Positions 1 through 54,075 of a stretch of DNA of 54,075 bases are shown piece after piece. Each line of letters opens with the position of its first letter. Position 1 is the first letter of the stretch. The translations under genes and the position numbers were made by a program. Where the stretch lies: the IMG/VR virus record IMGVR_UViG_3300027896_000056, positions 1 to 54,075 of that record. One strand, 5' to 3'. The notes beneath the pieces were generated by a model. The model worked only from the letters and a program-made list of their open reading frames with translations, made no database searches and was not told the DNA's origin. The stretch is from a virus.

Positions 1-255
1 TATATTTGGATTGCAGTAGCAGTTGTCTCTTATGGCATTTATTGTTATTTGCTAGGCAGAGGTAAGATTGAGTTTCACGATGATAGTGATAGTCAGCCAA
101 TTACATTCATTATGTTCTTTGCTTGTGCTGCATGGCCATTTGCAATAACTGCTTTAGCTATGGTTGGTCCCTTTATTCTGCTACACAAGCTAGGTTCCAA
201 GCACCGGAAAATTGATAAAGAAAAGAAGCTGATGTGGGAAAAGCTGAAGGCTTGA
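1..255 (+). CDS. small two-helix membrane protein, 5' end outside the window
   Basis: The frame is open from the first base of the window, so the start is missing and 84 residues are visible. A TTG at 49 could act as a start, but the frame is open and hydrophobic before it, which favours a longer protein. One membrane segment covers about visible residues 2-18 and a second about 36-61, followed by a lysine-rich tail that should face the cytoplasm. I recognise no family. It is the last gene before an early promoter. Confidence 0.6.
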   Translation, partial: YIWIAVAVVSYGIYCYLLGRGKIEFHDDSDSQPITFIMFFACAAWPFAITALAMVGPFILLHKLGSKHRKIDKEKKLMWEKLKA

Positions 256-335
256 TAGATATAACGAATCCAATATAATTTTCGGTTATTTGAACACGAC
301 AATAGTTATATTTTGCACATTAAGTAACTTTTTGG

Positions 336-364
336 TTGACAGCCGGATCGAGCCGAGCTATGCA
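336..364 (+). promoter_or_regulatory. early sigma70-type promoter, TTGACA-17-TATGCA
   Basis: TTGACA and TATGCA are separated by 17 bases. The -10 box sits in an imperfect palindrome (GAGC, ATGCAT core, GCTC). It would drive the gene at 396 and probably the following array of small genes. Confidence 0.65.
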
Positions 365-395
365 TTGCTCATAGATTCTAACAAAGGATTTCAAA

Positions 396-1058
396 ATGAG
401 TTTTTATCGCAATAGCTCTGCTCGCAAAGTCTTTGATCCCGTTCGCTTCAATACTCGTGAAGCGTTTGCTGCTGCGTGTGCTGCTCAGCGCGTGAACGGA
501 GAGTATCTCAAGCAGGGTGAGTATGATGAACAGGGCGATCAGACGCGCATTGCAAACAAGTATCTGACCCGCGATTTTCTCGACGGAAAGTTTGACATCC
601 GCGATGAAGATCGTGAATTGTCTGAACTCGTGATTCGTCACTTTCAGTCTCTGACTTTCAAGATTTTGCAGGGGGAAGTACTCTCCGATTTCGAAAGCAA
701 GGCTATGGCATGTGCGGCTAGCGAAGATGTTGGTTTGTTCGACATTGCTGTGATTTCTTCGCTTCCGTCTTGCTATATTCGCAATGAAGCGAAAGCTGCT
801 ATCAATCGCCGTCTGCGTGATGCTAATGGGCATGTCGGTCAGGTCGGTGACAAGCTGGAATTGACTGTCGAAGTTCTTCGCTGCAATTACTCGCAGCAGT
901 GGAACACGTGGTTCATCACAGGTATCACTGCCGATAACAAATCGGTGTTTTTCAGCTTCAAGCGTCTTGTCGCTACTGGTTCTACTATGAACATTATGGG
1001 TAAGGTCAAGGCTCACCGCGAAGATGCCACTCAGCTTAATTATGTGAAGGAGGTGTAA
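396..1058 (+). CDS. conserved phage protein with OB-fold-like C-terminal half
   Basis: The 220-residue soluble protein starts at ATG after an AAAGGA Shine-Dalgarno sequence. The N-terminal half is charged and helical in composition. Residues about 145-220 alternate beta-type stretches (ELTVEVLRCNY, WFITGITAD, NIMGKVKAH) in the way of an OB fold seen at the end of many phage accessory proteins. A nucleic-acid-binding role is inference; no catalytic motif is visible. It is first after the early promoter at 336. Confidence 0.6.
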   Translation: MSFYRNSSARKVFDPVRFNTREAFAAACAAQRVNGEYLKQGEYDEQGDQTRIANKYLTRDFLDGKFDIRDEDRELSELVIRHFQSLTFKILQGEVLSDFESKAMACAASEDVGLFDIAVISSLPSCYIRNEAKAAINRRLRDANGHVGQVGDKLELTVEVLRCNYSQQWNTWFITGITADNKSVFFSFKRLVATGSTMNIMGKVKAHREDATQLNYVKEV

Positions 1059-1059
1059 G

Positions 1060-1221
1060 ATGGATTACGAGTTCAAATGGTATGTGATTGCGGTTGCGGT
1101 CATCTTCTTGGTAATGTTTGGTTCGCTCGGATATACCGAACACACCAAGAGTGAATGTCTGCAAGCATATGCTCAAACCAATCGCAGTGCTGCTGAGATT
1201 AAGCAGATTTGCGGGAACTAA
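1060..1221 (+). CDS. 53-residue single-span membrane protein
   Basis: ATG follows the previous stop by one base, with an AAGGAGG Shine-Dalgarno sequence inside the upstream gene. Residues about 7-25 form one membrane helix. The rest (ECLQAYAQTNRSAAEIKQIC) has two cysteines and looks exported. Phages of this type often carry such N-in, C-out mini-proteins. The function is unknown. Confidence 0.7.
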   Translation: MDYEFKWYVIAVAVIFLVMFGSLGYTEHTKSECLQAYAQTNRSAAEIKQICGN

Positions 1222-1227
1222 CACCCG

Positions 1228-1452
1228 ATGTTCGGGGCGCGGGAAGCATTCATTAAGGATTTTTGCAATGCAGGTCACGGCGTGAAAGGTCGTGGTGATT
1301 GGAAATCCTTCTTTGCCTGGTTCCCCGTCAAAACTGAGAACAAGTATATTTGGCTCAAGAAAGTTTACCGCAGACAAATCTACTATAGACTCGGTGATCA
1401 GATATTAGTAGAGTATGAATATGGTAATCTGTTTACCATACTGAAAGGTTAA
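1228..1452 (+). CDS. small conserved phage protein, start uncertain
   Basis: The recognisable part begins near GDWKSFFAWFPVK and ends at TILKG. The first ATG (1228) sits in a CCCGA/TCGGG hairpin and lacks a Shine-Dalgarno sequence. A better candidate is GTG at 1282: an AAGGA site serves a five-codon minicistron (ATG at 1268) whose TGA overlaps this GTG. The protein would then be 56 residues. No function is recognised. Confidence 0.55.
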   Translation: MFGAREAFIKDFCNAGHGVKGRGDWKSFFAWFPVKTENKYIWLKKVYRRQIYYRLGDQILVEYEYGNLFTILKG

Positions 1453-1456
1453 AACG

Positions 1457-1648
1457 ATGAACAAGAAGCAAAAGTTTTTCGCATGGTTAGTTGTAATCTG
1501 GGACGCGGTGTTCCTGTTGCTTGCTGGTAGCAGCCTCGCATATGATTACAATCACCCACATTTCTGGTCTATTGCGTTGAATCTTTTCCTGTTTTTCTTT
1601 TGGGCACTTTCGTTCATTAGTGATACCGAAAGGCTTCGTCAGAGGTGA
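1457..1648 (+). CDS. two-helix membrane protein, 63 residues
   Basis: Lysines at the N-terminus are followed by a helix at about residues 8-27 and a second at about 37-55, with a short polar linker (YDYNHPHFW). This suggests both ends in the cytoplasm. The start is four bases after the previous stop. No family is recognised. Confidence 0.6.
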   Translation: MNKKQKFFAWLVVIWDAVFLLLAGSSLAYDYNHPHFWSIALNLFLFFFWALSFISDTERLRQR

Positions 1649-1651
1649 CAC

Positions 1652-1858
1652 ATGTACATGTCAGAGCAGGCATTTGACAATCTGACAGATTGGTTGCTTG
1701 ACACTGGTCATGATTGGAAAAGTATTGGTATCAGTAATATGTATATCAACAAAGTTATTGTTCCTGCTGCTGGTCTGTATCTCGTAGACTGGGTAAACCG
1801 TCAGTTTGAAATCATCGATGAGAAGCGGTATGTAGCCTTTTCGTTGATGTATCTATGA
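1652..1858 (+). CDS. array mini-protein 1 (68 residues)
   Basis: It opens the array, with GAGG seven bases before ATG; a second in-frame ATG follows two codons later. It ends KRYVAFSLMYL, a variant of the shared tail. The stop overlaps the next start as TATCTATGA. The function is unknown. Confidence 0.65.
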   Translation: MYMSEQAFDNLTDWLLDTGHDWKSIGISNMYINKVIVPAAGLYLVDWVNRQFEIIDEKRYVAFSLMYL

Positions 1859-2076
1859 CTTGCCTCTGGACACTGAAGGAACAGGGTGTTCGCTTCACCT
1901 ACCAACCTTCAGTTAAAACCTTTTTTTGGGTTGACGAAAAGTTTTATACTGCTAATAAAGAAGAGATTCTTGAATGGGCTGAGCGATATAACTGTGAGGT
2001 TCCTTCAAAAACTTATGGTTGGGTAACTTGTCCCGATGACGATGTTGTATTGATTTTTAGGATGATGTGGTCATGA
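1855..2076 (+). CDS. array mini-protein 2 (73 residues)
   Basis: The start overlaps the previous stop by four bases (ATGA), so translation is probably coupled. The tail is VVLIFRMMWS. The body is Trp/Tyr-rich with two cysteines. It shows no sequence match to its neighbours outside the tail. Confidence 0.65.
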   Translation: MTCLWTLKEQGVRFTYQPSVKTFFWVDEKFYTANKEEILEWAERYNCEVPSKTYGWVTCPDDDVVLIFRMMWS

Positions 2077-2318
2077 TCTTAGATGTTTCAAGTTACCCAG
2101 TAATCACTGATATGCCGTCTCGTGTCATTGACCAGTGGTTAAATGACAACATTGGACCACTCATTTCGGCTGATGCAGGTGAACTTGGGTGTGACAGTTG
2201 GGGAACTGGGTGGCGTCTTTATTGGCATACAAGCGAAGACTACGGTGTCTGTGGTAAATGGTTGCTTGACGTTGATGACGAATCTAAAATAACTCTGTTT
2301 CTGTTGAGGTGGTCATGA
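2073..2318 (+). CDS. array mini-protein 3 (81 residues)
   Basis: I chose the ATG in the TGGTCATGA junction rather than the in-frame GTG six bases upstream, because every other junction uses it. The acidic body ends DDESKITLFLLRWS, close to the array consensus. The function is unknown. Confidence 0.65.
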   Translation: MILDVSSYPVITDMPSRVIDQWLNDNIGPLISADAGELGCDSWGTGWRLYWHTSEDYGVCGKWLLDVDDESKITLFLLRWS

Positions 2319-2524
2319 AATGGGTTCGTGAGCATAGTAAGCCTTATAGGCTGGAACTGAAATATAATCTTAGCGAGGAACGTTGGTCAGAAGTTCAAGA
2401 TACACTAAATGAAGCTAAGAAGTGGTGTAGACAGAACAATATGTTTATCTGGGACGATGGGTTGTTCTACATTGGTTTCATTAACCATCGTGATTTAGCT
2501 TGGTTTCTTTTGAGGTGGTCATGA
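2315..2524 (+). CDS. array mini-protein 4 (69 residues)
   Basis: It starts in a TGGTCATGA junction and ends HRDLAWFLLRWS, the consensus form of the tail. The N-terminal half has an amphipathic helix (SEERWSEVQDTLNEAKKW). No family is recognised. Confidence 0.65.
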   Translation: MKWVREHSKPYRLELKYNLSEERWSEVQDTLNEAKKWCRQNNMFIWDDGLFYIGFINHRDLAWFLLRWS

Positions 2525-2808
2525 GTTACTATGAAGCAAAAGATAGAGAACTGTACTCTAAGCTGATTCAGTTTTATCCTAGGGTAGAACCTGGTCATGC
2601 GTTTGTATCCAATCTCTTTAACGAGTTTGAAAAGCAAGATGCTATGCCCAATTATGCGGGCCATATAAATTCATGGGCCAAACGGCTTGAGCAGTGGCTG
2701 CCCGGTAAAGTCGGTTTAATTAGAAATCCAGATGATGCTGATAATTGGGACACGTTTATTGTTGTTGATCAAGGGTTGTATGCCTTTGCATTGTTGAGGT
2801 ATTCATAA
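2521..2808 (+). CDS. array mini-protein 5 (95 residues)
   Basis: This is the longest array member. It starts in a TGGTCATGA junction and ends QGLYAFALLRYS. The stop and next start overlap as TAATG rather than ATGA. The body is helical and charged. The function is unknown. Confidence 0.65.
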   Translation: MSYYEAKDRELYSKLIQFYPRVEPGHAFVSNLFNEFEKQDAMPNYAGHINSWAKRLEQWLPGKVGLIRNPDDADNWDTFIVVDQGLYAFALLRYS

Positions 2809-3017
2809 TGAGACTGTATTTTAAAGACACGAAAATGATGTATAAAGAGATTAGCGACCTTATGACAAAATCATTTGGCCCTGCAGGTCCTGATACGTGG
2901 CAGAACGGTTGTACAACACACACTGAATCTGTAAATAATGGGCACTTCGGCGGATATGTTGAAATCTATGATACCGAAAATCCTCTTGCTACGTTCATCC
3001 CGCTGAGTTGGTCATGA
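2808..3017 (+). CDS. array mini-protein 6 (69 residues)
   Basis: It starts in a TAATG overlap and ends ENPLATFIPLSWS, where Pro-Leu-Ser replaces the usual Leu-Leu-Arg. It is otherwise typical in size, and its stop makes a TGGTCATGA junction. Confidence 0.65.
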   Translation: MRLYFKDTKMMYKEISDLMTKSFGPAGPDTWQNGCTTHTESVNNGHFGGYVEIYDTENPLATFIPLSWS

Positions 3018-3238
3018 AAACTGCATTTACATTCAAGCGATGGTGGTGGGGTATAGATCACGAAGATCAACCTCCCCAATGGTGGAAAAACTTCCTTGAT
3101 GCATATAGCCCGTCGGGAGAAGCTGCATATAAAGAACTTAGTAAGATTGCTAAAGTTAGACACAAGACCAACGGAAATATCCGTGTAGTGTTCAACAGCC
3201 CGGGTGACCTTGCGTTTTTCATTTTAAAGTGGTCATGA
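3014..3238 (+). CDS. array mini-protein 7 (74 residues)
   Basis: It starts in a TGGTCATGA junction. A Trp cluster lies near the N-terminus (KRWWWGIDHEDQPPQWW), and the tail is PGDLAFFILKWS. The function is unknown. Confidence 0.65.
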   Translation: MKTAFTFKRWWWGIDHEDQPPQWWKNFLDAYSPSGEAAYKELSKIAKVRHKTNGNIRVVFNSPGDLAFFILKWS

Positions 3239-3429
3239 AAACTATAAAACTTTCTTCTGCGAAATGGCGAGAAGTGGCTTTGGAATACAAACCTAAGACT
3301 AACTTTGATAACGTTATGCATGATGTTTATGGATTAAAGCGTGTAATTCTACAAGATGACATTTTTGGACATTATTACAAAGTCTTGGATGAACAAAAAT
3401 ATCTTATGTTTGTATTGAGGTGGGCATGA
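3235..3429 (+). CDS. array mini-protein 8 (64 residues)
   Basis: It starts in a TGGTCATGA junction and ends EQKYLMFVLRWA. The final Ser has become Ala by one base (TGGGCATGA), and the junction still supplies the next ATG. Confidence 0.65.
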   Translation: MKTIKLSSAKWREVALEYKPKTNFDNVMHDVYGLKRVILQDDIFGHYYKVLDEQKYLMFVLRWA

Positions 3430-3626
3430 TTAACATGATGATTACGCTAGAAAAATACTATGAGCTAGCTGGTCTGATCAATGATGGACTTGGTACTGAA
3501 CTGGGAAAGTTTCAGCGAGTGTACAAATGTAATCCCATGCTACTTGCCGGTGCTGAACCAGGCACACTAAGATTAGATTTTGATGAAGAAAAAGATATGG
3601 TTTGGTTTAAGTTGAAATATCTATGA
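3426..3626 (+). CDS. array mini-protein 9 (66 residues)
   Basis: It starts in the TGGGCATGA junction; a second in-frame ATG lies three codons later. The tail is EKDMVWFKLKYL, the Tyr-Leu variant, giving a TATCTATGA junction. Confidence 0.65.
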   Translation: MINMMITLEKYYELAGLINDGLGTELGKFQRVYKCNPMLLAGAEPGTLRLDFDEEKDMVWFKLKYL

Positions 3627-3886
3627 GTAAGAAAACTATCAGAGAGTCTACCCACTTCAAGTTCATTCAGAGCAAACACGCTCCGCCGGGTAATCAATGG
3701 GCACAGCCGTTGTATATCATTGACGCTCGTAAGGGGTGGACTGCTACTAGCATTGATATGGAAGAGGTCAGAAACATTGTTGATCCTAATCGCAATATCA
3801 GCGGTAAGAATGGTACTCGTTGGAAGTTCCGCAAGTTTGAAGATGCTGACAAACTGTGGATGTATCTTGTATTGAGGTATTCGTAA
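3623..3886 (+). CDS. array mini-protein 10 (87 residues)
   Basis: It starts in a TATCTATGA junction and ends ADKLWMYLVLRYS. The body is basic (SKKTIREST, GTRWKFRKF). The stop and next start overlap as TAATG. The function is unknown. Confidence 0.65.
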   Translation: MSKKTIRESTHFKFIQSKHAPPGNQWAQPLYIIDARKGWTATSIDMEEVRNIVDPNRNISGKNGTRWKFRKFEDADKLWMYLVLRYS

Positions 3887-4293
3887 TGCAATATACTCTC
3901 CCTAGCGATGGCTCAACAAGTGAAATGTTTTGGGATGCACAAGAACGTGCATACGGAGGCGTTTATGTAGAATGTAGGTGTGGCATACAGCATTACGCGG
4001 TCGATTCACGATATGCACATGAATATGATGAAGATGCTCTTATTCCGGAAGAATCAGACGAGGGTGACTACAAAGTTAAACATCATCATGGCTGTGATAG
4101 TGTAGCTCATTTTGAGTTTATTGGACAACAGTTTGTGTATGGATGTGATGGATGCTCTAAGTATCTGCACCGATATGAAGATTTCATTTGGGCAGAACGT
4201 GACACTATTAGAAATTATCTCAAAATCAGGATTGATCAAGAGAAAAAGTGGGCCGATCAGGAACATTTGAAAAACATTTTGGCAGGAATATGA
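3886..4293 (+). CDS. Cys/His-rich protein, probable zinc binder (135 residues)
   Basis: It is translationally coupled to the array by a TAATG overlap but lacks the shared tail. Cysteine pairs CRC (residues about 31-33) and CDGC (about 91-94) and a HHHGC block between them could hold one or two zinc ions. The C-terminus is a basic helix. No family is recognised. Confidence 0.6.
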   Translation: MQYTLPSDGSTSEMFWDAQERAYGGVYVECRCGIQHYAVDSRYAHEYDEDALIPEESDEGDYKVKHHHGCDSVAHFEFIGQQFVYGCDGCSKYLHRYEDFIWAERDTIRNYLKIRIDQEKKWADQEHLKNILAGI

Positions 4294-4294
4294 T

Positions 4295-4504
4295 ATGGCA
4301 TACTATTATGACGATGATCAGTATAGACCCAAACAGCAGTGGGATCGGCATTTCTCTCTGTTCCCAAGAAAGTGTGGCCGCAGTGGAAAATCCCTGTGGT
4401 TTAAATGGGGATATCGCTTAAGAGATTACCCTGATGTAACTTGGCCGGATGATTTTTGGATATCTGAACGAGAATATATGTGGATGGTGCTGAAACAAGA
4501 TTGA
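4295..4504 (+). CDS. degenerate array mini-protein (69 residues)
   Basis: It starts one base after the previous stop and ends SEREYMWMVLKQD. This keeps the hydrophobic-Leu-Lys core of the array tail but not the aromatic-Ser end. It is basic and aromatic. Its stop codon is embedded in the -35 box of the ligase promoter. Confidence 0.6.
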   Translation: MAYYYDDDQYRPKQQWDRHFSLFPRKCGRSGKSLWFKWGYRLRDYPDVTWPDDFWISEREYMWMVLKQD

Positions 4505-4529
4505 CAAACACCTGTGTTTGTTATATACT
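4501..4529 (+). promoter_or_regulatory. early promoter of the DNA ligase, TTGACA-17-TATACT, with palindrome
   Basis: This is a near-perfect sigma70 promoter. The spacer holds the inverted repeat ACAAACAC/GTGTTTGT (4504-4511 and 4514-4521), whose left arm overlaps the -35 box, so it is a candidate operator. Confidence 0.75.
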
Positions 4530-4552
4530 CAAGCATATTAAGGAGATATTAC

Positions 4553-5902
4553 GTGTCTGCATCTTGGATTCAAAAGCTCAACGAAAGTGATTCGCGCCTT
4601 CACAAGGAAGATGTGATCAGGCAGGCACTTACTGCTGCAAAGCTGGGTAACATCATTTCTACTCGTTTCTTGCGAGGACTGAATTGGTGCTATAATCCAT
4701 ATATGACCTTTGGTATCAAGCAGATTCCTGATACAGTTGGCATTGTTGATGCTGAAAACCCATATGAAGATTTCTTCATTGTGATGAAGGACCTCAATGA
4801 GCGTAGGCTGACTGGTCATGATGCTCGTGATGCTATTGCTGAATTGGCTGAACGATTTGATAGTGATGAATGGAACCTATTCCTCGCGCCGATCCTTCGT
4901 CGTGATATGCGTAGCGGCATCAGTGTTACTACTATCAACAAGATTTGTAAGGGCACTGACTGGGAGATTCCCGTATTCAGTTGTCAGCTTGCTACTAACA
5001 GCGAAGGTCGCCCTGAAATGCGTGGCACCAAGCGGCTTGAACCTAAGTTGGATGGTGTTCGGGTATTGATGGTGGTTAATATCACTGATAGCGGCACCTA
5101 TTCAACATGCTATAGTCGTAACGGTAAGGTCTTTGAAAACTTCAAGCATATTGAAGACCAGATTCTGGAAAATTTGGCTAAGTTGCTACATGCTCGTCAC
5201 AAGATTTCTATCCTCGGTTCTGATATTACTCGTGGGTTTGTACTTGATGGTGAAGTTGTAGGTAACAGCTTCCAAGAACTGATGCGACAAGCCCGGCGTA
5301 AAGAAAATGTCACAGCCGAAGACAGCGTATTTCATATCTTTGATATTCTTCCTATCGCTGATTTCAGTCGCGGTCATTGGAATGCACAGTTGAGCAAGCG
5401 CATTAAGTTGCTTGAAGCTATGCATCCTGCAATTGACAAGATGCCCAATGTAGAACTGCTTCCTCACATCGAAGTTAATCTTGATGAACACGAAGGTCGT
5501 AGCAAGTTTGAGCGTTACTGCCGTGATATGGTTGAAGCCGGTTACGAGGGCGTTATGATCAAGGACCTCGATAGTCCTTATCTCTGTAAGCGCAGTACCA
5601 GTTGGATGAAGTATAAGCCCACGATCACTGTTGATCTTCAAGTTATTGGTCTTGAAGAAGGAACTGGTCGCAACAAGAACCGTTTGGGCGCACTTGTTTG
5701 CAATGGGATTGACGATGATAAGGAAATCACTGTCAATGCCGGTAGCGGGTTCAGTGATAGTGAGCGTGACAGCCTTTGGGAAGATCGCAACTTGATTGTA
5801 GGTCGTACTGTTGAAATTATGGCTGATGCTATCACTCAGAATCAAGATGGCACTTACAGTCTTCGTTTTCCCCGTTTCGTTCGTTTTAGGGATGATAAGT
5901 GA
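4553..5902 (+). CDS. ATP-dependent DNA ligase
   Basis: The enzyme seals nicks through a lysyl-AMP intermediate during phage replication and repair. GTG at 4553 is chosen because AAGGAG lies nine bases upstream. The 449-residue product is close to T4 gp30 in length. Motif I is EPKLDGVR with nucleophile K165. The other nucleotidyltransferase motifs follow: FVLDGEVV (III), YEGVMIKD (IV) and WMKYKP (V). The N-terminal 150 residues form the helical domain usual in phage ligases and the C-terminal 100 the OB fold. It stands first behind its own early promoter. Confidence 0.93.
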   Translation: MSASWIQKLNESDSRLHKEDVIRQALTAAKLGNIISTRFLRGLNWCYNPYMTFGIKQIPDTVGIVDAENPYEDFFIVMKDLNERRLTGHDARDAIAELAERFDSDEWNLFLAPILRRDMRSGISVTTINKICKGTDWEIPVFSCQLATNSEGRPEMRGTKRLEPKLDGVRVLMVVNITDSGTYSTCYSRNGKVFENFKHIEDQILENLAKLLHARHKISILGSDITRGFVLDGEVVGNSFQELMRQARRKENVTAEDSVFHIFDILPIADFSRGHWNAQLSKRIKLLEAMHPAIDKMPNVELLPHIEVNLDEHEGRSKFERYCRDMVEAGYEGVMIKDLDSPYLCKRSTSWMKYKPTITVDLQVIGLEEGTGRNKNRLGALVCNGIDDDKEITVNAGSGFSDSERDSLWEDRNLIVGRTVEIMADAITQNQDGTYSLRFPRFVRFRDDK

Positions 5903-6171
5903 TGGCTTATCATAATGAACGAAACGGTTGGGTAGACAACGGTAAGAAGTTGAATAACGAACCATGTCCAAACTGCGGCAGTAAGAACTTCACGGAAACC
6001 GTGAGTCGTGAATACTGCCCTGATTGTAAGATGGAATGTGACTATTGGGGCGACGGTTCTAACGAAGTATATGATGCATATTGTGAGCGTAAGTGGTCCG
6101 AGGATGAACGGCGACGAGAAGAAGACTTTCGTAGACAAATGCGCGAAGAATGGGGCGACCACAATAGATAA
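5902..6171 (+). CDS. zinc-ribbon protein (89 residues)
   Basis: ATG overlaps the ligase stop (TGATG). CPNCG and CPDC knuckles at residues about 22-42 form a four-cysteine zinc ribbon, followed by an acidic/arginine-rich helix. A nucleic-acid or protein contact role is inferred from the ribbon only. Confidence 0.65.
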   Translation: MAYHNERNGWVDNGKKLNNEPCPNCGSKNFTETVSREYCPDCKMECDYWGDGSNEVYDAYCERKWSEDERRREEDFRRQMREEWGDHNR

Positions 6172-6205
6172 CAGTATACCTTCCAAAGAAGAACAAATCT
6201 TGGAA

Positions 6206-6400
6206 ATGTTCAAGTGGCTTGAAGAAAATGCAGAAGCACTAGGTGGATGCTCTGACGGAAACTGCGTGATTCATAAACCAAAAGGTATGCACACTAACGG
6301 TGGATGCAGATGTGCATCTGATAGAAACAGAATTTATAGATACGTTCAATATGTTGCCTATTTTCGCAGCAAAGTTCGTAAAATACGGGATGAAAACTAA
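6206..6400 (+). CDS. small Cys-rich conserved phage protein, start uncertain
   Basis: The conserved core reads GGCSDGNCVIH then GMHTNGGCRC, a pattern I recognise from many phage hypothetical proteins. AT at 6206 gives 64 residues; the frame is open upstream and overlaps the previous gene, so TTG at 6200 or earlier starts are possible. Its four cysteines could bind metal. Its stop overlaps the next start (TAATG). Confidence 0.6.
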   Translation: MFKWLEENAEALGGCSDGNCVIHKPKGMHTNGGCRCASDRNRIYRYVQYVAYFRSKVRKIRDEN

Positions 6401-6606
6401 TGATTAATGCTATGTTTGGGGGCGATGCACGCCTGACAGGTAACGATACTGATTATAATCGTTGCCATAGTTGCGGATTGATCACGACTACTCTTCCAGT
6501 TGGTATCAGTCACGAAGAGGTTTGTGTGGAATGTGCGGAAAAGGAAGAGTTCGTTACTGTGACTCGTATGATGGAATGCATCATTGTTGAGGACTCAGAA
6601 TCCTAA
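6400..6606 (+). CDS. zinc-finger-like protein (68 residues)
   Basis: CHSCG and CVEC knuckles sit about 22 residues apart in a compact acidic protein. TAATG overlaps occur at both ends, so it is translated as part of the ligase operon. The function is unknown. Confidence 0.6.
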   Translation: MINAMFGGDARLTGNDTDYNRCHSCGLITTTLPVGISHEEVCVECAEKEEFVTVTRMMECIIVEDSES

Positions 6607-6830
6607 TGGAAGACGATGACGGTCCAAAAATGGAAGACTACATGTGGATTGTAGGAAAATCCCGTGTGTTCGAGGACGGCGATAGTATCGAAGTCATTCA
6701 GATTAAGCGCAGAGAAACAGGTCCTTGGGTAACCTTCCATATCACTCAGGGCCCGGGAATTCCTCGTAAGCTACTGCTGACTTTGGAAGAATTTAATTCT
6801 TCATACGGACATCTGTTCGAAAGAGACTGA
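6606..6830 (+). CDS. conserved phage protein (74 residues)
   Basis: The acidic N-terminus is followed by beta-rich sequence (SIEVIQIKRRETGPWVTFHI) and a C-terminal LTLEEFNSSYGHLFE. It is the last gene of the ligase operon. No domain is recognised. Confidence 0.55.
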   Translation: MEDDDGPKMEDYMWIVGKSRVFEDGDSIEVIQIKRRETGPWVTFHITQGPGIPRKLLLTLEEFNSSYGHLFERD

Positions 6831-6834
6831 AACG

Positions 6835-6842
6835 ACTAAATA
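6835..6842 (+). promoter_or_regulatory. late promoter box ACTAAATA, leaderless arrangement
   Basis: The box ends four bases before the ATG at 6847 and no Shine-Dalgarno sequence is present. With the T4 spacing, transcription would begin at the start codon. The same ACTAAATA variant occurs at 50317 on the other strand. Confidence 0.5.
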
Positions 6843-6846
6843 TATC

Positions 6847-8415
6847 ATGTTCTTAAAAAAGTTATTTAGTTTTGCTACATTAACCTTATTAGTTGCTCTC
6901 ACTCTGAGTAGTATTGCGGCTTGGTATTCCGTATTAGGATTGACTGCGATCTTCGCCGCAGCCGTAATTCCAATCACGATCATGGGCGGATCGCTCGAAA
7001 TTGCCAAAGTTGTAACAACGGTATGGCTGCACAAATACTGGAATCGTGCTGGATGGAAGTTGAAGCTCTATCTTGTTCCCGCCGTAATCATGCTTGCATT
7101 CCTGACGAGCATGGGTATCTTTGGCTTTTTGTCTAAGGCTCACAGTGACCAATCGCTAGTAAGCGGTGACATTCAGGCCAAGATTTCAGTATACGATCAA
7201 AAGATTCAGACTGCTAAAGAAAATATCACCAGTGACCGCAAGGCTTTACAGCAAATGGACGCTGCGGTTGATCAGGTTATGGGGCGATCCACTGATGTAA
7301 GAGGTGCCCAGCAATCTACTAATATTCGCAAGTCACAGTCAAAAGAAAGAGCTAGACTTAACAAGGATATTGAAGATAATCAAACAATTATCTCTAAGCT
7401 GAATGACGAAGCTGCTCCTATTCGTGCCCAAGTGCGTAAGGTTGAAGCAGAGGTTGGTCCCGTCAAGTATATTGCTGCTTTTATCTATGGTGATAACCCT
7501 GACAATAATTTACTTGAACGTGCTGTTCGATGGGTAATCATTGTTATTGTATTTGTGTTTGATCCGCTAGCTCTTACTCTTGTTCTAGCTGCACAATCAA
7601 GTTATGAATGGCTTGATGAGGATTTGAATAAGCAAGAAGAAGAATTTGACGAAGACGATTTCAAGGAAAAGTTCTTTGATTCGAAGGGGAAGGTCGATCC
7701 TGATATTAATCTAGGATTTGATGATCCCGAAGAAGTAGTGCATGACAAATGCGGAACACCTGAATGCTGTGGACAATGCGATACTGCGGTAGATGACGAG
7801 TTCCTCGCAAAACTAAATGCCGTAAAACCTAAGGAGGTTGCCCATGATGTTTCAAATGATGTACAGTCAGATGATGTTGAATCAGATGCTTTGGTGGGAG
7901 AAGACCTACCAGAAACATCTGTTCCAGCCACAGATGAACCTGTTGAAGAACTGGAACCGAGTGAAGAGGGAACTGTCTCAGAACCTGAATCCATCGGAGA
8001 AGTAGAAATAGAGACTGAGGGCGTAACCATTCATGAAATGGAACATGGTTACGTTCAAGTTGATGGAAAACAGATGCATAAATCTGCATATTTGGGAATG
8101 CATCCTCGTCTCTTAGCATCACCAAATGACGAGAAAAGTGGCCCTGGATTTGGATCAATATTCCCTCAATTCGCAGCTAAAGGTGATGTCTTTGTACGAG
8201 TTGACACACTGCCAAACCGAGTTTACAAGTTCGACGGAGTTCGTTGGATCGAAATCAATAAAGACCTCTCCGATTCATATCTTTATGACGAAGAATATTT
8301 AAAGCATTTGGTTGCTAAGATTGAATCAGGCGAGTATGATGTCGAGCTACTTTCTGACAATGAACGCTCTCAAATCGAAGAATATCTTCAACGCACGACT
8401 AATACGGATAAATAA
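6847..8415 (+). CDS. large membrane protein with coiled coil and acidic C-terminal domain
   Basis: The 522-residue product has hydrophobic segments at about residues 5-50 and 75-97, a charged alpha-helical coiled-coil stretch at about 105-205, another membrane segment at about 225-252, and a very acidic linker (about 255-400). A more folded C-terminal region follows (YVQVDGKQMHKSAYLG, then VRVDTLPNRVYKFDGVRW). Similar proteins occur in T4-like marine phages, but I know no function. It may scaffold something at the inner membrane. It stands behind a late box and has no Shine-Dalgarno sequence. Confidence 0.65.
   Translation: MFLKKLFSFATLTLLVALTLSSIAAWYSVLGLTAIFAAAVIPITIMGGSLEIAKVVTTVWLHKYWNRAGWKLKLYLVPAVIMLAFLTSMGIFGFLSKAHSDQSLVSGDIQAKISVYDQKIQTAKENITSDRKALQQMDAAVDQVMGRSTDVRGAQQSTNIRKSQSKERARLNKDIEDNQTIISKLNDEAAPIRAQVRKVEAEVGPVKYIAAFIYGDNPDNNLLERAVRWVIIVIVFVFDPLALTLVLAAQSSYEWLDEDLNKQEEEFDEDDFKEKFFDSKGKVDPDINLGFDDPEEVVHDKCGTPECCGQCDTAVDDEFLAKLNAVKPKEVAHDVSNDVQSDDVESDALVGEDLPETSVPATDEPVEELEPSEEGTVSEPESIGEVEIETEGVTIHEMEHGYVQVDGKQMHKSAYLGMHPRLLASPNDEKSGPGFGSIFPQFAAKGDVFVRVDTLPNRVYKFDGVRWIEINKDLSDSYLYDEEYLKHLVAKIESGEYDVELLSDNERSQIEEYLQRTTNTDK
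8407..8414 (+). promoter_or_regulatory. late promoter box GATAAATA of clpX, leaderless arrangement
   Basis: The box overlaps the end of the upstream gene and ends six bases before the clpX ATG. There is no Shine-Dalgarno sequence, so the mRNA should start at or within a base or two of AUG. Confidence 0.6.
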
Positions 8416-8420
8416 TTTAT

Positions 8421-9620
8421 ATGTCTGACAAAAAATTACACCACTGCTCCTTCTGCGGGAAGCACAAGGATCAGGTTACCAAACTAATCGTCGGTGAAGA
8501 TGTTGCAATTTGTAGCATTTGTATTGATCTATGCAATGACCTTATCGATAAGGATCATGGCGCGGAAAAGGTCAAGCAACCAGAAGATATCAGCTTTGAT
8601 GCATATTCCATCAAGGAATACCTTGACCAGCATGTCATTGGTCAAAGTGCTGCCAAAGAGGTTTTAGCCGTTGCAATTTCCAATCACTACAAGCGTATCA
8701 ACCATCCACCTAAGGATTTGGAAATCCAAAAGGGAAACGTTCTTTTTGTCGGACCAACTGGGTCAGGTAAAACATTGCTCGCAAAAACAGTTGCGAAGTG
8801 CCTTAACGTTCCATTCGTAGTAGCAGATGCTACCAATCTTACCGAAGCAGGTTATGTAGGCGAAGACGTTGAATCCATGATTGCAATGCTTCTTGCCAAT
8901 GCCGACAACGATGTTTCTTTAGCTGAACGCGGTATCGTGTTTATCGATGAGATTGACAAGATTTCTCGCAAGAGCGAGAGTGCTAGTATTACTCGTGACG
9001 TATCAGGTGAGGGTGTCCAACAGGCATTGCTTAAGCTGGTAGAAGGTGCCAAAATCCGCGTGAGCCCTGTTGGTAAGCGCAAGCATCCTCAGGCTGAAAA
9101 CATTGAGGTTGATACTAAGAATATTCTATTCATCGCCGGCGGCGCGTTCGTTGGACTTGACAATATTATCAAGGGTCGAACAGATGGAAGTTCGATTGGA
9201 TTTGGTTCTACTATTCGTTCAAAGAATGAAACTGCTGATTTGAAGCTAGTTACCCCAGACGATCTTACCCGTTTTGGTATGATTCCAGAGTTTATCGGAC
9301 GCTTTACAACTACCATCACTCTTGAGGAACTAACACTCAAACAGCTAGTAGAAGTGCTACTCAACATTAAGAATAGCTTCATTGATCAATACAAGTATCT
9401 CTTTGAACTTGATGGAATTAAGCTGACATTCACTGATGAGGCTATTCACAAGATTGCACAGAATTGCATCGACCTTAAGACAGGTGCGCGTGGTCTGCAC
9501 ACTGAAATTGAACGTGTGTTGATGCCACACATGTTCCACATTCGCAAGTACAAGGAAAACGATATTGTGGAATTGGTAATCGACACTGATTTGATTGAAA
9601 AGCCCAAAGCACTTATTTGA
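8421..9620 (+). CDS. clpX: ClpX, ATPase subunit of the ClpXP protease
   Basis: This AAA+ unfoldase feeds proteins to ClpP. The full 399-residue architecture is present: N-terminal zinc domain with C9, C12, C31 and C34; Walker A GPTGSGKT (111-118); pore loop GYVG (144-147); Walker B VFIDEID (173-179); RKH loop (220-222); IGF loop for docking ClpP (259-261); and the GARG sensor-2 region. All functional loops are intact, so it should be active and able to bind ClpP, either the phage one at 12399 or the host's. It may redirect degradation towards host regulators, or protect phage proteins; this is inference. Confidence 0.97.
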
Positions 9621-9654
9621 CCAAAATACTAGAAGTTTTTGCGAAAAAGTAGTA

Positions 9655-9692
9655 TATAAGTATTGTTGTAGATGCTTGATAGGTCTACAACA
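9655..9692 (+). promoter_or_regulatory. late-type box TATAAGTA followed by a 9-bp leader hairpin (hsp20)
   Basis: TATAAGTA (9655-9662) differs from the late box by one base. Immediately after it, TGTTGTAGA (9664-9672) pairs perfectly with TCTACAACA (9684-9692) across an 11-base loop. The transcript would begin at or inside the hairpin. The AAAAGGAG site comes 14 bases after the hairpin. Confidence 0.6.
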
Positions 9693-9720
9693 TTAGTCTT
9701 GCTTAAAAGGAGATAAAAAC

Positions 9721-10173
9721 ATGACTAGAGAACTAACCCTTCGTTCCCTCGATATTCCAGCAATTCACAAGTTTGGTATCGGATTTGATTCACTATTTGA
9801 TGAACTTATGCGTAACAACGCGCAACAGGCAACGAACTACCCACCTTACAATATCGTAAAGCACGATGATGACAACTTCATCATTGAACTCGCCGTTGCC
9901 GGTTTCAACGAAGGCGATATTCACATTACATTGGAAAAGAATCTTCTCACTATTAAGGGTGAGCAGACACAATCTCTTGACGAACTCGAAAAGGAGGTTG
10001 AATACCTGCATCGTGGCATTTCGGCTCGCAGCTTCACACGTACCTTTACACTTGCCGATCACGTGGAAGTGTCAAAGGCACATGCAAAGAACGGCATACT
10101 CAGCATTGAACTTGAACGCAAGGTTCCTGAGGAACAGAAGCCAAAAAGTATTGCAATCTCATACAAAAAGTGA
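9721..10173 (+). CDS. hsp20: small heat-shock protein of the Hsp20/alpha-crystallin family
   Basis: This ATP-independent holdase chaperone keeps unfolding proteins soluble. The 150-residue protein has an IbpA-like layout: a short N-terminal arm, an alpha-crystallin domain from about residue 45 to 138 ending in the conserved A-x-x-x-N-G-I-L motif (AHAKNGILSIELE), and a C-terminal IAI (I-x-I) motif for oligomer contacts. Hsp20 is a common gene of T4-like marine phages. A strong AAAAGGAG site supports the ATG. It sits between clpX and clpS, forming a proteostasis block. Confidence 0.95.
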   Translation: MTRELTLRSLDIPAIHKFGIGFDSLFDELMRNNAQQATNYPPYNIVKHDDDNFIIELAVAGFNEGDIHITLEKNLLTIKGEQTQSLDELEKEVEYLHRGISARSFTRTFTLADHVEVSKAHAKNGILSIELERKVPEEQKPKSIAISYKK

Positions 10174-10214
10174 TATAAATAAAATCATGCTTGCGGGTAA
10201 TGGTGCCCGCAAGC
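10174..10214 (+). promoter_or_regulatory. consensus late promoter TATAAATA plus leader hairpin (clpS)
   Basis: The exact T4 late box lies at 10174-10181, overlapping the end of hsp20. A perfect 9-bp stem GCTTGCGGG/CCCGCAAGC (10189-10197, 10206-10214) with an 8-base loop begins where transcription should start. It could instead be an hsp20 terminator, but no T-run follows. Confidence 0.7.
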
Positions 10215-10235
10215 ACCCTTTCAAGGATTAATAAA

Positions 10236-10541
10236 ATGGCAAATGCAGAACCAACTAGTAAGATCAAGCCCAATCTCGCGCTTAAGGAACCACCGTTGTA
10301 CAAGGTCATCTATATGGATGACGATCATACTTCGATGGAGTTCGTAGTTAGGTCTCTGATTGAATACTTCAATTACAACCCGGACACCGCAACTCAGATC
10401 ACGGTCGATGTTCATGAACACGGCAGTGCGGTCGTCGCTGTTCTTCCATACGAAATCGCAGAACAACGCGGGATAGAGGTTACTCTTGACGCTCGCGCAC
10501 ACAACTTTCCCTTGCAAGTTAAAGTTGAGGCGGACGATTAA
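10236..10541 (+). CDS. clpS: ClpS, N-end-rule adaptor
   Basis: ClpS delivers proteins with bulky N-terminal residues to ClpA. The 101-residue protein is full length: a flexible N-terminal tail, then YKVIYMDDDHTSMEFVV matching the ClpS substrate pocket (usual form NDDYTPMEFV), and the conserved VHEHGSAVVAVLPYEIAEQ half. The usual Tyr after DD is His here. ATG at 10236 is preferred over the upstream in-frame start because AAGGA precedes it and the tail length fits. No phage ClpA is seen, so it would act on host ClpAP. Its 3' end overlaps an antisense homing endonuclease by 23 bases. Confidence 0.93.
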   Translation: MANAEPTSKIKPNLALKEPPLYKVIYMDDDHTSMEFVVRSLIEYFNYNPDTATQITVDVHEHGSAVVAVLPYEIAEQRGIEVTLDARAHNFPLQVKVEADD

Positions 10542-11154
10542 TTCGGGAACGAGTAACTCGGCCACGGTGCCATCCGATAGGAATATCGGTAGCACCGTGG
10601 ACCCGTCTACTTTCAATTCCATTTGTAATCCAAATCATAGCACTAAATGCCTTGCTTTTTGCAAGATTGTGTTCCGGTGAATGTTTTCTACCCTTCATAG
10701 CCCTGCTATGATTTAGATTTTGTTCAATAGAATGCGGTTTTCCTCTACATCTATCTCCTATTGCCCTACATTGTTCGGGCGTTCGTTTGATTCCTTTACT
10801 ATATTGATTTCCGAATTTAGAAATCGCTATTTTGGCTCTAGTTTCGTTAGATCGGATCGCCCCGGAAGCCCCGTCACCTCCGTCTGTCTCATTACGCAAA
10901 ATTCCGGTATTATTGTCTTTGCGACCATACCAGTTAATACATCGTCTTTCTAATGCTAGAGACCATAACTCAGTTAGCTCTGCGGCTATGATTAGTATGT
11001 AAGAATGATCACGCGGTGGTCTTATTTCATGTTTCATTTTTGTCCATGCGCGTTTATCTTTTCCTTTACCTATATAGTAAGGAGTACCATTTTTACGCAG
11101 ATAGGCATATACATAGAAACCTGATGGCGGGTTTGTTTTTGAGTAAATATTCAT
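10519..11154 (-). CDS. GIY-YIG homing endonuclease 1
   Basis: This is a site-specific nuclease that promotes its own spread. The N-terminal catalytic domain carries the GIY-YIG motifs in the form FYVYAYLR ... PYYIGKG (residues about 13-30) with the downstream Arg/Glu region (WSLALERRCINWYGRK). The middle has NUMOD-like basic repeats (KFGNQYSKGIKRTPE, KGRKHSPEH). The end MIWITNGIESRR ... IPIGWHRGR is a DNA-binding tail shared with the copy at 49268. The first 35 residues closely match the copy at 41870. It is inserted between clpS and the 11233 gene and overlaps clpS tail to tail. Confidence 0.88.
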   Translation of the reverse strand: MNIYSKTNPPSGFYVYAYLRKNGTPYYIGKGKDKRAWTKMKHEIRPPRDHSYILIIAAELTELWSLALERRCINWYGRKDNNTGILRNETDGGDGASGAIRSNETRAKIAISKFGNQYSKGIKRTPEQCRAIGDRCRGKPHSIEQNLNHSRAMKGRKHSPEHNLAKSKAFSAMIWITNGIESRRVHGATDIPIGWHRGRVTRSRINRPPQL

Positions 11155-11179
11155 ACTGATGCTCCTTCAAAGCGTTAGA

Positions 11180-11228
11180 GTAGTTGGGGATTGCTGTCCC
11201 GCGAACTACATTTTTATTTATTGTAGTT
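11180..11228 (-). promoter_or_regulatory. late promoter in an inverted repeat plus conserved leader hairpin of endonuclease 1
   Basis: On the minus strand, AATAAATA (11222-11215) is flanked by AACTACA/TGTAGTT. The right arm is reused as the first strand of a second hairpin (11209-11180): GTAGTT, CGC, GGGA, a six-base loop, TCCC, C, AACTAC. The two hairpins exclude one another. The second one recurs with compensatory changes before the endonuclease at 41870. Confidence 0.7.
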
Positions 11229-11232
11229 GTAA

Positions 11233-11934
11233 TCAAATTGATATAGTGATTCGTTTAGGCCAATAAGGCTTTTGGTGTAGATACGGATTGTTTATAAAAT
11301 TGATGTTTTCAGACATAGTATCAGCACCCTTTTCGTAAGTACCAAATACCCAGTGCGTCACTTTATGCTCAGTATCATTAGCTAAAGTGGCGCACAACGG
11401 TACTTGATCATCTGATATTATAGGTCTTTCCCCAAAGTATAATTCATTCTTGGGAACAGCATTAGATACTACTATAATGTTCTTGACATCTAAATGTCTC
11501 TGTAGTTTACCCAATGCTAGATAAAGATAGTTGAAATCATCATGTCTTGATGCAGTTTCGAATAGACGCTGAGTGGTAAATGTGTCGCCCGCATTGCTCC
11601 AACCGTTTATTCCTACAATGGCAATTCCATCGACTATGGCAACGTGTTGATGCAATAAACACACATTTTTTATATTTGATACGATTGAAATAATTTCTTC
11701 GGTTCTGATTGAAATGCTATCAGTTGTCTCGTATTCTAGGATTCCTGGAATATAGAACACACCTTGATAATGCTTACCAAGATGAGCTAGAGTTTGATAC
11801 AATGTTCTTAAATCTGAACTGATATTTCCTGCAACTATACAATAAAGGCTAGTTGCCTTGTTTTCCCAGTTGAAGCTCTCATCGGGCGATAAAAAGAGGT
11901 CACTGATGTAATCGAAACCGACTTCGTTTTGCAT
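11233..11934 (-). CDS. calcineurin-like phosphoesterase fold with lost metal ligands
   Basis: The 233-residue protein follows the order of metallophosphoesterase motifs, but each has lost its ligands: GNIS where GD(I/V) is expected, GILE for GNHE, SNAVP for GHHAP and GTYE for GHxH. Beta strands around them are kept (CIVAG, GVFYIPG, AIVGINGW, WVFGTYE). Compare the intact paralogue at 28046. It is therefore probably a non-catalytic binding or structural protein. It is co-directional with the 11940 gene and starts six bases after that gene's stop. Confidence 0.6.
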   Translation of the reverse strand: MQNEVGFDYISDLFLSPDESFNWENKATSLYCIVAGNISSDLRTLYQTLAHLGKHYQGVFYIPGILEYETTDSISIRTEEIISIVSNIKNVCLLHQHVAIVDGIAIVGINGWSNAGDTFTTQRLFETASRHDDFNYLYLALGKLQRHLDVKNIIVVSNAVPKNELYFGERPIISDDQVPLCATLANDTEHKVTHWVFGTYEKGADTMSENINFINNPYLHQKPYWPKRITISI

Positions 11935-11939
11935 TTATT

Positions 11940-12251
11940 TTATTTTGCTACGTTTAACTTTGGCTTACGAGATGCACGTGGCTTTTTGACTGGTGCTTCG
12001 ACTTCCTTAGCTACTTCTTCAACTGCTACTTCTGCTTTCTTGGCAGCTTTCTTAGCAACTGATTTAGTAGTCTTTGCGGCGACCTCAGCTACAGTCACAG
12101 CTTCTTCGGTAGCAACTTCAACCTTATCAACCACTGCACTTGTTGTAGTTTCGGCAGTTTCAACGACCTTAGTTACAACCTTTGCAGAGTTTGTTTTTTT
12201 GTATGCGACATATACCAAAAGAAGCAATGCAGCGATAATTAGAATTTCCAT
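11940..12251 (-). CDS. membrane-anchored Lys/Ala/Val-rich protein with H1-like tail
   Basis: The 103-residue protein has an N-terminal helix (residues 2-17) followed by low-complexity sequence of Ala, Val, Glu, Lys and Thr that becomes strongly basic at the end (KKPRASRKPKLNVAK). The composition resembles histone-H1-type tails. This suggests a membrane-tethered, extended, possibly DNA-binding protein, which is inference. The opposite strand is also open because of the biased composition. Confidence 0.6.
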   Translation of the reverse strand: MEILIIAALLLLVYVAYKKTNSAKVVTKVVETAETTTSAVVDKVEVATEEAVTVAEVAAKTTKSVAKKAAKKAEVAVEEVAKEVEAPVKKPRASRKPKLNVAK

Positions 12252-12260
12252 ATAAGTCTC

Positions 12261-12292
12261 CTATAGGTTTGGATTTTCCTATAGTATTTATG
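12261..12292 (-). promoter_or_regulatory. late promoter CATAAATA with abutting hairpin (12251 gene)
   Basis: On the minus strand CATAAATA (12292-12285) is followed at once by CTATAGG, a 10-base loop and CCTATAG. The Shine-Dalgarno AGGAG shares bases with the end of the second arm. Read-through RNA could mask it; RNA started at the late site would lack most of the first arm. Confidence 0.6.
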
Positions 12293-12340
12293 AACCCGTT
12301 TTACGCAAACAATAAATCTATAATTTGGTTACCAAATATG

Positions 12341-12369
12341 TTGCATTACATCAAACTCTCGTGTAGTGT
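12341..12369 (+). promoter_or_regulatory. probable early promoter of clpP, TTGCAT-17-TAGTGT
   Basis: The match is weaker than for the other early promoters but has the same 17-base spacing and lies 30 bases before the clpP start. Confidence 0.4.
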
Positions 12370-12398
12370 GATTTTCTCACTTAACTAAAGGATTTTAA

Positions 12399-13019
12399 AT
12401 GAGTCTCGTACCTATCGTTATTGAACAGACCTCTCGCGGTGAGCGGTCGTATGACATCTACTCCCGACTGCTTAGGGATCGTGTGATCCTTCTAGAAGGC
12501 GAAGTGCATGATCAGATGGCCAATCTTATCGTTGCACAGTTGCTTTTCCTCGAATCGGAAGATCCTGATGCTGATATTTCGCTTTATATCAACTCGCCGG
12601 GTGGTTCAGTAACTGCTGGACTTGCTATCTATGATACTATGAATTTCATTAGGCCCGATGTTTCTACTATTGTTATGGGCCAGGCTTGTTCGATGGGATC
12701 GTTTCTTGCAATGGCAGGGACGCCCGGCAAGCGAATCGTTCTTCCGCAGTCTCGCACTATGATTCACCGAGTCAGTTCTGGTACTCGCGGTACAAAGGGT
12801 TCGGTTCACGTTCAGGAACTCGAATTTGAAGACGCTCGGCGTCATCTGGAGGAATCCAAGAAGATCAATGAGCGCCTGACTCAGTTGTATGTTGAGCATA
12901 ACACTGCCGGCAAGACCTATGAGGAACTGTTTGAAACTATGAAGTTTGACACGTTCCTGTCTGCTTCCGAAGCCGTCGAATACGGTCTTGCAGACAAAAT
13001 CGTAGCAAAGCGTCCTTGA
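12399..13019 (+). CDS. clpP: ClpP, proteolytic subunit
   Basis: This serine peptidase forms the double-heptamer chamber that partners ClpX. The 206-residue length and the motifs are typical of ClpP. Catalytic S98 lies in [10 protein letters not shown]123 in TMIHRVSSG and D184 in MKFDTFLSA, and the [12 protein letters not shown] segment forms the oxyanion strand. A Cys stands before Ser98 where Ala is usual. No long propeptide is present. With clpX and clpS in the same region, the phage could build its own ClpXP. Confidence 0.96.
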
Positions 13020-13022
13020 TGG

Positions 13023-13051
13023 TTGACATTGCTACTTCAATGTAGTAATGT
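13023..13051 (+). promoter_or_regulatory. early promoter TTGACA-17-TAATGT with internal inverted repeat
   Basis: The arms ACATTGCTAC (13026-13035) and GTAGTAATGT (13042-13051) pair except for one G-T and overlap both promoter boxes. The expected start point falls on the A of the ATG at 13058, a leaderless arrangement. Confidence 0.65.
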
Positions 13052-13057
13052 CGGCTC

Positions 13058-13579
13058 ATGTATACGATAGCTGAACATCTTAAAGGTCGTCACGTTGACC
13101 TCAATCTTCATCGTCCTATGATTGATGAAGTTGAGCGAGTGGCGACCTTTTACCTGTATGATCTTACTGGTCGTGCAGTTGGCTATCATCAATATCGCCC
13201 AGAAGGCGAAAAGAAACTACCCAACGATTTCAAGAGTGGCAAATACTTCACTTGGCGTAAGGGTTATGCTCCATGGGGAGTAGAAAGCCTTTCGCTGACT
13301 CCGTATGTAGTTTTTCTTACCGAAGGTATCTTTGACGCTGCCCGGCTGACAGAGCGCGGGTATAGCGCACTTGCAACGCTTTCTAACGATCCGCAATCAG
13401 ACTTTAAAAACTGGTTGCGTTTTCTTGGTCGTCGTGTTGTTGCGGTATGTGATAACGATAATGCAGGTCGTCGCCTTGCTAAGTTTGGTGACGTTGCCTT
13501 GTTTACTGAGGATAAGGACCTCGGTGATTCGTCTGACGAATATGTTGATTGGCTATTGAAGGAGTATGGAAATGCGTGA
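13058..13579 (+). CDS. Toprim-domain protein
   Basis: The Toprim metal-binding motifs are plain: FLTEGIFDAARL with E89, and VVAVCDNDNAGRRLA with D132 and D134. These serve primases, topoisomerases and OLD-type nucleases. At 173 residues it has room for only the Toprim core and an N-terminal beta-rich region (residues 25-75). No primase zinc finger or helicase domain is present. A DNA or RNA phosphotransfer or nuclease role in replication is likely, but the exact activity cannot be told. Confidence 0.8.
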   Translation: MYTIAEHLKGRHVDLNLHRPMIDEVERVATFYLYDLTGRAVGYHQYRPEGEKKLPNDFKSGKYFTWRKGYAPWGVESLSLTPYVVFLTEGIFDAARLTERGYSALATLSNDPQSDFKNWLRFLGRRVVAVCDNDNAGRRLAKFGDVALFTEDKDLGDSSDEYVDWLLKEYGNA

Positions 13580-13799
13580 TGTCAAGGAATATACGCATTC
13601 GGTCAGTGTAATCCTGGTTGAGAACATGAACCTCTTTGAGCGTGGCCATATCACTAAAGATCAGTTGCTTACTCTCATTGATAGTCTGGAACAGATTAGT
13701 ATCAATGAACAGCAGCGAAAGTTCTTTGGTGCATATCGGAAGCTTGTTGACAAAGTTGAAAACGCAGCGAAGGGATTTGAAGATGCGTCTGTGGGATAA
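13572..13799 (+). CDS. small helical protein (75 residues)
   Basis: ATG at 13572 is preferred to the ATG at 13566, since GGAG then stands seven bases upstream. It overlaps the Toprim gene by eight bases. The sequence is almost wholly amphipathic helix (ITKDQLLTLIDSLEQISINE). The function is unknown. Confidence 0.55.
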   Translation: MRDVKEYTHSVSVILVENMNLFERGHITKDQLLTLIDSLEQISINEQQRKFFGAYRKLVDKVENAAKGFEDASVG

Positions 13800-14013
13800 C
13801 GAATCTAATCTTTGGCTATCGACTCCTGAGGAATTCACCGAAGTTCCTGACGGAACAGTATTGCTTAGTGTTAGCGATGATACCAGGGTCAAGGGTAAAG
13901 ACTACATTGATGATGACACACGAGGTGGTTGTATTGCATATGGTCTTACTCCCGCTATGGCAGAATCTCAAGGATTGATGCCTCAGTTTATCATTTGGAA
14001 ACTGAGAAGCTAA
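13783..14013 (+). CDS. small acidic conserved phage protein (76 residues)
   Basis: ATG at 13783 has AAGGGA upstream and lies inside the end of the previous gene. The sequence is beta-rich, with a VPDGTVLLSV stretch and a DDDTRGGCIAYGL segment. No domain is recognised. The stop overlaps the next start (TAATG). Confidence 0.55.
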   Translation: MRLWDNESNLWLSTPEEFTEVPDGTVLLSVSDDTRVKGKDYIDDDTRGGCIAYGLTPAMAESQGLMPQFIIWKLRS

Positions 14014-14228
14014 TGGCTAAAACCATTAACTTTGGAAGGGTGCCCGGAGAAAAAGACCTTGAATGGTTTGCGAAGAACATTGGACCTCGCAACCATTATA
14101 CAAAGTATAGCATCGGTGGTGAAGGGTGGTGCTTTACCTATGAGCAAGACAACCCGTGGTCCAAACAAGATTGGAACCTGACAGTTGACGATGAAAAGAT
14201 GCTGACATATTATTTGCTGACTCATTGA
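14013..14228 (+). CDS. distant array-type mini-protein (71 residues)
   Basis: The start is within a TAATG overlap. The protein ends DDEKMLTYYLLTH, with the acidic-hydrophobic-LL core of the mini-gene array at 1652 but without the aromatic-Ser end. The body is unlike the others. Confidence 0.55.
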   Translation: MAKTINFGRVPGEKDLEWFAKNIGPRNHYTKYSIGGEGWCFTYEQDNPWSKQDWNLTVDDEKMLTYYLLTH

Positions 14229-14236
14229 TTTTTTGG

Positions 14237-14272
14237 TTGACACTGGAGTTCTTATACACTATTGAAGAACTC
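14237..14272 (+). promoter_or_regulatory. early promoter TTGACA-17-TATTGA with inverted repeat across the -10
   Basis: GAGTTCTT (14246-14253) and AAGAACTC (14265-14272) form an 8-bp inverted repeat with the -10 box (14260-14265) between and overlapping the arms. The layout matches the promoter at 17842, but the arm sequence differs. Confidence 0.65.
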
Positions 14273-14290
14273 ACAACAACGGAGGTTATC

Positions 14291-14506
14291 ATGCAAACGG
14301 AAACTCTTAAGTACGATTATCGTCACGGTGGTCCCTATGATCGCGGCTCTGCTGACAGCTATTATCGTCGCCAGTTTAATCCCCACTATTATGTCGGTGC
14401 TACCTATAGCAGCGAACTTGTGGAAAAGGATCGGATGACTGACGAGGAAATCGCAGCGTATACGGCTGGCTATGATGAAAACGATGATTTCAAAGATTGG
14501 GGATAA
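14291..14506 (+). CDS. conserved phage protein, HGGPYDRGSAD family (71 residues)
   Basis: The ATG at 14291 has GGAGG eight bases upstream. The motif GGPYDRGSADSYYRR and the acidic end YTAGYDENDDF are familiar from small proteins of many tailed phages. No function is known to me. Confidence 0.65.
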   Translation: MQTETLKYDYRHGGPYDRGSADSYYRRQFNPHYYVGATYSSELVEKDRMTDEEIAAYTAGYDENDDFKDWG

Positions 14507-14507
14507 C

Positions 14508-14579
14508 ATGAGCAACTGGCTTTATCTCGCAGGGAGTGCCTGCTTCGCACTCGGCACTATTCTCAACATGTTGAAGTGA
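14508..14579 (+). CDS. 23-residue membrane peptide
   Basis: A very short frame begins one base after the previous stop and encodes one hydrophobic helix (NWLYLAGSACFALGTILNML). Its position between two tightly packed genes supports it, but so short a frame could be chance. Confidence 0.4.
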   Translation: MSNWLYLAGSACFALGTILNMLK

Positions 14580-14580
14580 T

Positions 14581-14748
14581 ATGCATTACCTTCATCTATT
14601 TTTTGCCATTTTCTGCGGGTCGCTCTGCGTAGCGAATGTTGCGGCTATGGTATATTACTATCGCAAGTTTCCACTAGTACTCGTTACCAATGGGTTTGCT
14701 GCTGCACTTACCGCAGTTGCCACATTGATTAGCTGCGTACAACTTTAA
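14581..14748 (+). CDS. two-helix membrane protein (55 residues)
   Basis: The start is one base after the previous stop. Helices lie at about residues 4-24 and 31-53, joined by a basic turn (YYRKF). It is followed by AAAGGAAAG, the ribosome site of the next gene. The function is unknown. Confidence 0.6.
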   Translation: MHYLHLFFAIFCGSLCVANVAAMVYYYRKFPLVLVTNGFAAALTAVATLISCVQL

Positions 14749-14759
14749 AGGAAAGTAAT

Positions 14760-14978
14760 ATGGAACTTCTCAATGTATTTGTGTCTAGCAAACGTGCAGT
14801 ATTCATCAATGGCACTCGAATCACTAGTCGTGGAACAAAGTGGGGGAATCATTGGCATCTTGACGAATTTACTTGCACTGCTGATCAGGTTCGTCAACTA
14901 CTGCGTGAACGGGGACCTGCAAATGGTTATGCCGGAATCGAAATTGATGACGATTATGCCGCTGAATTCGGAATTTAA
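14760..14978 (+). CDS. small conserved phage protein (72 residues)
   Basis: It is preceded by AAAGGAAAG. A beta-rich N-terminal half (NVFVSSKRAVFINGTRI) is followed by an acidic C-terminus. No family is recognised. Confidence 0.55.
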   Translation: MELLNVFVSSKRAVFINGTRITSRGTKWGNHWHLDEFTCTADQVRQLLRERGPANGYAGIEIDDDYAAEFGI

Positions 14979-14989
14979 GGAGAGTTAAA

Positions 14990-15151
14990 ATGTTGGAACG
15001 TATTCTATTCGCACTAGTTATGGCTATTGGGTACGGTATCGGTTTTTATATGCCTGACTATGTTAAGGGAACACTTGACCGAGCCGACATCGCTGTCCCG
15101 ATGATGGCATTTGTTGCTTCATTCATCACTATGTATATTAGGGAGAAGTAA
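14990..15151 (+). CDS. two-helix membrane protein (53 residues)
   Basis: AAGGAG stands nine bases before ATG. Helices at about residues 3-21 and 35-49 are separated by a charged loop. The end of this gene contains the first copy of a 37-base direct repeat (see 15137). Confidence 0.6.
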   Translation: MLERILFALVMAIGYGIGFYMPDYVKGTLDRADIAVPMMAFVASFITMYIREK

Positions 15152-15173
15152 TATGGCAACACATAATGTAAGG
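15137..15173 (+). repeat. direct repeat, copy 1
   Basis: This segment matches 15366-15402 at about nine bases in ten. It carries the ribosome site GGGAGAAG and a start followed by ATHNV, so here it opens only a 14-codon dead-end frame. It looks like a degenerate copy of the beginning of the gene at 15382. Confidence 0.7.
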
Positions 15174-15180
15174 GTTGGTA

Positions 15181-15360
15181 ATGCATTCTTATATTAGTAT
15201 AGGAAACGATAATAAGCATTACTGGTGTATTAATTTTACAGACCAAGAGCTTAAGATTTGGTATAATAACAAAGAGTTTATGGAGCGGAAGACTAGAGTA
15301 TATCTTCCTAGCAAAGAAGAAATTATTGCCGCCTATCCGCACTTAGCAGAAGTATTATAA
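15181..15360 (+). CDS. 59-residue protein between direct repeats
   Basis: ATG follows AAGGG by seven bases. The protein is polar and aromatic, ending SKEEIIAAYPHLAEVL, and matches nothing I know. Lying exactly between two copies of a 37-base repeat, it may have been inserted in front of the 15382 gene by a duplication event. Confidence 0.5.
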   Translation: MHSYISIGNDNKHYWCINFTDQELKIWYNNKEFMERKTRVYLPSKEEIIAAYPHLAEVL

Positions 15361-15365
15361 TCTAG

Positions 15366-15402
15366 ATTAGGGAGAAGTAATGTGGCAACGCATAAAGTAA
15401 AG
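15366..15402 (+). repeat. direct repeat, copy 2
   Basis: This is the functional counterpart of 15137-15173: the ribosome site and first seven codons of the DUF3850-like gene. Confidence 0.7.
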
Positions 15403-15672
15403 AGTTGGACGGCATTCTTTCAGGCATTCAAGACTGGTGCCAAGAAGCATGATATGCGTGACTTGAAGGATCGTGACTATAAGGTTGGGGACATTCTCAT
15501 CCTGCAAGAATATGATCCGTTTAAGGGTGAGTATACTGGTGAAGAACTGACTCGCCAAATCACTTACATTACCTCGCGTGATACGCCCTGCGCGTTTTCG
15601 TCAGCAGCACTTGATCGTGACTACTGTATTCTTTCTCTCGGTGAAGTTGGGAGTCAAGATGATGTCTACTAA
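15382..15672 (+). CDS. DUF3850-like protein (PUA/ASCH fold)
   Basis: GTG is the start, with GGGAGAAG upstream. The 96-residue pattern HKVKSWTAFFQAF ... DRDYKVGDILILQEYDP ... RQITYI is that of DUF3850, a small ASCH/PUA-like family found in phages and thought to bind RNA. The RNA-binding role is known of the fold, not shown here. Confidence 0.7.
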   Translation: MATHKVKSWTAFFQAFKTGAKKHDMRDLKDRDYKVGDILILQEYDPFKGEYTGEELTRQITYITSRDTPCAFSSAALDRDYCILSLGEVGSQDDVY

Positions 15673-15958
15673 GTCTTATCTTTACCTTGTAGCAACTTTT
15701 TTAATTCTGATGGCTGCCGAAAACACTTGGTTTATGACTCGGATGCATCAAGAAGGTAGTTTTACCACTTATCTTCGCGGAGAGGTTGATCGCGTGGGTA
15801 GGCATAACATCAGTCATGCAGTAGATGCAGATTGCAAGTCTATGCTGGCATATCCTGACGCCGATGCAAGCTTTAACAATCTTGACAAGTCGTATCCTTG
15901 GGACTATGATTTCAAGAATATGGTTGTTTATCAAACCAAAACTGAGTGCGATGATTAA
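15659..15958 (+). CDS. signal-anchored small protein (about 99 residues)
   Basis: It overlaps the previous gene by 14 bases; ATG at 15659 or 15662 may be used. Residues about 6-24 form a membrane anchor. The rest is polar with two cysteines and probably lies in the periplasm. No family is recognised. Confidence 0.55.
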   Translation: MMSTKSYLYLVATFLILMAAENTWFMTRMHQEGSFTTYLRGEVDRVGRHNISHAVDADCKSMLAYPDADASFNNLDKSYPWDYDFKNMVVYQTKTECDD

Positions 15959-15959
15959 T

Positions 15960-16307
15960 ATGCCACATAAGTATCCATATGGGGCCATTGAGAGTGAAAA
16001 GCCGCTGATCTTTGGTTTGATGGGACAAACTTTGTATGCGGTTCATGGACTCGGCACAAAGAGTTACATCCATGAAATGCAGAATGTCCGTAATCTGCAT
16101 ACACTTTCTAATGGTTCTCGTGTTATTCGTTATGATTATAAATCAACGTACTATGGTACCATTATGGAGACTGAGTTGCATCTTACAGATTTCAACATCG
16201 GGGCACATTATAATGATCATTACATTTTTCATACCCTCGAAGATGCCGATGCATATCTGAGTTGGGCCAAGAAGTATACTCATGAGACTGGCGCGAGACT
16301 GGTCTAA
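15960..16307 (+). CDS. conserved phage protein (115 residues), start uncertain
   Basis: The ATG at 15960 lies one base after the previous stop; an in-frame ATG at 15951 is the alternative, and neither has a good ribosome site. The sequence is mixed alpha/beta and rich in His and Tyr. The function is unknown. Confidence 0.5.
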   Translation: MPHKYPYGAIESEKPLIFGLMGQTLYAVHGLGTKSYIHEMQNVRNLHTLSNGSRVIRYDYKSTYYGTIMETELHLTDFNIGAHYNDHYIFHTLEDADAYLSWAKKYTHETGARLV

Positions 16308-16352
16308 ATCCAACGTTCAAATATAATTTCAAGCTGTAACGAAAGTGTAATC

Positions 16353-16616
16353 ATGCCTAAGTATCTAGTTGAAACGGTAAGCATCTTTCGCATTCGGTAT
16401 GTCGTTGACACCGAAAATGCCGAGTATGCTCAAGACACTGTAGTAATGAATGAGGCGGAAGAGTTCAGTCAGAAGCACATTGACGAAAACATCATCGGGT
16501 GCCGTGAAGTTTCTGATGATGAGATTCCGAAGTTGTTTTTTGAGGATCATCCCTATCTGGAACAGCATGGTCCAGAAAAGGCATTTGAGTATGTCCACAA
16601 GGTAGAGGAAACATAA
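16353..16616 (+). CDS. DpnD/PcfM-like small protein (87 residues)
   Basis: The pattern MPKYLVETVS-x-F-x-x-R-Y-V-V-D-T-E followed by a helix and FFEDHPYLEQ is common in phages. The N-terminal strand-strand-helix resembles DpnD/PcfM-type domains. No function is established. Confidence 0.6.
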   Translation: MPKYLVETVSIFRIRYVVDTENAEYAQDTVVMNEAEEFSQKHIDENIIGCREVSDDEIPKLFFEDHPYLEQHGPEKAFEYVHKVEET

Positions 16617-16617
16617 T

Positions 16618-16794
16618 ATGTTTATGGTTTGTGCAGTTTTTCTGATAATTGGCGTCTTAATCGGACTTATGCTTGGTCCGTCTACTGAGCGCATTGAATC
16701 AGCCTTTAATGATGGTTTCATGCAAGGTCTGGAAGTCGGACAAGAAAATGCCCATCGTGGCAGAACTCATAGCAAGTGGAAAAAGGAAAAGTAA
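16618..16794 (+). CDS. single-span membrane protein (58 residues)
   Basis: It starts one base after the previous stop. A helix covers about residues 3-20, then a polar, finally lysine-rich cytoplasmic tail. The function is unknown. Confidence 0.6.
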   Translation: MFMVCAVFLIIGVLIGLMLGPSTERIESAFNDGFMQGLEVGQENAHRGRTHSKWKKEK

Positions 16795-16796
16795 TC

Positions 16797-16949
16797 ATGG
16801 AAAAGTTTGTTCATATTATGAAACTGGCAGAAGCAGACGCCCTTATCCTTTCCGTAGCTAATCAGGTTGGTGAGAACATTGCTGATTCTCTTAAGAGCAT
16901 ATCCAACCAACTAGCAGACATCGCTGATCAACTTGAAGGAGAAGACTAA
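16797..16949 (+). CDS. small amphipathic helical protein (50 residues)
   Basis: The whole protein is predicted helix with heptad-like hydrophobics (SLKSISNQLADIADQLEG). It is coupled to the next gene by a TAATG overlap. The function is unknown. Confidence 0.55.
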   Translation: MEKFVHIMKLAEADALILSVANQVGENIADSLKSISNQLADIADQLEGED

Positions 16950-17365
16950 TGGGTACTCGCAGTCTTACATATCTCTATCTTGAAAATGCCGAAAAGCCAT
17001 TCACCTGCATCTATCGCCAGTTCGATGGTTATCCTACTGGGCACGGTCTTGAAATCGCAGAGTTTATGAACTCCAAGACTATGGTCAATGGATATAATGA
17101 TGCAGCAAGTCAGATTAATGGCATGGGCTGTCTTGCTTCACAGCTTATCGTGTTGCTTAAGGAGGGCAAGTGCGAAGCTGGTGGAATCTATATTTACCAC
17201 CCGGACGAGACTGACTGTTGGCAAGAATATGAGTATCATATTTGGCCCGACAAAGTGCATATTATCGGTTATCGTGAAGCTCCTATCTTTGAGGGAGACT
17301 GGAAGCAGTTTCTTGAATATTGTAAAAATCCTTATTACCCAAATGAAGATGAAGGAGAAGACTAA
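16949..17365 (+). CDS. conserved phage protein, MGTRSLTY family (138 residues)
   Basis: The N-terminus GTRSLTYLY and the segment IYRQFDGYPTGHG are a familiar signature of a widespread phage protein of unknown function. GGAGAAG lies upstream and TAATG overlaps occur at both ends, so it is translated with its neighbours. Confidence 0.7.
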   Translation: MGTRSLTYLYLENAEKPFTCIYRQFDGYPTGHGLEIAEFMNSKTMVNGYNDAASQINGMGCLASQLIVLLKEGKCEAGGIYIYHPDETDCWQEYEYHIWPDKVHIIGYREAPIFEGDWKQFLEYCKNPYYPNEDEGED

Positions 17366-17814
17366 TGGGACTTGATATGAATCTTTATGCCGAACGCTAT
17401 TTTTGGGGTTTCGGTAACACAGAAGACGCTGCATTGGCATCTGACATCGCACAGTTGATTGGCATTGATCATGCTGGGATGCCAGTGAAGACCATTCGAC
17501 TCGAAGCCGGATATTGGCGTAAGGCAAACCACATTCACAAGTGGTTTGTTGACAATGTTCAGGATGGCGAAGATAATTGTCAGGCCGCAGACGTTGGGCG
17601 TGACCATCTGCGTGAATTGAGAGACCTGTGTCAGCAGGTTCTAGATGATAACTCGAAGGCATCTACATTGCTTCCTACTACTGAAGGATTTTTCTTTGGT
17701 GGGAAGGATTATGATCAGTGGTATTTTTCTGATCTAGTCGATACTATCAAGATCATTGACCAAGCACTTGCTCTTCCTGAAGGTTGGGATTTTTCTTACC
17801 GATCATCCTGGTAA
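17365..17814 (+). CDS. conserved phage protein, MGLDM/YWRKAN family (149 residues)
   Basis: GLDMNLYAERY at the start and YWRKANHIHKWFVDNVQ in the middle are characteristic of a widely distributed phage family, sometimes mis-annotated as phosphoglycerate kinase. Conserved His and Trp residues suggest a compact alpha/beta fold. The role is unknown. Confidence 0.7.
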   Translation: MGLDMNLYAERYFWGFGNTEDAALASDIAQLIGIDHAGMPVKTIRLEAGYWRKANHIHKWFVDNVQDGEDNCQAADVGRDHLRELRDLCQQVLDDNSKASTLLPTTEGFFFGGKDYDQWYFSDLVDTIKIIDQALALPEGWDFSYRSSW

Positions 17815-17841
17815 AAAAAATCCGATTGGTGTATTTTTTGG

Positions 17842-17888
17842 TTGACACTGGTCTCAGTTGAGCGTAGTGATACTGCATCAACTGAGAC
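17842..17888 (+). promoter_or_regulatory. early promoter TTGACA-17-TAGTGA inside an 11-bp inverted repeat
   Basis: GTCTCAGTTGA (17851-17861) and TCAACTGAGAC (17878-17888) are perfectly complementary and enclose the -10 box. The Shine-Dalgarno CAGGAG begins two bases after the right arm. It may be an operator or a hairpin formed only in read-through RNA. Confidence 0.7.
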
Positions 17889-17902
17889 ACAGGAGACTTC
17901 AA

Positions 17903-18163
17903 ATGACTTACATCGTTTACAACATTGCAACGACTCGCATTGAAGATACCTACAACAATGAAACCACTGCGAAGCGGATTCGCACTCGCCTGAACAATAA
18001 GGCTGGAGAAGTTAAGTTCGCCGTCGCGCATAGCGAGGTTTATCATAGCCAGATTGAAAAGATGGTTGAGCGCACGAACATCATGACTGGCAAGACTTTC
18101 ATGGAAAGCGTCAACACTCCCTCCTACTGCTCGCCTTCGAGCGAATCGTATTGGAGCATGTGA
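17903..18163 (+). CDS. conserved phage protein (86 residues)
   Basis: A basic protein starting TYIVYNIATTRIEDTYN and ending SPSSESYWSM. A central segment is Lys/Arg rich (AKRIRTRLNNKAGEVK). A good GGAG site supports the start. The family is recurrent in phages but has no known function. Confidence 0.6.
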   Translation: MTYIVYNIATTRIEDTYNNETTAKRIRTRLNNKAGEVKFAVAHSEVYHSQIEKMVERTNIMTGKTFMESVNTPSYCSPSSESYWSM

Positions 18164-18164
18164 C

Positions 18165-18413
18165 ATGAAAACGATTCAATACTGGCAGGTCTCTACTGAA
18201 TATGATCGCAGTTCCACTCTTGTGGGTAACTTTGACTCGGAGACTGTAGCCCTTGAAGTCAAAGGCAAGGATATGTATCGCAGCGTTTACAAACAGACGC
18301 TGACCATTTTCGACAGTGTGGAAGACTTCGAAAACAACACTAGGGAAAAGATTCGTGAGCGGGCATTGGCTAAGCTCACGGTCGAAGAACGCAACGCTTT
18401 GGGATTTAAGTAA
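18165..18413 (+). CDS. conserved phage protein with LTxEExxALG tail (82 residues)
   Basis: A beta-rich N-terminal half is followed by a helix and the end AKLTVEERNALGFK. The same short C-terminal motif closes the otherwise unrelated proteins at 45026 and 45500. It may be a docking peptide; this is inference. Confidence 0.6.
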   Translation: MKTIQYWQVSTEYDRSSTLVGNFDSETVALEVKGKDMYRSVYKQTLTIFDSVEDFENNTREKIRERALAKLTVEERNALGFK

Positions 18414-18629
18414 ATGGCTGGCATTCTTTTTGAAACTGTCAACAAAAAGCGAATGATCGTGTTGGGTCTTTCGAAGGACTGGCACACACTTACGCCTTGG
18501 ATGCACAAGGGTGAGATTATGCCGTATTTCGGAGTTCGCAAGAACATCAGTGACAGCGGTGATGTAGCATTTACTTACATGTATTTTGGACCGTTCTCTC
18601 TCGTAATCGGCAAATGGATTGGAAACTAA
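18414..18629 (+). CDS. small protein (71 residues)
   Basis: The ATG follows the previous stop directly. Beta-rich, with GILFETVNKKRMIVLGL and a hydrophobic end. No family is recognised. Confidence 0.55.
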   Translation: MAGILFETVNKKRMIVLGLSKDWHTLTPWMHKGEIMPYFGVRKNISDSGDVAFTYMYFGPFSLVIGKWIGN

Positions 18630-18630
18630 C

Positions 18631-18900
18631 ATGTCAGAAGAACTTGATTTGAAGTGGGGAACGCTTAAGGGCTGGAAGCTCAACGAAGGCAGTCCCGCGC
18701 ATGTTCTTATGGAACAGTATCTTAATGAAGGGTCATCTATGTCTGCGATGCTTCAACGTGATACTGAAAACCAAAAGCGTCTGATTCTTGAAATCATTGA
18801 TGCCGTTGACACTGACCAAATCTATCTTGATTGGGACGGAAAGTATGTCAGCAAGGACGAAGCCAAAGAATACGTCTTGAACTACGATAAGGACCGCTAA
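18631..18900 (+). CDS. conserved phage protein (89 residues)
   Basis: It starts ATGTCAGAAG one base after the previous stop. The pattern LKWGTLKGWKL ... LMEQYLNEGSSMSAMLQRD is known from T4-like phages without a function. The protein is acidic and helical. Confidence 0.6.
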   Translation: MSEELDLKWGTLKGWKLNEGSPAHVLMEQYLNEGSSMSAMLQRDTENQKRLILEIIDAVDTDQIYLDWDGKYVSKDEAKEYVLNYDKDR

Positions 18901-18901
18901 A

Positions 18902-19024
18902 ATGTATAGCGACGAACAGTGGCCGCCGATCGAGGGTAACCCCAATGATTACGGAATGACCCCTGTTTTTCTTTTTTGCTTGACAGCTATTGTAATTGGT
19001 GTTATGATTGCTAGGTTCTTTTGA
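18902..19024 (+). CDS. 40-residue tail-anchored membrane protein
   Basis: A polar, proline-rich N-terminus (EQWPPIEGNPNDYG) precedes one membrane helix (about residues 20-40). The helix-coding DNA contains the early promoter of the next gene. Confidence 0.55.
   Translation: MYSDEQWPPIEGNPNDYGMTPVFLFCLTAIVIGVMIARFF
18980..19008 (+). promoter_or_regulatory. early promoter TTGACA-17-TATGAT
   Basis: A good sigma70 match embedded in the 3' end of the preceding gene, reading into the gene at 19039. Confidence 0.65.
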
Positions 19025-19038
19025 GAAGGAGTAGTAAG

Positions 19039-19215
19039 ATGGATATCGACCGCGCAACTCGCATCGTCAACAAGATGGTGAAGGAACGCTATTCCACGGT
19101 TGACAAGGTTCTCGCAGAATTTCTCAAGTACAATAAGAATGGTGAATGCCAGCATTTCTGGCCCGATGAAAACACTGCTTGCAAGATGCTGATTGCGCGT
19201 AGGGTATCAAAGTGA
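19039..19215 (+). CDS. small helical protein (58 residues)
   Basis: GAAGGAG lies upstream. The protein starts with basic helices (RATRIVNKMVKERY) and has two cysteines and a His near the C-terminal half. The stop forms a GTGA overlap with the next start. The function is unknown. Confidence 0.55.
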   Translation: MDIDRATRIVNKMVKERYSTVDKVLAEFLKYNKNGECQHFWPDENTACKMLIARRVSK

Positions 19216-19388
19216 TCATTAAAATCAAAGGTATTACTAATCACGGTAAGAATCGCATTCGTGAACATGGCGAAGAGTGGCGAGTGATTGAACCTATGGT
19301 CACTCCTAAGCCTGCACAGCTTTTCATTGAAAGCGTTAAGACCGGTGATCGCCGGTGGCTAAATCACAACTTTGAGATTGTGCAATGA
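19212..19388 (+). CDS. conserved phage protein, GKNRIREHG family (58 residues)
   Basis: GTG is the start, overlapping the previous stop. The motif GKNRIREHGEEWRV is common in small phage proteins. The sequence alternates like an SH3-type beta barrel (VIIKIKGI, FIESVKTGDRRWL). The function is unknown. Confidence 0.65.
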   Translation: MIIKIKGITNHGKNRIREHGEEWRVIEPMVTPKPAQLFIESVKTGDRRWLNHNFEIVQ

Positions 19389-19447
19389 TGCACTATACCA
19401 TTCCCGGCGGGGCTACGCGAAACTATAGTAACACAAAGGAAAGTGAA

Positions 19448-19666
19448 ATGAATACTATTTCTAATATTGTTGGCGTTGCAGTTATTGCGATCATCGCCAT
19501 TTTTGTTCTCGGACTTCTGTTCGCTCTGCCCGTGATGTGGCTGTGGAACGGCTGTCTCGTGGACGCAGTTTCGGGTCTGCATCAGATTGGATGGTTGCAG
19601 GCTTGGGGTATCAACATTCTGTGTGGTATCTTGTTCAAGTCATCCAACACTAACAAGGGTAACTAA
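19448..19666 (+). CDS. membrane protein (72 residues)
   Basis: AAGGAAAG precedes ATG. One strong helix covers about residues 6-32, with a second weak hydrophobic region near the C-terminus. An upstream in-frame ATG at 19385 would add 21 polar residues but has no ribosome site. Confidence 0.6.
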   Translation: MNTISNIVGVAVIAIIAIFVLGLLFALPVMWLWNGCLVDAVSGLHQIGWLQAWGINILCGILFKSSNTNKGN

Positions 19667-19668
19667 TA

Positions 19669-19986
19669 ATGTTTAAGGTAATTACGCTAAGCGTTCTCGG
19701 GTTTCTTGCTCTTCTGGCAGTGGGCTTTGGATTGGACTATCTCGGCTATGCTGAGTATGGGTTCTTTGCTCCAAAGTATCGCGCTGTTGACAGCAAGGTA
19801 TTCCACGAGTCGGAACAGTACAATGAAGGCATGGTCCGCGATCTTACTGAACTCCAGCGTCAGTATGTGACTTCTGATGAAGCGGGTAAGGAAGCTTTGA
19901 AGCCGCTTATTCGTCATCGTTTCGAAGTCTATCCGGAAGACAAGATGCCGGCTGATCTTCGCAACTTCTACGACTCCATCAAGTAA
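19669..19986 (+). CDS. membrane-anchored conserved phage protein (105 residues)
   Basis: An N-terminal helix (residues about 3-22) is followed by a charged region (YRAVDSKVFHESEQYNEG, LRNFYDSI). I recognise this as a protein shared by several phage groups. The polar part probably lies outside the inner membrane. The role is unknown. Confidence 0.65.
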   Translation: MFKVITLSVLGFLALLAVGFGLDYLGYAEYGFFAPKYRAVDSKVFHESEQYNEGMVRDLTELQRQYVTSDEAGKEALKPLIRHRFEVYPEDKMPADLRNFYDSIK

Positions 19987-19997
19987 GGAAAAGTAGC

Positions 19998-20495
19998 ATG
20001 AACAAGGTTCTTGTTATCGCTGCTCTGGCAACATCGGTTGCACTGAGCGCATGTGCTCCTACTGAACGTCAACCTACTGCCGATGAGATTCAGAACCGGA
20101 AGCAGGAGGAAATGTCGAAGCAGGGCGTCGAATCTGTCGGTCTTCCTGCTATCAAGAACTTCCAAGAGAAGCGATTGATGAAGGACATTCTTGAAATGCG
20201 TGACGATCCCAAGTTGGCTACGTACACGTATACACAGGACATGAACGGGCATGTCCACAAGATTTGTAACTCTATCGGTTACGGTCTGCCGTACGCGACT
20301 CAGTACACTTCTCCACAGAAGGAATCGGATCACAGCTATCAACTGGCTTTGCCTCAGGCTGATCCGAATGGTCTCTATAGTCCAGTAAGTGCAGATGGCA
20401 CTTGGGTACTCTGCAAGGTTCCTGGCACGGACAAGTTGGAACCCCAGTACATTGAACCTCATATTCTTGTCACTACTTTTCCTCTCTCTAATTAA
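19998..20495 (+). CDS. lipoprotein, tandem paralogue 1 (165 residues)
   Basis: The N-terminal signal ends in the lipobox LSAC, so Cys19 would be lipidated and the protein anchored to a membrane. The mature part shares with the next gene the segments KQGVESVGLPAI, FQEKRLMKDILE, SIGYGLPYATQYT and DGTWVLCKVPG. The AT-loaded GGAA site fits the start. A role in envelope modification or superinfection exclusion is possible but only inference. Confidence 0.75.
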   Translation: MNKVLVIAALATSVALSACAPTERQPTADEIQNRKQEEMSKQGVESVGLPAIKNFQEKRLMKDILEMRDDPKLATYTYTQDMNGHVHKICNSIGYGLPYATQYTSPQKESDHSYQLALPQADPNGLYSPVSADGTWVLCKVPGTDKLEPQYIEPHILVTTFPLSN

Positions 20496-20506
20496 GGAAT
20501 AATACC

Positions 20507-21007
20507 ATGAATAAAATTACTATTTTTACTGCTCTTGCTGCTACCTTTGCTCTTGCTGGGTGCGAAGCTCCTGTTCCGACTTCGGATCAGATTCAGAATG
20601 CCAAGCAGGAAGAACTGAGCAAGCAGGGTGTCGAGTCTGTTGGGCTTCCGGCTATTCATAACTTTCAGGAAAAGCGCCTGATGAAGGACATTCTTGAACT
20701 TCGTGATCAGCCGAATCTCGTGACCTACTCATACATTCTTGACCTCAACGGGCATACGCACAAGGTCTGTGACTCAATCGGGTACGGTCTTCCGTATGCT
20801 ACGCAGTATACCAATCCTCAGCGAGTTGCTCATTTGTACCAGCATGACGGTATCGCGGCTATTCCTCAGGCTGACCCGAACGGCTTGTTCAGTCCTACTG
20901 CTGCTGATGGCACTTGGGTACTCTGCAAGGTTCCTGGCAAGGATGATGTGAAGCCTCTTTACGTTGAACCTCACGTAATTGTTTCGCCCTTCCCGCTTTC
21001 GATGTAA
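20507..21007 (+). CDS. lipoprotein, tandem paralogue 2 (166 residues)
   Basis: This is a tandem duplicate of the preceding gene, similar along most of its length, with lipobox LAGC (Cys19). An insert (HLYQHDGIAAIP) replaces a shorter loop of copy 1. Both copies keep two further cysteines, in the SIGYG region and in WVLCKV. The third codon positions have diverged, so the duplication is not recent. Confidence 0.75.
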   Translation: MNKITIFTALAATFALAGCEAPVPTSDQIQNAKQEELSKQGVESVGLPAIHNFQEKRLMKDILELRDQPNLVTYSYILDLNGHTHKVCDSIGYGLPYATQYTNPQRVAHLYQHDGIAAIPQADPNGLFSPTAADGTWVLCKVPGKDDVKPLYVEPHVIVSPFPLSM

Positions 21008-21043
21008 ATAAGATAGTTGGGGTGTGTTTATCACACCCCAACT
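21003..21043 (+). promoter_or_regulatory. late-type box TGTAAATA and 12-bp hairpin before the glycosyltransferase
   Basis: TGTAAATA (21003-21010) overlaps the lipoprotein stop. AGTTGGGGTGTG (21015-21026) pairs perfectly with CACACCCCAACT (21032-21043) over a five-base loop. It could be a terminator for the lipoproteins, but only a short T-run follows. The box-then-hairpin layout matches hsp20 and clpS. Confidence 0.55.
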
Positions 21044-21059
21044 TTAGTAAGGAATAAAA

Positions 21060-21854
21060 ATGAGATTTAGTGTTATTCTACCTACACGAGGTAGAAAAGA
21101 ACCCCTTTTGAAGTCTATTCAAAGTCTACTTGATCAAGCTGATGAGCCTGATCAGGTTGAAATTTTATTGGGAATGGACAATGACGATTTGGATACTGTA
21201 GAGTATGTAAAGTCTGTCATCCTTCCTATGTACCCTAACGTAAAGCTTTATATGTACCCTCCATATGGGTATGGTAAGCTCAACGTATACGCAAATTCTC
21301 TTGCTGCCCTGAGTACAGGTCATTGGTTGATGCTGTGGAACGATGATGCGTTAATTCAGAACAAGAGTTGGGATACCATCATTGATGGATACGATAGTCA
21401 TCCCATGCCCCTGCTACGAATGCCAGTCATGTACATGAGCCACCCATTCGCACTTTTCCCTATCGTAAAGCGCAAGTGGTTTGAAATTGTAGGAACTCTA
21501 AGTTCATACGTACACATTGATCGTTTCATCTACAACGTCAACAGCAACATTGATTGGAATCGAAAGCATCTTTGGGTGGTAGACGTTCCCGTAACCGTGT
21601 TGCATGATCGTTATGACCTTACTGGAAATAACAATGATGATACCTTCCAGAAGGCAATTCAGAACTATCAAGAAGGTGAGCCGGAAAATCCATTGTCAGA
21701 TGACTATCCGCCTGCTTTCACTTCTGTTTTGACTGCGACCAACAAGCTCATTCACTATATCAACTCCGAGTTGGGCGGTAATATGCGACTGCTGGATATT
21801 CAAAGTTTGCCCCCAGTAGAAAAGGTTGTCACTCAAAGTCACGGAGCGCATTAA
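21060..21854 (+). CDS. GT2-like glycosyltransferase
   Basis: The 264-residue protein opens FSVILPTRGRKEPLLKSI, the nucleotide-binding start of GT-A family 2 enzymes, then GMDNDD and LMLWNDDA, the probable metal-binding acidic site. No membrane segment is present, so it is cytoplasmic. It may modify phage DNA, virion proteins or host surface sugar; the substrate cannot be told. AAGGAAT precedes the start. Confidence 0.8.
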   Translation: MRFSVILPTRGRKEPLLKSIQSLLDQADEPDQVEILLGMDNDDLDTVEYVKSVILPMYPNVKLYMYPPYGYGKLNVYANSLAALSTGHWLMLWNDDALIQNKSWDTIIDGYDSHPMPLLRMPVMYMSHPFALFPIVKRKWFEIVGTLSSYVHIDRFIYNVNSNIDWNRKHLWVVDVPVTVLHDRYDLTGNNNDDTFQKAIQNYQEGEPENPLSDDYPPAFTSVLTATNKLIHYINSELGGNMRLLDIQSLPPVEKVVTQSHGAH

Positions 21855-22024
21855 TGCGCTACGAGTTGCGTCAATGGTCTGACTCTGAACATACTAGCTA
21901 CAGCGTTGTAGCTAGGTCAGATACCAAAGAATCCTTGCAATCCATAATCAATCGTCCGTCTACTCCGAACGAGAAGTATTATCGATTCTTTATTGTGGAT
22001 ACCGAGTCCGAAGAAAAACATTGA
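21854..22024 (+). CDS. small protein (56 residues)
   Basis: The start is in a TAATG overlap with the glycosyltransferase. The sequence RYELRQWSDSEHTSYSVV is beta-like, and the C-terminus is acidic. Its stop lies inside the -35 box of the next promoter. The function is unknown. Confidence 0.5.
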   Translation: MRYELRQWSDSEHTSYSVVARSDTKESLQSIINRPSTPNEKYYRFFIVDTESEEKH

Positions 22025-22049
22025 CTTTTCCATCCTTTTAATGCATAGT
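22021..22049 (+). promoter_or_regulatory. probable early promoter TTGACT-17-CATAGT
   Basis: The -35 and spacing fit the early class and the -10 is weak. It reads towards the gene at 22080, which has GGAGATG upstream. Confidence 0.45.
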
Positions 22050-22079
22050 GAATCATCAGTTATCTTATGGAGATGCGAA

Positions 22080-22391
22080 ATGAATCGTGTTGTTGAGAAT
22101 GGAAAAGTTGCTGTTTTAGTTTCGCCGGGCTACGGTGCAGGATGGTATACGTGGCACGATAATGAGAATTTGCTCTTTGATCCGGTCATTGTGGAAATGG
22201 TTCGCAATGATCGTAAAGACGAAATTGAATCGTATGTCGCTCGTGCCTACCCTGATGAGGGTATCTACTGCGGTGGAGCGGAACAACTACAGATTGAGTG
22301 GGTACCCATTGGTTCGGAATTTCGTGTCGATGAGTACGATGGTGCTGAATCTATTGTTTTTGCAGAACATGAATATTGGATCGTTGCATAA
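22080..22391 (+). CDS. conserved phage protein (103 residues)
   Basis: The pattern VSPGYGAGWYTWH, a central helix with VARAYPDEGIYCGG, and the end FRVDEYDGAESI is a familiar signature of an uncharacterised phage family. GGAG supports the start. The stop overlaps the next start (TAATG). Confidence 0.65.
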   Translation: MNRVVENGKVAVLVSPGYGAGWYTWHDNENLLFDPVIVEMVRNDRKDEIESYVARAYPDEGIYCGGAEQLQIEWVPIGSEFRVDEYDGAESIVFAEHEYWIVA

Positions 22392-22855
22392 TGTTTGGAT
22401 GGTTTAAAAAGTCTGCACAAGTTGTGGAATCAAAAAAGGTAATGCTACATGGACATGACTTGTCTAAGTGGCATTACTTAGGTTACACTTGCTGCAAGTG
22501 GACTGATGATAACAAAAAGATTGTTGATAAGAACTTGGTCTTCTTATTCTGCGACAAGCGCAATGAAAAGATTCGTTCTTATCACATTGATAACGACACT
22601 CGTGGTTCTTGTGAAAAGTATCATACTTTTATTAGTTCTCACATTAAGCCTTGGGCAGCAGGTGAGGGTGAACTTTGGCGCATGATCAGCAGTGATGAAT
22701 ACAACAAAGTATCTGATTATCTAAAAGGATATATGTTTGAAAAGTTTCATCATGAATGGGATAACGAATCGAAATGGTGGAAGCGCAGCACGAAGCCTGT
22801 GCCTGCTAAGAATCCAAATGAACCCGAAGTAGTAAAAGTAGAGTTTGGAAAGTAA
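22391..22855 (+). CDS. hypothetical protein (154 residues)
   Basis: A soluble protein rich in Trp, Lys and His with a YTCCKW cysteine pair and a C-terminal low-complexity linker (PVPAKNPNEPEVV). No domain is recognised. Confidence 0.55.
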   Translation: MFGWFKKSAQVVESKKVMLHGHDLSKWHYLGYTCCKWTDDNKKIVDKNLVFLFCDKRNEKIRSYHIDNDTRGSCEKYHTFISSHIKPWAAGEGELWRMISSDEYNKVSDYLKGYMFEKFHHEWDNESKWWKRSTKPVPAKNPNEPEVVKVEFGK

Positions 22856-22856
22856 A

Positions 22857-23183
22857 ATGCAAATCGCAATCGCAGATACAGATGGTCGTGTTAATCTCTG
22901 GTGTGATGTTACTAGCATCAACGAAGATGGTTCCATTAACTTTTACGTACTTAATGGCGCCTGGGATGGTAGGTACCACAATGGACAGGTCTTTGTAGAG
23001 TACACTAAGGCAACCTATCCCGGTATGCTTGTATGGGTCGGTAATGCTCCCGGCGACTACAACCACGCTATTCATTGGATTCAAGATCAGATTGACGATC
23101 CTGACTATGTAATGACGCCGCCCGAGCAATATGTTGAACCTGTACAGGAAGAAGATGAAGAATGGGATGACGTTCCTTTCTGA
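22857..23183 (+). CDS. hypothetical acidic protein (108 residues)
   Basis: Beta-rich first 60 residues (IAIADTDGRVNLWCDV, GQVFVEYTK) and an acidic C-terminus (EEDEEWDDVPF) typical of proteins that contact a nucleic-acid-binding partner. The family is unknown. Confidence 0.55.
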   Translation: MQIAIADTDGRVNLWCDVTSINEDGSINFYVLNGAWDGRYHNGQVFVEYTKATYPGMLVWVGNAPGDYNHAIHWIQDQIDDPDYVMTPPEQYVEPVQEEDEEWDDVPF

Positions 23184-23194
23184 GCGAGGTTTAT

Positions 23195-23449
23195 ATGACT
23201 AAGATCATTCATGTTAATCGGCAACACATTGCCATGAATGCCAAAGATGGCAAGAACCGGCCCGTGTACACTATCAAAGATAGCGGAAAAACTCGCTATG
23301 CTCGTGAAGTTGTCATCGATGGCCCGTCTAAACTGGTATACAATAGTACTCAGTTGAGTTGCGGCGCTCGTGCATGGATTGAAACTGATGCAGAACTTCA
23401 ACTTGTTGATGAAATGACTTTTAAGGAAGCAAGAAACTATGAAGATTAA
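23195..23449 (+). CDS. conserved phage protein (84 residues)
   Basis: The segment IHVNRQHIAMNAKDGKNRPVYTIK recurs in many phage hypothetical proteins. Its beta-rich pattern suggests a small barrel. It overlaps the next gene by 11 bases. The function is unknown. Confidence 0.65.
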   Translation: MTKIIHVNRQHIAMNAKDGKNRPVYTIKDSGKTRYAREVVIDGPSKLVYNSTQLSCGARAWIETDAELQLVDEMTFKEARNYED

Positions 23450-23696
23450 ATATCATTTACTGGGCAAGGCATTGCTGGATGCAACCGCATTGATTGGTGG
23501 TATATTTTTGATATTAGGAGCATTTGTTGGCATTGTCTTAGCAATCATTTGGTCAGCGATTCATATCGGATTATTAATTCTTCCAGTATGGATTTTCTTT
23601 CTACTAGTCATCGGATTCACTATTGTTTTTTACGTTGATCTTCACAAAGATTTTATGGAAGAACAGAAGAAAATTGTAGATACACTTCGTCGGTAA
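23439..23696 (+). CDS. membrane protein (85 residues)
   Basis: Two long helices at about residues 10-40 and 42-65 are followed by a charged coiled tail (LHKDFMEEQKKIVDTLRR). The start lies within the previous gene's end. The function is unknown. Confidence 0.6.
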   Translation: MKIKYHLLGKALLDATALIGGIFLILGAFVGIVLAIIWSAIHIGLLILPVWIFFLLVIGFTIVFYVDLHKDFMEEQKKIVDTLRR

Positions 23697-23714
23697 AATT
23701 TTACAATTTTTAGG

Positions 23715-23743
23715 ATGACATTTGATATTTTTGGGTGTACAGT
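23715..23743 (+). promoter_or_regulatory. early promoter ATGACA-17-TACAGT
   Basis: The spacing matches the class. TACAG and CTGTA form a 5-bp inverted repeat that starts in the -10 box. It reads into the SWIM gene. Confidence 0.5.
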
Positions 23744-23773
23744 GAACCTGTAAATCACAAAAAGGTCATTACA

Positions 23774-24163
23774 ATGCTTACTGTAGGTAACTCGGTCACT
23801 ATCAAAGTTCGCAACGCTCTGTATGATGTGCGTGATCGCTACGCTAACGGCTGGGTCGGCCCCGAGTTCAATGAGTATACCGGTACCGTTGTTCACGAAA
23901 ATTGGTATGGTCCCGAGCGCATCGGAATTACTTCTGACGTTCGGGGCCATCCTGTTCGTGTAATTGACCGGGTGCGGATTGTTGAAATCGGCGGGGCGAA
24001 GTTTACACATGAGAATGCCAAGCCTGTCCGTGAAACTATTGTTGTTAGCGGTTCTAAGGGCAATTCGTACATTGTCACTAAGGATAATGGTAAGGTAAGC
24101 TGTTCGTGCCCTGGTTTCGGTTTTCGTAAGACTTGTAAACACGTTCAAGAAGTGATACAATAA
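23774..24163 (+). CDS. SWIM zinc-finger protein (129 residues)
   Basis: The C-terminus carries the SWIM pattern C-x-C ... C-x-H: SCSCPGFGFRKTCKHV (about residues 110-125), a zinc fold that binds DNA or protein. Upstream is a beta-rich domain with VTIKVRNALYDVRDR. Similar small SWIM proteins recur in phages. It starts behind its own early promoter. Confidence 0.8.
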   Translation: MLTVGNSVTIKVRNALYDVRDRYANGWVGPEFNEYTGTVVHENWYGPERIGITSDVRGHPVRVIDRVRIVEIGGAKFTHENAKPVRETIVVSGSKGNSYIVTKDNGKVSCSCPGFGFRKTCKHVQEVIQ

Positions 24164-24167
24164 GATT

Positions 24168-24395
24168 ATGATTGAAGACGAAGCCAAGAGTAAATGGTGC
24201 CCACATGTTCGCTCGTATTCCGGTGGGTGGAACGCAGATAGCTCACACAGGATTCCCACTGTTGCTAGGTGTATAGGATCAGATTGTATGGCGTGGCGTT
24301 GGGTTCAAGACGAGTTGACAACATTCATTGCCAATGATAAGACAGTCGTGACACCGAGTGAACATGGTTACTGCGGTCTAGCTGGGAAACTGTAA
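24168..24395 (+). CDS. Cys-rich conserved phage protein (75 residues)
   Basis: The arrangement KWCPHVR ... RCIGSDCMAWRW ... GYCGLAG is a known signature of a phage family with four or five conserved cysteines, probably holding a metal centre. The nature of the centre is not known to me. Confidence 0.7.
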   Translation: MIEDEAKSKWCPHVRSYSGGWNADSSHRIPTVARCIGSDCMAWRWVQDELTTFIANDKTVVTPSEHGYCGLAGKL

Positions 24396-24396
24396 A

Positions 24397-24810
24397 ATGA
24401 CAATGCATCTTTTGGGGCCTGCTTTTTCGACGCTTAACACTGTAAAGCGCAAGAAGAAGATTTCTGACAGCCAATATCACAAGTTTGCTATGGAGCTTAA
24501 TGCATACAACAAGCAGATGAAGAAGTATGGTCTCAAGCCCAAGACGCTTGACGAATACATTGCTTATCGTCAGGGCAAGCACACGCCCCAGATTAAGGGC
24601 GGGGTCAAGGATCCTATGAAGGCTACTACTCTTCTCCGTGAGAGTCCTACTGTTCCTTCCGGTGATGGTGTCGGTACCACTTACGCTCGTAAGGAAAAGG
24701 TTTACACTGGTACGCTGGTTACCGGTATCGCAACTATGCACAAGTCTAACGCTGTTCCTGTTATCAATCAGGAACAGGCTGAGGAAATTGCCCGCATGAG
24801 GAGGGGATAA
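24397..24810 (+). CDS. conserved phage protein, MTMHLLGP family (137 residues)
   Basis: The start MTMHLLGPAFSTLNT and the Lys-rich helix that follows are found in many T4-like phages. Residues about 40-80 carry KPKTLDEYIAYRQGK. The end is a helix (EQAEEIARMRRG). Cytoplasmic, with unknown role. The TAATG overlap links it to the next gene. Confidence 0.7.
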   Translation: MTMHLLGPAFSTLNTVKRKKKISDSQYHKFAMELNAYNKQMKKYGLKPKTLDEYIAYRQGKHTPQIKGGVKDPMKATTLLRESPTVPSGDGVGTTYARKEKVYTGTLVTGIATMHKSNAVPVINQEQAEEIARMRRG

Positions 24811-25022
24811 TGGCAAACGCAGCAGAAAAAGAAAATACCTTTCGCAAACTGAATGAGCAGCCATTACTTGCTACTAGGTGGCTGTGCAAATTTGGTTGGC
24901 ATCGTTGGACCAAGTACGGTGAACTTCGCAAAGAACGGCGAGGGGTGTACGATTGCCTTGTGCAATATCGTGGTTGCGATTGCTGTGGCAAAATTCAGCA
25001 GAATGTTGTCAATAGGGCTTGA
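24810..25022 (+). CDS. basic Cys/Trp-rich protein (70 residues)
   Basis: CKFGWHRW and CDCCGKIQ could together form a zinc site. The protein is strongly basic, so nucleic-acid binding is plausible. Its stop overlaps the -35 box of the next promoter. Confidence 0.55.
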   Translation: MANAAEKENTFRKLNEQPLLATRWLCKFGWHRWTKYGELRKERRGVYDCLVQYRGCDCCGKIQQNVVNRA

Positions 25023-25047
25023 CAATCTATCAATTTACTTCTATAGT
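25019..25047 (+). promoter_or_regulatory. early promoter TTGACA-17-TATAGT
   Basis: A strong match. A loose inverted repeat ATCAAT/ATTGAT (25029, 25054) encloses the -10 box. It drives the L12-like gene at 25076. Confidence 0.7.
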
Positions 25048-25075
25048 CTCGCTATTGATCTAAAATAGGTGATGT

Positions 25076-25465
25076 ATGATTCCCGAAGAGCATAAGGCAA
25101 GTATTATTACGAGTGGTATTGCATTTCTTCGTTCCATTACCGATGCCTATGGCAGTGACGAAGGTATGAAACTTTGGGACTCCATTGCCAATACCCTTGA
25201 TCCCGCAGTGAAAGGTGAAATCTTTTTCGCAATGCTGCGCGGTGAATATCAGGATCATATCACCCTCAAGGGCGTGGGATATAATGCTAATGCATCTAAG
25301 ATCACTGCAATCAAAGAGATTCGCGGTGTGTCTGGACTTGGGCTGCTGGAGGCAAAGCAGGTATATGAAACTGCCGAACAGGGAATTCCGGTCAAGATTC
25401 CTTGTTCTCCCGATAAAATCGGAGCAGCGATTGCCGCCCTTCGTTATGCTGGAATGGTGATATGA
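25076..25465 (+). CDS. protein with ribosomal bL12 C-terminal-like domain
   Basis: The first 55 residues are helical and unfamiliar. Residues about 72-128 follow the L7/L12 C-terminal domain, the part that contacts translation factors: SKITAIKEIRG, then GVSGLGLLEAK (consensus VTGLGLKEAK), a helix, and the closing AALRYAGMVI. The L12 N-terminal dimerisation domain and hinge are absent. Phages are known to carry bL12-type domains. It could recruit or decoy elongation factors, which is inference. Confidence 0.75.
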   Translation: MIPEEHKASIITSGIAFLRSITDAYGSDEGMKLWDSIANTLDPAVKGEIFFAMLRGEYQDHITLKGVGYNANASKITAIKEIRGVSGLGLLEAKQVYETAEQGIPVKIPCSPDKIGAAIAALRYAGMVI

Positions 25466-25656
25466 AACACCACGTTCGTCTTACGTCTGAACAATGGCAT
25501 AAAATGTATGAACGAGTGCCGGTCTATGCTGGCTTTGACAAGTTTTACGAATGTGAAACTGATGAAATCAAATGCTTGAACACTGACGGAACTGATCACT
25601 ATCTTGTGTTTGAAACTGAACAAGATGCAATCATGTGGACATTGAAGTATCTATGA
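25462..25656 (+). CDS. array-type mini-protein (64 residues)
   Basis: It ends FETEQDAIMWTLKYL, the same tail form as array members 1 and 9, with the same TATCTATGA junction to the next gene. Overlaps upstream as ATGA. It is a displaced pair with the next gene, 21 kb from the main array. Confidence 0.65.
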   Translation: MKHHVRLTSEQWHKMYERVPVYAGFDKFYECETDEIKCLNTDGTDHYLVFETEQDAIMWTLKYL

Positions 25657-25877
25657 CAAAGCCTTTGAAATACAAAATCGTTCGGCGGGGCCAGAAGTAT
25701 TGTGTTCGTGTTAAGGGCAAACTTAATACTACTGATACTTTTCGCTATTGCTATGATCGCAAGATGAGCTATCATATTAGGCAACCTTGGCTAAGGCAGA
25801 ATCCTAATTGGGATTTTGACTTCATCTTTGACAAGGAATATGAAGTTACTGCATTTATTATGGGATATTTGGCATGA
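25653..25877 (+). CDS. array-type mini-protein (74 residues)
   Basis: Starts in a TATCTATGA junction. A basic body (KPLKYKIVRRGQKYCVRVK) is followed by the tail EYEVTAFIMGYLA. The stop overlaps the next start (ATGA). Confidence 0.6.
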   Translation: MTKPLKYKIVRRGQKYCVRVKGKLNTTDTFRYCYDRKMSYHIRQPWLRQNPNWDFDFIFDKEYEVTAFIMGYLA

Positions 25878-26137
25878 TTATCTACAAGATTCGTCACAAA
25901 GAAACTGGAAAGTTTTTGAAGGGGACTCCTACATATCATAGCTATGATAATGATGGGCGCATCTTCCAAACTTTGGGTAAGCTTCGGTCTTTTCTTACCG
26001 CCATTTTGAAATACGAGCATACTCGTGGACGAGTTGCAGTCTGGGACATCATTGAATATGAACTGACTGAAAATAGCGTCAAGGGTGTTCATGAAGTTAT
26101 CAAGCCCGAGCAACTTATCAAGATGTTGAAGGCGTAG
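25874..26137 (+). CDS. conserved phage protein (87 residues)
   Basis: The start MIIYKIRHKETGKFLKGTPTY and a gap-filling GRIFQTLGKLRSFLTAIL are typical of a phage family seen next to small accessory genes. The function is unknown. Confidence 0.6.
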   Translation: MIIYKIRHKETGKFLKGTPTYHSYDNDGRIFQTLGKLRSFLTAILKYEHTRGRVAVWDIIEYELTENSVKGVHEVIKPEQLIKMLKA

Positions 26138-26139
26138 AC

Positions 26140-26364
26140 ATGACTGAATGGCAACCCATTGATACCGCTCCGCGAGACGGAACCGAAATAATCTGCTGGC
26201 CCGGACTAAGAACAGGCGATTGTCCTGTAGTGGGCGCATGGTTGAACACGAGGGGCGGTCCGTGCTGGTATGATCTTGCTGTAGGACATCACAACGGGTA
26301 CTGGAAACCCACACATTGGATGCCGATGCCCGATCCTCCCTCTTTGGAAAACAATCATGAATGA
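26140..26364 (+). CDS. DUF551 protein (74 residues)
   Basis: WQPIDTAPRDGTEIICW at the start and YWKPTHWMPMPDPP near the end define DUF551, a frequent phage and prophage protein of unknown function. It overlaps the next gene by eight bases. Confidence 0.85.
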   Translation: MTEWQPIDTAPRDGTEIICWPGLRTGDCPVVGAWLNTRGGPCWYDLAVGHHNGYWKPTHWMPMPDPPSLENNHE

Positions 26365-26542
26365 ACCATATGACTTAAACGGGAAGGCATATATGGACCT
26401 TCCTAACCGTCTTGAAAAACAGGCTCAAAATGTTGAGAAAGATGGGTGGCTTAATGCTGCCCGTCTTATGCGTAATGCTGCCCTTATCCTGCGTGAACTG
26501 CACGATAGCGGTGTCATTAAACTTGATTTACACGAGGATTAA
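26357..26542 (+). CDS. small helical protein (61 residues)
   Basis: Helical sequence with LEKQAQNVEKDGWLNAARLMRNAA in its centre and an acidic end. It belongs to the run of tightly packed genes from 25076. The function is unknown. Confidence 0.55.
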   Translation: MNEPYDLNGKAYMDLPNRLEKQAQNVEKDGWLNAARLMRNAALILRELHDSGVIKLDLHED

Positions 26543-26543
26543 G

Positions 26544-26738
26544 ATGACTGAAAACAAATACAAAGTTGCACTGGAAAAACTGATTTCAGTTCTTGACAGT
26601 TGCCCACAATTTGAATCCGGCGCTGGCGGAATGTCCATTGAGGCACAGATTCGTAGAACCTTTATTAATCGTGTTCCTGCTATGGCAGTAGAAGATGCAC
26701 GTAATGTTTTGTTGGGTATTGATGATTATGAGTCCTGA
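26544..26738 (+). CDS. conserved phage protein (64 residues)
   Basis: ATG at 26544 follows the previous stop by one base. Two helices with CPQFESGAGGMSIEAQIRR between; acidic end. A similar short protein recurs in phages. The function is unknown. Confidence 0.6.
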   Translation: MTENKYKVALEKLISVLDSCPQFESGAGGMSIEAQIRRTFINRVPAMAVEDARNVLLGIDDYES

Positions 26739-27228
26739 ACTTGATCAACATATTAGAGAGAAGTATCCACTTATCTTTCAGAACGCCTGCGAAATGAGTG
26801 TAGGTGACGGATGGTTTGACATCATTGACGCTCTTTGCGCTAACATTCAAGGTCACATTAATAATGTTGAAAAGGGGAGGGAGTATACAATCAAGTGGAA
26901 TGAAGAGGTAAACGATCCTAATTACGACTGGACTGATAGATCATTTTTCAAGCGTGAAGAAAGAAATGTCCCTGAACTTGTTGAGCAAGTTGTAGCTACT
27001 CAAATTAAGGAAAAGTTCGGTACTCTGCGCTTCTATTATATTGGTGGTGACGATTATATTCGGGGACTAGAGGCTATGGCAGATTCAATGTCTGCTGTAA
27101 TCTGTGAGGATTGCGGCTGCCCCGGAAAAAGCCGTAGTACTGAAAAGAGACGCTGGATAAGGGTACTGTGCGATAAACACGCACATGAACAAGGTTATTT
27201 TGAAGACACCGAGTTTGATGATACCTAA
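26728..27228 (+). CDS. conserved phage protein, KEKFGTLRFYY family (166 residues)
   Basis: The C-terminal half QIKEKFGTLRFYYIGGD ... GLEAMADSMS ... CEDCGCPG is one of the commonest hypothetical signatures in tailed phages. CEDCG with a later Cys and His probably holds zinc. The N-terminal helix contains GDGWFDIIDALC. The role is unknown. It overlaps the next gene by 11 bases. Confidence 0.75.
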   Translation: MSPELDQHIREKYPLIFQNACEMSVGDGWFDIIDALCANIQGHINNVEKGREYTIKWNEEVNDPNYDWTDRSFFKREERNVPELVEQVVATQIKEKFGTLRFYYIGGDDYIRGLEAMADSMSAVICEDCGCPGKSRSTEKRRWIRVLCDKHAHEQGYFEDTEFDDT

Positions 27229-28015
27229 AATCATTCACCAAATTGCTCCTGCGAACAAAGACATTTGGCACGTTATGTGGCGCAAGTGCTATGAATCTTG
27301 GCAGGAGCATTTTACTGATTATGAGTTTAAGTTATGGGATGATGATCAGGAGCTTGATGACTTTGTAAAGACCAAGTATCCTGATCTTTATCAAACATAC
27401 TTGTCTTGTCCCATTCACATTATCAAGATAGATTTTGCTCGTTTACTGATTCTAAACTATTATGGCGGCATGTATGTAGACATGGACATGTACTGCTATA
27501 AAGACTTCACAACCGACTTGAACAATCAAATCTGCTTGATTGGCAGCCCATGGCGCAATGAACAGATAAACAACTGTCTAATGGCAGGAATACCTGATCA
27601 TGATTTTTGGAAAAGTCATATCAATGATGTGAAGGCTAACATAGATACAATAGATCACCAAAAGCTGTTTACAGTAGATGGTGTAGAAGATGTTAATATC
27701 AGTAACGATGAAGTCTTACGCATCTCCGGACCATATGCATTATTGAATAGCTATAACAACTATCCTAATAAGAGTGAGATTACTATCTTACCCAGTGAGG
27801 AATTTCAGCAGGATTGGCTGTACTATGGACCTGAAATTAAGACTCGTCATTTTATGACAGGCAGATGGGGTCGAGAGTATTACGAAGTTCTTCAACGCCG
27901 ACACAAGGAAGCTTTCCCGCAGCTAACCGAGAAAGAATATGAAGTCATAGAGTTCTATGGGTTTAGGCAAATCAATATGGATAACTTTGATTTCAGAACG
28001 GACTACAGCACTTGA
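27218..28015 (+). CDS. GT32-like glycosyltransferase (Och1/DXD type)
   Basis: MIPKIIHQIAP at the start and KIDFARLLILNYYGGMYVD with D88 and D90 as the DXD metal site identify the sugar-binding DXD family to which Och1-like transferases belong. The 265 residues have no membrane segment. It may add sugar to phage or host surface structures; the substrate is unknown. It is the second glycosyltransferase in this window, unrelated to the GT2 type at 21060. Confidence 0.85.
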   Translation: MIPKIIHQIAPANKDIWHVMWRKCYESWQEHFTDYEFKLWDDDQELDDFVKTKYPDLYQTYLSCPIHIIKIDFARLLILNYYGGMYVDMDMYCYKDFTTDLNNQICLIGSPWRNEQINNCLMAGIPDHDFWKSHINDVKANIDTIDHQKLFTVDGVEDVNISNDEVLRISGPYALLNSYNNYPNKSEITILPSEEFQQDWLYYGPEIKTRHFMTGRWGREYYEVLQRRHKEAFPQLTEKEYEVIEFYGFRQINMDNFDFRTDYST

Positions 28016-28039
28016 CATCGTTGCATAATAGTGTATAAT
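28012..28039 (+). promoter_or_regulatory. early promoter TTGACA-16-TATAAT, leaderless
   Basis: A perfect pair of consensus boxes with a 16-base spacer. The expected start, seven bases past TATAAT, falls on the A of the ATG at 28046, and no ribosome site exists. Confidence 0.8.
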
Positions 28040-28045
28040 AGCAAA

Positions 28046-28885
28046 ATGAAAATTGCACTAGCCTCTGATCTCCATTTGGAGTTTGAAACAATTACGCTTC
28101 CTAACACAGAGGGAGCGAAGGTACTGATCCTAAGTGGTGATATTTGTGTGGCGCATTCGTTGCATGATCATCCTATTGATAAGCCCATTCCTGCCGATGC
28201 TATGAAGCCGGGACGTAATCAAGGTGCTGCGGTGAGGTTCCGTGAGTTCTTTAACCACGTGAACAGTGAATACGATCATGTGGTATACATTGCAGGTAAC
28301 CATGAGTTCTATCATGGGCGTTTCCCGGACGCATATGATTGGCTTCGCACCGAGATTGCAAACTACAGTAACATTCATTTTCTTGATAATGAACACATTG
28401 AGATTGATGGTGTAACTTTTGTGGGTGGTACCCTTTGGACAAACATGAACAAGGGCGATCCTACGACGATGCAAATCATCGAAGGAATGATGAATGACTT
28501 TAGAATCATTCGCAACAGCAAACGCAACTATGCTAAGTTCAGTCCTCTGGACTCTGTAGTCCATCACCGGGCTACTATGAGTTATATCCAAAGCGTAGTT
28601 GATAGCGATACCACAAAGAAATATGTCGTGGTCGGTCATCATGCTCCTACTCCACTGAGCATTCATGAAAAGTACAAGAAAGAGTACTATATGAATGGTG
28701 GATATCACAGTGACCTTTCTGAGTTCATCTTAGATCGGCCCCATATTGTTCTCTGGACTCACGGGCATATGCATGATCCATTTGACTATATGATGGGTGA
28801 GACTCGCATCGTGTGCAATCCTCGCGGATACAAGGGGCACGATCCTCAAGCCAATCTGTTCCAGTTGAAGTTTTTGGACATCTAA
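28046..28885 (+). CDS. calcineurin-like metallophosphoesterase (279 residues)
   Basis: All five metal motifs are present in order: D8-x-H10 (SDLHL), SGDIC, AGNHEF, VVVGHHAPTPL and WTHGHMHD. It should hydrolyse phosphodiester or phosphomonoester bonds with two metal ions. The ATG at 28046 is chosen because it coincides with the predicted transcript start; upstream in-frame GTG at 28031 lies inside the promoter. The substrate is unknown. Confidence 0.88.
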   Translation: MKIALASDLHLEFETITLPNTEGAKVLILSGDICVAHSLHDHPIDKPIPADAMKPGRNQGAAVRFREFFNHVNSEYDHVVYIAGNHEFYHGRFPDAYDWLRTEIANYSNIHFLDNEHIEIDGVTFVGGTLWTNMNKGDPTTMQIIEGMMNDFRIIRNSKRNYAKFSPLDSVVHHRATMSYIQSVVDSDTTKKYVVVGHHAPTPLSIHEKYKKEYYMNGGYHSDLSEFILDRPHIVLWTHGHMHDPFDYMMGETRIVCNPRGYKGHDPQANLFQLKFLDI

Positions 28886-28937
28886 CAATTGCTTTCTATT
28901 GTAAATAGTTTGATATATAAAGTAAGGAGATTGCAAA

Positions 28938-29306
28938 ATGCAGATTATCGCTTCATTCATTACTAATTTGATCCTGTTTATCGCTGGGATGATAATTGGT
29001 GCAAGGATAGTGATGAACGCTGTCAATCAGCGACAAAAGAAGAATGATCGTAATGATGTTCTTCCTGTCTGCTTTGCGGAATATCTGGAAGGTAGTTATT
29101 ACCTATACGCAGAGAATTCCAATAAGTTTCTGTGCCAGTCTCCTACTATTGAAGGTCTTGCTAAGAATCTTCGAGAAAACAAGAAGATCGATATTGCATT
29201 TGTGATTGCAAAGGGCGGTGATCATGAAATGTTTTGGTTTGCAGGCGGCGAAGCTAGACCTGCTGATCTTGCAGGATTGCAGGCTTTGTCTAGTGAGGCG
29301 AAATGA
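28938..29306 (+). CDS. membrane-anchored protein (122 residues)
   Basis: An N-terminal helix (about residues 3-27) is followed by a basic stretch and a compact domain (ENSNKFLCQSPTIEGLAK). AAGGAG supports ATG. A TGTAAATA late-like box lies at 28900 but is weak. The function is unknown. Confidence 0.6.
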   Translation: MQIIASFITNLILFIAGMIIGARIVMNAVNQRQKKNDRNDVLPVCFAEYLEGSYYLYAENSNKFLCQSPTIEGLAKNLRENKKIDIAFVIAKGGDHEMFWFAGGEARPADLAGLQALSSEAK

Positions 29307-29839
29307 AGGTTAACTTAAGCAAATACCATAAAGGTCCCGCTCAACGTTCCATCGACGTTCAGATTGATTCTTATGACACTTGGGGTCTTGATCAGACTCT
29401 TGCACTGATTATTCTTCCCGCACTTATCCAACTCAAGCACACCAAGAATGGTCTCCCAAGCGAGTTCTGCGGTGGAATTGGAAGCGACATGGATCGCAAC
29501 TATTGCTTTGACTTTATCAAAGAGGACGAAAATAGAGTCTTTGATAAAAAATGTGAAAAGTGGGATGAAGTATTTGACAAGATGATCTGGACTTTTCAAC
29601 AGATTGTCGATGATGAGTCTGAAAACAAATACTTTCACGGTAAGCCAGACTATAGTTTTGAAAAGAGTGATATCATTTACAATAATCCTCTCACTGGAAA
29701 AGCAGAAGAAACTTACGAACTTGTGGACAAAAATCCAGGAGAACACTGGTATGATGGTGTTGGCCAAATGATACATAACGAACGCATTCAAGAAGGGCTT
29801 GAATTGTTCGGAAAACATTATCGCTCATTATGGGACTAA
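29303..29839 (+). CDS. conserved phage protein (178 residues)
   Basis: The start VNLSKYHKGPAQRSIDVQID and the following DTWGLDQTLALIILPAL are familiar from T4-like phages of marine and freshwater bacteria. The C-terminal half is charged. No catalytic motif is seen. Coupled to the previous gene by ATGA. Confidence 0.65.
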   Translation: MKVNLSKYHKGPAQRSIDVQIDSYDTWGLDQTLALIILPALIQLKHTKNGLPSEFCGGIGSDMDRNYCFDFIKEDENRVFDKKCEKWDEVFDKMIWTFQQIVDDESENKYFHGKPDYSFEKSDIIYNNPLTGKAEETYELVDKNPGEHWYDGVGQMIHNERIQEGLELFGKHYRSLWD

Positions 29840-29841
29840 AA

Positions 29842-30015
29842 ATGGAAATTCAACCTAAAGATATAAGTCGCGGACATTTCTATGTCAGCATAGCCAAGAG
29901 CATGTTGCGTATCGGTGCAAGCCTTGCATTGATGATGATGCCAGGGGTGTTTGAAATTGCAGGTTGCTTACTCTTTGCAGCAGAACTGTTGGGAATTCTA
30001 GAGGAGCTAGTGTAA
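29842..30015 (+). CDS. membrane protein (57 residues)
   Basis: The ATG at 29842 follows the previous stop by two bases; an in-frame ATG at 29830 overlaps it. A hydrophobic region covers residues about 24-52 (ASLALMMMPGVFEIAG). The function is unknown. Confidence 0.5.
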   Translation: MEIQPKDISRGHFYVSIAKSMLRIGASLALMMMPGVFEIAGCLLFAAELLGILEELV

Positions 30016-30051
30016 TCATGAAAAATGTCCGAGATATGGTAAAGGCAGAAA

Positions 30052-30570
30052 ATGAAGCCTAAGTTCATCGATTACTTCATGAAGTTTGCTGAGCTTACCA
30101 GCACACTTAGTTATGCAAAGCGTTTACAAGTTGGTTCAGTCATCGTAAAGAATGACCAAATCATTGGCACCGGCTATAATGGTATGCCAAGTGGTTGGGA
30201 TAACGATTGTGAATTTAAAGTTTGGGATAATGGAGCAGGGGGATGGCTTTCTGTTGAAGAGTTTGAATCCCAGTATCCATATGAAACGTGGAATGAGCAG
30301 GCTGGCCGCAATGTTCGATATGGATTAAAGACTCGCCCTGAGGTCCTGCATTCAGAAATGAATGCACTGATGAAGGTTGCACAGTCTACCGAATCCACGA
30401 AGAATGCCACACTTTTTTGCACTCATGCTCCCTGCATTGATTGTGCTAAAGCAATATACCAAGCAGGCATCACTACAGTTTATTATAAGGAAGACTATAG
30501 ATCAACCGATGGTTTGGAATTTTTGCGAAGGTCAGGTGTTAATGTCCATCAATATACCGAACGCACATAG
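30052..30570 (+). CDS. dCMP deaminase
   Basis: Converts dCMP to dUMP for thymidylate synthesis. The zinc site is H100-x-E102 (LHSEMNAL) with C128 and C131 (APCIDCAKAI). The 172 residues and the insert between residues 45 and 90 match the T4 cd type. A 14-codon frame (ATG 30018) precedes it. Its end overlaps the next gene by 29 bases. Confidence 0.92.
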   Translation: MKPKFIDYFMKFAELTSTLSYAKRLQVGSVIVKNDQIIGTGYNGMPSGWDNDCEFKVWDNGAGGWLSVEEFESQYPYETWNEQAGRNVRYGLKTRPEVLHSEMNALMKVAQSTESTKNATLFCTHAPCIDCAKAIYQAGITTVYYKEDYRSTDGLEFLRRSGVNVHQYTERT

Positions 30571-30742
30571 AGCAAACATCACTGTACAGTTTGGGCAACT
30601 ACAACCTATTCTACAATGGTGCGAACGAAACTGTACCAGTGAATGGCGGTTTATGGAAGACATTAATGATCAGTATAACGGATTCGAGTTTTTCTTTGAA
30701 TCCGAAAGAGACTATGTAGCTTTTTTGATTTGGAAAAAATAA
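30542..30742 (+). CDS. distant array-type mini-protein (66 residues)
   Basis: The start lies inside the dCMP deaminase gene; the frame is open upstream but ATG 30542 gives a size like the array members. It ends ESERDYVAFLIWKK, with the acidic-hydrophobic pattern of the array tail. TAATG overlap downstream. Confidence 0.55.
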   Translation: MSINIPNAHRANITVQFGQLQPILQWCERNCTSEWRFMEDINDQYNGFEFFFESERDYVAFLIWKK

Positions 30743-30987
30743 TGAAGTTTTTGATATTCAACCGAGAATCTGATAACTTTGATGACATTCTACAAGATGT
30801 CAAGACGCATAAGATACGCTTCAAGCTACGTTTTCTCAATCACCTTATTTTGGGGTTTGATAATAAAACTGAAAAAGAACAATCCCTATTCACATTGAAG
30901 TACGGGGACGACATGATTGACTTTGGTCATATCGTCCCCGATCGTTCTCCAGTAATGTACAGAGATTATATTCCTATTAGGAAGTGA
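30742..30987 (+). CDS. distant array-type mini-protein with extended end (81 residues)
   Basis: EKEQSLFTLKYG matches the array tail but lies internally, followed by 23 further residues (IDFGHIVPDRSP). It may be a fusion or read-through form. No function known. Confidence 0.55.
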   Translation: MKFLIFNRESDNFDDILQDVKTHKIRFKLRFLNHLILGFDNKTEKEQSLFTLKYGDDMIDFGHIVPDRSPVMYRDYIPIRK

Positions 30988-30993
30988 TTGTGG

Positions 30994-31512
30994 TTAAAAC
31001 CACATGAAAAGACCTTCGCTCATCAATACGATACCGATTGCCGCGACAGCAAAGCTGCCCCAAAATAGATACATACTGACTGCAAGAATACTTGCTGAAA
31101 GTACAACAATGCTCAACTGAAATGCAGTACTTGCATAGCTGATCCAAGGACTGCTCTTTTTGGCAGCGTCCCGATCAGCTTCCAGTTTCTTTGCAGTTGC
31201 ATATAGTTCTTTCTTGCCTTCTTTACCGTCTTCATAACTGGCAGCCTTTGCTTTCCATTCCTCAGCTAAAGCTGGATTCTTGGTCTGTTCAGCAGCCAAT
31301 TCATACTCGGTTTGCTTGATGCTCTTTGCTTGATAGAAGTTCCAAACATCATTGGCTTTGATCGTATTGTTCATTATAGTTGAACTCAATGAACCACCAA
31401 TAAAGGTATTGACCGCTAGCAATAATGCGAAGAAGTTGATAACTAATCCGGCTTTATCCTTGATCTTTGCTTCCTTTTCGGAACGTGATAGTGGTTTTGG
31501 TGCTTCTGACAT
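30994..31512 (-). CDS. DUF4337-like membrane protein (172 residues)
   Basis: One membrane helix near residues 23-45, a charged coiled-coil region in the middle (NDVWNFYQAKSIKQTEYEL is the DUF4337 signature) and two helices at about 125-170. DUF4337 proteins occur in bacteria and phages without known function. It is convergent with the preceding gene and behind a late box. Confidence 0.75.
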   Translation of the reverse strand: MSEAPKPLSRSEKEAKIKDKAGLVINFFALLLAVNTFIGGSLSSTIMNNTIKANDVWNFYQAKSIKQTEYELAAEQTKNPALAEEWKAKAASYEDGKEGKKELYATAKKLEADRDAAKKSSPWISYASTAFQLSIVVLSASILAVSMYLFWGSFAVAAIGIVLMSEGLFMWF

Positions 31513-31538
31513 GTTGTTTCCTTATTATTATCAGTCAC

Positions 31539-31546
31539 TATTTATC
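31539..31546 (-). promoter_or_regulatory. late promoter box GATAAATA (minus strand)
   Basis: The box stands 27 bases before the DUF4337 start, followed by a GGAAAC ribosome site. No inverted repeat surrounds it. Confidence 0.6.
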
Positions 31547-31577
31547 GTTTTTGCTTGCTTTTTACCTGACCCTATGC

Positions 31578-31585
31578 TATAAATA
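31578..31585 (+). promoter_or_regulatory. consensus late promoter TATAAATA, leaderless arrangement
   Basis: The exact T4 consensus ends six bases before the nucleotidase ATG, with no Shine-Dalgarno sequence. It is divergent from the box at 31539. Confidence 0.7.
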
Positions 31586-31591
31586 CAAAGT

Positions 31592-32137
31592 ATGAAGATA
31601 ACTGAACTCTTTGAAGATGTCCAAAAAGGCAAACCCATAGTCTATGTGGACATGGATGGAGTCGTAGCTGACTTGTATAGTCATGCTGCTGAACTCAGCA
31701 ACGTTGACCACTACAATGACATGACCGATAAACAGTGGGATCAATTCTTCAAAGATTCCAATGCATATGAACTGTTTCGAGACATTAAGCCATTTTCGAC
31801 TGCAAACAAACTGCTTGAACTTGTAAAGAAGTATGCAGGTGGCTATACTATTCTTAGTAGCCCATTGAGTTTTGATAAGGCAGGTAGCATCAGAGGCAAG
31901 TCGGAATGGCTAAAGAAGCACATTACCGTTAAGCCTGATAACGTAATTTTTGAGCATGACAAGTACAAGTATGCTGTTCAGCCTGATGGCACTCCCAATA
32001 TATTGATTGACGATTACGGTGTCAACACTCGTGCGTGGAATGAACACGGTGGAGTTGCTTGCAAGTATCAAGCTGACGAAGATTCTCTGGATAAGGTGGT
32101 AGCAGTTCTACAAAAGGTCTTCGAAAAAGATAAATAA
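31592..32137 (+). CDS. HAD-family 5'-nucleotidase, possible internal virion protein
   Basis: VYVDMDGVVADLY (D20, D22) is the HAD catalytic loop and ILIDDYGVN the later acidic motif, as in 5'(3')-deoxyribonucleotidases that release nucleosides from dNMPs. The 181 residues start MKITELFED, which resembles the T4 internal-protein targeting peptide (MKTYQEFIAE) with a possible cleavage after LFE. Packaging is inference. Its end overlaps the next late promoter. Confidence 0.8.
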   Translation: MKITELFEDVQKGKPIVYVDMDGVVADLYSHAAELSNVDHYNDMTDKQWDQFFKDSNAYELFRDIKPFSTANKLLELVKKYAGGYTILSSPLSFDKAGSIRGKSEWLKKHITVKPDNVIFEHDKYKYAVQPDGTPNILIDDYGVNTRAWNEHGGVACKYQADEDSLDKVVAVLQKVFEKDK

Positions 32138-32155
32138 TAATATATTTCGGAGATT
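32116..32155 (+). promoter_or_regulatory. late promoter GATAAATA inside an inverted repeat
   Basis: GATAAATA (32129-32136) lies between CTTCGAAA (32119-32126) and TTTCGGAG (32145-32152), which pair with one G-T. Pairing extends outwards by further T-A and G-T pairs. The right arm contains the Shine-Dalgarno CGGAG of the gene at 32159, so read-through RNA would hide it. Confidence 0.65.
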
Positions 32156-32158
32156 ATA

Positions 32159-33388
32159 ATGGATACCAGAGACTTATACAAGCTTATTCGCGGCATGGAA
32201 GAAAACCATGAAAGCGAAGACATCAAACTTCATGACAGTTTCGACATTGAGTTGAATGAAAACTTTGTCATTGAGACCGGTGTTGTTGGCTTCACCGAAG
32301 ACGGCGGTGTTATTCTTCACCTTGATGAAGACGCACTTGAGTTTCTAGGATTTCATGGTGTCCTTAACGAATCTGAACAAGTTGATGAATATATGAAGCT
32401 CGGTGGCGGTGGTGACGCTGCTGAAGGTGGAACTCGTGTAATGGGTGAAGACCTAAATGAAACTTATACCAGCGAAGAATCACCAGTTTATAACGCGGTT
32501 CTTAACCGTATCACTCGTCAACACTTAGACCTACTTAGTAAGTATGGCCCTGCTGCTGTTATGTCCGCAGTTGAAGATGTAGCGCACGATGTAGGCGGTG
32601 TTGACGAAATTGGTTCAAGCGATGTTAGCATTTGGACTCGCCGGGCAATCGAATATTTAGAAGCCGGTCACTATGATCATCTTAAGGAAGAAGACGAACT
32701 TAAAGAAATTAAAAGACTTGCGTACGGCAGTAAGAAGACTGACTGCCCTGTTTGTCACGGAACCGGTGGGCACGATAAGTTAACTGTCAGGGATGGACAT
32801 CACACTGTTCCTTGCAGAACTTGCAAGGGCACCGGTGAAGTTGACTCAGATGAAGACAACGAACTTGATGAAGGTCTCGGAAAGATGCTTCTAGGTGGTG
32901 CTGCACTCATTGCTGCTATTACTGGTATCAACAAGTACGAAGCCAATCAGATGATGAAGAATGATCCTCAGCTTGCTAAGCTGGCTCACTTCCGTGAAGT
33001 CGCACAGCAAAAGGGCGATGAAGCTAAGGTTCAGGAACTCGATGACAGAATCAGACAGACAATGGATCACTTGTCAGTAACCGGTGACGAAGTTCGTGAC
33101 GAAATGGGTCGTCCAGTAGATCCTCAATACGAAAGTGTTGAAATGGACGAAGCTGAATATCATGGTCGTAAAGTTCCTCTTGGTAAGCCAATGCAGGGCG
33201 ATGTTAAGAAGTCGAAGGTCTATGTTCGTAAGCCAAATGGCAAGGTCGTAAAGGTTAACTTTGGCGACAAGAACATGCGTATCAAGAAGAACAGCCCAGG
33301 ACACCGTAAGAGTTTCCGCGCTCGTCACCATTGCGAAAACCCTGGCCCTCGCTGGAAGGCCAGATATTGGTCATGCAGAGCTTGGTAA
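32159..33388 (+). CDS. virion-associated protein with DnaJ-type zinc finger (409 residues)
   Basis: Residues about 195-230 carry two CxxCxGxG knuckles (CPVCHGTGG, CRTCKGTGE) as in the DnaJ zinc centre. A hydrophobic segment follows at about 244-258 (MLLGGAALIAAITGI). The end (VYVRKPNGKVVKVNFG, then SFRARHHCENPGPRWKARYW) is a module I know from structural proteins of T4-like cyanophages. The N-terminal third is acidic and helical. It is probably a head or internal protein; the exact role is unknown. Confidence 0.7.
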   Translation: MDTRDLYKLIRGMEENHESEDIKLHDSFDIELNENFVIETGVVGFTEDGGVILHLDEDALEFLGFHGVLNESEQVDEYMKLGGGGDAAEGGTRVMGEDLNETYTSEESPVYNAVLNRITRQHLDLLSKYGPAAVMSAVEDVAHDVGGVDEIGSSDVSIWTRRAIEYLEAGHYDHLKEEDELKEIKRLAYGSKKTDCPVCHGTGGHDKLTVRDGHHTVPCRTCKGTGEVDSDEDNELDEGLGKMLLGGAALIAAITGINKYEANQMMKNDPQLAKLAHFREVAQQKGDEAKVQELDDRIRQTMDHLSVTGDEVRDEMGRPVDPQYESVEMDEAEYHGRKVPLGKPMQGDVKKSKVYVRKPNGKVVKVNFGDKNMRIKKNSPGHRKSFRARHHCENPGPRWKARYWSCRAW

Positions 33389-33412
33389 AAACTGTACAAT
33401 CGCAGTCTAGAG

Positions 33413-33420
33413 AATAAATA
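33413..33420 (+). promoter_or_regulatory. late promoter box AATAAATA, leaderless arrangement
   Basis: The box ends five bases before the ATG at 33426 and no ribosome site is visible. Confidence 0.55.
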
Positions 33421-33425
33421 GCAAT

Positions 33426-33599
33426 ATGAACAATAACCCTTCATCTACCCCAAAAGAAGCTAGAGGTGGAACATTTTCTTCCGCTGATATTCCGCTCATC
33501 AAAGCGGCATTACATGCATATGTGAAGACCATAGATTCAGAACACCCAGACGTATCTAAAGCTGCACATCTTCTACATCGTTTGGGTCGTATTTTGTAA
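33426..33599 (+). CDS. small late protein (57 residues)
   Basis: A short frame directly behind a late box. Ser/Pro-rich start (NNNPSSTPKEARGG), then helices with SADIPLIKAALHAYVKT. Its position in the late cluster and the promoter spacing support it. The function is unknown. Confidence 0.6.
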   Translation: MNNNPSSTPKEARGGTFSSADIPLIKAALHAYVKTIDSEHPDVSKAAHLLHRLGRIL

Positions 33600-33615
33600 T
33601 ATTATGGCAATTTAA

Positions 33616-33801
33616 ATGCCCGCAAAATCCAAAAGAAGTAAGACAAGGTATGAGGTTATCACCCAGGAGGATTCCAACGGTGATATGATCATACCTGTTC
33701 CTATTCCACTCCTAAAATATCTAGGATGGAAAGAGGGCGATGATGTTGAAATTGGCGTGGACGAACGCGGCGAACTATTTTTGAAGAAAGCAAATAAATG
33801 A
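33616..33801 (+). CDS. SpoVT/AbrB-like protein (61 residues)
   Basis: Residues about 12-58 follow the swapped-hairpin AbrB/MazE fold: GDMIIPVPIPLLKYLGWKEG then VEIGVDERGELFLKK. A basic N-terminus (KSKRSKTRY) precedes it. Such domains bind DNA as dimers. No toxin partner lies beside it, so a transcription-control role is more likely than antitoxin. It resembles the N-terminal part of the gene at 44319. Confidence 0.75.
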   Translation: MPAKSKRSKTRYEVITQEDSNGDMIIPVPIPLLKYLGWKEGDDVEIGVDERGELFLKKANK

Positions 33802-34388
33802 CCGATGATACTACTAATGACATTTATGAATTAACTGATGATCAAGAATTAGCTACTGATCTTGGTGCGGCATATAATTATTCAGCTACCTCAGCGTTAA
33901 CGGGCGGGAATTCGTTTAACTACACTAGTGTATTACCTAATGTTACTGCAATTTTGTCCTCGTCACTGGGGACGGGCGGTGCCGGGGCGACCTATACTAC
34001 TGGTGCGGGGTTGGGAACAGTTTTCCCTGCCGGATCAATTACGGCAGGAGCAGGAACATCCACCTGGACTTATAACAATACCATCACCGGTACTGCATCT
34101 CCGTACGCTCAGCACATCTCAACTAACGGATATGTGTATCCAAATACTATTACATCTGGACATACATTACAAGTTAATGGTGATGCTAGAATTGATGGTA
34201 GTCTTACGGTTAAAGGTGTAAATCTGTCTGAAAGATTGGACCAGATTGAACAGCGTTTGGGTATCCTACGCCCAAACAACGATTTAGAAGGAAAGTGGGA
34301 ACAACTAAAAGCTCTCGGTGATCAGTACCGTCAGCTTGAAAAAGAAATCCTAGAGAAGGAATCGATGTGGGATATTTTAAAGAAGTAA
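33798..34388 (+). CDS. virion structural protein with C-terminal coiled coil (196 residues)
   Basis: The Ser/Thr/Gly-rich beta-type region (residues 25-110) precedes a short intramolecular motif (DARIDGSLTVKGVNL) and a coiled coil (SERLDQIEQRLGILRPN then a Lys/Glu helix). This layout is found in structural proteins of T4-like cyanophages. ATGA couples it to the AbrB gene. Confidence 0.7.
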   Translation: MTDDTTNDIYELTDDQELATDLGAAYNYSATSALTGGNSFNYTSVLPNVTAILSSSLGTGGAGATYTTGAGLGTVFPAGSITAGAGTSTWTYNNTITGTASPYAQHISTNGYVYPNTITSGHTLQVNGDARIDGSLTVKGVNLSERLDQIEQRLGILRPNNDLEGKWEQLKALGDQYRQLEKEILEKESMWDILKK

Positions 34389-34397
34389 TAATGAGTT

Positions 34398-34613
34398 ATG
34401 GCTAAAGACGGTACAATTAAGTTAGAAGGAGAAGTAGTAGATGTGTTACCAAATACGACTTTTCGAGTTAAACTAGAAAACGGTTTAGTTATTCTTGCAT
34501 ATTTGGCAGGAAAAATGCGTCAGCACGAAATACGAATTTTATTGAGTGATAAGGTTGATGTTGAAATCAGCCCTTATGATGTTTCAAGAGGAAGAATCGT
34601 AAGGCGCAAGTAA
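34398..34613 (+). CDS. infA: translation initiation factor IF-1
   Basis: IF-1 binds the ribosomal A site during initiation. The 71 residues align with bacterial IF-1 over their whole length: [60 protein letters not shown] (usual forms LPNTMFRVELENGH, SGKMRKNYIRIL, PYDLSKGRI). Basic residues of the RNA face are kept. No good Shine-Dalgarno sequence precedes it, so it is perhaps translated by coupling. A phage-encoded IF-1 in a late cluster is unusual. Confidence 0.92.
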
Positions 34614-34639
34614 TCTTTTGATATCCTAAATCATTTCAT

Positions 34640-34664
34640 CGCATTTGAATAAATAGAAGATGCG
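34640..34664 (+). promoter_or_regulatory. late promoter AATAAATA between short arms, leaderless
   Basis: AATAAATA (34648-34655) lies between CGCAT (34640-34644) and ATGCG (34660-34664); the right arm is the start codon of the SOD gene. Box to ATG is four bases. Five base pairs may be chance on their own, but they fit the pattern of the other late promoters. Confidence 0.5.
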
Positions 34665-35214
34665 TGAATATATTACCTTACTTGAAGCCAAATCTAAGCC
34701 TCAAGACATAGAAATCATACCATTGAACTTCACGGAGCGTGAAGTTTCTCCAGTTATGGGGAAGGACACCCTTGACCTTCATTATAACAAGTTGGCTAAG
34801 GGATATGCTCAACGCTACAACGATAATGAAGGTGACTCTGACTTCAACTATGCTGGTGCGTTCTTACATAACATGTGGTTCCCTCAGTTTAGGGAAGTAA
34901 GAACGAACAATAAACCTAACGGCCCGATGCTATCATTCATCAACAAACACTTTGGCGATTACGATAAGTTCAAAGGTGCTTTTCTTGAGGAAGCGTTGAA
35001 GATTGAAGGATCGGGTTGGATTTATCTTGCCCATGATGGCAGTATCAAAACAATCAAAAACCATGAAGTCCGAGATGACATACTGCTTCTTGTTGACTGG
35101 TGGGAACACGCATGGATTCTTGATTACGGCAGCGATAAGAAAACATATCTCAAAGAACTCTGGAAGATTATCAACTGGAATGTGATCAATACTCGTTGGG
35201 GTAAATCACTGTGA
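34660..35214 (+). CDS. Fe/Mn superoxide dismutase, possible internal virion protein
   Basis: The enzyme dismutates superoxide. All four metal ligands are present: H41 (LDLHYNKL), H70 (AFLHNMWF), D146 and H150 (LLVDWWEHAW). The signature DxWEHAY reads DWWEHAW. The N-terminus MREYITLLEAK replaces the usual start and resembles the T4 capsid-targeting peptide with a possible cleavage after LLE. The late leaderless promoter also fits a virion protein. Confidence 0.88.
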   Translation: MREYITLLEAKSKPQDIEIIPLNFTEREVSPVMGKDTLDLHYNKLAKGYAQRYNDNEGDSDFNYAGAFLHNMWFPQFREVRTNNKPNGPMLSFINKHFGDYDKFKGAFLEEALKIEGSGWIYLAHDGSIKTIKNHEVRDDILLLVDWWEHAWILDYGSDKKTYLKELWKIINWNVINTRWGKSL

Positions 35215-36383
35215 GAGCATCCGATTTTGAAATCCACAACTATACAAAGCTAGACAAAATCCTTCTCAAGCTGTGTGAGATGGTTATTGATGAACATCAC
35301 AGTGAACCCAAGTTGGATGGTCTTGTCGGCGCAGCAGTACTTGATCCCAAGAACAACATTGTCACTGGTATAAGCACCAAGTCAGGTGACAAGTGGATTC
35401 ACGCTGAGCGAGAAGCATTAAGCAAATATGAATCCAAATACGGTGAAGTGCCAGAAGGCAGCATTATTGTCACTACACTAAGCCCATGCAATGATAAGAT
35501 GGATAATCGTTACAGTGAAAGCTGCACTGACTTAATCAATAACAGTCCTGTCAAAAAAGTATACTGTGGGTATATTGATCCAACGCAAACTAACGATCAA
35601 CGTAAGTTCACTCAGTTGGAGTCTGGCAATAAAAGCGTAAGAGAACTCTGCAAAAAGATTTCTAATATCTTTCTTGAAAAGAAGGATGACTTCATCAAAG
35701 AAACACAAGAACTTGACGAGATGCCTCTACCGACTGGTTGGGATGAGAATGAACTCAGTTCAGCTAAATCATTCAAAAGCCGTCTCGCATATGCTCTGCA
35801 ACGAGCCAAAAGATTAGGCGGGGGATCAGCAAGAGTAGCAATGATCATTGAGTATGAGGGGCGTCCTACCGCTCTTAAAGTTGCCAAAAACGCAAAAGGT
35901 ATGGCACAGAACCAAGCCGAAGTCAACGTACTTGATGATGGTTATCTCGGTAGACTTCCAATTGTTATTCCGCTTATTGATTATGATCGAAAGAATCCGC
36001 AACCAACATGGCTCCAAACTGAACTTGCAAAGAAGGTAAGTTCTGCTAAACTAGCAACTTTACTACATTGCACACACGTTTGGGACTTCACTGAAGCAGT
36101 TGAAGCCCTCTTGAATAGAAAAGATCGCTGGCGTGGTCGTGAGCTAGGAGAGATTTTACAAGACCTCAAAGAAGCAGGCAAAACAGAACAAGACCTTGAT
36201 ATTTTTATGGATTATGTTCATGAAGCGGGCGATCTTATCAATAGCTCCACTATTCTTATTGGCGATTTAAATCAAGCAGCCAACTGGGGCGAATATGATG
36301 GCAGACCAGTCATTCTCGATTTGGGTTTCACTGAAGAAGTAATGCCACTATATCAACGAAAAGTAAAGAGAGGCTGGGGATGA
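35211..36383 (+). CDS. deaminase-kinase fusion protein (390 residues)
   Basis: Residues 1-130 form a cytidine-deaminase-type zinc domain: IHAEREAL, then TLSPCNDK ... SESC. The middle is a linker (ELDEMPLPTGWDENEL). Residues about 185-390 resemble a protein-kinase-like fold: PTALKVAK as the ATP lysine, EVNVLDD, GDLNQAANWG as the catalytic loop and VILDLGF as the DFG-type site. Whether the kinase part is active is uncertain. The first residues MRASDF resemble the other targeting peptides but lack the cleavage Glu. Confidence 0.65.
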   Translation: MRASDFEIHNYTKLDKILLKLCEMVIDEHHSEPKLDGLVGAAVLDPKNNIVTGISTKSGDKWIHAEREALSKYESKYGEVPEGSIIVTTLSPCNDKMDNRYSESCTDLINNSPVKKVYCGYIDPTQTNDQRKFTQLESGNKSVRELCKKISNIFLEKKDDFIKETQELDEMPLPTGWDENELSSAKSFKSRLAYALQRAKRLGGGSARVAMIIEYEGRPTALKVAKNAKGMAQNQAEVNVLDDGYLGRLPIVIPLIDYDRKNPQPTWLQTELAKKVSSAKLATLLHCTHVWDFTEAVEALLNRKDRWRGRELGEILQDLKEAGKTEQDLDIFMDYVHEAGDLINSSTILIGDLNQAANWGEYDGRPVILDLGFTEEVMPLYQRKVKRGWG

Positions 36384-36805
36384 GAGCAACAGAGTTTATA
36401 ACTGAAGAACCAATCAAACTCAGTGGCTTTGGACCTTCTGAGAAGACCAAAGCATGGGTGGCTAAAGTTTATGAGAAGTTCCCGGAAAGTCCATTGAGCC
36501 GTAGCAATCGCCTGATGACTTTTGGTAAAGGTGATGACATGCAGATTGTGCAGTTTGAACTTACACCTAAACAGGGAAACAAAGTAGAACTAAAATGGAT
36601 TCAGGCAACGCCTATGCGTGGTGGCGCTGGTTCAAAAGCAATGAAGATATTGCAGGATTTAGCACAACAAGATGGCATCACGCTTACTTTGTTCCCATGG
36701 GATAAAGGCGCAGTATCACAAGCTAAGCTAATCAAGTTCTACAAAAAGCACGGTTTTCAGCATATCGGTAAATCCAAGAACATGCAATGGAGCCCGGCTT
36801 CCTAA
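36380..36805 (+). CDS. GNAT-like acetyltransferase, possible internal virion protein
   Basis: Residues about 70-135 follow the GNAT acetyl-CoA fold: VELKWIQATPMRGGAGSKAM carries the pyrophosphate-binding R-G-G-A-G turn and FYKKHGFQHIGKS the C-terminal motif. The start MRATEFITEE is close to the T4 internal-protein peptide (MKTYQEFITEA), with a predicted cleavage after ITE. ATGA couples it to the preceding gene. The substrate is unknown. Confidence 0.75.
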   Translation: MRATEFITEEPIKLSGFGPSEKTKAWVAKVYEKFPESPLSRSNRLMTFGKGDDMQIVQFELTPKQGNKVELKWIQATPMRGGAGSKAMKILQDLAQQDGITLTLFPWDKGAVSQAKLIKFYKKHGFQHIGKSKNMQWSPAS

Positions 36806-36837
36806 TCCTTATTGATAAATACTAACATAAGGATTAG
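36802..36837 (+). promoter_or_regulatory. late promoter GATAAATA in the loop of an 11-bp inverted repeat
   Basis: CTAATCCTTAT (36802-36812) and ATAAGGATTAG (36827-36837) are perfect complements with a 14-base loop containing GATAAATA (36814-36821). The right arm contains the Shine-Dalgarno sequence AAGGA of the fibre gene at 36840. The arrangement copies T4 gene e: closed in read-through RNA, open when the transcript starts at the late promoter. Confidence 0.85.
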
Positions 36838-36839
36838 AA

Positions 36840-37955
36840 ATGAGCATCACCGGACAACAAAACATCAACATTGGCTTGCCTAATGAGTCTACAGGAAGTG
36901 ATTCATTATACACTGCGTTTACCAAAACTCAACAGAACTTCACGAATCTGTTTGCGTGTTCTAGCCCCTTCAGTAGTTTTACTTCAGGAAATGGCATTGG
37001 CATCACAGCTAATACTACGACCGGAGTAGTTTCCATAACAAATACTGGTGTTACGCAACTCAATGCTGGTACCGGAATAGTCTTGACCGGAACTACAGGA
37101 AACATCACCATTAGCTCTACAAATAGCGGCAATGGAGGCGGTGGAACAGTTACAAGCGTAGGGTTGATACCAGCGTCCACATCAAGATTGACAGTTTCAG
37201 GCTCCCCTATCGTTTCTTCTGGTAACATGACTATCGATTTGGTATCATCAGGTGTTACTGCTGGAACATATGTCAATCCCAACGTCACTGTAGATGCGTA
37301 TGGCAGAATAACTGCCGCGTCGAATGGTGCGTCAGGTGGAACAGTTACGAGCGTAGGATTGAGTCCTGGAGTTGGTATTCAAATCAACGGTGGTCCTGTT
37401 ACTTCAAGCGGTAACATCACTGTAACAAATACAGGTGTCACTCAACTTACTGCTGGCGCCGGTATCACATTGTCCGGCAGCAATGGGAATGTTACTATTT
37501 CAGCTCCAACCTCAAGCGGCACTGTCACTTCAGTAGGTGTTAGCAGCAGTCAGTTAGTTGTCACTAACAGCCCGGTCGTTTCTGCTGGAACAATCGGCAT
37601 CAATCTTCCTGCAAGTGCTACTTTCTCCGGAAGTTTAACTGCCAACCTTGTTTATCTTGCTGGCGTTGAAAATCTTGCTAATGGTGCAGTAGTAAACTTG
37701 TCAGTTGCAGCCAGCTATTTCAGTACAACAACAGCAGCTACTGCTACTCTAGCAGCAGGCACACTTGGACAACTTAAGAATTTCATTATGACTGCGACAA
37801 CAGGTAATGCAATGGTGATTGCGGTTGCTAATGCAGGGTGGAAGGGTGGAAGCTCCGGTAACGTTTCATTTAATGGTAACGGATACGGATGTTCCTTGCA
37901 GTTCGTAAATAGCAATTGGTATTGCATTGGCAACAACGGCGCTACATTCACATAA
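36840..37955 (+). CDS. fibre-like structural protein 1 (371 residues)
   Basis: Four or more GTVTSVG-type repeats separated by Ser/Thr/Gly/Asn-rich beta sequence (TAGAGITLSGSNGNVTIS) and a C-terminal region with a Cys pair (GCSLQFVNSNWYCIG). The pattern is known in fibre-type and host-contact proteins of T4-like cyanophages. It is tightly controlled by a late promoter hairpin. The exact virion location cannot be told. Confidence 0.75.
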   Translation: MSITGQQNINIGLPNESTGSDSLYTAFTKTQQNFTNLFACSSPFSSFTSGNGIGITANTTTGVVSITNTGVTQLNAGTGIVLTGTTGNITISSTNSGNGGGGTVTSVGLIPASTSRLTVSGSPIVSSGNMTIDLVSSGVTAGTYVNPNVTVDAYGRITAASNGASGGTVTSVGLSPGVGIQINGGPVTSSGNITVTNTGVTQLTAGAGITLSGSNGNVTISAPTSSGTVTSVGVSSSQLVVTNSPVVSAGTIGINLPASATFSGSLTANLVYLAGVENLANGAVVNLSVAASYFSTTTAATATLAAGTLGQLKNFIMTATTGNAMVIAVANAGWKGGSSGNVSFNGNGYGCSLQFVNSNWYCIGNNGATFT

Positions 37956-37970
37956 AAATAGGAATAACAA

Positions 37971-39656
37971 ATGAGCGGAAATTTAACAGGAATCAAAATC
38001 ACAGCACTCAATAACATTGGGTCCAATATCTCACCTTTATCTTTGATTCCGATCGTTGATACTAGCAACATTTCCAATCCAATCACGGATAAAGCTAACC
38101 TGCAAATTGTAGGTAATTTGATTCTTAGTGGTGCAGGTGGTGCTAATTTTAGCCCAGCTAACATAGCTTTGATTTCTCTTTCTGTAGCTAATGCGGCCCA
38201 ACCAAACATCACTTCAGTTGGCAATCTAACTGGTCTTCGTATCGTAGACGTAAGCACATTGAACATTCCAGGCGGTTATAACGGATATTTTCTTCAAACC
38301 GATGGTTCTGGAAATTTGACCTGGGCAATGGGCGGAGGAAGCGGAAACGGTGAAGTAGGAGGATCAAACACCCAAGTTCAGTATAACAATTCAGGTAACT
38401 TCGGTGGACATGCTGGATTTACATTTAACAGTACAAGTAATGTACTGAATGTTCCCGGCAATATTATCGTAGGATCAGGTACTACTGGGATCATCAACTG
38501 GGACGCCAATTCAATAGGCCTTAGCTCTGACTACGTAAATGACAATACCGGCATTTACCTAGTCAAAAATGCTGAAGTACAAGTATATTCCAACACTAAC
38601 GTTCAAATTTATTCCGATACCAGCAATAACGGATATCAATGGATTTTCGAACAAAATGGAAACTTAACATTACCTACAAATTCAAGTTCAATCAACTATG
38701 CAAATGGTAGTCCATATGGTGTCGGTGGCAATGCAAGCACCGGTAACATCAGATTCACCGGGGACGCAATCTATGACCTTAACGGCATGACTGTAGAAAA
38801 CGCAGATTTATCGCATGGTGCAACTTCTGCGCTGATTATTCCGACAAACGGAAACACTACTGTACCTGCTCAACTCAACAATATATACGGCAATGTAGTA
38901 GTGACTTCGGGTAATACTGCTAACACCTTTACTTTCACGTTTGCCAATGATGGTACACTTTATACTCCAAGCAACGCGGTAGTGGGAGGGACTTCACTTG
39001 CTGTAGGCCCAGGTGCCAATACATTGAATTTCGTTAGTTCCACTCTTGTCATCAGCGATAGCGGTACCGCCTACGTACAAGCTGCAATCACCAATGTATC
39101 TGATATTGGTTCTGCTGACTGGGCAGCATATGGACATCACGGAAACGATGATGCCGGGTGGGTCGATATGGGCTTTACTAGTTCATTTTTCAGTGACCCT
39201 GATTATACCATGACCGGCGCTGGCGATGGTTACGTAATTGTTCAAGGATATTTACCAGGTCAAGCACCTGCTGTTGGGGGAGGAAATTTGATTTTAGCTA
39301 CCGGCAACACAGGTACTACCAGAGACATAATCTTTGGTACTAATGGTTTTTATACTGGAAACATTTTTGGTAGAATAAGCGACTCTAACAATGCGTTTGA
39401 ACTTTCTCGTCCCGGAAGTAAAATAAACTTAACCGGAGGTGGAAATATAATTGGTGCAAAGGTAATATCTTCATCAATATCAATCACTATACCGGTCGCA
39501 GTTGCAAATTTACCATCTGCCACTACTGCGGGACAGAGAGCATTTGTTAACAATGCTAACTTGGTTGCTGTTGGAAATTTCGGAGCAGTAGTTGGTGCAG
39601 GTGGATCGAACATTGTTCCAGTTTATAGCGATGGCACAAACTGGCGCATAGGCTAA
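37971..39656 (+). CDS. fibre-like structural protein 2 (561 residues)
   Basis: Begins SGNLTGIKITALNNIG and is beta-rich throughout, with signature segments GSNTQVQYNNSGNFGGHAGF and NSTSNVLNVPGNIIVG that are common in tail-fibre-like proteins of marine phages. The C-terminus has an LPSATTAGQRAFVNNAN segment similar in type to fibre adhesins. It follows the first fibre gene with an AGGAAT site. Confidence 0.75.
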   Translation: MSGNLTGIKITALNNIGSNISPLSLIPIVDTSNISNPITDKANLQIVGNLILSGAGGANFSPANIALISLSVANAAQPNITSVGNLTGLRIVDVSTLNIPGGYNGYFLQTDGSGNLTWAMGGGSGNGEVGGSNTQVQYNNSGNFGGHAGFTFNSTSNVLNVPGNIIVGSGTTGIINWDANSIGLSSDYVNDNTGIYLVKNAEVQVYSNTNVQIYSDTSNNGYQWIFEQNGNLTLPTNSSSINYANGSPYGVGGNASTGNIRFTGDAIYDLNGMTVENADLSHGATSALIIPTNGNTTVPAQLNNIYGNVVVTSGNTANTFTFTFANDGTLYTPSNAVVGGTSLAVGPGANTLNFVSSTLVISDSGTAYVQAAITNVSDIGSADWAAYGHHGNDDAGWVDMGFTSSFFSDPDYTMTGAGDGYVIVQGYLPGQAPAVGGGNLILATGNTGTTRDIIFGTNGFYTGNIFGRISDSNNAFELSRPGSKINLTGGGNIIGAKVISSSISITIPVAVANLPSATTAGQRAFVNNANLVAVGNFGAVVGAGGSNIVPVYSDGTNWRIG

Positions 39657-39661
39657 TACAT

Positions 39662-40510
39662 ATGCTTATTAAACCTCCAGTAGTGGACACAGCCCAAGAT
39701 CCAGGATTGCAACATGGATCTCAGGCAACGGTTACTCCGAATCAAATTAAACCAACGCTCCCAAAATATCATTGGTCCAGAGAACCAGTAGATTCTAGAG
39801 ATTTCATTTTTTCTGCGCCGGCCCCTTCCTCTACCCCTAACTCAGTTGATTTGAGGCAGTGGTGTTCTCCTATTGATGATCAAGGTAATCTAGGTTCCTG
39901 TACCGGCAATGCTATTGCAGGATGCATTGAGTATATGGATAGACGCTACAACAGCAAAGCAACTCAAGTCAGTAGACTCTTTATATACTACTATGAAAGA
40001 GTCTTTGAAAACACGGTTAGACAAGACAGTGGCGCATATATTCGTGACGGGATCAAAGTTACATACACGTATGGTGCCCCTCTCGAATCGCTTTGGCCAT
40101 ATAACATTTCTAAATTTGCAACGCAACCCGCATCAGTAGCACTCACTGACGCAGCTAAAAGAAAGGTGATTCGTTACGAATCTGTGCCCAACTTTAGCGC
40201 ATGTATTACTGCATTGTCTCTAGGCTATCCGGTCGTGATCGGTTTCGATGTTTATAACAGCTTCGAAAGTTCAACGGTGGCTAACACCGGAATGATGCCA
40301 TATCCTAATGTATCCAAAGAGAAATTACTAGGTGGCCACTGCGTGTTGCTGGTAGGCTATAACAACGCAACACAACGATTTATTGCCAGAAATTCTTGGG
40401 GTCCAAATTGGGGAGCCGGAGGCTATTTCTTTATGCCATACCAAGTCATTCAAAACACATCGATGTCAAGTGATTTTTGGGTCATCATGTCTGTCAATGA
40501 CCCAGCGTAA
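39662..40510 (+). CDS. papain-like C1 cysteine peptidase (282 residues)
   Basis: Catalytic residues are in order: oxyanion Q74 and nucleophile C80 in DDQGNLGSCTGNA, H226 in LGGHCVLLVGY and N244 in ARNSWGPNWG. The N-terminal 60 residues are Pro-rich and replace a normal propeptide. No signal peptide is seen. Next to two fibre genes, it may be a virion-carried protease that trims envelope or capsule proteins, or act in assembly; both are inference. Confidence 0.85.
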   Translation: MLIKPPVVDTAQDPGLQHGSQATVTPNQIKPTLPKYHWSREPVDSRDFIFSAPAPSSTPNSVDLRQWCSPIDDQGNLGSCTGNAIAGCIEYMDRRYNSKATQVSRLFIYYYERVFENTVRQDSGAYIRDGIKVTYTYGAPLESLWPYNISKFATQPASVALTDAAKRKVIRYESVPNFSACITALSLGYPVVIGFDVYNSFESSTVANTGMMPYPNVSKEKLLGGHCVLLVGYNNATQRFIARNSWGPNWGAGGYFFMPYQVIQNTSMSSDFWVIMSVNDPA

Positions 40511-40531
40511 AGGCCCCCGAAGGGGCCTTTA
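40508..40531. terminator. bidirectional terminator
   Basis: A 10-bp stem TAAAGGCCCC/GGGGCCTTTA with a CGAA tetraloop lies between the convergent protease and small minus-strand genes, with T-runs on both flanks. Confidence 0.85.
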
Positions 40532-40532
40532 C

Positions 40533-40739
40533 TCAATCACGTGGAAGTTCGTCTACTTCTTTAAGTAGAACCAAAACATCTTCTAGGGTGTTGCACACCA
40601 GCTTAACAGTACCCCATTCATCAGTGGCGTCCCGGCCACCAACTTCTACAAGATACGCATTGTCATAGAAGTAGACAGTAAGGTGATCGTTGACCTTAGT
40701 CAGCTTGTCAGCAACTTTGATAATCGGAGCCTTAGCCAT
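40533..40739 (-). CDS. conserved phage protein (68 residues)
   Basis: Beta-rich (VKVADKLTKVNDHLTVYFYDN) and ending in an acidic helix (DVLVLLKEVDELPRD). A familiar small phage protein of unknown function. Overlaps the upstream gene by eight bases. Confidence 0.6.
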   Translation of the reverse strand: MAKAPIIKVADKLTKVNDHLTVYFYDNAYLVEVGGRDATDEWGTVKLVCNTLEDVLVLLKEVDELPRD

Positions 40740-41091
40740 TTACAGCATCCAAAATATCATCGACCGTAGTGATACGAGGGCGAGCCTTGATTGCGTCGAG
40801 AGAGATAGAAGGCTTGACCTTCACATTGCCCTTAGCCGACTCCTTGATCTTGTCCTCAAGTGCATCGCTGATCGTTGCCTGATCATCAGGTGATTGAAAC
40901 TCCGGGCAAGTCAGCATATACTTGAGAGCGTCAATCTTATTCATTTCAGTGGGAAGTTCAATGAAGTCGGTGCGAGTGGCGCCGCCCTTAGTGAACTGCT
41001 TGATACGACGAACCATGTCATCAGTAAAACGTACTTTGGCATTTCCATTGTGGACTGTAATGCCCACGACCTTGAAAGTCTGAGTAGTCAT
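40732..41091 (-). CDS. conserved phage protein (119 residues)
   Basis: The start TTQTFKVVGITVHNG and DMVRRIKQF suggest a small beta-plus-helix protein found across phage families. AGGAG precedes the ATG. It stands first behind the early promoter at 41138. The function is unknown. Confidence 0.6.
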   Translation of the reverse strand: MTTQTFKVVGITVHNGNAKVRFTDDMVRRIKQFTKGGATRTDFIELPTEMNKIDALKYMLTCPEFQSPDDQATISDALEDKIKESAKGNVKVKPSISLDAIKARPRITTVDDILDAVNG

Positions 41092-41137
41092 ATTTTCTCC
41101 TAAGAGAGATAAGTTACGTGCGTTATTGCACAGTCTT

Positions 41138-41166
41138 AATCTAGCAAAAACGGACTAAAAAGTCAA
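41138..41166 (-). promoter_or_regulatory. early promoter TTGACT-17-TAGATT (minus strand)
   Basis: It reads into the 41091 gene with a leader of about 40 bases that contains a short GTGC/GCAC hairpin. Confidence 0.65.
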
Positions 41167-41174
41167 GCCCTTTT

Positions 41175-41327
41175 TTACGGAACCTTAGCACCACATTCGG
41201 AAATCATATTTTCGCGGCCCCAAGTAGCGCGGACCTGCTCAGTTGCGATGAACGGATTCGGTGCCTCAACAATGATCTTGATCATGTTTCCGCGAGAATC
41301 CTTAACAAAAAACCAATACTTATTCAT
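41175..41327 (-). CDS. small protein (50 residues)
   Basis: GGAAAG stands before ATG. Sequence KYWFFVKDSRGNMIKIIVEA looks like a compact beta-alpha unit of a family often seen in phages. The stop lies close to the early promoter of the next gene. The function is unknown. Confidence 0.6.
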   Translation of the reverse strand: MNKYWFFVKDSRGNMIKIIVEAPNPFIATEQVRATWGRENMISECGAKVP

Positions 41328-41341
41328 TTTACTTTCCTTTC

Positions 41342-41710
41342 TTACTTAGTAACGATGTAGGGCTTATTCCAATTGCCCAGATTGATGTCAATATAATGAC
41401 TGACACAGAAGTAATCAATCATAGCATCCGAATGATCATAAAATTCCGGACCCTTCATCGCAGCAATGACTTCTGCGAGAAACTTCTTGGCCTTACCGGT
41501 GTAGTGTTCGTGTGCCCAGTAAGTGTTGACCTGATAGTGATATTCGCCGGAAGTAGAATCCTTGGCGAAGTCGATCTTGCCCGACTTGATGTTGAGAACG
41601 AGAGTAGAGTGATGACGAACAGCAAGCGTACCCTTGATACCGTACTTCTTGCAGATAGCCTTGATCGCGGGTGCCAGTTCCTGCTTGTGCTGCTGCGACA
41701 TATAAGCCAT
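41342..41710 (-). CDS. conserved phage/plasmid protein (122 residues)
   Basis: The start MSQQHKQELAPAIKAICKKYG and KGTLAVRHHSTLVLNIKSG form a widely distributed family in phages and plasmids of proteobacteria, without known function. A good GGAG site supports the start. Confidence 0.7.
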   Translation of the reverse strand: MAYMSQQHKQELAPAIKAICKKYGIKGTLAVRHHSTLVLNIKSGKIDFAKDSTSGEYHYQVNTYWAHEHYTGKAKKFLAEVIAAMKGPEFYDHSDAMIDYFCVSHYIDINLGNWNKPYIVTK

Positions 41711-41746
41711 TTAACATCTCCTAACAACTGCTCTCTTGATATATTA

Positions 41747-41775
41747 GTTGTATCAAAAACGGGTACCCATGTCAA
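41747..41775 (-). promoter_or_regulatory. early promoter TTGACA-17-TACAAC (minus strand)
   Basis: The -10 box lies between TTGATA and TATCAA arms (plus-strand 41736-41741 and 41751-41756), again an inverted repeat around the -10. Confidence 0.7.
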
Positions 41776-41802
41776 CTGAAAAATAGCCATTTTGTGAAAA
41801 AA

Positions 41803-41843
41803 GATAAATAAGTGTGAGTCACGGGACTGCAATCCCTACTCAC
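41803..41843 (+). promoter_or_regulatory. late promoter GATAAATA plus conserved leader hairpin of endonuclease 2
   Basis: After the box (41803-41810) the leader folds as GTGAGT, CAC, GGGA, loop CTGCAA, TCCC, T, ACTCAC (41814-41843). Size, bulges and inner stem are identical to the leader of endonuclease 1. Three of the six outer base pairs have changed on both sides, so pairing has been kept. Confidence 0.75.
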
Positions 41844-41869
41844 TCTAATGTTGTAAAGGAACATCAGCA

Positions 41870-42502
41870 ATGACTATTTACTCAAATAATAACCCGCCGG
41901 AAGGTTTCTACGTCTACTTATATCTTAGGAATGACGGAACACCTTATTATGTCGGTAAAGGATCCGGTAACCGAGCCTGGAACAAAGGAAGAGGTGAGAT
42001 TTATCCGCCCCCGAATACCGAACGAATCATCATAGCTATCTCCGGTCTCACTGAACTGTGGTCGCTTGCTATGGAGCGATGGTATATAAGATGGTATGGA
42101 CGTAAGGACTTAGGAGCTGGAATATTAAGAAACAAGACCGATGGTGGTGATGGCGCCTCCGGTGCGAAAAGATCAAATGAAACATTAGTAAAAATGTCTT
42201 TGGCACAAAAAGGAAGAGAAAATGCCTGGTGCACGAAAGAAGTAACAGTCAATGGCATCAAGTATTCATCTGTTAAAAACGCTTGCCGTGAGTTAAACTG
42301 CACATGGAACGAACTCAAACATATTGAACGCGGTAACGCTCATAAAATCAGGAAGCGTGTAGTTGGACCAGACGGAACAATCTATAAAACCAAGGCTTGT
42401 GCTGCAAAACAATACCGAGTCACGGGAGTGACGATAAAATACTGGTGTGATAGAAATCAACACGGGTGGAGCTATCAACCCGGTATGTGCATTACCTCGT
42501 AA
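41870..42502 (+). CDS. GIY-YIG homing endonuclease 2
   Basis: The catalytic domain (FYVYLYLR ... PYYVGKG, then [16 protein letters not shown]) closely matches endonuclease 1. The C-terminal half differs: a NUMOD1-type segment [22 protein letters not shown] replaces the WITNGI tail, implying another target site. AAGGAA stands upstream. The gene is opposite in direction to all its neighbours, a sign of insertion. Confidence 0.88.
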
Positions 42503-42553
42503 TCACGCGGCCCAGAAATCGTCAATATCAACGCCCTTTAGTTCTGTAGACAT
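42503..42553 (-). CDS. 16-residue frame, possibly a gene remnant
   Basis: AAGGAAAC precedes ATG and the product ends VDIDDFWAA. This resembles the end IDIDDMWTR of the gene at 42853. It could be the left-over end of a paralogue cut when the adjacent homing endonuclease inserted, or a tiny real gene. Confidence 0.3.
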   Translation of the reverse strand: MSTELKGVDIDDFWAA

Positions 42554-42571
42554 CTTCTGTTTCCTTGGTCA

Positions 42572-42793
42572 TCAGTCTGCGTGTTTTTTAATGGACATAC
42601 CTGTTTTGACCAGTTTCTTGGCACGTTTGAGAATAATCAATGCTTCATCATCACCAAAATTAGTGACCAACCAAAGGATATAAGTAGCCATTCGATCATA
42701 TTGTGTTTCGAGGTCTTCGACGTCAACTCCTTGCACAATCTTATCCACAAGTTCAGTGGTTGAGTTGGCAAGATCGCAATCTTCTTGAGTCAT
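42572..42793 (-). CDS. small helical protein (73 residues)
   Basis: All-helical acidic-then-basic sequence ending KRAKKLVKTGMSIKKHAD. AAGGAG stands before the ATG. It has its own early promoter. The function is unknown. Confidence 0.6.
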   Translation of the reverse strand: MTQEDCDLANSTTELVDKIVQGVDVEDLETQYDRMATYILWLVTNFGDDEALIILKRAKKLVKTGMSIKKHAD

Positions 42794-42816
42794 TGTGTGT
42801 CTCCTTGCTATGAATT

Positions 42817-42845
42817 TTTGTAACAGAATGGGTAATCAGTGTCAA
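42817..42845 (-). promoter_or_regulatory. early promoter TTGACA-17-TACAAA (minus strand)
   Basis: It gives a leader of about 17 bases to the 42793 gene and overlaps the stop of the gene at 42853. Confidence 0.7.
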
Positions 42846-42852
42846 CCAGAAA

Positions 42853-42996
42853 TTACCGGGTCCACATATCATCGATATCGATCACATAGACCTTACCAGT
42901 AGCCGACTTGACGCGCACCTTGAAGGGGCCAGCGTACTTGACAAACTTGCCGTTTTCCTCGTCAAGAGTTTCGGGATTGATAAAAGTGACAGACAT
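42853..42996 (-). CDS. 47-residue protein
   Basis: GGGAATTC precedes ATG. Beta-rich sequence (KVRVKSATGKVYVIDIDDMW). It has its own early promoter at 43030. The function is unknown. Confidence 0.6.
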   Translation of the reverse strand: MSVTFINPETLDEENGKFVKYAGPFKVRVKSATGKVYVIDIDDMWTR

Positions 42997-43029
42997 TTTA
43001 GAATTCCCTTTGTTCGTTTTGATGAGTGA

Positions 43030-43058
43030 TTAATATGCCCAAAACATTAGGCTGTCAA
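43030..43058 (-). promoter_or_regulatory. early promoter TTGACA-17-TATTAA (minus strand)
   Basis: The upstream TTTTTTGG extension before TTGACA is the same as at 336, 14237 and 17842. It drives the 42996 gene. Confidence 0.7.
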
Positions 43059-43066
43059 CCAAAAAA

Positions 43067-43300
43067 TCAAACAAAGTTGAATTTTTTCTTCAATGCCAAG
43101 TGACCATTATAGGCGTCCGGAATGTTATTGTACGATTCCAGATGATCCATATGCTCGAACTCGCCATCCTTAGTGAGCGAGACCATTGCGCTTGCAAAGG
43201 GCATCTTGCCCTCAGCATCACTTTCAAGCAGAATGTCTTTCACCGCAAAAGTAACCAAAGCAATAGTGTTATTGTCGGCTGGGCCACAAGAAAAGAACAT
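43067..43300 (-). CDS. late-controlled small protein (77 residues)
   Basis: A mixed acidic protein beginning MFFSCGPADNN and ending in a basic helix (LALKKKFNFV). The Shine-Dalgarno AAGGGA and start lie just after the large promoter hairpin. The function is unknown, but such careful late control suggests that early synthesis would be harmful. Confidence 0.6.
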   Translation of the reverse strand: MFFSCGPADNNTIALVTFAVKDILLESDAEGKMPFASAMVSLTKDGEFEHMDHLESYNNIPDAYNGHLALKKKFNFV

Positions 43301-43309
43301 AAAGGAAAT

Positions 43310-43356
43310 CCCTTCGCTTCAAACTATAATGTTATTTATAGACTTGAAACGAAGGG
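43310..43356 (-). promoter_or_regulatory. late promoter TATAAATA in a 13-bp plus 6-bp hairpin
   Basis: On the minus strand CCCTTCGTTTCAA and TTGAAGCGAAGGG pair with one G-T (plus-strand 43344-43356 and 43310-43322). An inner CTATAA/TTATAG helix extends the stem around the exact consensus TATAAATA (43340-43333). The distal arm contains the AAGGGA ribosome site of the 43300 gene. This is the most elaborate example of the promoter-in-loop pattern here. Confidence 0.85.
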
Positions 43357-43378
43357 AAGTCAAATGGATTTATCCAAA

Positions 43379-44029
43379 TTATGCGTTTCTCACATAAAAA
43401 ATATGAGCACCGATTTGTGCGAGACGAGTAACATGTTTCCAATGCGGATGAACGTAGTCAGCATGATAGAACAAAACGTTCTCCATGCCTTTGATTCTTT
43501 TTCCTTCATCTAAAACTTGTTGCGCGATTCGCATACTTTCATTCCACTGTTCTCCTGAAGGGTGACTCCATCTTAGGTGTCTATTGTTTGCCCATGAGAA
43601 TTGATTTGCTGCAAAGACGACACTACACACGTTTCCGGAAAATCTCGGATCCTTCATGCGATTGACTGTTACTTCGGCAACAGCCATTTTGCCCTTTGCA
43701 GACTGATTGCCTGCTTCGTGGAATATGTTTTTTGCAAGACAGAATAGGTCGGTCTTATTGTGTCGGACCTTTTCTGGGGTTTCTACTACAGCCAAAAACT
43801 TTGCATGTTTATATGCGTTATGTAGTTGTTGTTCTTTTGTTAGTACCGGCGCGATCTTAGGTGCTGCCGGCTGAGTTGGCTGCTGTATTGTTGTTGCAGT
43901 GGTTGGTCTAATTATTAAAGACTCAAGCTTTGGTTGCAACTCTAGGTATTGCCAGATAAAAACTATGGAAAGTACGGCAAATAAAACTTTCCAAGACTCG
44001 TTCATCAAACGTTGTTGTGAACTGTACAT
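43379..44029 (-). CDS. SleB-type cell-wall hydrolase with membrane anchor
   Basis: The C-terminal domain (about residues 92-216) matches Hydrolase_2/SleB: LAKNIFHEAGNQS with catalytic E105, GKMAVAEVTVNRM, VVFAANQFSWAN and FYHADYVHPHW. It cleaves peptidoglycan. An N-terminal helix (about 13-28) could act as a signal anchor, then a Pro/Thr-rich linker. It is a good candidate for the phage endolysin or a virion-associated lysin. No holin is identified beside it. Confidence 0.88.
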   Translation of the reverse strand: MYSSQQRLMNESWKVLFAVLSIVFIWQYLELQPKLESLIIRPTTATTIQQPTQPAAPKIAPVLTKEQQLHNAYKHAKFLAVVETPEKVRHNKTDLFCLAKNIFHEAGNQSAKGKMAVAEVTVNRMKDPRFSGNVCSVVFAANQFSWANNRHLRWSHPSGEQWNESMRIAQQVLDEGKRIKGMENVLFYHADYVHPHWKHVTRLAQIGAHIFYVRNA

Positions 44030-44318
44030 TGTATTTCCTTAATTGGGCCGCTCCACGATTCTCCTAGTATGTCGCTGTATGATGAATCATTCAGCACTAG
44101 GTAATCTGCTAAAGTAGCACTTCCGCCGATATGTAGAAAGGAAAAAGCCGTATATATACGGCTTTGTATACATCCTTGCCAATCTATCGCGCAGCAACTA
44201 ACTGAAATATTTCCAGTTAACTTGAAAGCAACGCCTTCATTTTATGACAGTTTTTCAACTGACATAGTATTTAAGTGGGTACTCCCTCTTAAAAATACTT
44301 CTATTTTGTGTGTTTAAC
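44030..44318 (-). other. gene-free stretch with hairpins, upstream of the SleB gene
   Basis: CCTAGT (44063-44068) pairs with ACTAGG (44096-44101) around an inner GCTG/ATGAT ... ATCAT/CAGC helix, a strong structure in the lysin leader. No early or late box stands out near the lysin start. The rest holds a terminator at 44144 and otherwise nothing I can name. Confidence 0.4.
44144..44165 (-). terminator. Rho-independent terminator
   Basis: AAAGCCGTA/TACGGCTTT with a TATA loop, followed on the minus strand by TTCC after a run of T. It closes the minus-strand operon ending at 44319. Confidence 0.75.
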
Positions 44319-44777
44319 TCACTTCATCGCAAATGATACACTCTTCACCGACTTTAGAGTGAAGCTTCTCCACGCTTTTGCCTCTAGATCATACACCGCA
44401 ATGGTATGTTCAGATTGCTTACGAGGAGCCTTATCTTCCTTGATTTCTTTCTTAGGAAGGAGACTTGGCTTCAACGTGCATTCCATTACACGTTCAGTTC
44501 CGTCCTTCTTGGTGAAGGTGATTGTGACCTTGGTGTTATAGAGCGAGTTGATGATCCAGTTTTTGAAACATTCCCACTGAATAGAATCCCAGTCTTCCAT
44601 TGGTTGAGTGATATCCTCAGTAGCCTTAGTGATGCTAAAGGTACCATTTTGGTTGTCGGTGAAGTTTACCATATCACCTTCCTTCACTCCGATATATTCG
44701 AGGATTTCATTGCTCAGAGGAAGAACGACATCTCCGGTCTCCGAGTCCTGCTCAAGGATAACAGTGTATGTAGTCAT
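44319..44777 (-). CDS. AbrB-like plus WYL_2-like protein (152 residues)
   Basis: Residues 1-50 follow the AbrB swapped hairpin (GDVVLPLSNEILEYIGVKEGD). Residues about 80-152 match a WYL_2/DUF2693-type small barrel: VTITFTKKDGTERVMECTL ... HTIAVYDLEAKAWRSFTL. Such phage proteins may bind nucleic acid or regulate copying; the role is unproven. Last gene of a minus-strand operon. Confidence 0.65.
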   Translation of the reverse strand: MTTYTVILEQDSETGDVVLPLSNEILEYIGVKEGDMVNFTDNQNGTFSITKATEDITQPMEDWDSIQWECFKNWIINSLYNTKVTITFTKKDGTERVMECTLKPSLLPKKEIKEDKAPRKQSEHTIAVYDLEAKAWRSFTLKSVKSVSFAMK

Positions 44778-44786
44778 AGTATATTC

Positions 44787-45029
44787 CTATCGTTTCAGTA
44801 GATATGCAGTTAGAGTTGGACCATCCAACTTCACTGCATCATGTGGGTATTTTTGCACAGCCCATCTGGACAATCCCTTGATCCGAAGCATCTTAGGGTT
44901 GAGTTTTTCAATTGTCCCAACCCTAAGAGCATTCGATTCTGGATAGGCAACATAGTCACCCACAGCCAGTAAGTTCCCAAGTATATCACGATGCTCGGGA
45001 ATCACCTGTTCCTTCTTCACTTTGGTCAT
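44787..45029 (-). CDS. conserved phage protein (80 residues)
   Basis: A beta-barrel-like pattern: RDILGNLLAVGDYVAYPES then RVGTIEKLNPKMLRI. Known in many T4-like phages, without function. Start overlaps the upstream gene. Confidence 0.6.
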   Translation of the reverse strand: MTKVKKEQVIPEHRDILGNLLAVGDYVAYPESNALRVGTIEKLNPKMLRIKGLSRWAVQKYPHDAVKLDGPTLTAYLLKR

Positions 45030-45361
45030 CGTGGCTTACCCGGCTTACGAATACCAAGAGTACGGCGTTCAGTTGCACTTAGGCGATTCCAAACACGCAT
45101 CTTGATTTCATACTCTGCCATCTTCTGCCTGCGTTCTTCGACCTTAGCTGTAGCAGTCTTGACCAAATCACCCCACCAATCACGGGCTTCTTCGTCACGA
45201 AGGAAGAAGAACGTTGCATAACCAGACTTGACAAGTTCAACCATAGCCTTTTTGGCTAGACGTTCGCTCTTGACATAGTATGATCCCCGCTTATCAGTTC
45301 CCTTTAGGATTTCGTCATAGACTTCCTGAGAGATAATGGTTTCACCATCTTCGTCACGCAT
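45026..45361 (-). CDS. conserved phage protein with RLSATERRTLGI tail (111 residues)
   Basis: The N-terminal part is mixed; the C-terminal half is a long helix (KVEERRQKMAEYEIKMRVW) ending RLSATERRTLGIRK. The ending is one of three in this window with the pattern (K/R)L-[ST]-x-E-x-x-x-[LF]-G. The function is unknown. Confidence 0.6.
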   Translation of the reverse strand: MRDEDGETIISQEVYDEILKGTDKRGSYYVKSERLAKKAMVELVKSGYATFFFLRDEEARDWWGDLVKTATAKVEERRQKMAEYEIKMRVWNRLSATERRTLGIRKPGKPR

Positions 45362-45503
45362 TTACTTTACTCCGTTCAACTTCGCTAATAAGCGCACCAA
45401 GAAAAATGTTCGTTGCAAACTCGATGCCGTCTTCACGATCACGAGAATGCTCTACCACAGAAATGATCTGCCGAACAATCCACTCTGCATCTTCCTTAGT
45501 CAC
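45354..45503 (-). CDS. 49-residue helical protein
   Basis: GTG is the start, overlapping the upstream stop (GTGA); the stop overlaps the next start. The product is an amphipathic helix pair (DAEWIVRQIISVVEHS, NIFLGALISEVERS). Coupling at both ends supports it. Confidence 0.6.
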   Translation of the reverse strand: MTKEDAEWIVRQIISVVEHSRDREDGIEFATNIFLGALISEVERSKVNA

Positions 45504-45946
45504 CGCTTCTTACTCTTAGAAACCTTGTTCAGTCCAAATGCTTCCAGTTCTTCCGGAGTCAGTCTGGACATGATTTCAGCTTTTGCTGCTTCCTTAGCAG
45601 CCTTCGCTTCTTCGGCTTTCTGCTTACGAGCAGCTTCGAGAATAGCAGCCTTAGCAGCCTTCTCTTCGCGGGTCTTCATGTCGTTGTAGAAAACACGAAC
45701 AGAAGTATTACGCTTGATCAGTTGCTCAATGGTATGACCCTTCTCAAGTGCATTAAGTGTAGCTTCTGCAACCTTGATTGCCTTATCACGTTCTTCCTGA
45801 TTAACCCAAGTCACTTCTTTTTCCTTTACATCACATTCTAACCATTTGGATTCATCAAAATCAATCCAATTATTTGTGCGGATGAGACTTACTATCTTTT
45901 TATATGTTTGATGAAGTTCACCAATATCCCAATAATCATCACCCAT
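45500..45946 (-). CDS. helical protein with Ala/Lys/Glu-rich coiled coil (148 residues)
   Basis: Residues 1-90 form a mixed domain; residues about 92-128 are a highly charged Ala-rich helix; the end is SRLTPEELEAFGLNK, again the shared C-terminal motif. It may be a scaffold or adaptor; no family is recognised. Confidence 0.55.
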   Translation of the reverse strand: MGDDYWDIGELHQTYKKIVSLIRTNNWIDFDESKWLECDVKEKEVTWVNQEERDKAIKVAEATLNALEKGHTIEQLIKRNTSVRVFYNDMKTREEKAAKAAILEAARKQKAEEAKAAKEAAKAEIMSRLTPEELEAFGLNKVSKSKKR

Positions 45947-46414
45947 TCATGCCTCCAACCGCTCTTTCAGTTCGAGATAGAACATCTGATACTTCGCCAT
46001 ACGAGCGAGGTCCTTTTCAGTGATACCCTTGAGGCGACGAATATCAGTATTGTGCCGAAGATCAGCCATCTTGACGATCATTGCATCACGATTGGAAAAC
46101 ACAACCTGCTTGTATTCATCGTAGGTCTGACCGGGAATCTTAGTGAGTGCCCGAATACCTTCGATGACACGTTCAGACATTCCCTGTTCACGAAGGTCCT
46201 GATACGTAATGTTGGTGTCTTCAACTACATCATGACCAAGAGCAATGCATTGAATCTCTTCATCATTGCTCTTGGTATAATGCATCACCTTCAAGGGGTG
46301 CAGAATATAAGGCGCTCCGCCCTTATCGAACTGGCCGTGATGAGCGGTAGTAGCGATATGCAGCATGTTAGCAAGCATCGTGCCCTTTTTCATATTCTGT
46401 TCCTTCTGTTTCAT
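45947..46414 (-). CDS. HD-domain hydrolase, possible (p)ppGpp hydrolase
   Basis: The small protein keeps the SpoT/Mesh1 hydrolase motifs: YILHPLKV, GHDVVEDT with the HD and ED pairs, and KMADLRHN. Their order and spacing match alarmone hydrolases rather than other HD proteins, and it has no synthetase domain. Removing ppGpp would keep host synthesis running; this is inference. Start: ATG at 46414 coincides with the predicted transcript start, while ATG at 46393 has AAGGAA upstream; either may be used (155 or 148 residues). Confidence 0.75.
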   Translation of the reverse strand: MKQKEQNMKKGTMLANMLHIATTAHHGQFDKGGAPYILHPLKVMHYTKSNDEEIQCIALGHDVVEDTNITYQDLREQGMSERVIEGIRALTKIPGQTYDEYKQVVFSNRDAMIVKMADLRHNTDIRRLKGITEKDLARMAKYQMFYLELKERLEA

Positions 46415-46420
46415 GCGTAT

Positions 46421-46449
46421 AGAATAACAGAGGGATTACCCCGTGTCAA
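46421..46449 (-). promoter_or_regulatory. early promoter TTGACA-17-TATTCT (minus strand)
   Basis: The expected start falls on the first ATG of the HD gene, giving either a leaderless mRNA or a 21-base leader to the second ATG. Confidence 0.7.
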
Positions 46450-46456
46450 CCTCTTT

Positions 46457-47077
46457 TTAGCCAGGTCCGTGACCATTACCCCAGCCATCACCCTTAGCAG
46501 GTTGATATCCAGTTTCTTCCCAACGCTTCTGAATACGAGTTTCGACTTCCTCGAAAGACAGAGGCTCATAGTTGGTGTGTTCAACCGAGACACAAAGGTA
46601 GCGGGGATCAGGTTCACGCGCCAGCGTATTCATGGCATTTAGTGGACGCCACTGCACCTCATTCGCATGAAGGTGCCCATGCACATTGACACGGAATCGA
46701 CCAGACACACAATCAGGGTGCAGCGGAATATGGCTCAGAATGAACTGATCCACAAACACCCGAACGCCATACAGAGTATCAAAGCCAACATCACGGTAAT
46801 CCTGATTCTTAAAGATATCGTGATTGCCAAGAATAAGACGCTTCTTACCGTTCAGACGCTTGACATGATGCAAAGACTTGCGATTGATCACCACATCGCC
46901 CAGATGATAAACGGTGTCATTAGGGCCAACCTTAGCGTTCCAACGCTCTACCATCGTTTCGTCCATTTCCTCAGTGGAAGTGAACGGGCGAAGAGGCTCG
47001 CCGTTGGGCAGCTTGAACTTTTCCCAACTGTTGGTGTGACCAAAGTGTGTGTCACTGATTACAAAACGATTTCCCAT
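46457..47077 (-). CDS. metallophosphoesterase (206 residues)
   Basis: All motifs are intact: SDTHFGH, LGDVV, LILGNHD, SHIP and VHGHLHA. The short form with a DTHFGH start resembles phage and bacterial phosphodiesterases acting on nucleotides or sugars. The substrate is unknown. Behind its own early promoter and a good GGAAA site. Confidence 0.87.
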   Translation of the reverse strand: MGNRFVISDTHFGHTNSWEKFKLPNGEPLRPFTSTEEMDETMVERWNAKVGPNDTVYHLGDVVINRKSLHHVKRLNGKKRLILGNHDIFKNQDYRDVGFDTLYGVRVFVDQFILSHIPLHPDCVSGRFRVNVHGHLHANEVQWRPLNAMNTLAREPDPRYLCVSVEHTNYEPLSFEEVETRIQKRWEETGYQPAKGDGWGNGHGPG

Positions 47078-47103
47078 TTCTATTTCCTTTCAATGTAGAA
47101 GAC

Positions 47104-47132
47104 GCTCTACATCAAAGGCGGTAGAGTGTCAA
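47104..47132 (-). promoter_or_regulatory. early promoter TTGACA-17-TAGAGC with inverted repeat (minus strand)
   Basis: The arms ACACTCTAC and GTAGAGCGT pair with one mismatch and overlap the -35 and -10 boxes, the same placement as at 4501 and 13023. Confidence 0.65.
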
Positions 47133-47135
47133 GAT

Positions 47136-47426
47136 TTAATCGTCACTTTTTATTGAAACATTACCGAGTACAGCGACCGTGAACGAGGTCAAAAGAAGCA
47201 CTAGCAAAAATGTCCCAGCACCATATTCATCTACGAACCAAGCAGTGCTTACTACGATGCCTGACATCAACGCTACCAAACCGAAAAGCGATGCAATAGC
47301 TTTGGTGATAGTCCAGATGCCAATGACCCATCTATCACTTATTTCTTTGAGAGAAATAAGAAGATCGTCAAGCTTGGCGAACTCAAGAGTTATTTTTAAG
47401 TTTTTCTTCATGAAGGGTAATTTCAT
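47136..47426 (-). CDS. two-helix membrane protein (96 residues)
   Basis: A charged N-terminal helix is followed by membrane segments at about residues 40-62 and 70-88. It overlaps the upstream gene by 44 bases; an internal ATG at 47411 is possible. The function is unknown. Confidence 0.55.
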   Translation of the reverse strand: MKLPFMKKNLKITLEFAKLDDLLISLKEISDRWVIGIWTITKAIASLFGLVALMSGIVVSTAWFVDEYGAGTFLLVLLLTSFTVAVLGNVSIKSDD

Positions 47427-47571
47427 CTTTTAGTCTCAGCTTTTCTTTTTTCAACTCAACGACCTTTTCGTCGGGCTGTCTAGTGTGAACCAATGTGTTG
47501 ATTTCTTGCTGCACCCGATGGTGCTTGTTTTTTAGCTCGTTAAGGTGATGTCTAACTTTATCAGGATTCAT
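47383..47571 (-). CDS. DUF465/YdcH-like helical-hairpin protein (62 residues)
   Basis: The pattern HHLNELKNKHHRVQQEIN ... KVVELKKEKLRLKDEI is that of DUF465, a short antiparallel coiled coil. The function is unknown. Confidence 0.7.
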   Translation of the reverse strand: MNPDKVRHHLNELKNKHHRVQQEINTLVHTRQPDEKVVELKKEKLRLKDEITLHEEKLKNNS

Positions 47572-48055
47572 GTATTTCCTCTTTTGTTAAAGCCTCTATT
47601 AGGCGATATTTTTCAGCAAGATCGTCATACTTGTCATATGACATTGCAGCCAAATCAGGATACTTTGCTTCTAATTGCAGGTCACGTTTGTCAGGTCTCA
47701 TGCGAAACCAACGTGTATCGTGAAAATGCGGATCGATGTTTTTCTTTCCGGAAAGATAAGGAATTCGTCTATCATGACGGTTTTTATTGTGGTTGAAAGT
47801 TAGATATTCTCTAATGAGAATAATTCTACCATCACCCTCGCATGTCTTGCACTTTTCACGAAAAGTAGCATAATCTCGTTTGTGATAGTCAACGAGTTCT
47901 TCTCTTTCTATGAAACCAAACCCCTTACATCTATCACAAAGCTCAACTGTGTGTTCGATAACAGTATCGCCTGTGATGATTTCTGGAGTGAGTTCTCTTT
48001 GCTTACGTTCGTCCCACGTTTCAGCAATTTTATCAAATTCAGTTTTTTCAGCCAT
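47561..48055 (-). CDS. protein with two CxxCxGxG zinc knuckles (164 residues)
   Basis: CDRCKGFGF and CKTCEGDG (about residues 40-80) form a DnaJ-type zinc site, the second such protein here after 32159. The rest is charged and helical. It may be a chaperone-like or RNA-binding adaptor. The ATG lies at the predicted transcript start. Confidence 0.6.
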   Translation of the reverse strand: MAEKTEFDKIAETWDERKQRELTPEIITGDTVIEHTVELCDRCKGFGFIEREELVDYHKRDYATFREKCKTCEGDGRIILIREYLTFNHNKNRHDRRIPYLSGKKNIDPHFHDTRWFRMRPDKRDLQLEAKYPDLAAMSYDKYDDLAEKYRLIEALTKEEIHES

Positions 48056-48060
48056 TCTTG

Positions 48061-48089
48061 CTTATACTATATATGCAAGGTTTAGTCAA
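48061..48089 (-). promoter_or_regulatory. early promoter TTGACT-17-TATAAG, leaderless (minus strand)
   Basis: Only five bases separate the -10 box from the ATG at 48055; no ribosome site can fit. Confidence 0.7.
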
Positions 48090-48145
48090 TCAAAAAGGAA
48101 ACCACAAAAAAACCGCCAACATTTCTGTCGGCGGCTTATTGATTC

Positions 48146-48220
48146 TGGAGCGGATGATGGGATTCGAACCCACGACCTTCTCGTTGGCAACGAGAAGCTC
48201 TACCACTGAGCTACATCCGC
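48146..48220 (-). tRNA. tRNA-Gly (GCC), CCA encoded
   Basis: The acceptor GCGGATG pairs with CATCCGC. The D arm GCTC/GAGC, anticodon loop TTGCCAA and T loop TTCGAAT are regular. The CCA end is encoded. Confidence 0.92.
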
Positions 48221-48380
48221 GTTAAAACTTCAAAATCTCTGGGAGACATTCCCGGCAGATTTTTATACTTACATCTGAAATGTGCATATGCACCCGTCAG
48301 ATGTTTACCTATGTAAAACTCTTTTAACTTCTTATGATAATATACATTCATAAGTTGTACCCGCGTTAAAAATATTTATC
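48221..48380 (-). ncRNA. candidate late leader RNA with three hairpins before tRNA-Gly
   Basis: A late box GATAAATA (48380-48373, minus strand) abuts the stop of the outer-membrane gene. Downstream are a CTTATGA/TCATAAG-type hairpin, a nested hairpin ACATCTG ... GTGC/GCAC ... CAGATGT (48271-48304), and AAAATCT-GCC-GGGA-loop-TCCC-AG-AGATTTT (48232-48263), which resembles the endonuclease leaders in geometry and may also serve as terminator. The tRNA follows. Confidence 0.45.
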
Positions 48381-49034
48381 TTAGAACTTGTAACCGATGT
48401 TAAAAGTTGTCTGCTTACTGATAGTATAATCATCAGTGTAAATGTTTGTTACACTCACGTTGACATGATCAGTTATGTCTAGAACCAGTGAAGCCTTGTT
48501 GCGAATGTAATCATGGCTCTTACCATGTTCGATCAGAAACTTCTCGTCAATGTGAGTCTTTGATGTAAACTTGTAACTGGCCCAAATGCTTTCACGAACT
48601 ACAAATTCATTGAGTCCCTTTGCTTCGGTGATGCCTGCAGATGTTTCAAAACTCAACTTTGCAATATCGTTGTGAATCAGGCGGTATCCATTACCTACAC
48701 CAATGACAACCTTATCCTTATAAACTCCAAGCTCATTGTGTTCATAGCGGCCTGATGCTTGCAGATAGTTATGCGAGTCTAGATTATAATCTACCTTAGC
48801 AAACGAATCAAATTCGTTCTTTAGTAGCATTCCCTTAGTGTCGTTATACGCATAATCTAGGTTCAAATAACGCTGCCATCTGCTATCTGTGTTCTTGTGT
48901 TCATAATCAAATGAACCTGCAATCACAGTGTTATCAGAATTTAGGATGTTGCCGCCTATTGTTCCCTGAACAGTGTCTGCCATAGCAGGCGTTGATGCAA
49001 ATACAGCAGCAAAAAGAATAAGTAGTTTCTTCAT
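48381..49034 (-). CDS. outer-membrane beta-barrel protein, DUF481-like (217 residues)
   Basis: A clear signal peptide with cleavage after AMA (residue 19) is followed by alternating beta-strand sequence with aromatic girdles and a C-terminal aromatic (NIGYKF), as in outer-membrane barrels. The pattern resembles the YdiY/DUF481 family. A phage could use it to alter receptor access or the envelope; this is inference. The presence of an exported barrel also implies a Gram-negative host. Confidence 0.75.
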   Translation of the reverse strand: MKKLLILFAAVFASTPAMADTVQGTIGGNILNSDNTVIAGSFDYEHKNTDSRWQRYLNLDYAYNDTKGMLLKNEFDSFAKVDYNLDSHNYLQASGRYEHNELGVYKDKVVIGVGNGYRLIHNDIAKLSFETSAGITEAKGLNEFVVRESIWASYKFTSKTHIDEKFLIEHGKSHDYIRNKASLVLDITDHVNVSVTNIYTDDYTISKQTTFNIGYKF

Positions 49035-49192
49035 CGTAGTTCCTTATATCATTAGAAATACTAGTCCTGCAACAGCCCGGGTCGGGCATTTAACGTCTTT
49101 GACAGCAGTTCGTAGTGTATGACTTACATAGCGCCCATATGATTTAGCCTATTTGTTCGCTTGATTTCTCAAGTATGCAAGTTATCTAAATT

Positions 49193-49266
49193 TGGAGCGG
49201 GTAACCGGGTTCGAACCGGTCTCTTTAGCTTGGAAGGCTAAGGCACAACCCCTATACCATACCCGC
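49193..49266 (-). tRNA. tRNA-Gly (TCC), CCA encoded
   Basis: Acceptor GCGGGTA/TACCCGC, anticodon stem TTAGC/GCTAA with loop CTTCCAA, and T loop TTCGAAC are regular. A late box AATAAATA (49283-49276, minus strand) lies 9 bases upstream. Confidence 0.92.
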
Positions 49267-49267
49267 A

Positions 49268-49957
49268 TTATTTCTTATTTATTATTCTACCCTTCATCCA
49301 TCCGTCCGGAATAGTATCTGAGACTAGAATCTTTTTATTTTCAATGCCATTAGTAATCCACATAGTGCCATATTGTGAGTTTTTCTCACCCTGTGAATGT
49401 CCTATCTTAGCGTAAATCTCTTTCTTTTTTAACCTTACTTGTTCAGTGTTCATCGCTGCGATTCCGGCTTTAGTTGATTCGCGCATACGATTTGTATACT
49501 CCATGTCAACATTCCATTTTTTTCTATGCGATGCTTGCCGTCCGGTTTGTGCTGCTTTCTGTAGCTCAGTGAACCAATCAGCGCCGTGTTTCTCTTCCAT
49601 CTTACGATTTGCAGATTCACGACCTTTTCTCGCTACGTCAGGATTCGAAAATCCATATAGCTTGTTCTTATTTATATAACCGAAACCACCTGTTCCGCCC
49701 AAATTAAGGTTATATGTATCGTCTCTACTACAGTATTCTTCGTTAACCAATTCCTTTTCTTTTGCATTCATTTCATGTTCAGTGTCAAACACAAACAAAA
49801 TCTCTTTAGAAAAGTTCTCAATTCCGTATTTTTTCTTGGCAGCAAGTAATACCTTTCCTGAACCCATGTAACCATCATCTAAATTAGATGTTTCATGTTT
49901 CCCTATGTAGGTTTTACCATTTATCAAATTTGTTATTTTATATACAGTGTAAAACAT
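49268..49957 (-). CDS. GIY-YIG homing endonuclease 3
   Basis: A different GIY-YIG subtype from the other two: YTVYKITNLINGKTYIGKHE with DDGYMGSGK and the glutamate-containing NLNLGGTGG region. The middle is a basic helical linker. The end MWITNGIENKK ... IPDGWMKGRI is the same DNA-binding tail as in endonuclease 1. It sits between two tRNA genes, a typical insertion site. Confidence 0.88.
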   Translation of the reverse strand: MFYTVYKITNLINGKTYIGKHETSNLDDGYMGSGKVLLAAKKKYGIENFSKEILFVFDTEHEMNAKEKELVNEEYCSRDDTYNLNLGGTGGFGYINKNKLYGFSNPDVARKGRESANRKMEEKHGADWFTELQKAAQTGRQASHRKKWNVDMEYTNRMRESTKAGIAAMNTEQVRLKKKEIYAKIGHSQGEKNSQYGTMWITNGIENKKILVSDTIPDGWMKGRIINKK

Positions 49958-49974
49958 AATACTATTTATATGTT
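49953..49974 (-). promoter_or_regulatory. consensus late promoter TATAAATA between short arms, leaderless
   Basis: TATAAATA (49970-49963, minus strand) ends five bases before ATG. AACATA and TATGTT arms flank it, and the right arm contains the start codon. Confidence 0.6.
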
Positions 49975-50033
49975 CTCGGAAAAATAGAGAAAGTCTTACA
50001 CAATTGCTTTTTCTATCTTACCGAGACCCTAAG

Positions 50034-50109
50034 TTGCGGGGGTCGGATTTGAACCGACGATTTCCGGCTTATGAGACCAGCGAGGACGACCAGACTCCTC
50101 TACCCCACG
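50034..50109 (-). tRNA. initiator-type tRNA-fMet (CAT)
   Basis: The anticodon loop is CTCATAA. Initiator hallmarks are present: unpaired C1-A72 at the acceptor end and A11-U24 in the D stem (GAGG/CCTC). The anticodon stem has two of the three usual G-C pairs, the third being U-G. The CCA end is not encoded. Body close to bacterial tRNA-fMet (GTCGGTTCAAATCCGAC). Confidence 0.87.
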
Positions 50110-50120
50110 ATATTAAACTT

Positions 50121-50195
50121 TGGAGCGTCAGGTTGGATTCTCACCAACGTCCCCTTACTTTGCAGGCAAGTGCATGAATACTCTGCCACCGACGC
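50121..50195 (-). tRNA. tRNA-Cys (GCA), CCA encoded
   Basis: Acceptor GCGTCGG/CTGACGC with one G-T, anticodon loop CTGCAAA, discriminator U73 (a Cys identity base). The T loop is TGAGAAT rather than TTCRANN, and the D stem is short, so it is unusual but foldable. Confidence 0.8.
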
Positions 50196-50201
50196 ATTAA
50201 A

Positions 50202-50324
50202 CTATTTTGAAGAACACACTAAAGTTTCAGTCTTTCAACAAGGAAAGCATATCAGTAACTTATTTAATGTCGCAAACTTACGACTCCTTAATGTGTTCAT
50301 CAAAATAGTCTAATATTATTTAGT
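50202..50324 (-). ncRNA. late leader with 16-bp closing stem before tRNA-Cys
   Basis: A late box ACTAAATA (50324-50317, minus strand) is followed eight bases later by CTATTTTGATGAACAC, which pairs with GTGTTCTTCAAAATAG except for one position, enclosing 75 bases (plus-strand 50293-50308 and 50202-50217). Inside, GTCGT/GCGAC and CTTTC/GAAAG hairpins are visible. The tRNAs Cys and fMet follow at once, so this is probably the processed leader of a late tRNA operon. Confidence 0.6.
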
Positions 50325-50330
50325 CCTATT

Positions 50331-51194
50331 TCTTTGTGAAGCATGAGATTACTGCTTCTAGTGAGAGCCTTTGAGCCGTACCGAGTCCCTTGCGAGGATC
50401 GTTAACCCGTTATCCACTAGAGCCTTTGACGGTCATCTAGTATCTCTCAGTGCTGCCTTTTTTAGAGTCTGGCGTTTGACTCGTCATATCATGCTATTCG
50501 ACTATCAATCTTCCGCTAGCCTTGCGAGCTATTCGGTTCCGCTAAGAACCTACGTCTTCAATCCAATCAATCACTTCAGCCTTGCGAGCCTCCATGAACC
50601 CAATTCACTTTCGCGTCAGGTATTAAGCACCTTTCACATGATACCGTAGCAGTCTTTGCGTTTTGTTTGATTTGCGATCAAAATTAAAAGTTTGGGCAAA
50701 AACTGGTAACCTACCAAGATGTGCTGCTCCAGTTGCTCCATACCTTGTTAGATACAGAATACAACACACCTCATGTCTTTTGCCTTGCGGGCTACTCAAC
50801 CATACTTCACGGATCCGGAGCAAGTGTCCTCCTTCTTCGCTTGTATTGCTATCTTGCCTTTCCTTGCGGGTCAGACTCGATAACTACCTGTTAACCTTCG
50901 ATATTCGTCAGTTTGGCTGTACATCGTGAGAGCGCCAACCCTCTTATCTACTCACCGATTTGGCTCTGTAGACTATCCCTTTCGGGACGCTATACCTGAC
51001 TTACTACCTACCGCCTTTCTACGGACGGGCCTTTCGGCTAGTTCAGGCTTGCATAGATGGACTTGTATTGCTACAAGCGCAAGTTTATAGGAAACCTTGC
51101 TTTGACAGAGATTACTCCCTGCTACCCTAATGAGGCTATGCCCCCAATTCTTATATTCAATTTTCAAAGAGCTAAGACAGTTTACTGTCTTGAT
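50331..51194 (-). ncRNA. large structured non-coding RNA, GOLLD/ROOL-like class
   Basis: About 860 bases without a credible gene on either strand, transcribed leftwards from a perfect early promoter at 51201 into a tRNA cluster. The 9-mer C[TC]CGCAAGG (GNRA loop) recurs five times at 50388, 50520, 50580, 50783 and 50862. GAAA loops cap helices at 50976-50988 (CCCGAAAGGG) and 51028-51038 (GCCGAAAGGC). The 5' end is an AAGACAGT/ACTGTCTT hairpin, and a CTAGTG/CACTAG stem closes the 3' domain. Size, tRNA proximity and many GNRA loops match giant ornate phage RNAs; the exact class is not assigned. Confidence 0.75.
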
Positions 51195-51200
51195 GTAATC

Positions 51201-51229
51201 AGTATATCAAAGTTCGTAACCGTTGTCAA
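51201..51229 (-). promoter_or_regulatory. early promoter TTGACA-17-TATACT of the large RNA (minus strand)
   Basis: An almost ideal sigma70 promoter. TTGAT and ATCAA arms surround its -10 box, and an 18-base palindrome (51174-51191) begins at the transcript start. No ribosome site or start codon follows. Confidence 0.85.
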
Positions 51230-51255
51230 GAACTTTTTTACTTTTTTAAAAGTTT

Positions 51256-51489
51256 TTATTCAGCTTCTTCGCGGGTCCCATCTGCGTACTGAAACAGTGC
51301 TACTGCCAGTTCGCGCGCCTGAGCCTTAGTCAGTTGCAGATACCACCAACCAAAGTCAGGCTTGTCGCGCTCAGACTCCGGCTTCTTGAAAGTCAGTTGA
51401 ACGCAGTTACCATTGTCAACGCCACCATAGTAGCTAACCATAGAAACGTCGCCAGTAAGACCTTCGACACCCTTGAGTTGAGTAGACAT
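51256..51489 (-). CDS. conserved phage protein (77 residues)
   Basis: The segment GNCVQLTFKKPESERDKPDFG ... WWYLQLTKAQARELAVAL is known from several phages. GGAATTTC precedes ATG. The function is unknown. Confidence 0.65.
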   Translation of the reverse strand: MSTQLKGVEGLTGDVSMVSYYGGVDNGNCVQLTFKKPESERDKPDFGWWYLQLTKAQARELAVALFQYADGTREEAE

Positions 51490-51520
51490 TTGAAATTCCT
51501 TTCTTCGCTCTTGATATACT

Positions 51521-51549
51521 CTTATAACAAGATATCAGGCCAATGTCAA
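51521..51549 (-). promoter_or_regulatory. early promoter TTGACA-17-TATAAG (minus strand)
   Basis: The -10 lies between TGATAT and ATATCA arms. It gives a leader of about 25 bases to the 51489 gene. Confidence 0.75.
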
Positions 51550-51836
51550 GAACTTTTTTGCCTATTTACGAAAAAAGTTTGGAAGAGGAAGAGTAAGTGA
51601 TAGACAAAACAATATGCAGCGATCAACCCCCACGGGTCAATCTATAAACACTAAACACTAAACAAGCTGCAAAAATAGCGTATACCCAAGCAAGCAATTC
51701 ACAAATCTGAATAAAGCCTGGTTCATGCTATTATAAGCGTTTCGAGCGCCGAGCTGTAAAGTATCATCCGATACCAGGGTGTCTACCCTAATCTCTCTTT
51801 CTCTCCCCGGTAACATCCGAAGATGCTACCAAACTG
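51550..51836 (-). other. gene-free stretch with a run of small hairpins
   Basis: From the 52397 gene leftwards the minus strand shows GGTAGCATC-TTCG-GATGTTACC (51830-51809, a UUCG tetraloop), GGGT/ACCC (51788-51777), GTATC/GATAC (51774-51761) and GCG/CGC near 51740. No T-run follows the first stem, so it is not a plain terminator. No gene with a believable start is seen in the remaining 180 bases. Confidence 0.5.
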
Positions 51837-52397
51837 TTAGAGGATATCCTCATTAGTCAGTGTTGCAACTGTCTCGTCGGACAATTCAATGGTCGTGCGA
51901 ACATTAAGTTCAAGCAACTCATCCTGCAACTTCTGCTTTTCCTTCTTTGCCTTGACAGCAAGACGATTAAGGGTCTTGATGTCATTCTGGGTAAAGATAG
52001 AAGTTTCTACTTCTGCCTTAGCATAGTAGCTATCTTCCGTGCGGTTGGCAATCTTCACGAGCTTGCCACGAATGACTTCACCGTCCAAACGTTCCTTAGC
52101 CTTGCTATGAGCAGCGAAGAAAGTTACTTCCTTTTCTAGAAAAGCAAGATCAGCGAGGCGACCATCAATGTCGTTAGCTGCGTTAGCAGATGCAGTTGCC
52201 TTGCGAATCTCATAGAGACTACGGAGCAGTGCATTACGACGGTTGATATTTTCAAAGAAGGTCGTTGACGCAGTAGCGATCACTTCTTCTGGCTTCTGGA
52301 ATTCATTGATGCTGATTTCAGCCTTGAATTCAATGCCCTTAAGAGCTTCGTTGATTGCAACCTGAATTGCGTTTGCCTTACGTAGCGAAACTTGCAT
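51837..52397 (-). CDS. conserved helical phage protein (186 residues)
   Basis: Mostly helical and charged (LRKANAIQVAINEAL, NRLAVKAKKEKQKLQDELLELN) with an acidic end. GGAAAG supports the start. The family is recurrent in large phages. No motif allows a function. Confidence 0.6.
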   Translation of the reverse strand: MQVSLRKANAIQVAINEALKGIEFKAEISINEFQKPEEVIATASTTFFENINRRNALLRSLYEIRKATASANAANDIDGRLADLAFLEKEVTFFAAHSKAKERLDGEVIRGKLVKIANRTEDSYYAKAEVETSIFTQNDIKTLNRLAVKAKKEKQKLQDELLELNVRTTIELSDETVATLTNEDIL

Positions 52398-52467
52398 TCT
52401 TCTTTCCTTTGTGTTTCATTACTTATACTATAAACCAATATGATAATCAATCATTTTGGGTAAACTT

Positions 52468-52544
52468 TGGTAGCAGTAGCAGGATCCGAACCTGCGACCT
52501 TCCGGATATGAGCCGGACGCTCTGACCAACTGAGCTATACTGCC
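52468..52544 (-). tRNA. tRNA-Met or tRNA-Ile2 (CAT), CCA encoded
   Basis: Regular elongator cloverleaf: GCTC/GAGC D stem (C11-G24), TCCGG/CCGGA anticodon stem, loop CTCATAT, T loop TTCGGAT. G1-U72 closes the acceptor. The CAT anticodon could read AUG, or AUA if modified by TilS; sequence alone does not settle it. Confidence 0.88.
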
Positions 52545-52547
52545 ATA

Positions 52548-52925
52548 TTACGTAAAAGTCTTCAACGCTTTCAAATCGTCACCGATCTTGTCTTCACTGA
52601 TAGGGCCAAGACCAAGACAAGTCGTAGTTGGTTCATTGAACACAGTGAATCCAGCATCAGTTACAAGACTCGTGCCGCAGATGTTCTTATACTTTTCCTG
52701 GAGAGCCTTAAGCTCGTCAACAGTATCTACGATAAGAGTAATCTTGTAAGCACGGTCGCTATTCATATATGCTCGTACTTGATCTATAAAGCACTTCTCA
52801 GGATTCAAAGAATCCCAATAAGCATGTAGATAAGCATGACCTGCTTGAGTACACATCTTACCACGAATACCGTTCATCTTTGCAACGCTTTCTTTAGCGA
52901 AGATGCAGTACATTTTAACTTTCAT
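52548..52925 (-). CDS. pth2: peptidyl-tRNA hydrolase 2 (archaeal/eukaryotic type)
   Basis: Pth2 frees tRNAs from stalled peptidyl-tRNA. The 125 residues carry the family motifs: RGKMCTQAGHA (21-31), a strand ITLIVDTVDEL, GTSLVTDAGFT with D90, and CLGLGP (103-108). The start in the ATGA overlap with the upstream gene is used rather than an ATG 12 codons earlier. Bacteria normally use the unrelated Pth1. It lies between phage tRNA genes, three bases from tRNA (CAT), so a role in tRNA recycling fits. Confidence 0.9.
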   Translation of the reverse strand: MKVKMYCIFAKESVAKMNGIRGKMCTQAGHAYLHAYWDSLNPEKCFIDQVRAYMNSDRAYKITLIVDTVDELKALQEKYKNICGTSLVTDAGFTVFNEPTTTCLGLGPISEDKIGDDLKALKTFT

Positions 52926-53083
52926 CGTTTGAACTTTCGTTTGCCAAAGTGATTTGTCCACGCTTCATCTGTGTAGGCAGGTCCTTGTCTACTCAGAAGA
53001 AGGTCTTTTTCATAAGGATCCAAACTGATCCATTCTTCATGAGTATAACGCTTGCCTGACTTAGCTAATGTCATAGCTGGCAT
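52922..53083 (-). CDS. 53-residue basic protein coupled to pth2
   Basis: GGAGG stands before ATG. The sequence KSGKRYTHEEWISLDPYEKDL and a basic end (GKRKFKR) suggest a small RNA- or ribosome-binding protein, but nothing proves it. ATGA links it to pth2. Confidence 0.6.
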   Translation of the reverse strand: MPAMTLAKSGKRYTHEEWISLDPYEKDLLLSRQGPAYTDEAWTNHFGKRKFKR

Positions 53084-53090
53084 ATTATCC

Positions 53091-53186
53091 TCCAATTATT
53101 GGTCGGTAGTTTCAAGACTTACCGAGGTCTAGTGGACTTACAGAGACCAGCGTTACTGTAAAGATATCTTGCCACAAAACTTTAGG
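53091..53186 (-). other. structured leader of the pth2 operon
   Basis: TTACAG/CTGTAA and CGGTA/TACCG helices lie between the tRNA-like element and the 53083 gene. No promoter is obvious; the operon is probably read from upstream through the tRNAs. Confidence 0.35.
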
Positions 53187-53278
53187 GGGAAAGTAGGGAC
53201 TTGAACCCTAGTCAACACCGCTGCCACGGCTGCTTTATACTGGCAGGTATAATGCTGTCACGCACCATGCCCTTCCCC
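53187..53278 (-). tRNA. tRNA-like element, isotype not assignable
   Basis: Acceptor GGGGAAG/CTTTCCC and a normal T arm (TAGGG, loop TTCAAGT, CCCTA) bracket a 92-base element. The anticodon hairpin TTATAC/GTATAA leaves a six-base CTGCCA loop, or an eight-base loop if the inner pair opens. The extra length could be a long variable arm. CCA is not encoded. It may be a degenerate tRNA, a class II tRNA with unusual folding or a frameshift-type tRNA. Confidence 0.45.
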
Positions 53279-53284
53279 GTTAAT

Positions 53285-53360
53285 TGGTAGACGATCCCGG
53301 GCTCGAACCGGGGGCCTAGGGATTAAGAGTCCCGCGCTCTGCCAACTGAGCTAATCGTCC
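53285..53360 (-). tRNA. tRNA-Lys (CTT), CCA encoded
   Basis: Acceptor GGACGAT/ATCGTCT with terminal G1-U72, D stem GCTC/GAGC, anticodon loop CTCTTAA and T loop TTCGAGC are regular. Confidence 0.92.
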
Positions 53361-53641
53361 ATATAAACTGTCCGTTTTGTTTTCAACGACTACGGGGAGA
53401 ACTTAATCTCCTTCAGGCATTGGTTCAGCAGACGGTACTGCTTATTGATAAAACAATTTAGAAGGATACTGCCCGTATCTTAGTAGCACACGTAGTCTAC
53501 CCAAATAACTATCCTGCAGGTATAGTCCAAACTGAACAGCACCCGTCTAAGTTGTCTTCAAGCAACGAGAAGCTAGTCCACTTAGCAATAACTAGCAATA
53601 TACGAAAGACCACTCGGAGCTTCTCGTCACTTGATATACTA
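53361..53641 (-). ncRNA. candidate structured leader RNA before tRNA-Lys
   Basis: The early promoter at 53642 drives about 275 gene-free bases. ACGAGAAGCT and AGCTTCTCGT (plus-strand 53618-53627 and 53565-53574) form a 10-bp stem. A longer 14-base inverted repeat links CAAGCAACGAGAAG (53559-53572) to CTTCTCGTTGCTTG (53653-53666) inside the promoter spacer. GGAGA/TCTCC (53396-53411) lies near the 3' end. It may be a processed leader or a regulatory RNA. Confidence 0.5.
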
Positions 53642-53670
53642 GATATACTATACTTCTCGTTGCTTGTCAA
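53642..53670 (-). promoter_or_regulatory. early promoter TTGACA-17-TATATC (minus strand)
   Basis: The spacer carries one arm of the 14-base inverted repeat described for 53361. It drives the leader, tRNA-Lys, the tRNA-like element and probably pth2. Confidence 0.7.
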
Positions 53671-53678
53671 CCGTTTTT

Positions 53679-54053
53679 TTACTTTTTCAAAGTTTCTTTC
53701 TTACAATATACACTTTCGCTGTAATAACCATTTGAAGTTCCGAGGAACCGAATAGTCACATACCCCTTGAAGGTTGCGAAGTTGTAGAAGGTCCACGTAT
53801 AGGATTCTTCATCCAATTTTGGTCCATCCGCATTGTGATCTTCACGAGCGATTAGCAATGGCCAACCTGCGAGGTCTTCAAGATCACCGGTGATATCCTC
53901 AACCACCACTGATTCGCAACAATCTTGATCATGATAAAGCACATAACATACTTCATCGTTTTCAAAAGTTACAGTGTCTATGTTGGACGTAACCTTAGAG
54001 AAGGTCTTACCAAGCATATCATTAACGTCTACATGAGTATCACGCCAGCCCAT
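53679..54053 (-). CDS. conserved phage protein, HDQDCCESV family (124 residues)
   Basis: LGKTFSKVTSN, YVLYHDQDCCESVVVEDI and TWTFYNFATFKGYVTIRFLG are the signature of a very common phage protein (DUF7448-like). The CC pair and nearby acids may hold a metal. GGAGAAGG precedes ATG. The function is unknown. Confidence 0.75.
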   Translation of the reverse strand: MGWRDTHVDVNDMLGKTFSKVTSNIDTVTFENDEVCYVLYHDQDCCESVVVEDITGDLEDLAGWPLLIAREDHNADGPKLDEESYTWTFYNFATFKGYVTIRFLGTSNGYYSESVYCKKETLKK

Positions 54054-54075
54054 TGCCTTCTCCTTTCTGTGTATT

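Follow-up and report, generated by a model that had tools for sequence, protein, structure and literature searches.

A probable rRNA-operon-like layout of the GOLLD gene in an uncultured tailed phage

Introduction

How does a phage make large amounts of an untranslated RNA of 850 nt? We know of no explanation so far. The question arises at a locus in the 54,075-nt stretch of viral DNA analysed here, to which we refer as the window. From the letters of the DNA, a giant RNA resembling GOLLD or ROOL had been predicted at this locus beside tRNAs, as a divergent member of these kinds or as a class of its own (the original prediction). GOLLD is a known kind of RNA of about 850 bases. The env-38 GOLLD, with domains of 420 and 413 nt, forms a hollow RNA-only cage of 14 subunits in vitro; the ROOL cage is an 8-mer, and the tRNA neighbourhood of GOLLD is described in the same work (PMC12286853). 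A GOLLD RNA is reported, second-hand in PMC7567579, to accumulate in the lytic phase and to be dispensable in one prophage.

Results

Identity and structure of the RNA

The 3′ domain matches the Rfam GOLLD model RF02032 over all of its positions (1–416 of 416, E = 2.4e-52), 41 bits above the curated cut-off (Table 1). The model describes the GOLLD 3′ domain only; a structured 5′ domain lies upstream of the match, outside the model, and the total length is about 830 nt. A gathering scan of the window with 4227 Rfam families gave no match to ROOL. The Infernal comparison proposed with the original prediction therefore upholds its GOLLD part and removes the other two: the RNA is a further member of GOLLD, neither ROOL nor a new class. 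Its size and tRNA surroundings would suit several giant RNAs, and the Rfam model omits the 5′ domain, but the chance of a new class or a ROOL is negligible because of the full-length RF02032 match, and the two domain lengths, 380 and 433 nt, fit those of env-38 GOLLD (PMC12286853). ROOL, which forms a cage, resembles the window RNA in being a giant phage RNA near tRNAs and differs in the missing model match.

Other features of the locus are also those of env-38 GOLLD (PMC12286853). The gene is of phage origin, in a virus record, has two domains of about 400 nt and a variable linker, and adjoins tRNAs, as predicted, with two directly downstream and six within 5.3 kb. The window linker, about 69 nt long, is free of tRNAs, but in most relatives a tRNA lies within it; the linker tRNA is thus optional. 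One hairpin loop is a probable equivalent of L21a, the self-kissing loop of bridge B8 with a GC/CG switch (PMC12286853). At this position, assigned by alignment and approximate, the window loop has GC and that of XacN1 has UCGA, i.e. CG. The loop UUAGCG is nearly invariant in the clade and its stem is variable.

The structure of the 5′ domain was evaluated in an alignment of 22 sequences, for which RNAalifold gave 95 pairs. Paired cells amount to 96.6%, against 77.0% in shuffled and 31–41% in slid alignments, and the covariation score is 0.595, against 0.218 (shuffled) and at most 0.085 (slid); since the pairs come from this very alignment, they have an advantage over the slid control, but the margin is large. 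Both sides have changed in 70 pairs (0 of 500 shuffles), so the covarying helices that were to be looked for among homologues are strongly present in this domain. The folding energy of the single window sequence is ordinary (z = −0.94), and the evidence for structure is therefore comparative and not thermodynamic. The 9-mer CYCGCAAGG, predicted in five copies, occurs exactly five times in the 54-kb window, always on the minus strand within the RNA (50388, 50520, 50580, 50783 and 50862, spanning 50388–50870); shuffles contained 0.48 copies on average, with 0 of 100 reaching five. The prediction of no believable gene is borne out by the lack of a conserved reading frame among 20 homologues, which rules out a protein-coding region. 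In the sense direction, stop-free runs reach 86 codons at most in the window, and their maxima in relatives are 36–135 codons.

Table 1. Features of the GOLLD locus, in the order of transcription
Feature	Position	Strand	Basis
Sigma-70-type promoter, TTGACA-17-TATACT	51201..51229	-	Promoter scan; like layout in relatives
Hairpin at the boxB position, AAGACAGTAAACTGTCTT (AAGACAG-TAAA-CTGTCTT)	51174..51191	-	−7.6 kcal/mol; 1 nt before boxA
boxA-like, putative antitermination element, GCTCTTTGAAAATT	51159..51172	-	Motif comparison; same element in rrn leaders
GOLLD 5′ domain, outside the Rfam model	50773..51152	-	Alignment A1, 22 homologues, 95 pairs
GOLLD 3′ domain, full RF02032 match	50340..50772	-	191 bits, cut-off 150
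Variable linker inside the 3′ domain, without tRNA	50646..50714	-	Alignments; boundaries approximate
Hairpin with loop UUAGCG, probable L21a equivalent	50535..50551	-	Alignment A2 and PMC12286853; assigned by position, approximate
Long helix just 3′ of GOLLD, 5′ arm with GAUGA core	50286..50315	-	Fold and comparison
Long helix, 3′ arm with UCUUC core, adjoining tRNA-Cys	50195..50224	-	Fold and comparison
tRNA-Cys (GCA), downstream of GOLLD, same strand	50121..50195	-	
tRNA-Met (CAT), downstream of GOLLD, same strand	50033..50109	-	
GC-capped stem-loop after tRNA-Met, possible transcript end, no U-tract	49974..50026	-	Fold; weak

Relatives and sampling

Homologues were taken from a phage collection and from viral contigs that had been scanned with patterns. 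Many align across most of the approximately 850 nt with 70–82% identity, and 28 other fetched loci reach or exceed the GOLLD cut-off. The loci are related, some being near-duplicates, and the locus counts given below are therefore not independent. The window itself is from a tailed phage known from metagenomes only: comparison with cultured phages gave no DNA match across 24 kb, and its DNA ligase is at most 35% identical to its counterparts among the matches listed. Five pattern matches in genome contigs contain no GOLLD and are attributed to chance. GOLLD was matched in 0 of 299 sampled Pseudomonadota genomes, a result that is uninformative, as the control was equally without a match.

Several side observations were made on GOLLD loci. 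In L048, a full GOLLD gene is immediately preceded by a partial, rearranged copy of the 3′ domain (L048:1832-1956). A phage-encoded tmRNA adjoins GOLLD at L126:9178-9597, L060:4700-5115, L009:3546-3962 and L127:7284-7602; the phages concerned are Xanthomonas phage XacN1, Roseobacter-group phages and Caulobacter phages. tRNAs that read stop codons (CTA, TCA) are found in GOLLD-bearing arrays (L054:4636-4710; L027:6095-6187 and 10573-10644; L126:8048-8206), and the one in XacN1 is annotated tRNA-Sup.

Promoter and leader

The promoter agrees with the consensus at 11 of 12 positions and has a 17-nt spacer. A near-perfect promoter had been predicted and is confirmed, though it lies just outside 51194, the end proposed for the RNA. 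The hairpin expected at the 5′ end exists too; it belongs not to the RNA proper but to a leader that precedes it, as the conserved RNA begins near 51149. The order promoter, hairpin, GCTCTTTGAAAATT is the boxB–boxA order of rRNA leaders, with the hairpin between promoter and boxA and immediately upstream of the latter. The boxA-like element is one base off GYTCTTTAANA, a gammaproteobacterial consensus: its eighth base is G (GCTCTTTGA) where the consensus has A. GYTCTTTGA forms occur before 16S as well (L111, L112); alpha-tmRNA did not place the rRNA leaders with this form in the Alphaproteobacteria. Two minus-strand promoters of the window, at 51229 and 51549, have the block AAAAAAGTTCTTGACA in common. 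The second of these (TTGACA at 51549) serves the coding gene next door; the block lies upstream of it and no boxA follows.

The leader recurs in relatives. G[CT]TCTTT[GA][AC] is present 14–219 nt upstream of the 5′ domain in 16 of the 24 loci with intact 5′ ends. Where a promoter is recognised, it is separated from boxA by 25–37 nt, and the intervening sequence forms a hairpin, whose sequence differs between families and which ends 1–4 nt before boxA in most. Composites of promoter and boxA number 24 in 483 kb, compared with 0, 0, 1, 0 and 0 in five shuffles of the loci, and boxA-like sites number 33, compared with 6 for the reversed motif. Hairpins before the boxAs of composites have a mean z of −3.4, those at other sites −0.6. 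In most relatives the arrangement precedes GOLLD or the tRNA array that goes with it, and additional promoter–boxA sites mostly head tRNA arrays (in L022, tRNA-Asn is 35 nt downstream; in L046, tRNA-Glu is 33 nt downstream). Promoters without boxA are found in L003 and L006, four related loci (L033, L013, L026 and L049) begin at another promoter, and none of the Caulobacter phages checked has a boxA.

In cultured GOLLD phages of Ruegeria, Phaeobacter and Xanthomonas, the element heads the tRNA–GOLLD cluster. It has the sequence GCTCTTTGACAATT in DSS3_MAL1, MD18, V10 and DSS3P8, and GTTCTTTAAAAAC and GTTCTTTAACAAC in the Xanthomonas phages X1 and XacN1; the Xanthomonas phage forms are those of the gammaproteobacterial consensus GYTCTTTAANA (PMC5725501). 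For reference, 29 usable regions preceding 16S were taken from a sample of Pseudomonadota; 12 contain a perfect element, at 88–231 nt, with a stable hairpin before most of them.

The boxA-like element could be a phage-specific sequence or a part of the fold of what is still a GOLLD, rather than an antitermination signal, and its position in the window, where only about 13 nt separate it from the 5′ domain, together with the relatedness of many loci, would suit this. Against it, the distance to GOLLD varies, with unrelated inserts in between, the element also heads tRNA arrays 1–7 kb away, and boxA stays constant as the neighbouring hairpin changes sequence. Since the distance varies and tRNA arrays are also headed by boxA, membership of the GOLLD fold is judged unlikely. 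The match to rRNA leaders and the gammaproteobacterial form in Xanthomonas phages make the alternative improbable in its wider form too, and we keep to boxA as a putative antitermination signal.

When viral contigs were searched for the composite without bias, 33 stretches came up, all but one of them new. Five of the new composites precede GOLLD genes (boxA about 20 nt upstream), four head tRNAs and 23 do neither. The leader is therefore not exclusive to stable RNAs; either it serves other transcripts too or some composite matches are due to chance. Some of the 23 (within L064–L095), which have no tRNA or GOLLD downstream, stand before short ORFs, and some may head long RNAs of other kinds.

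Long helix and tRNAs downstream of GOLLD

A helix of 30 bp with one mismatch begins 23 nt past GOLLD and encloses 61 nt (z −5.7). Of 16 loci examined, 13 have such a helix, of 22–30 bp, after GOLLD; it is offset to 83 nt in L039 and placed after an insert of about 720 nt in L040. An insert of about 720 bases separates the helix from the 3′ end of GOLLD both in L040 (5047-5802) and in L018, the latter belonging to a 360-kb phage contig. The arms vary in sequence and the loops are unrelated, and most helices share a GAUGA/UCUUC core with a U·U mismatch. Searching 1.1 Mb of strand for core and pairing gave 27 sites, nearly all beside GOLLD or tRNAs; the mirrored core gave 0 sites in the same search. 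Both sides have changed in 13 of 21 pairs, a count biased upward by the choice of sites for pairing. The long helix flanks a stable RNA and covaries, and judged by its form it looks like a cutting site, perhaps for RNase III, ahead of the tRNAs. A terminator scan found none after tRNA-Met.

The helix might, on the other hand, be left over from the recombination or insertion of tRNA cassettes. The element adjoins several tRNAs (L027, L030), surrounds an inserted tRNA or tRNA-like sequence in the leader, past boxA and ahead of GOLLD, in L040, L045 and L030, and in the window has a homing endonuclease gene nearby. What speaks against a remnant is that pairing survives both-side changes, with the internal U·U mismatch conserved and the loops having nothing in common; this favours an RNA helix under selection. 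We consider the remnant rather unlikely and retain the helix as a candidate processing site.

Neighbouring genes

Three further minus-strand genes of the window were noted. A GIY-YIG homing endonuclease gene (49268-49957) is located directly downstream of the tRNA pair. A PTH2 peptidyl-tRNA hydrolase gene (52548-52961; Pfam PF01981, E 5e-15) lies in the tRNA region within 1.4 kb of GOLLD and fits an investment of the phage in translation. A DUF481 protein (48381-49034; Pfam E 2e-18) has a signal-like N-terminus and, being of outer-membrane type though phage-encoded, gives a hint of a Gram-negative host.

Discussion

We propose, with a probability of roughly three in four, that the GOLLD gene of this tailed phage is laid out like a small rRNA operon, with antitermination from the leader, cleavage at the helix and assembly of a cage. 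The RNA is a GOLLD, both of its domains are structured, and promoter, hairpin, boxA and helix are conserved. The strong promoter would start transcription near 51194, and the first 35 or so nucleotides of the transcript, comprising hairpin and boxA, would bring the antitermination complex of the host, with NusB/S10, to RNA polymerase, by analogy with rRNA. Polymerase could therefore cross the untranslated RNA and the tRNAs without termination by Rho. An RNase III-type enzyme, as the form of the helix suggests, may then cut 3′ of GOLLD and so detach it from tRNA-Cys and tRNA-Met. Once released and folded into its 5′ and 3′ domains, GOLLD would assemble with further copies into a hollow cage in the cell, if it behaves as env-38 GOLLD does in vitro. 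Our leading guess, of low confidence, is that the cage holds or shelters stable RNA or other cargo during lysis. The more general claim, that phages with cage-forming GOLLD express GOLLD and tRNA arrays as rRNA-like operons, in which a boxB–boxA leader captures NusB/S10 and the helix with the U·U mismatch is the GOLLD/tRNA processing site, seems to us more likely than not, with less assurance than the proposal for the window.

For rRNA, it is established that NusB/S10 binds boxA and that transcription is protected from Rho (PMC5725501, PMC10250234). The window shares with rRNA operons the order of promoter, hairpin and boxA, an untranslated product, tRNAs within the unit and a long helix beside the product. 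It differs in that the leader is in a phage and ahead of GOLLD rather than 16S, and in the G at the eighth base of boxA. In the nut sites of phage lambda, boxA comes before boxB, and the phage N protein binds boxB. The window resembles them in having a phage boxA and hairpin with a proposed role in antitermination, but its hairpin precedes boxA, as in rRNA, and in this order it departs from a lambda-type nut site. Among GOLLD genes, the window is distinguished by its origin in an uncultured phage clade and by its linker.

The control anatomy of the GOLLD gene, namely the rRNA-type leader and the downstream helix, appears to be undescribed. A search of the open-access literature returned no paper on GOLLD together with boxA and none on boxA, phage tRNA and antitermination together, and the accessible GOLLD papers do not mention the leader or the 3′ helix. 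The alignment of the 5′ domain carries GOLLD beyond the Rfam model, and the leader is a sequence handle for finding further long phage RNAs. Cultured systems are at hand in Ruegeria phage DSS3_MAL1 and Xanthomonas phages XacN1 and X1. The leader would tie GOLLD to the ribosome-making machinery of the host, which is suggestive given a ribosome pull-down cited in PMC12286853. An rRNA-type leader offers a direct, testable answer to how the phage may make so much GOLLD.
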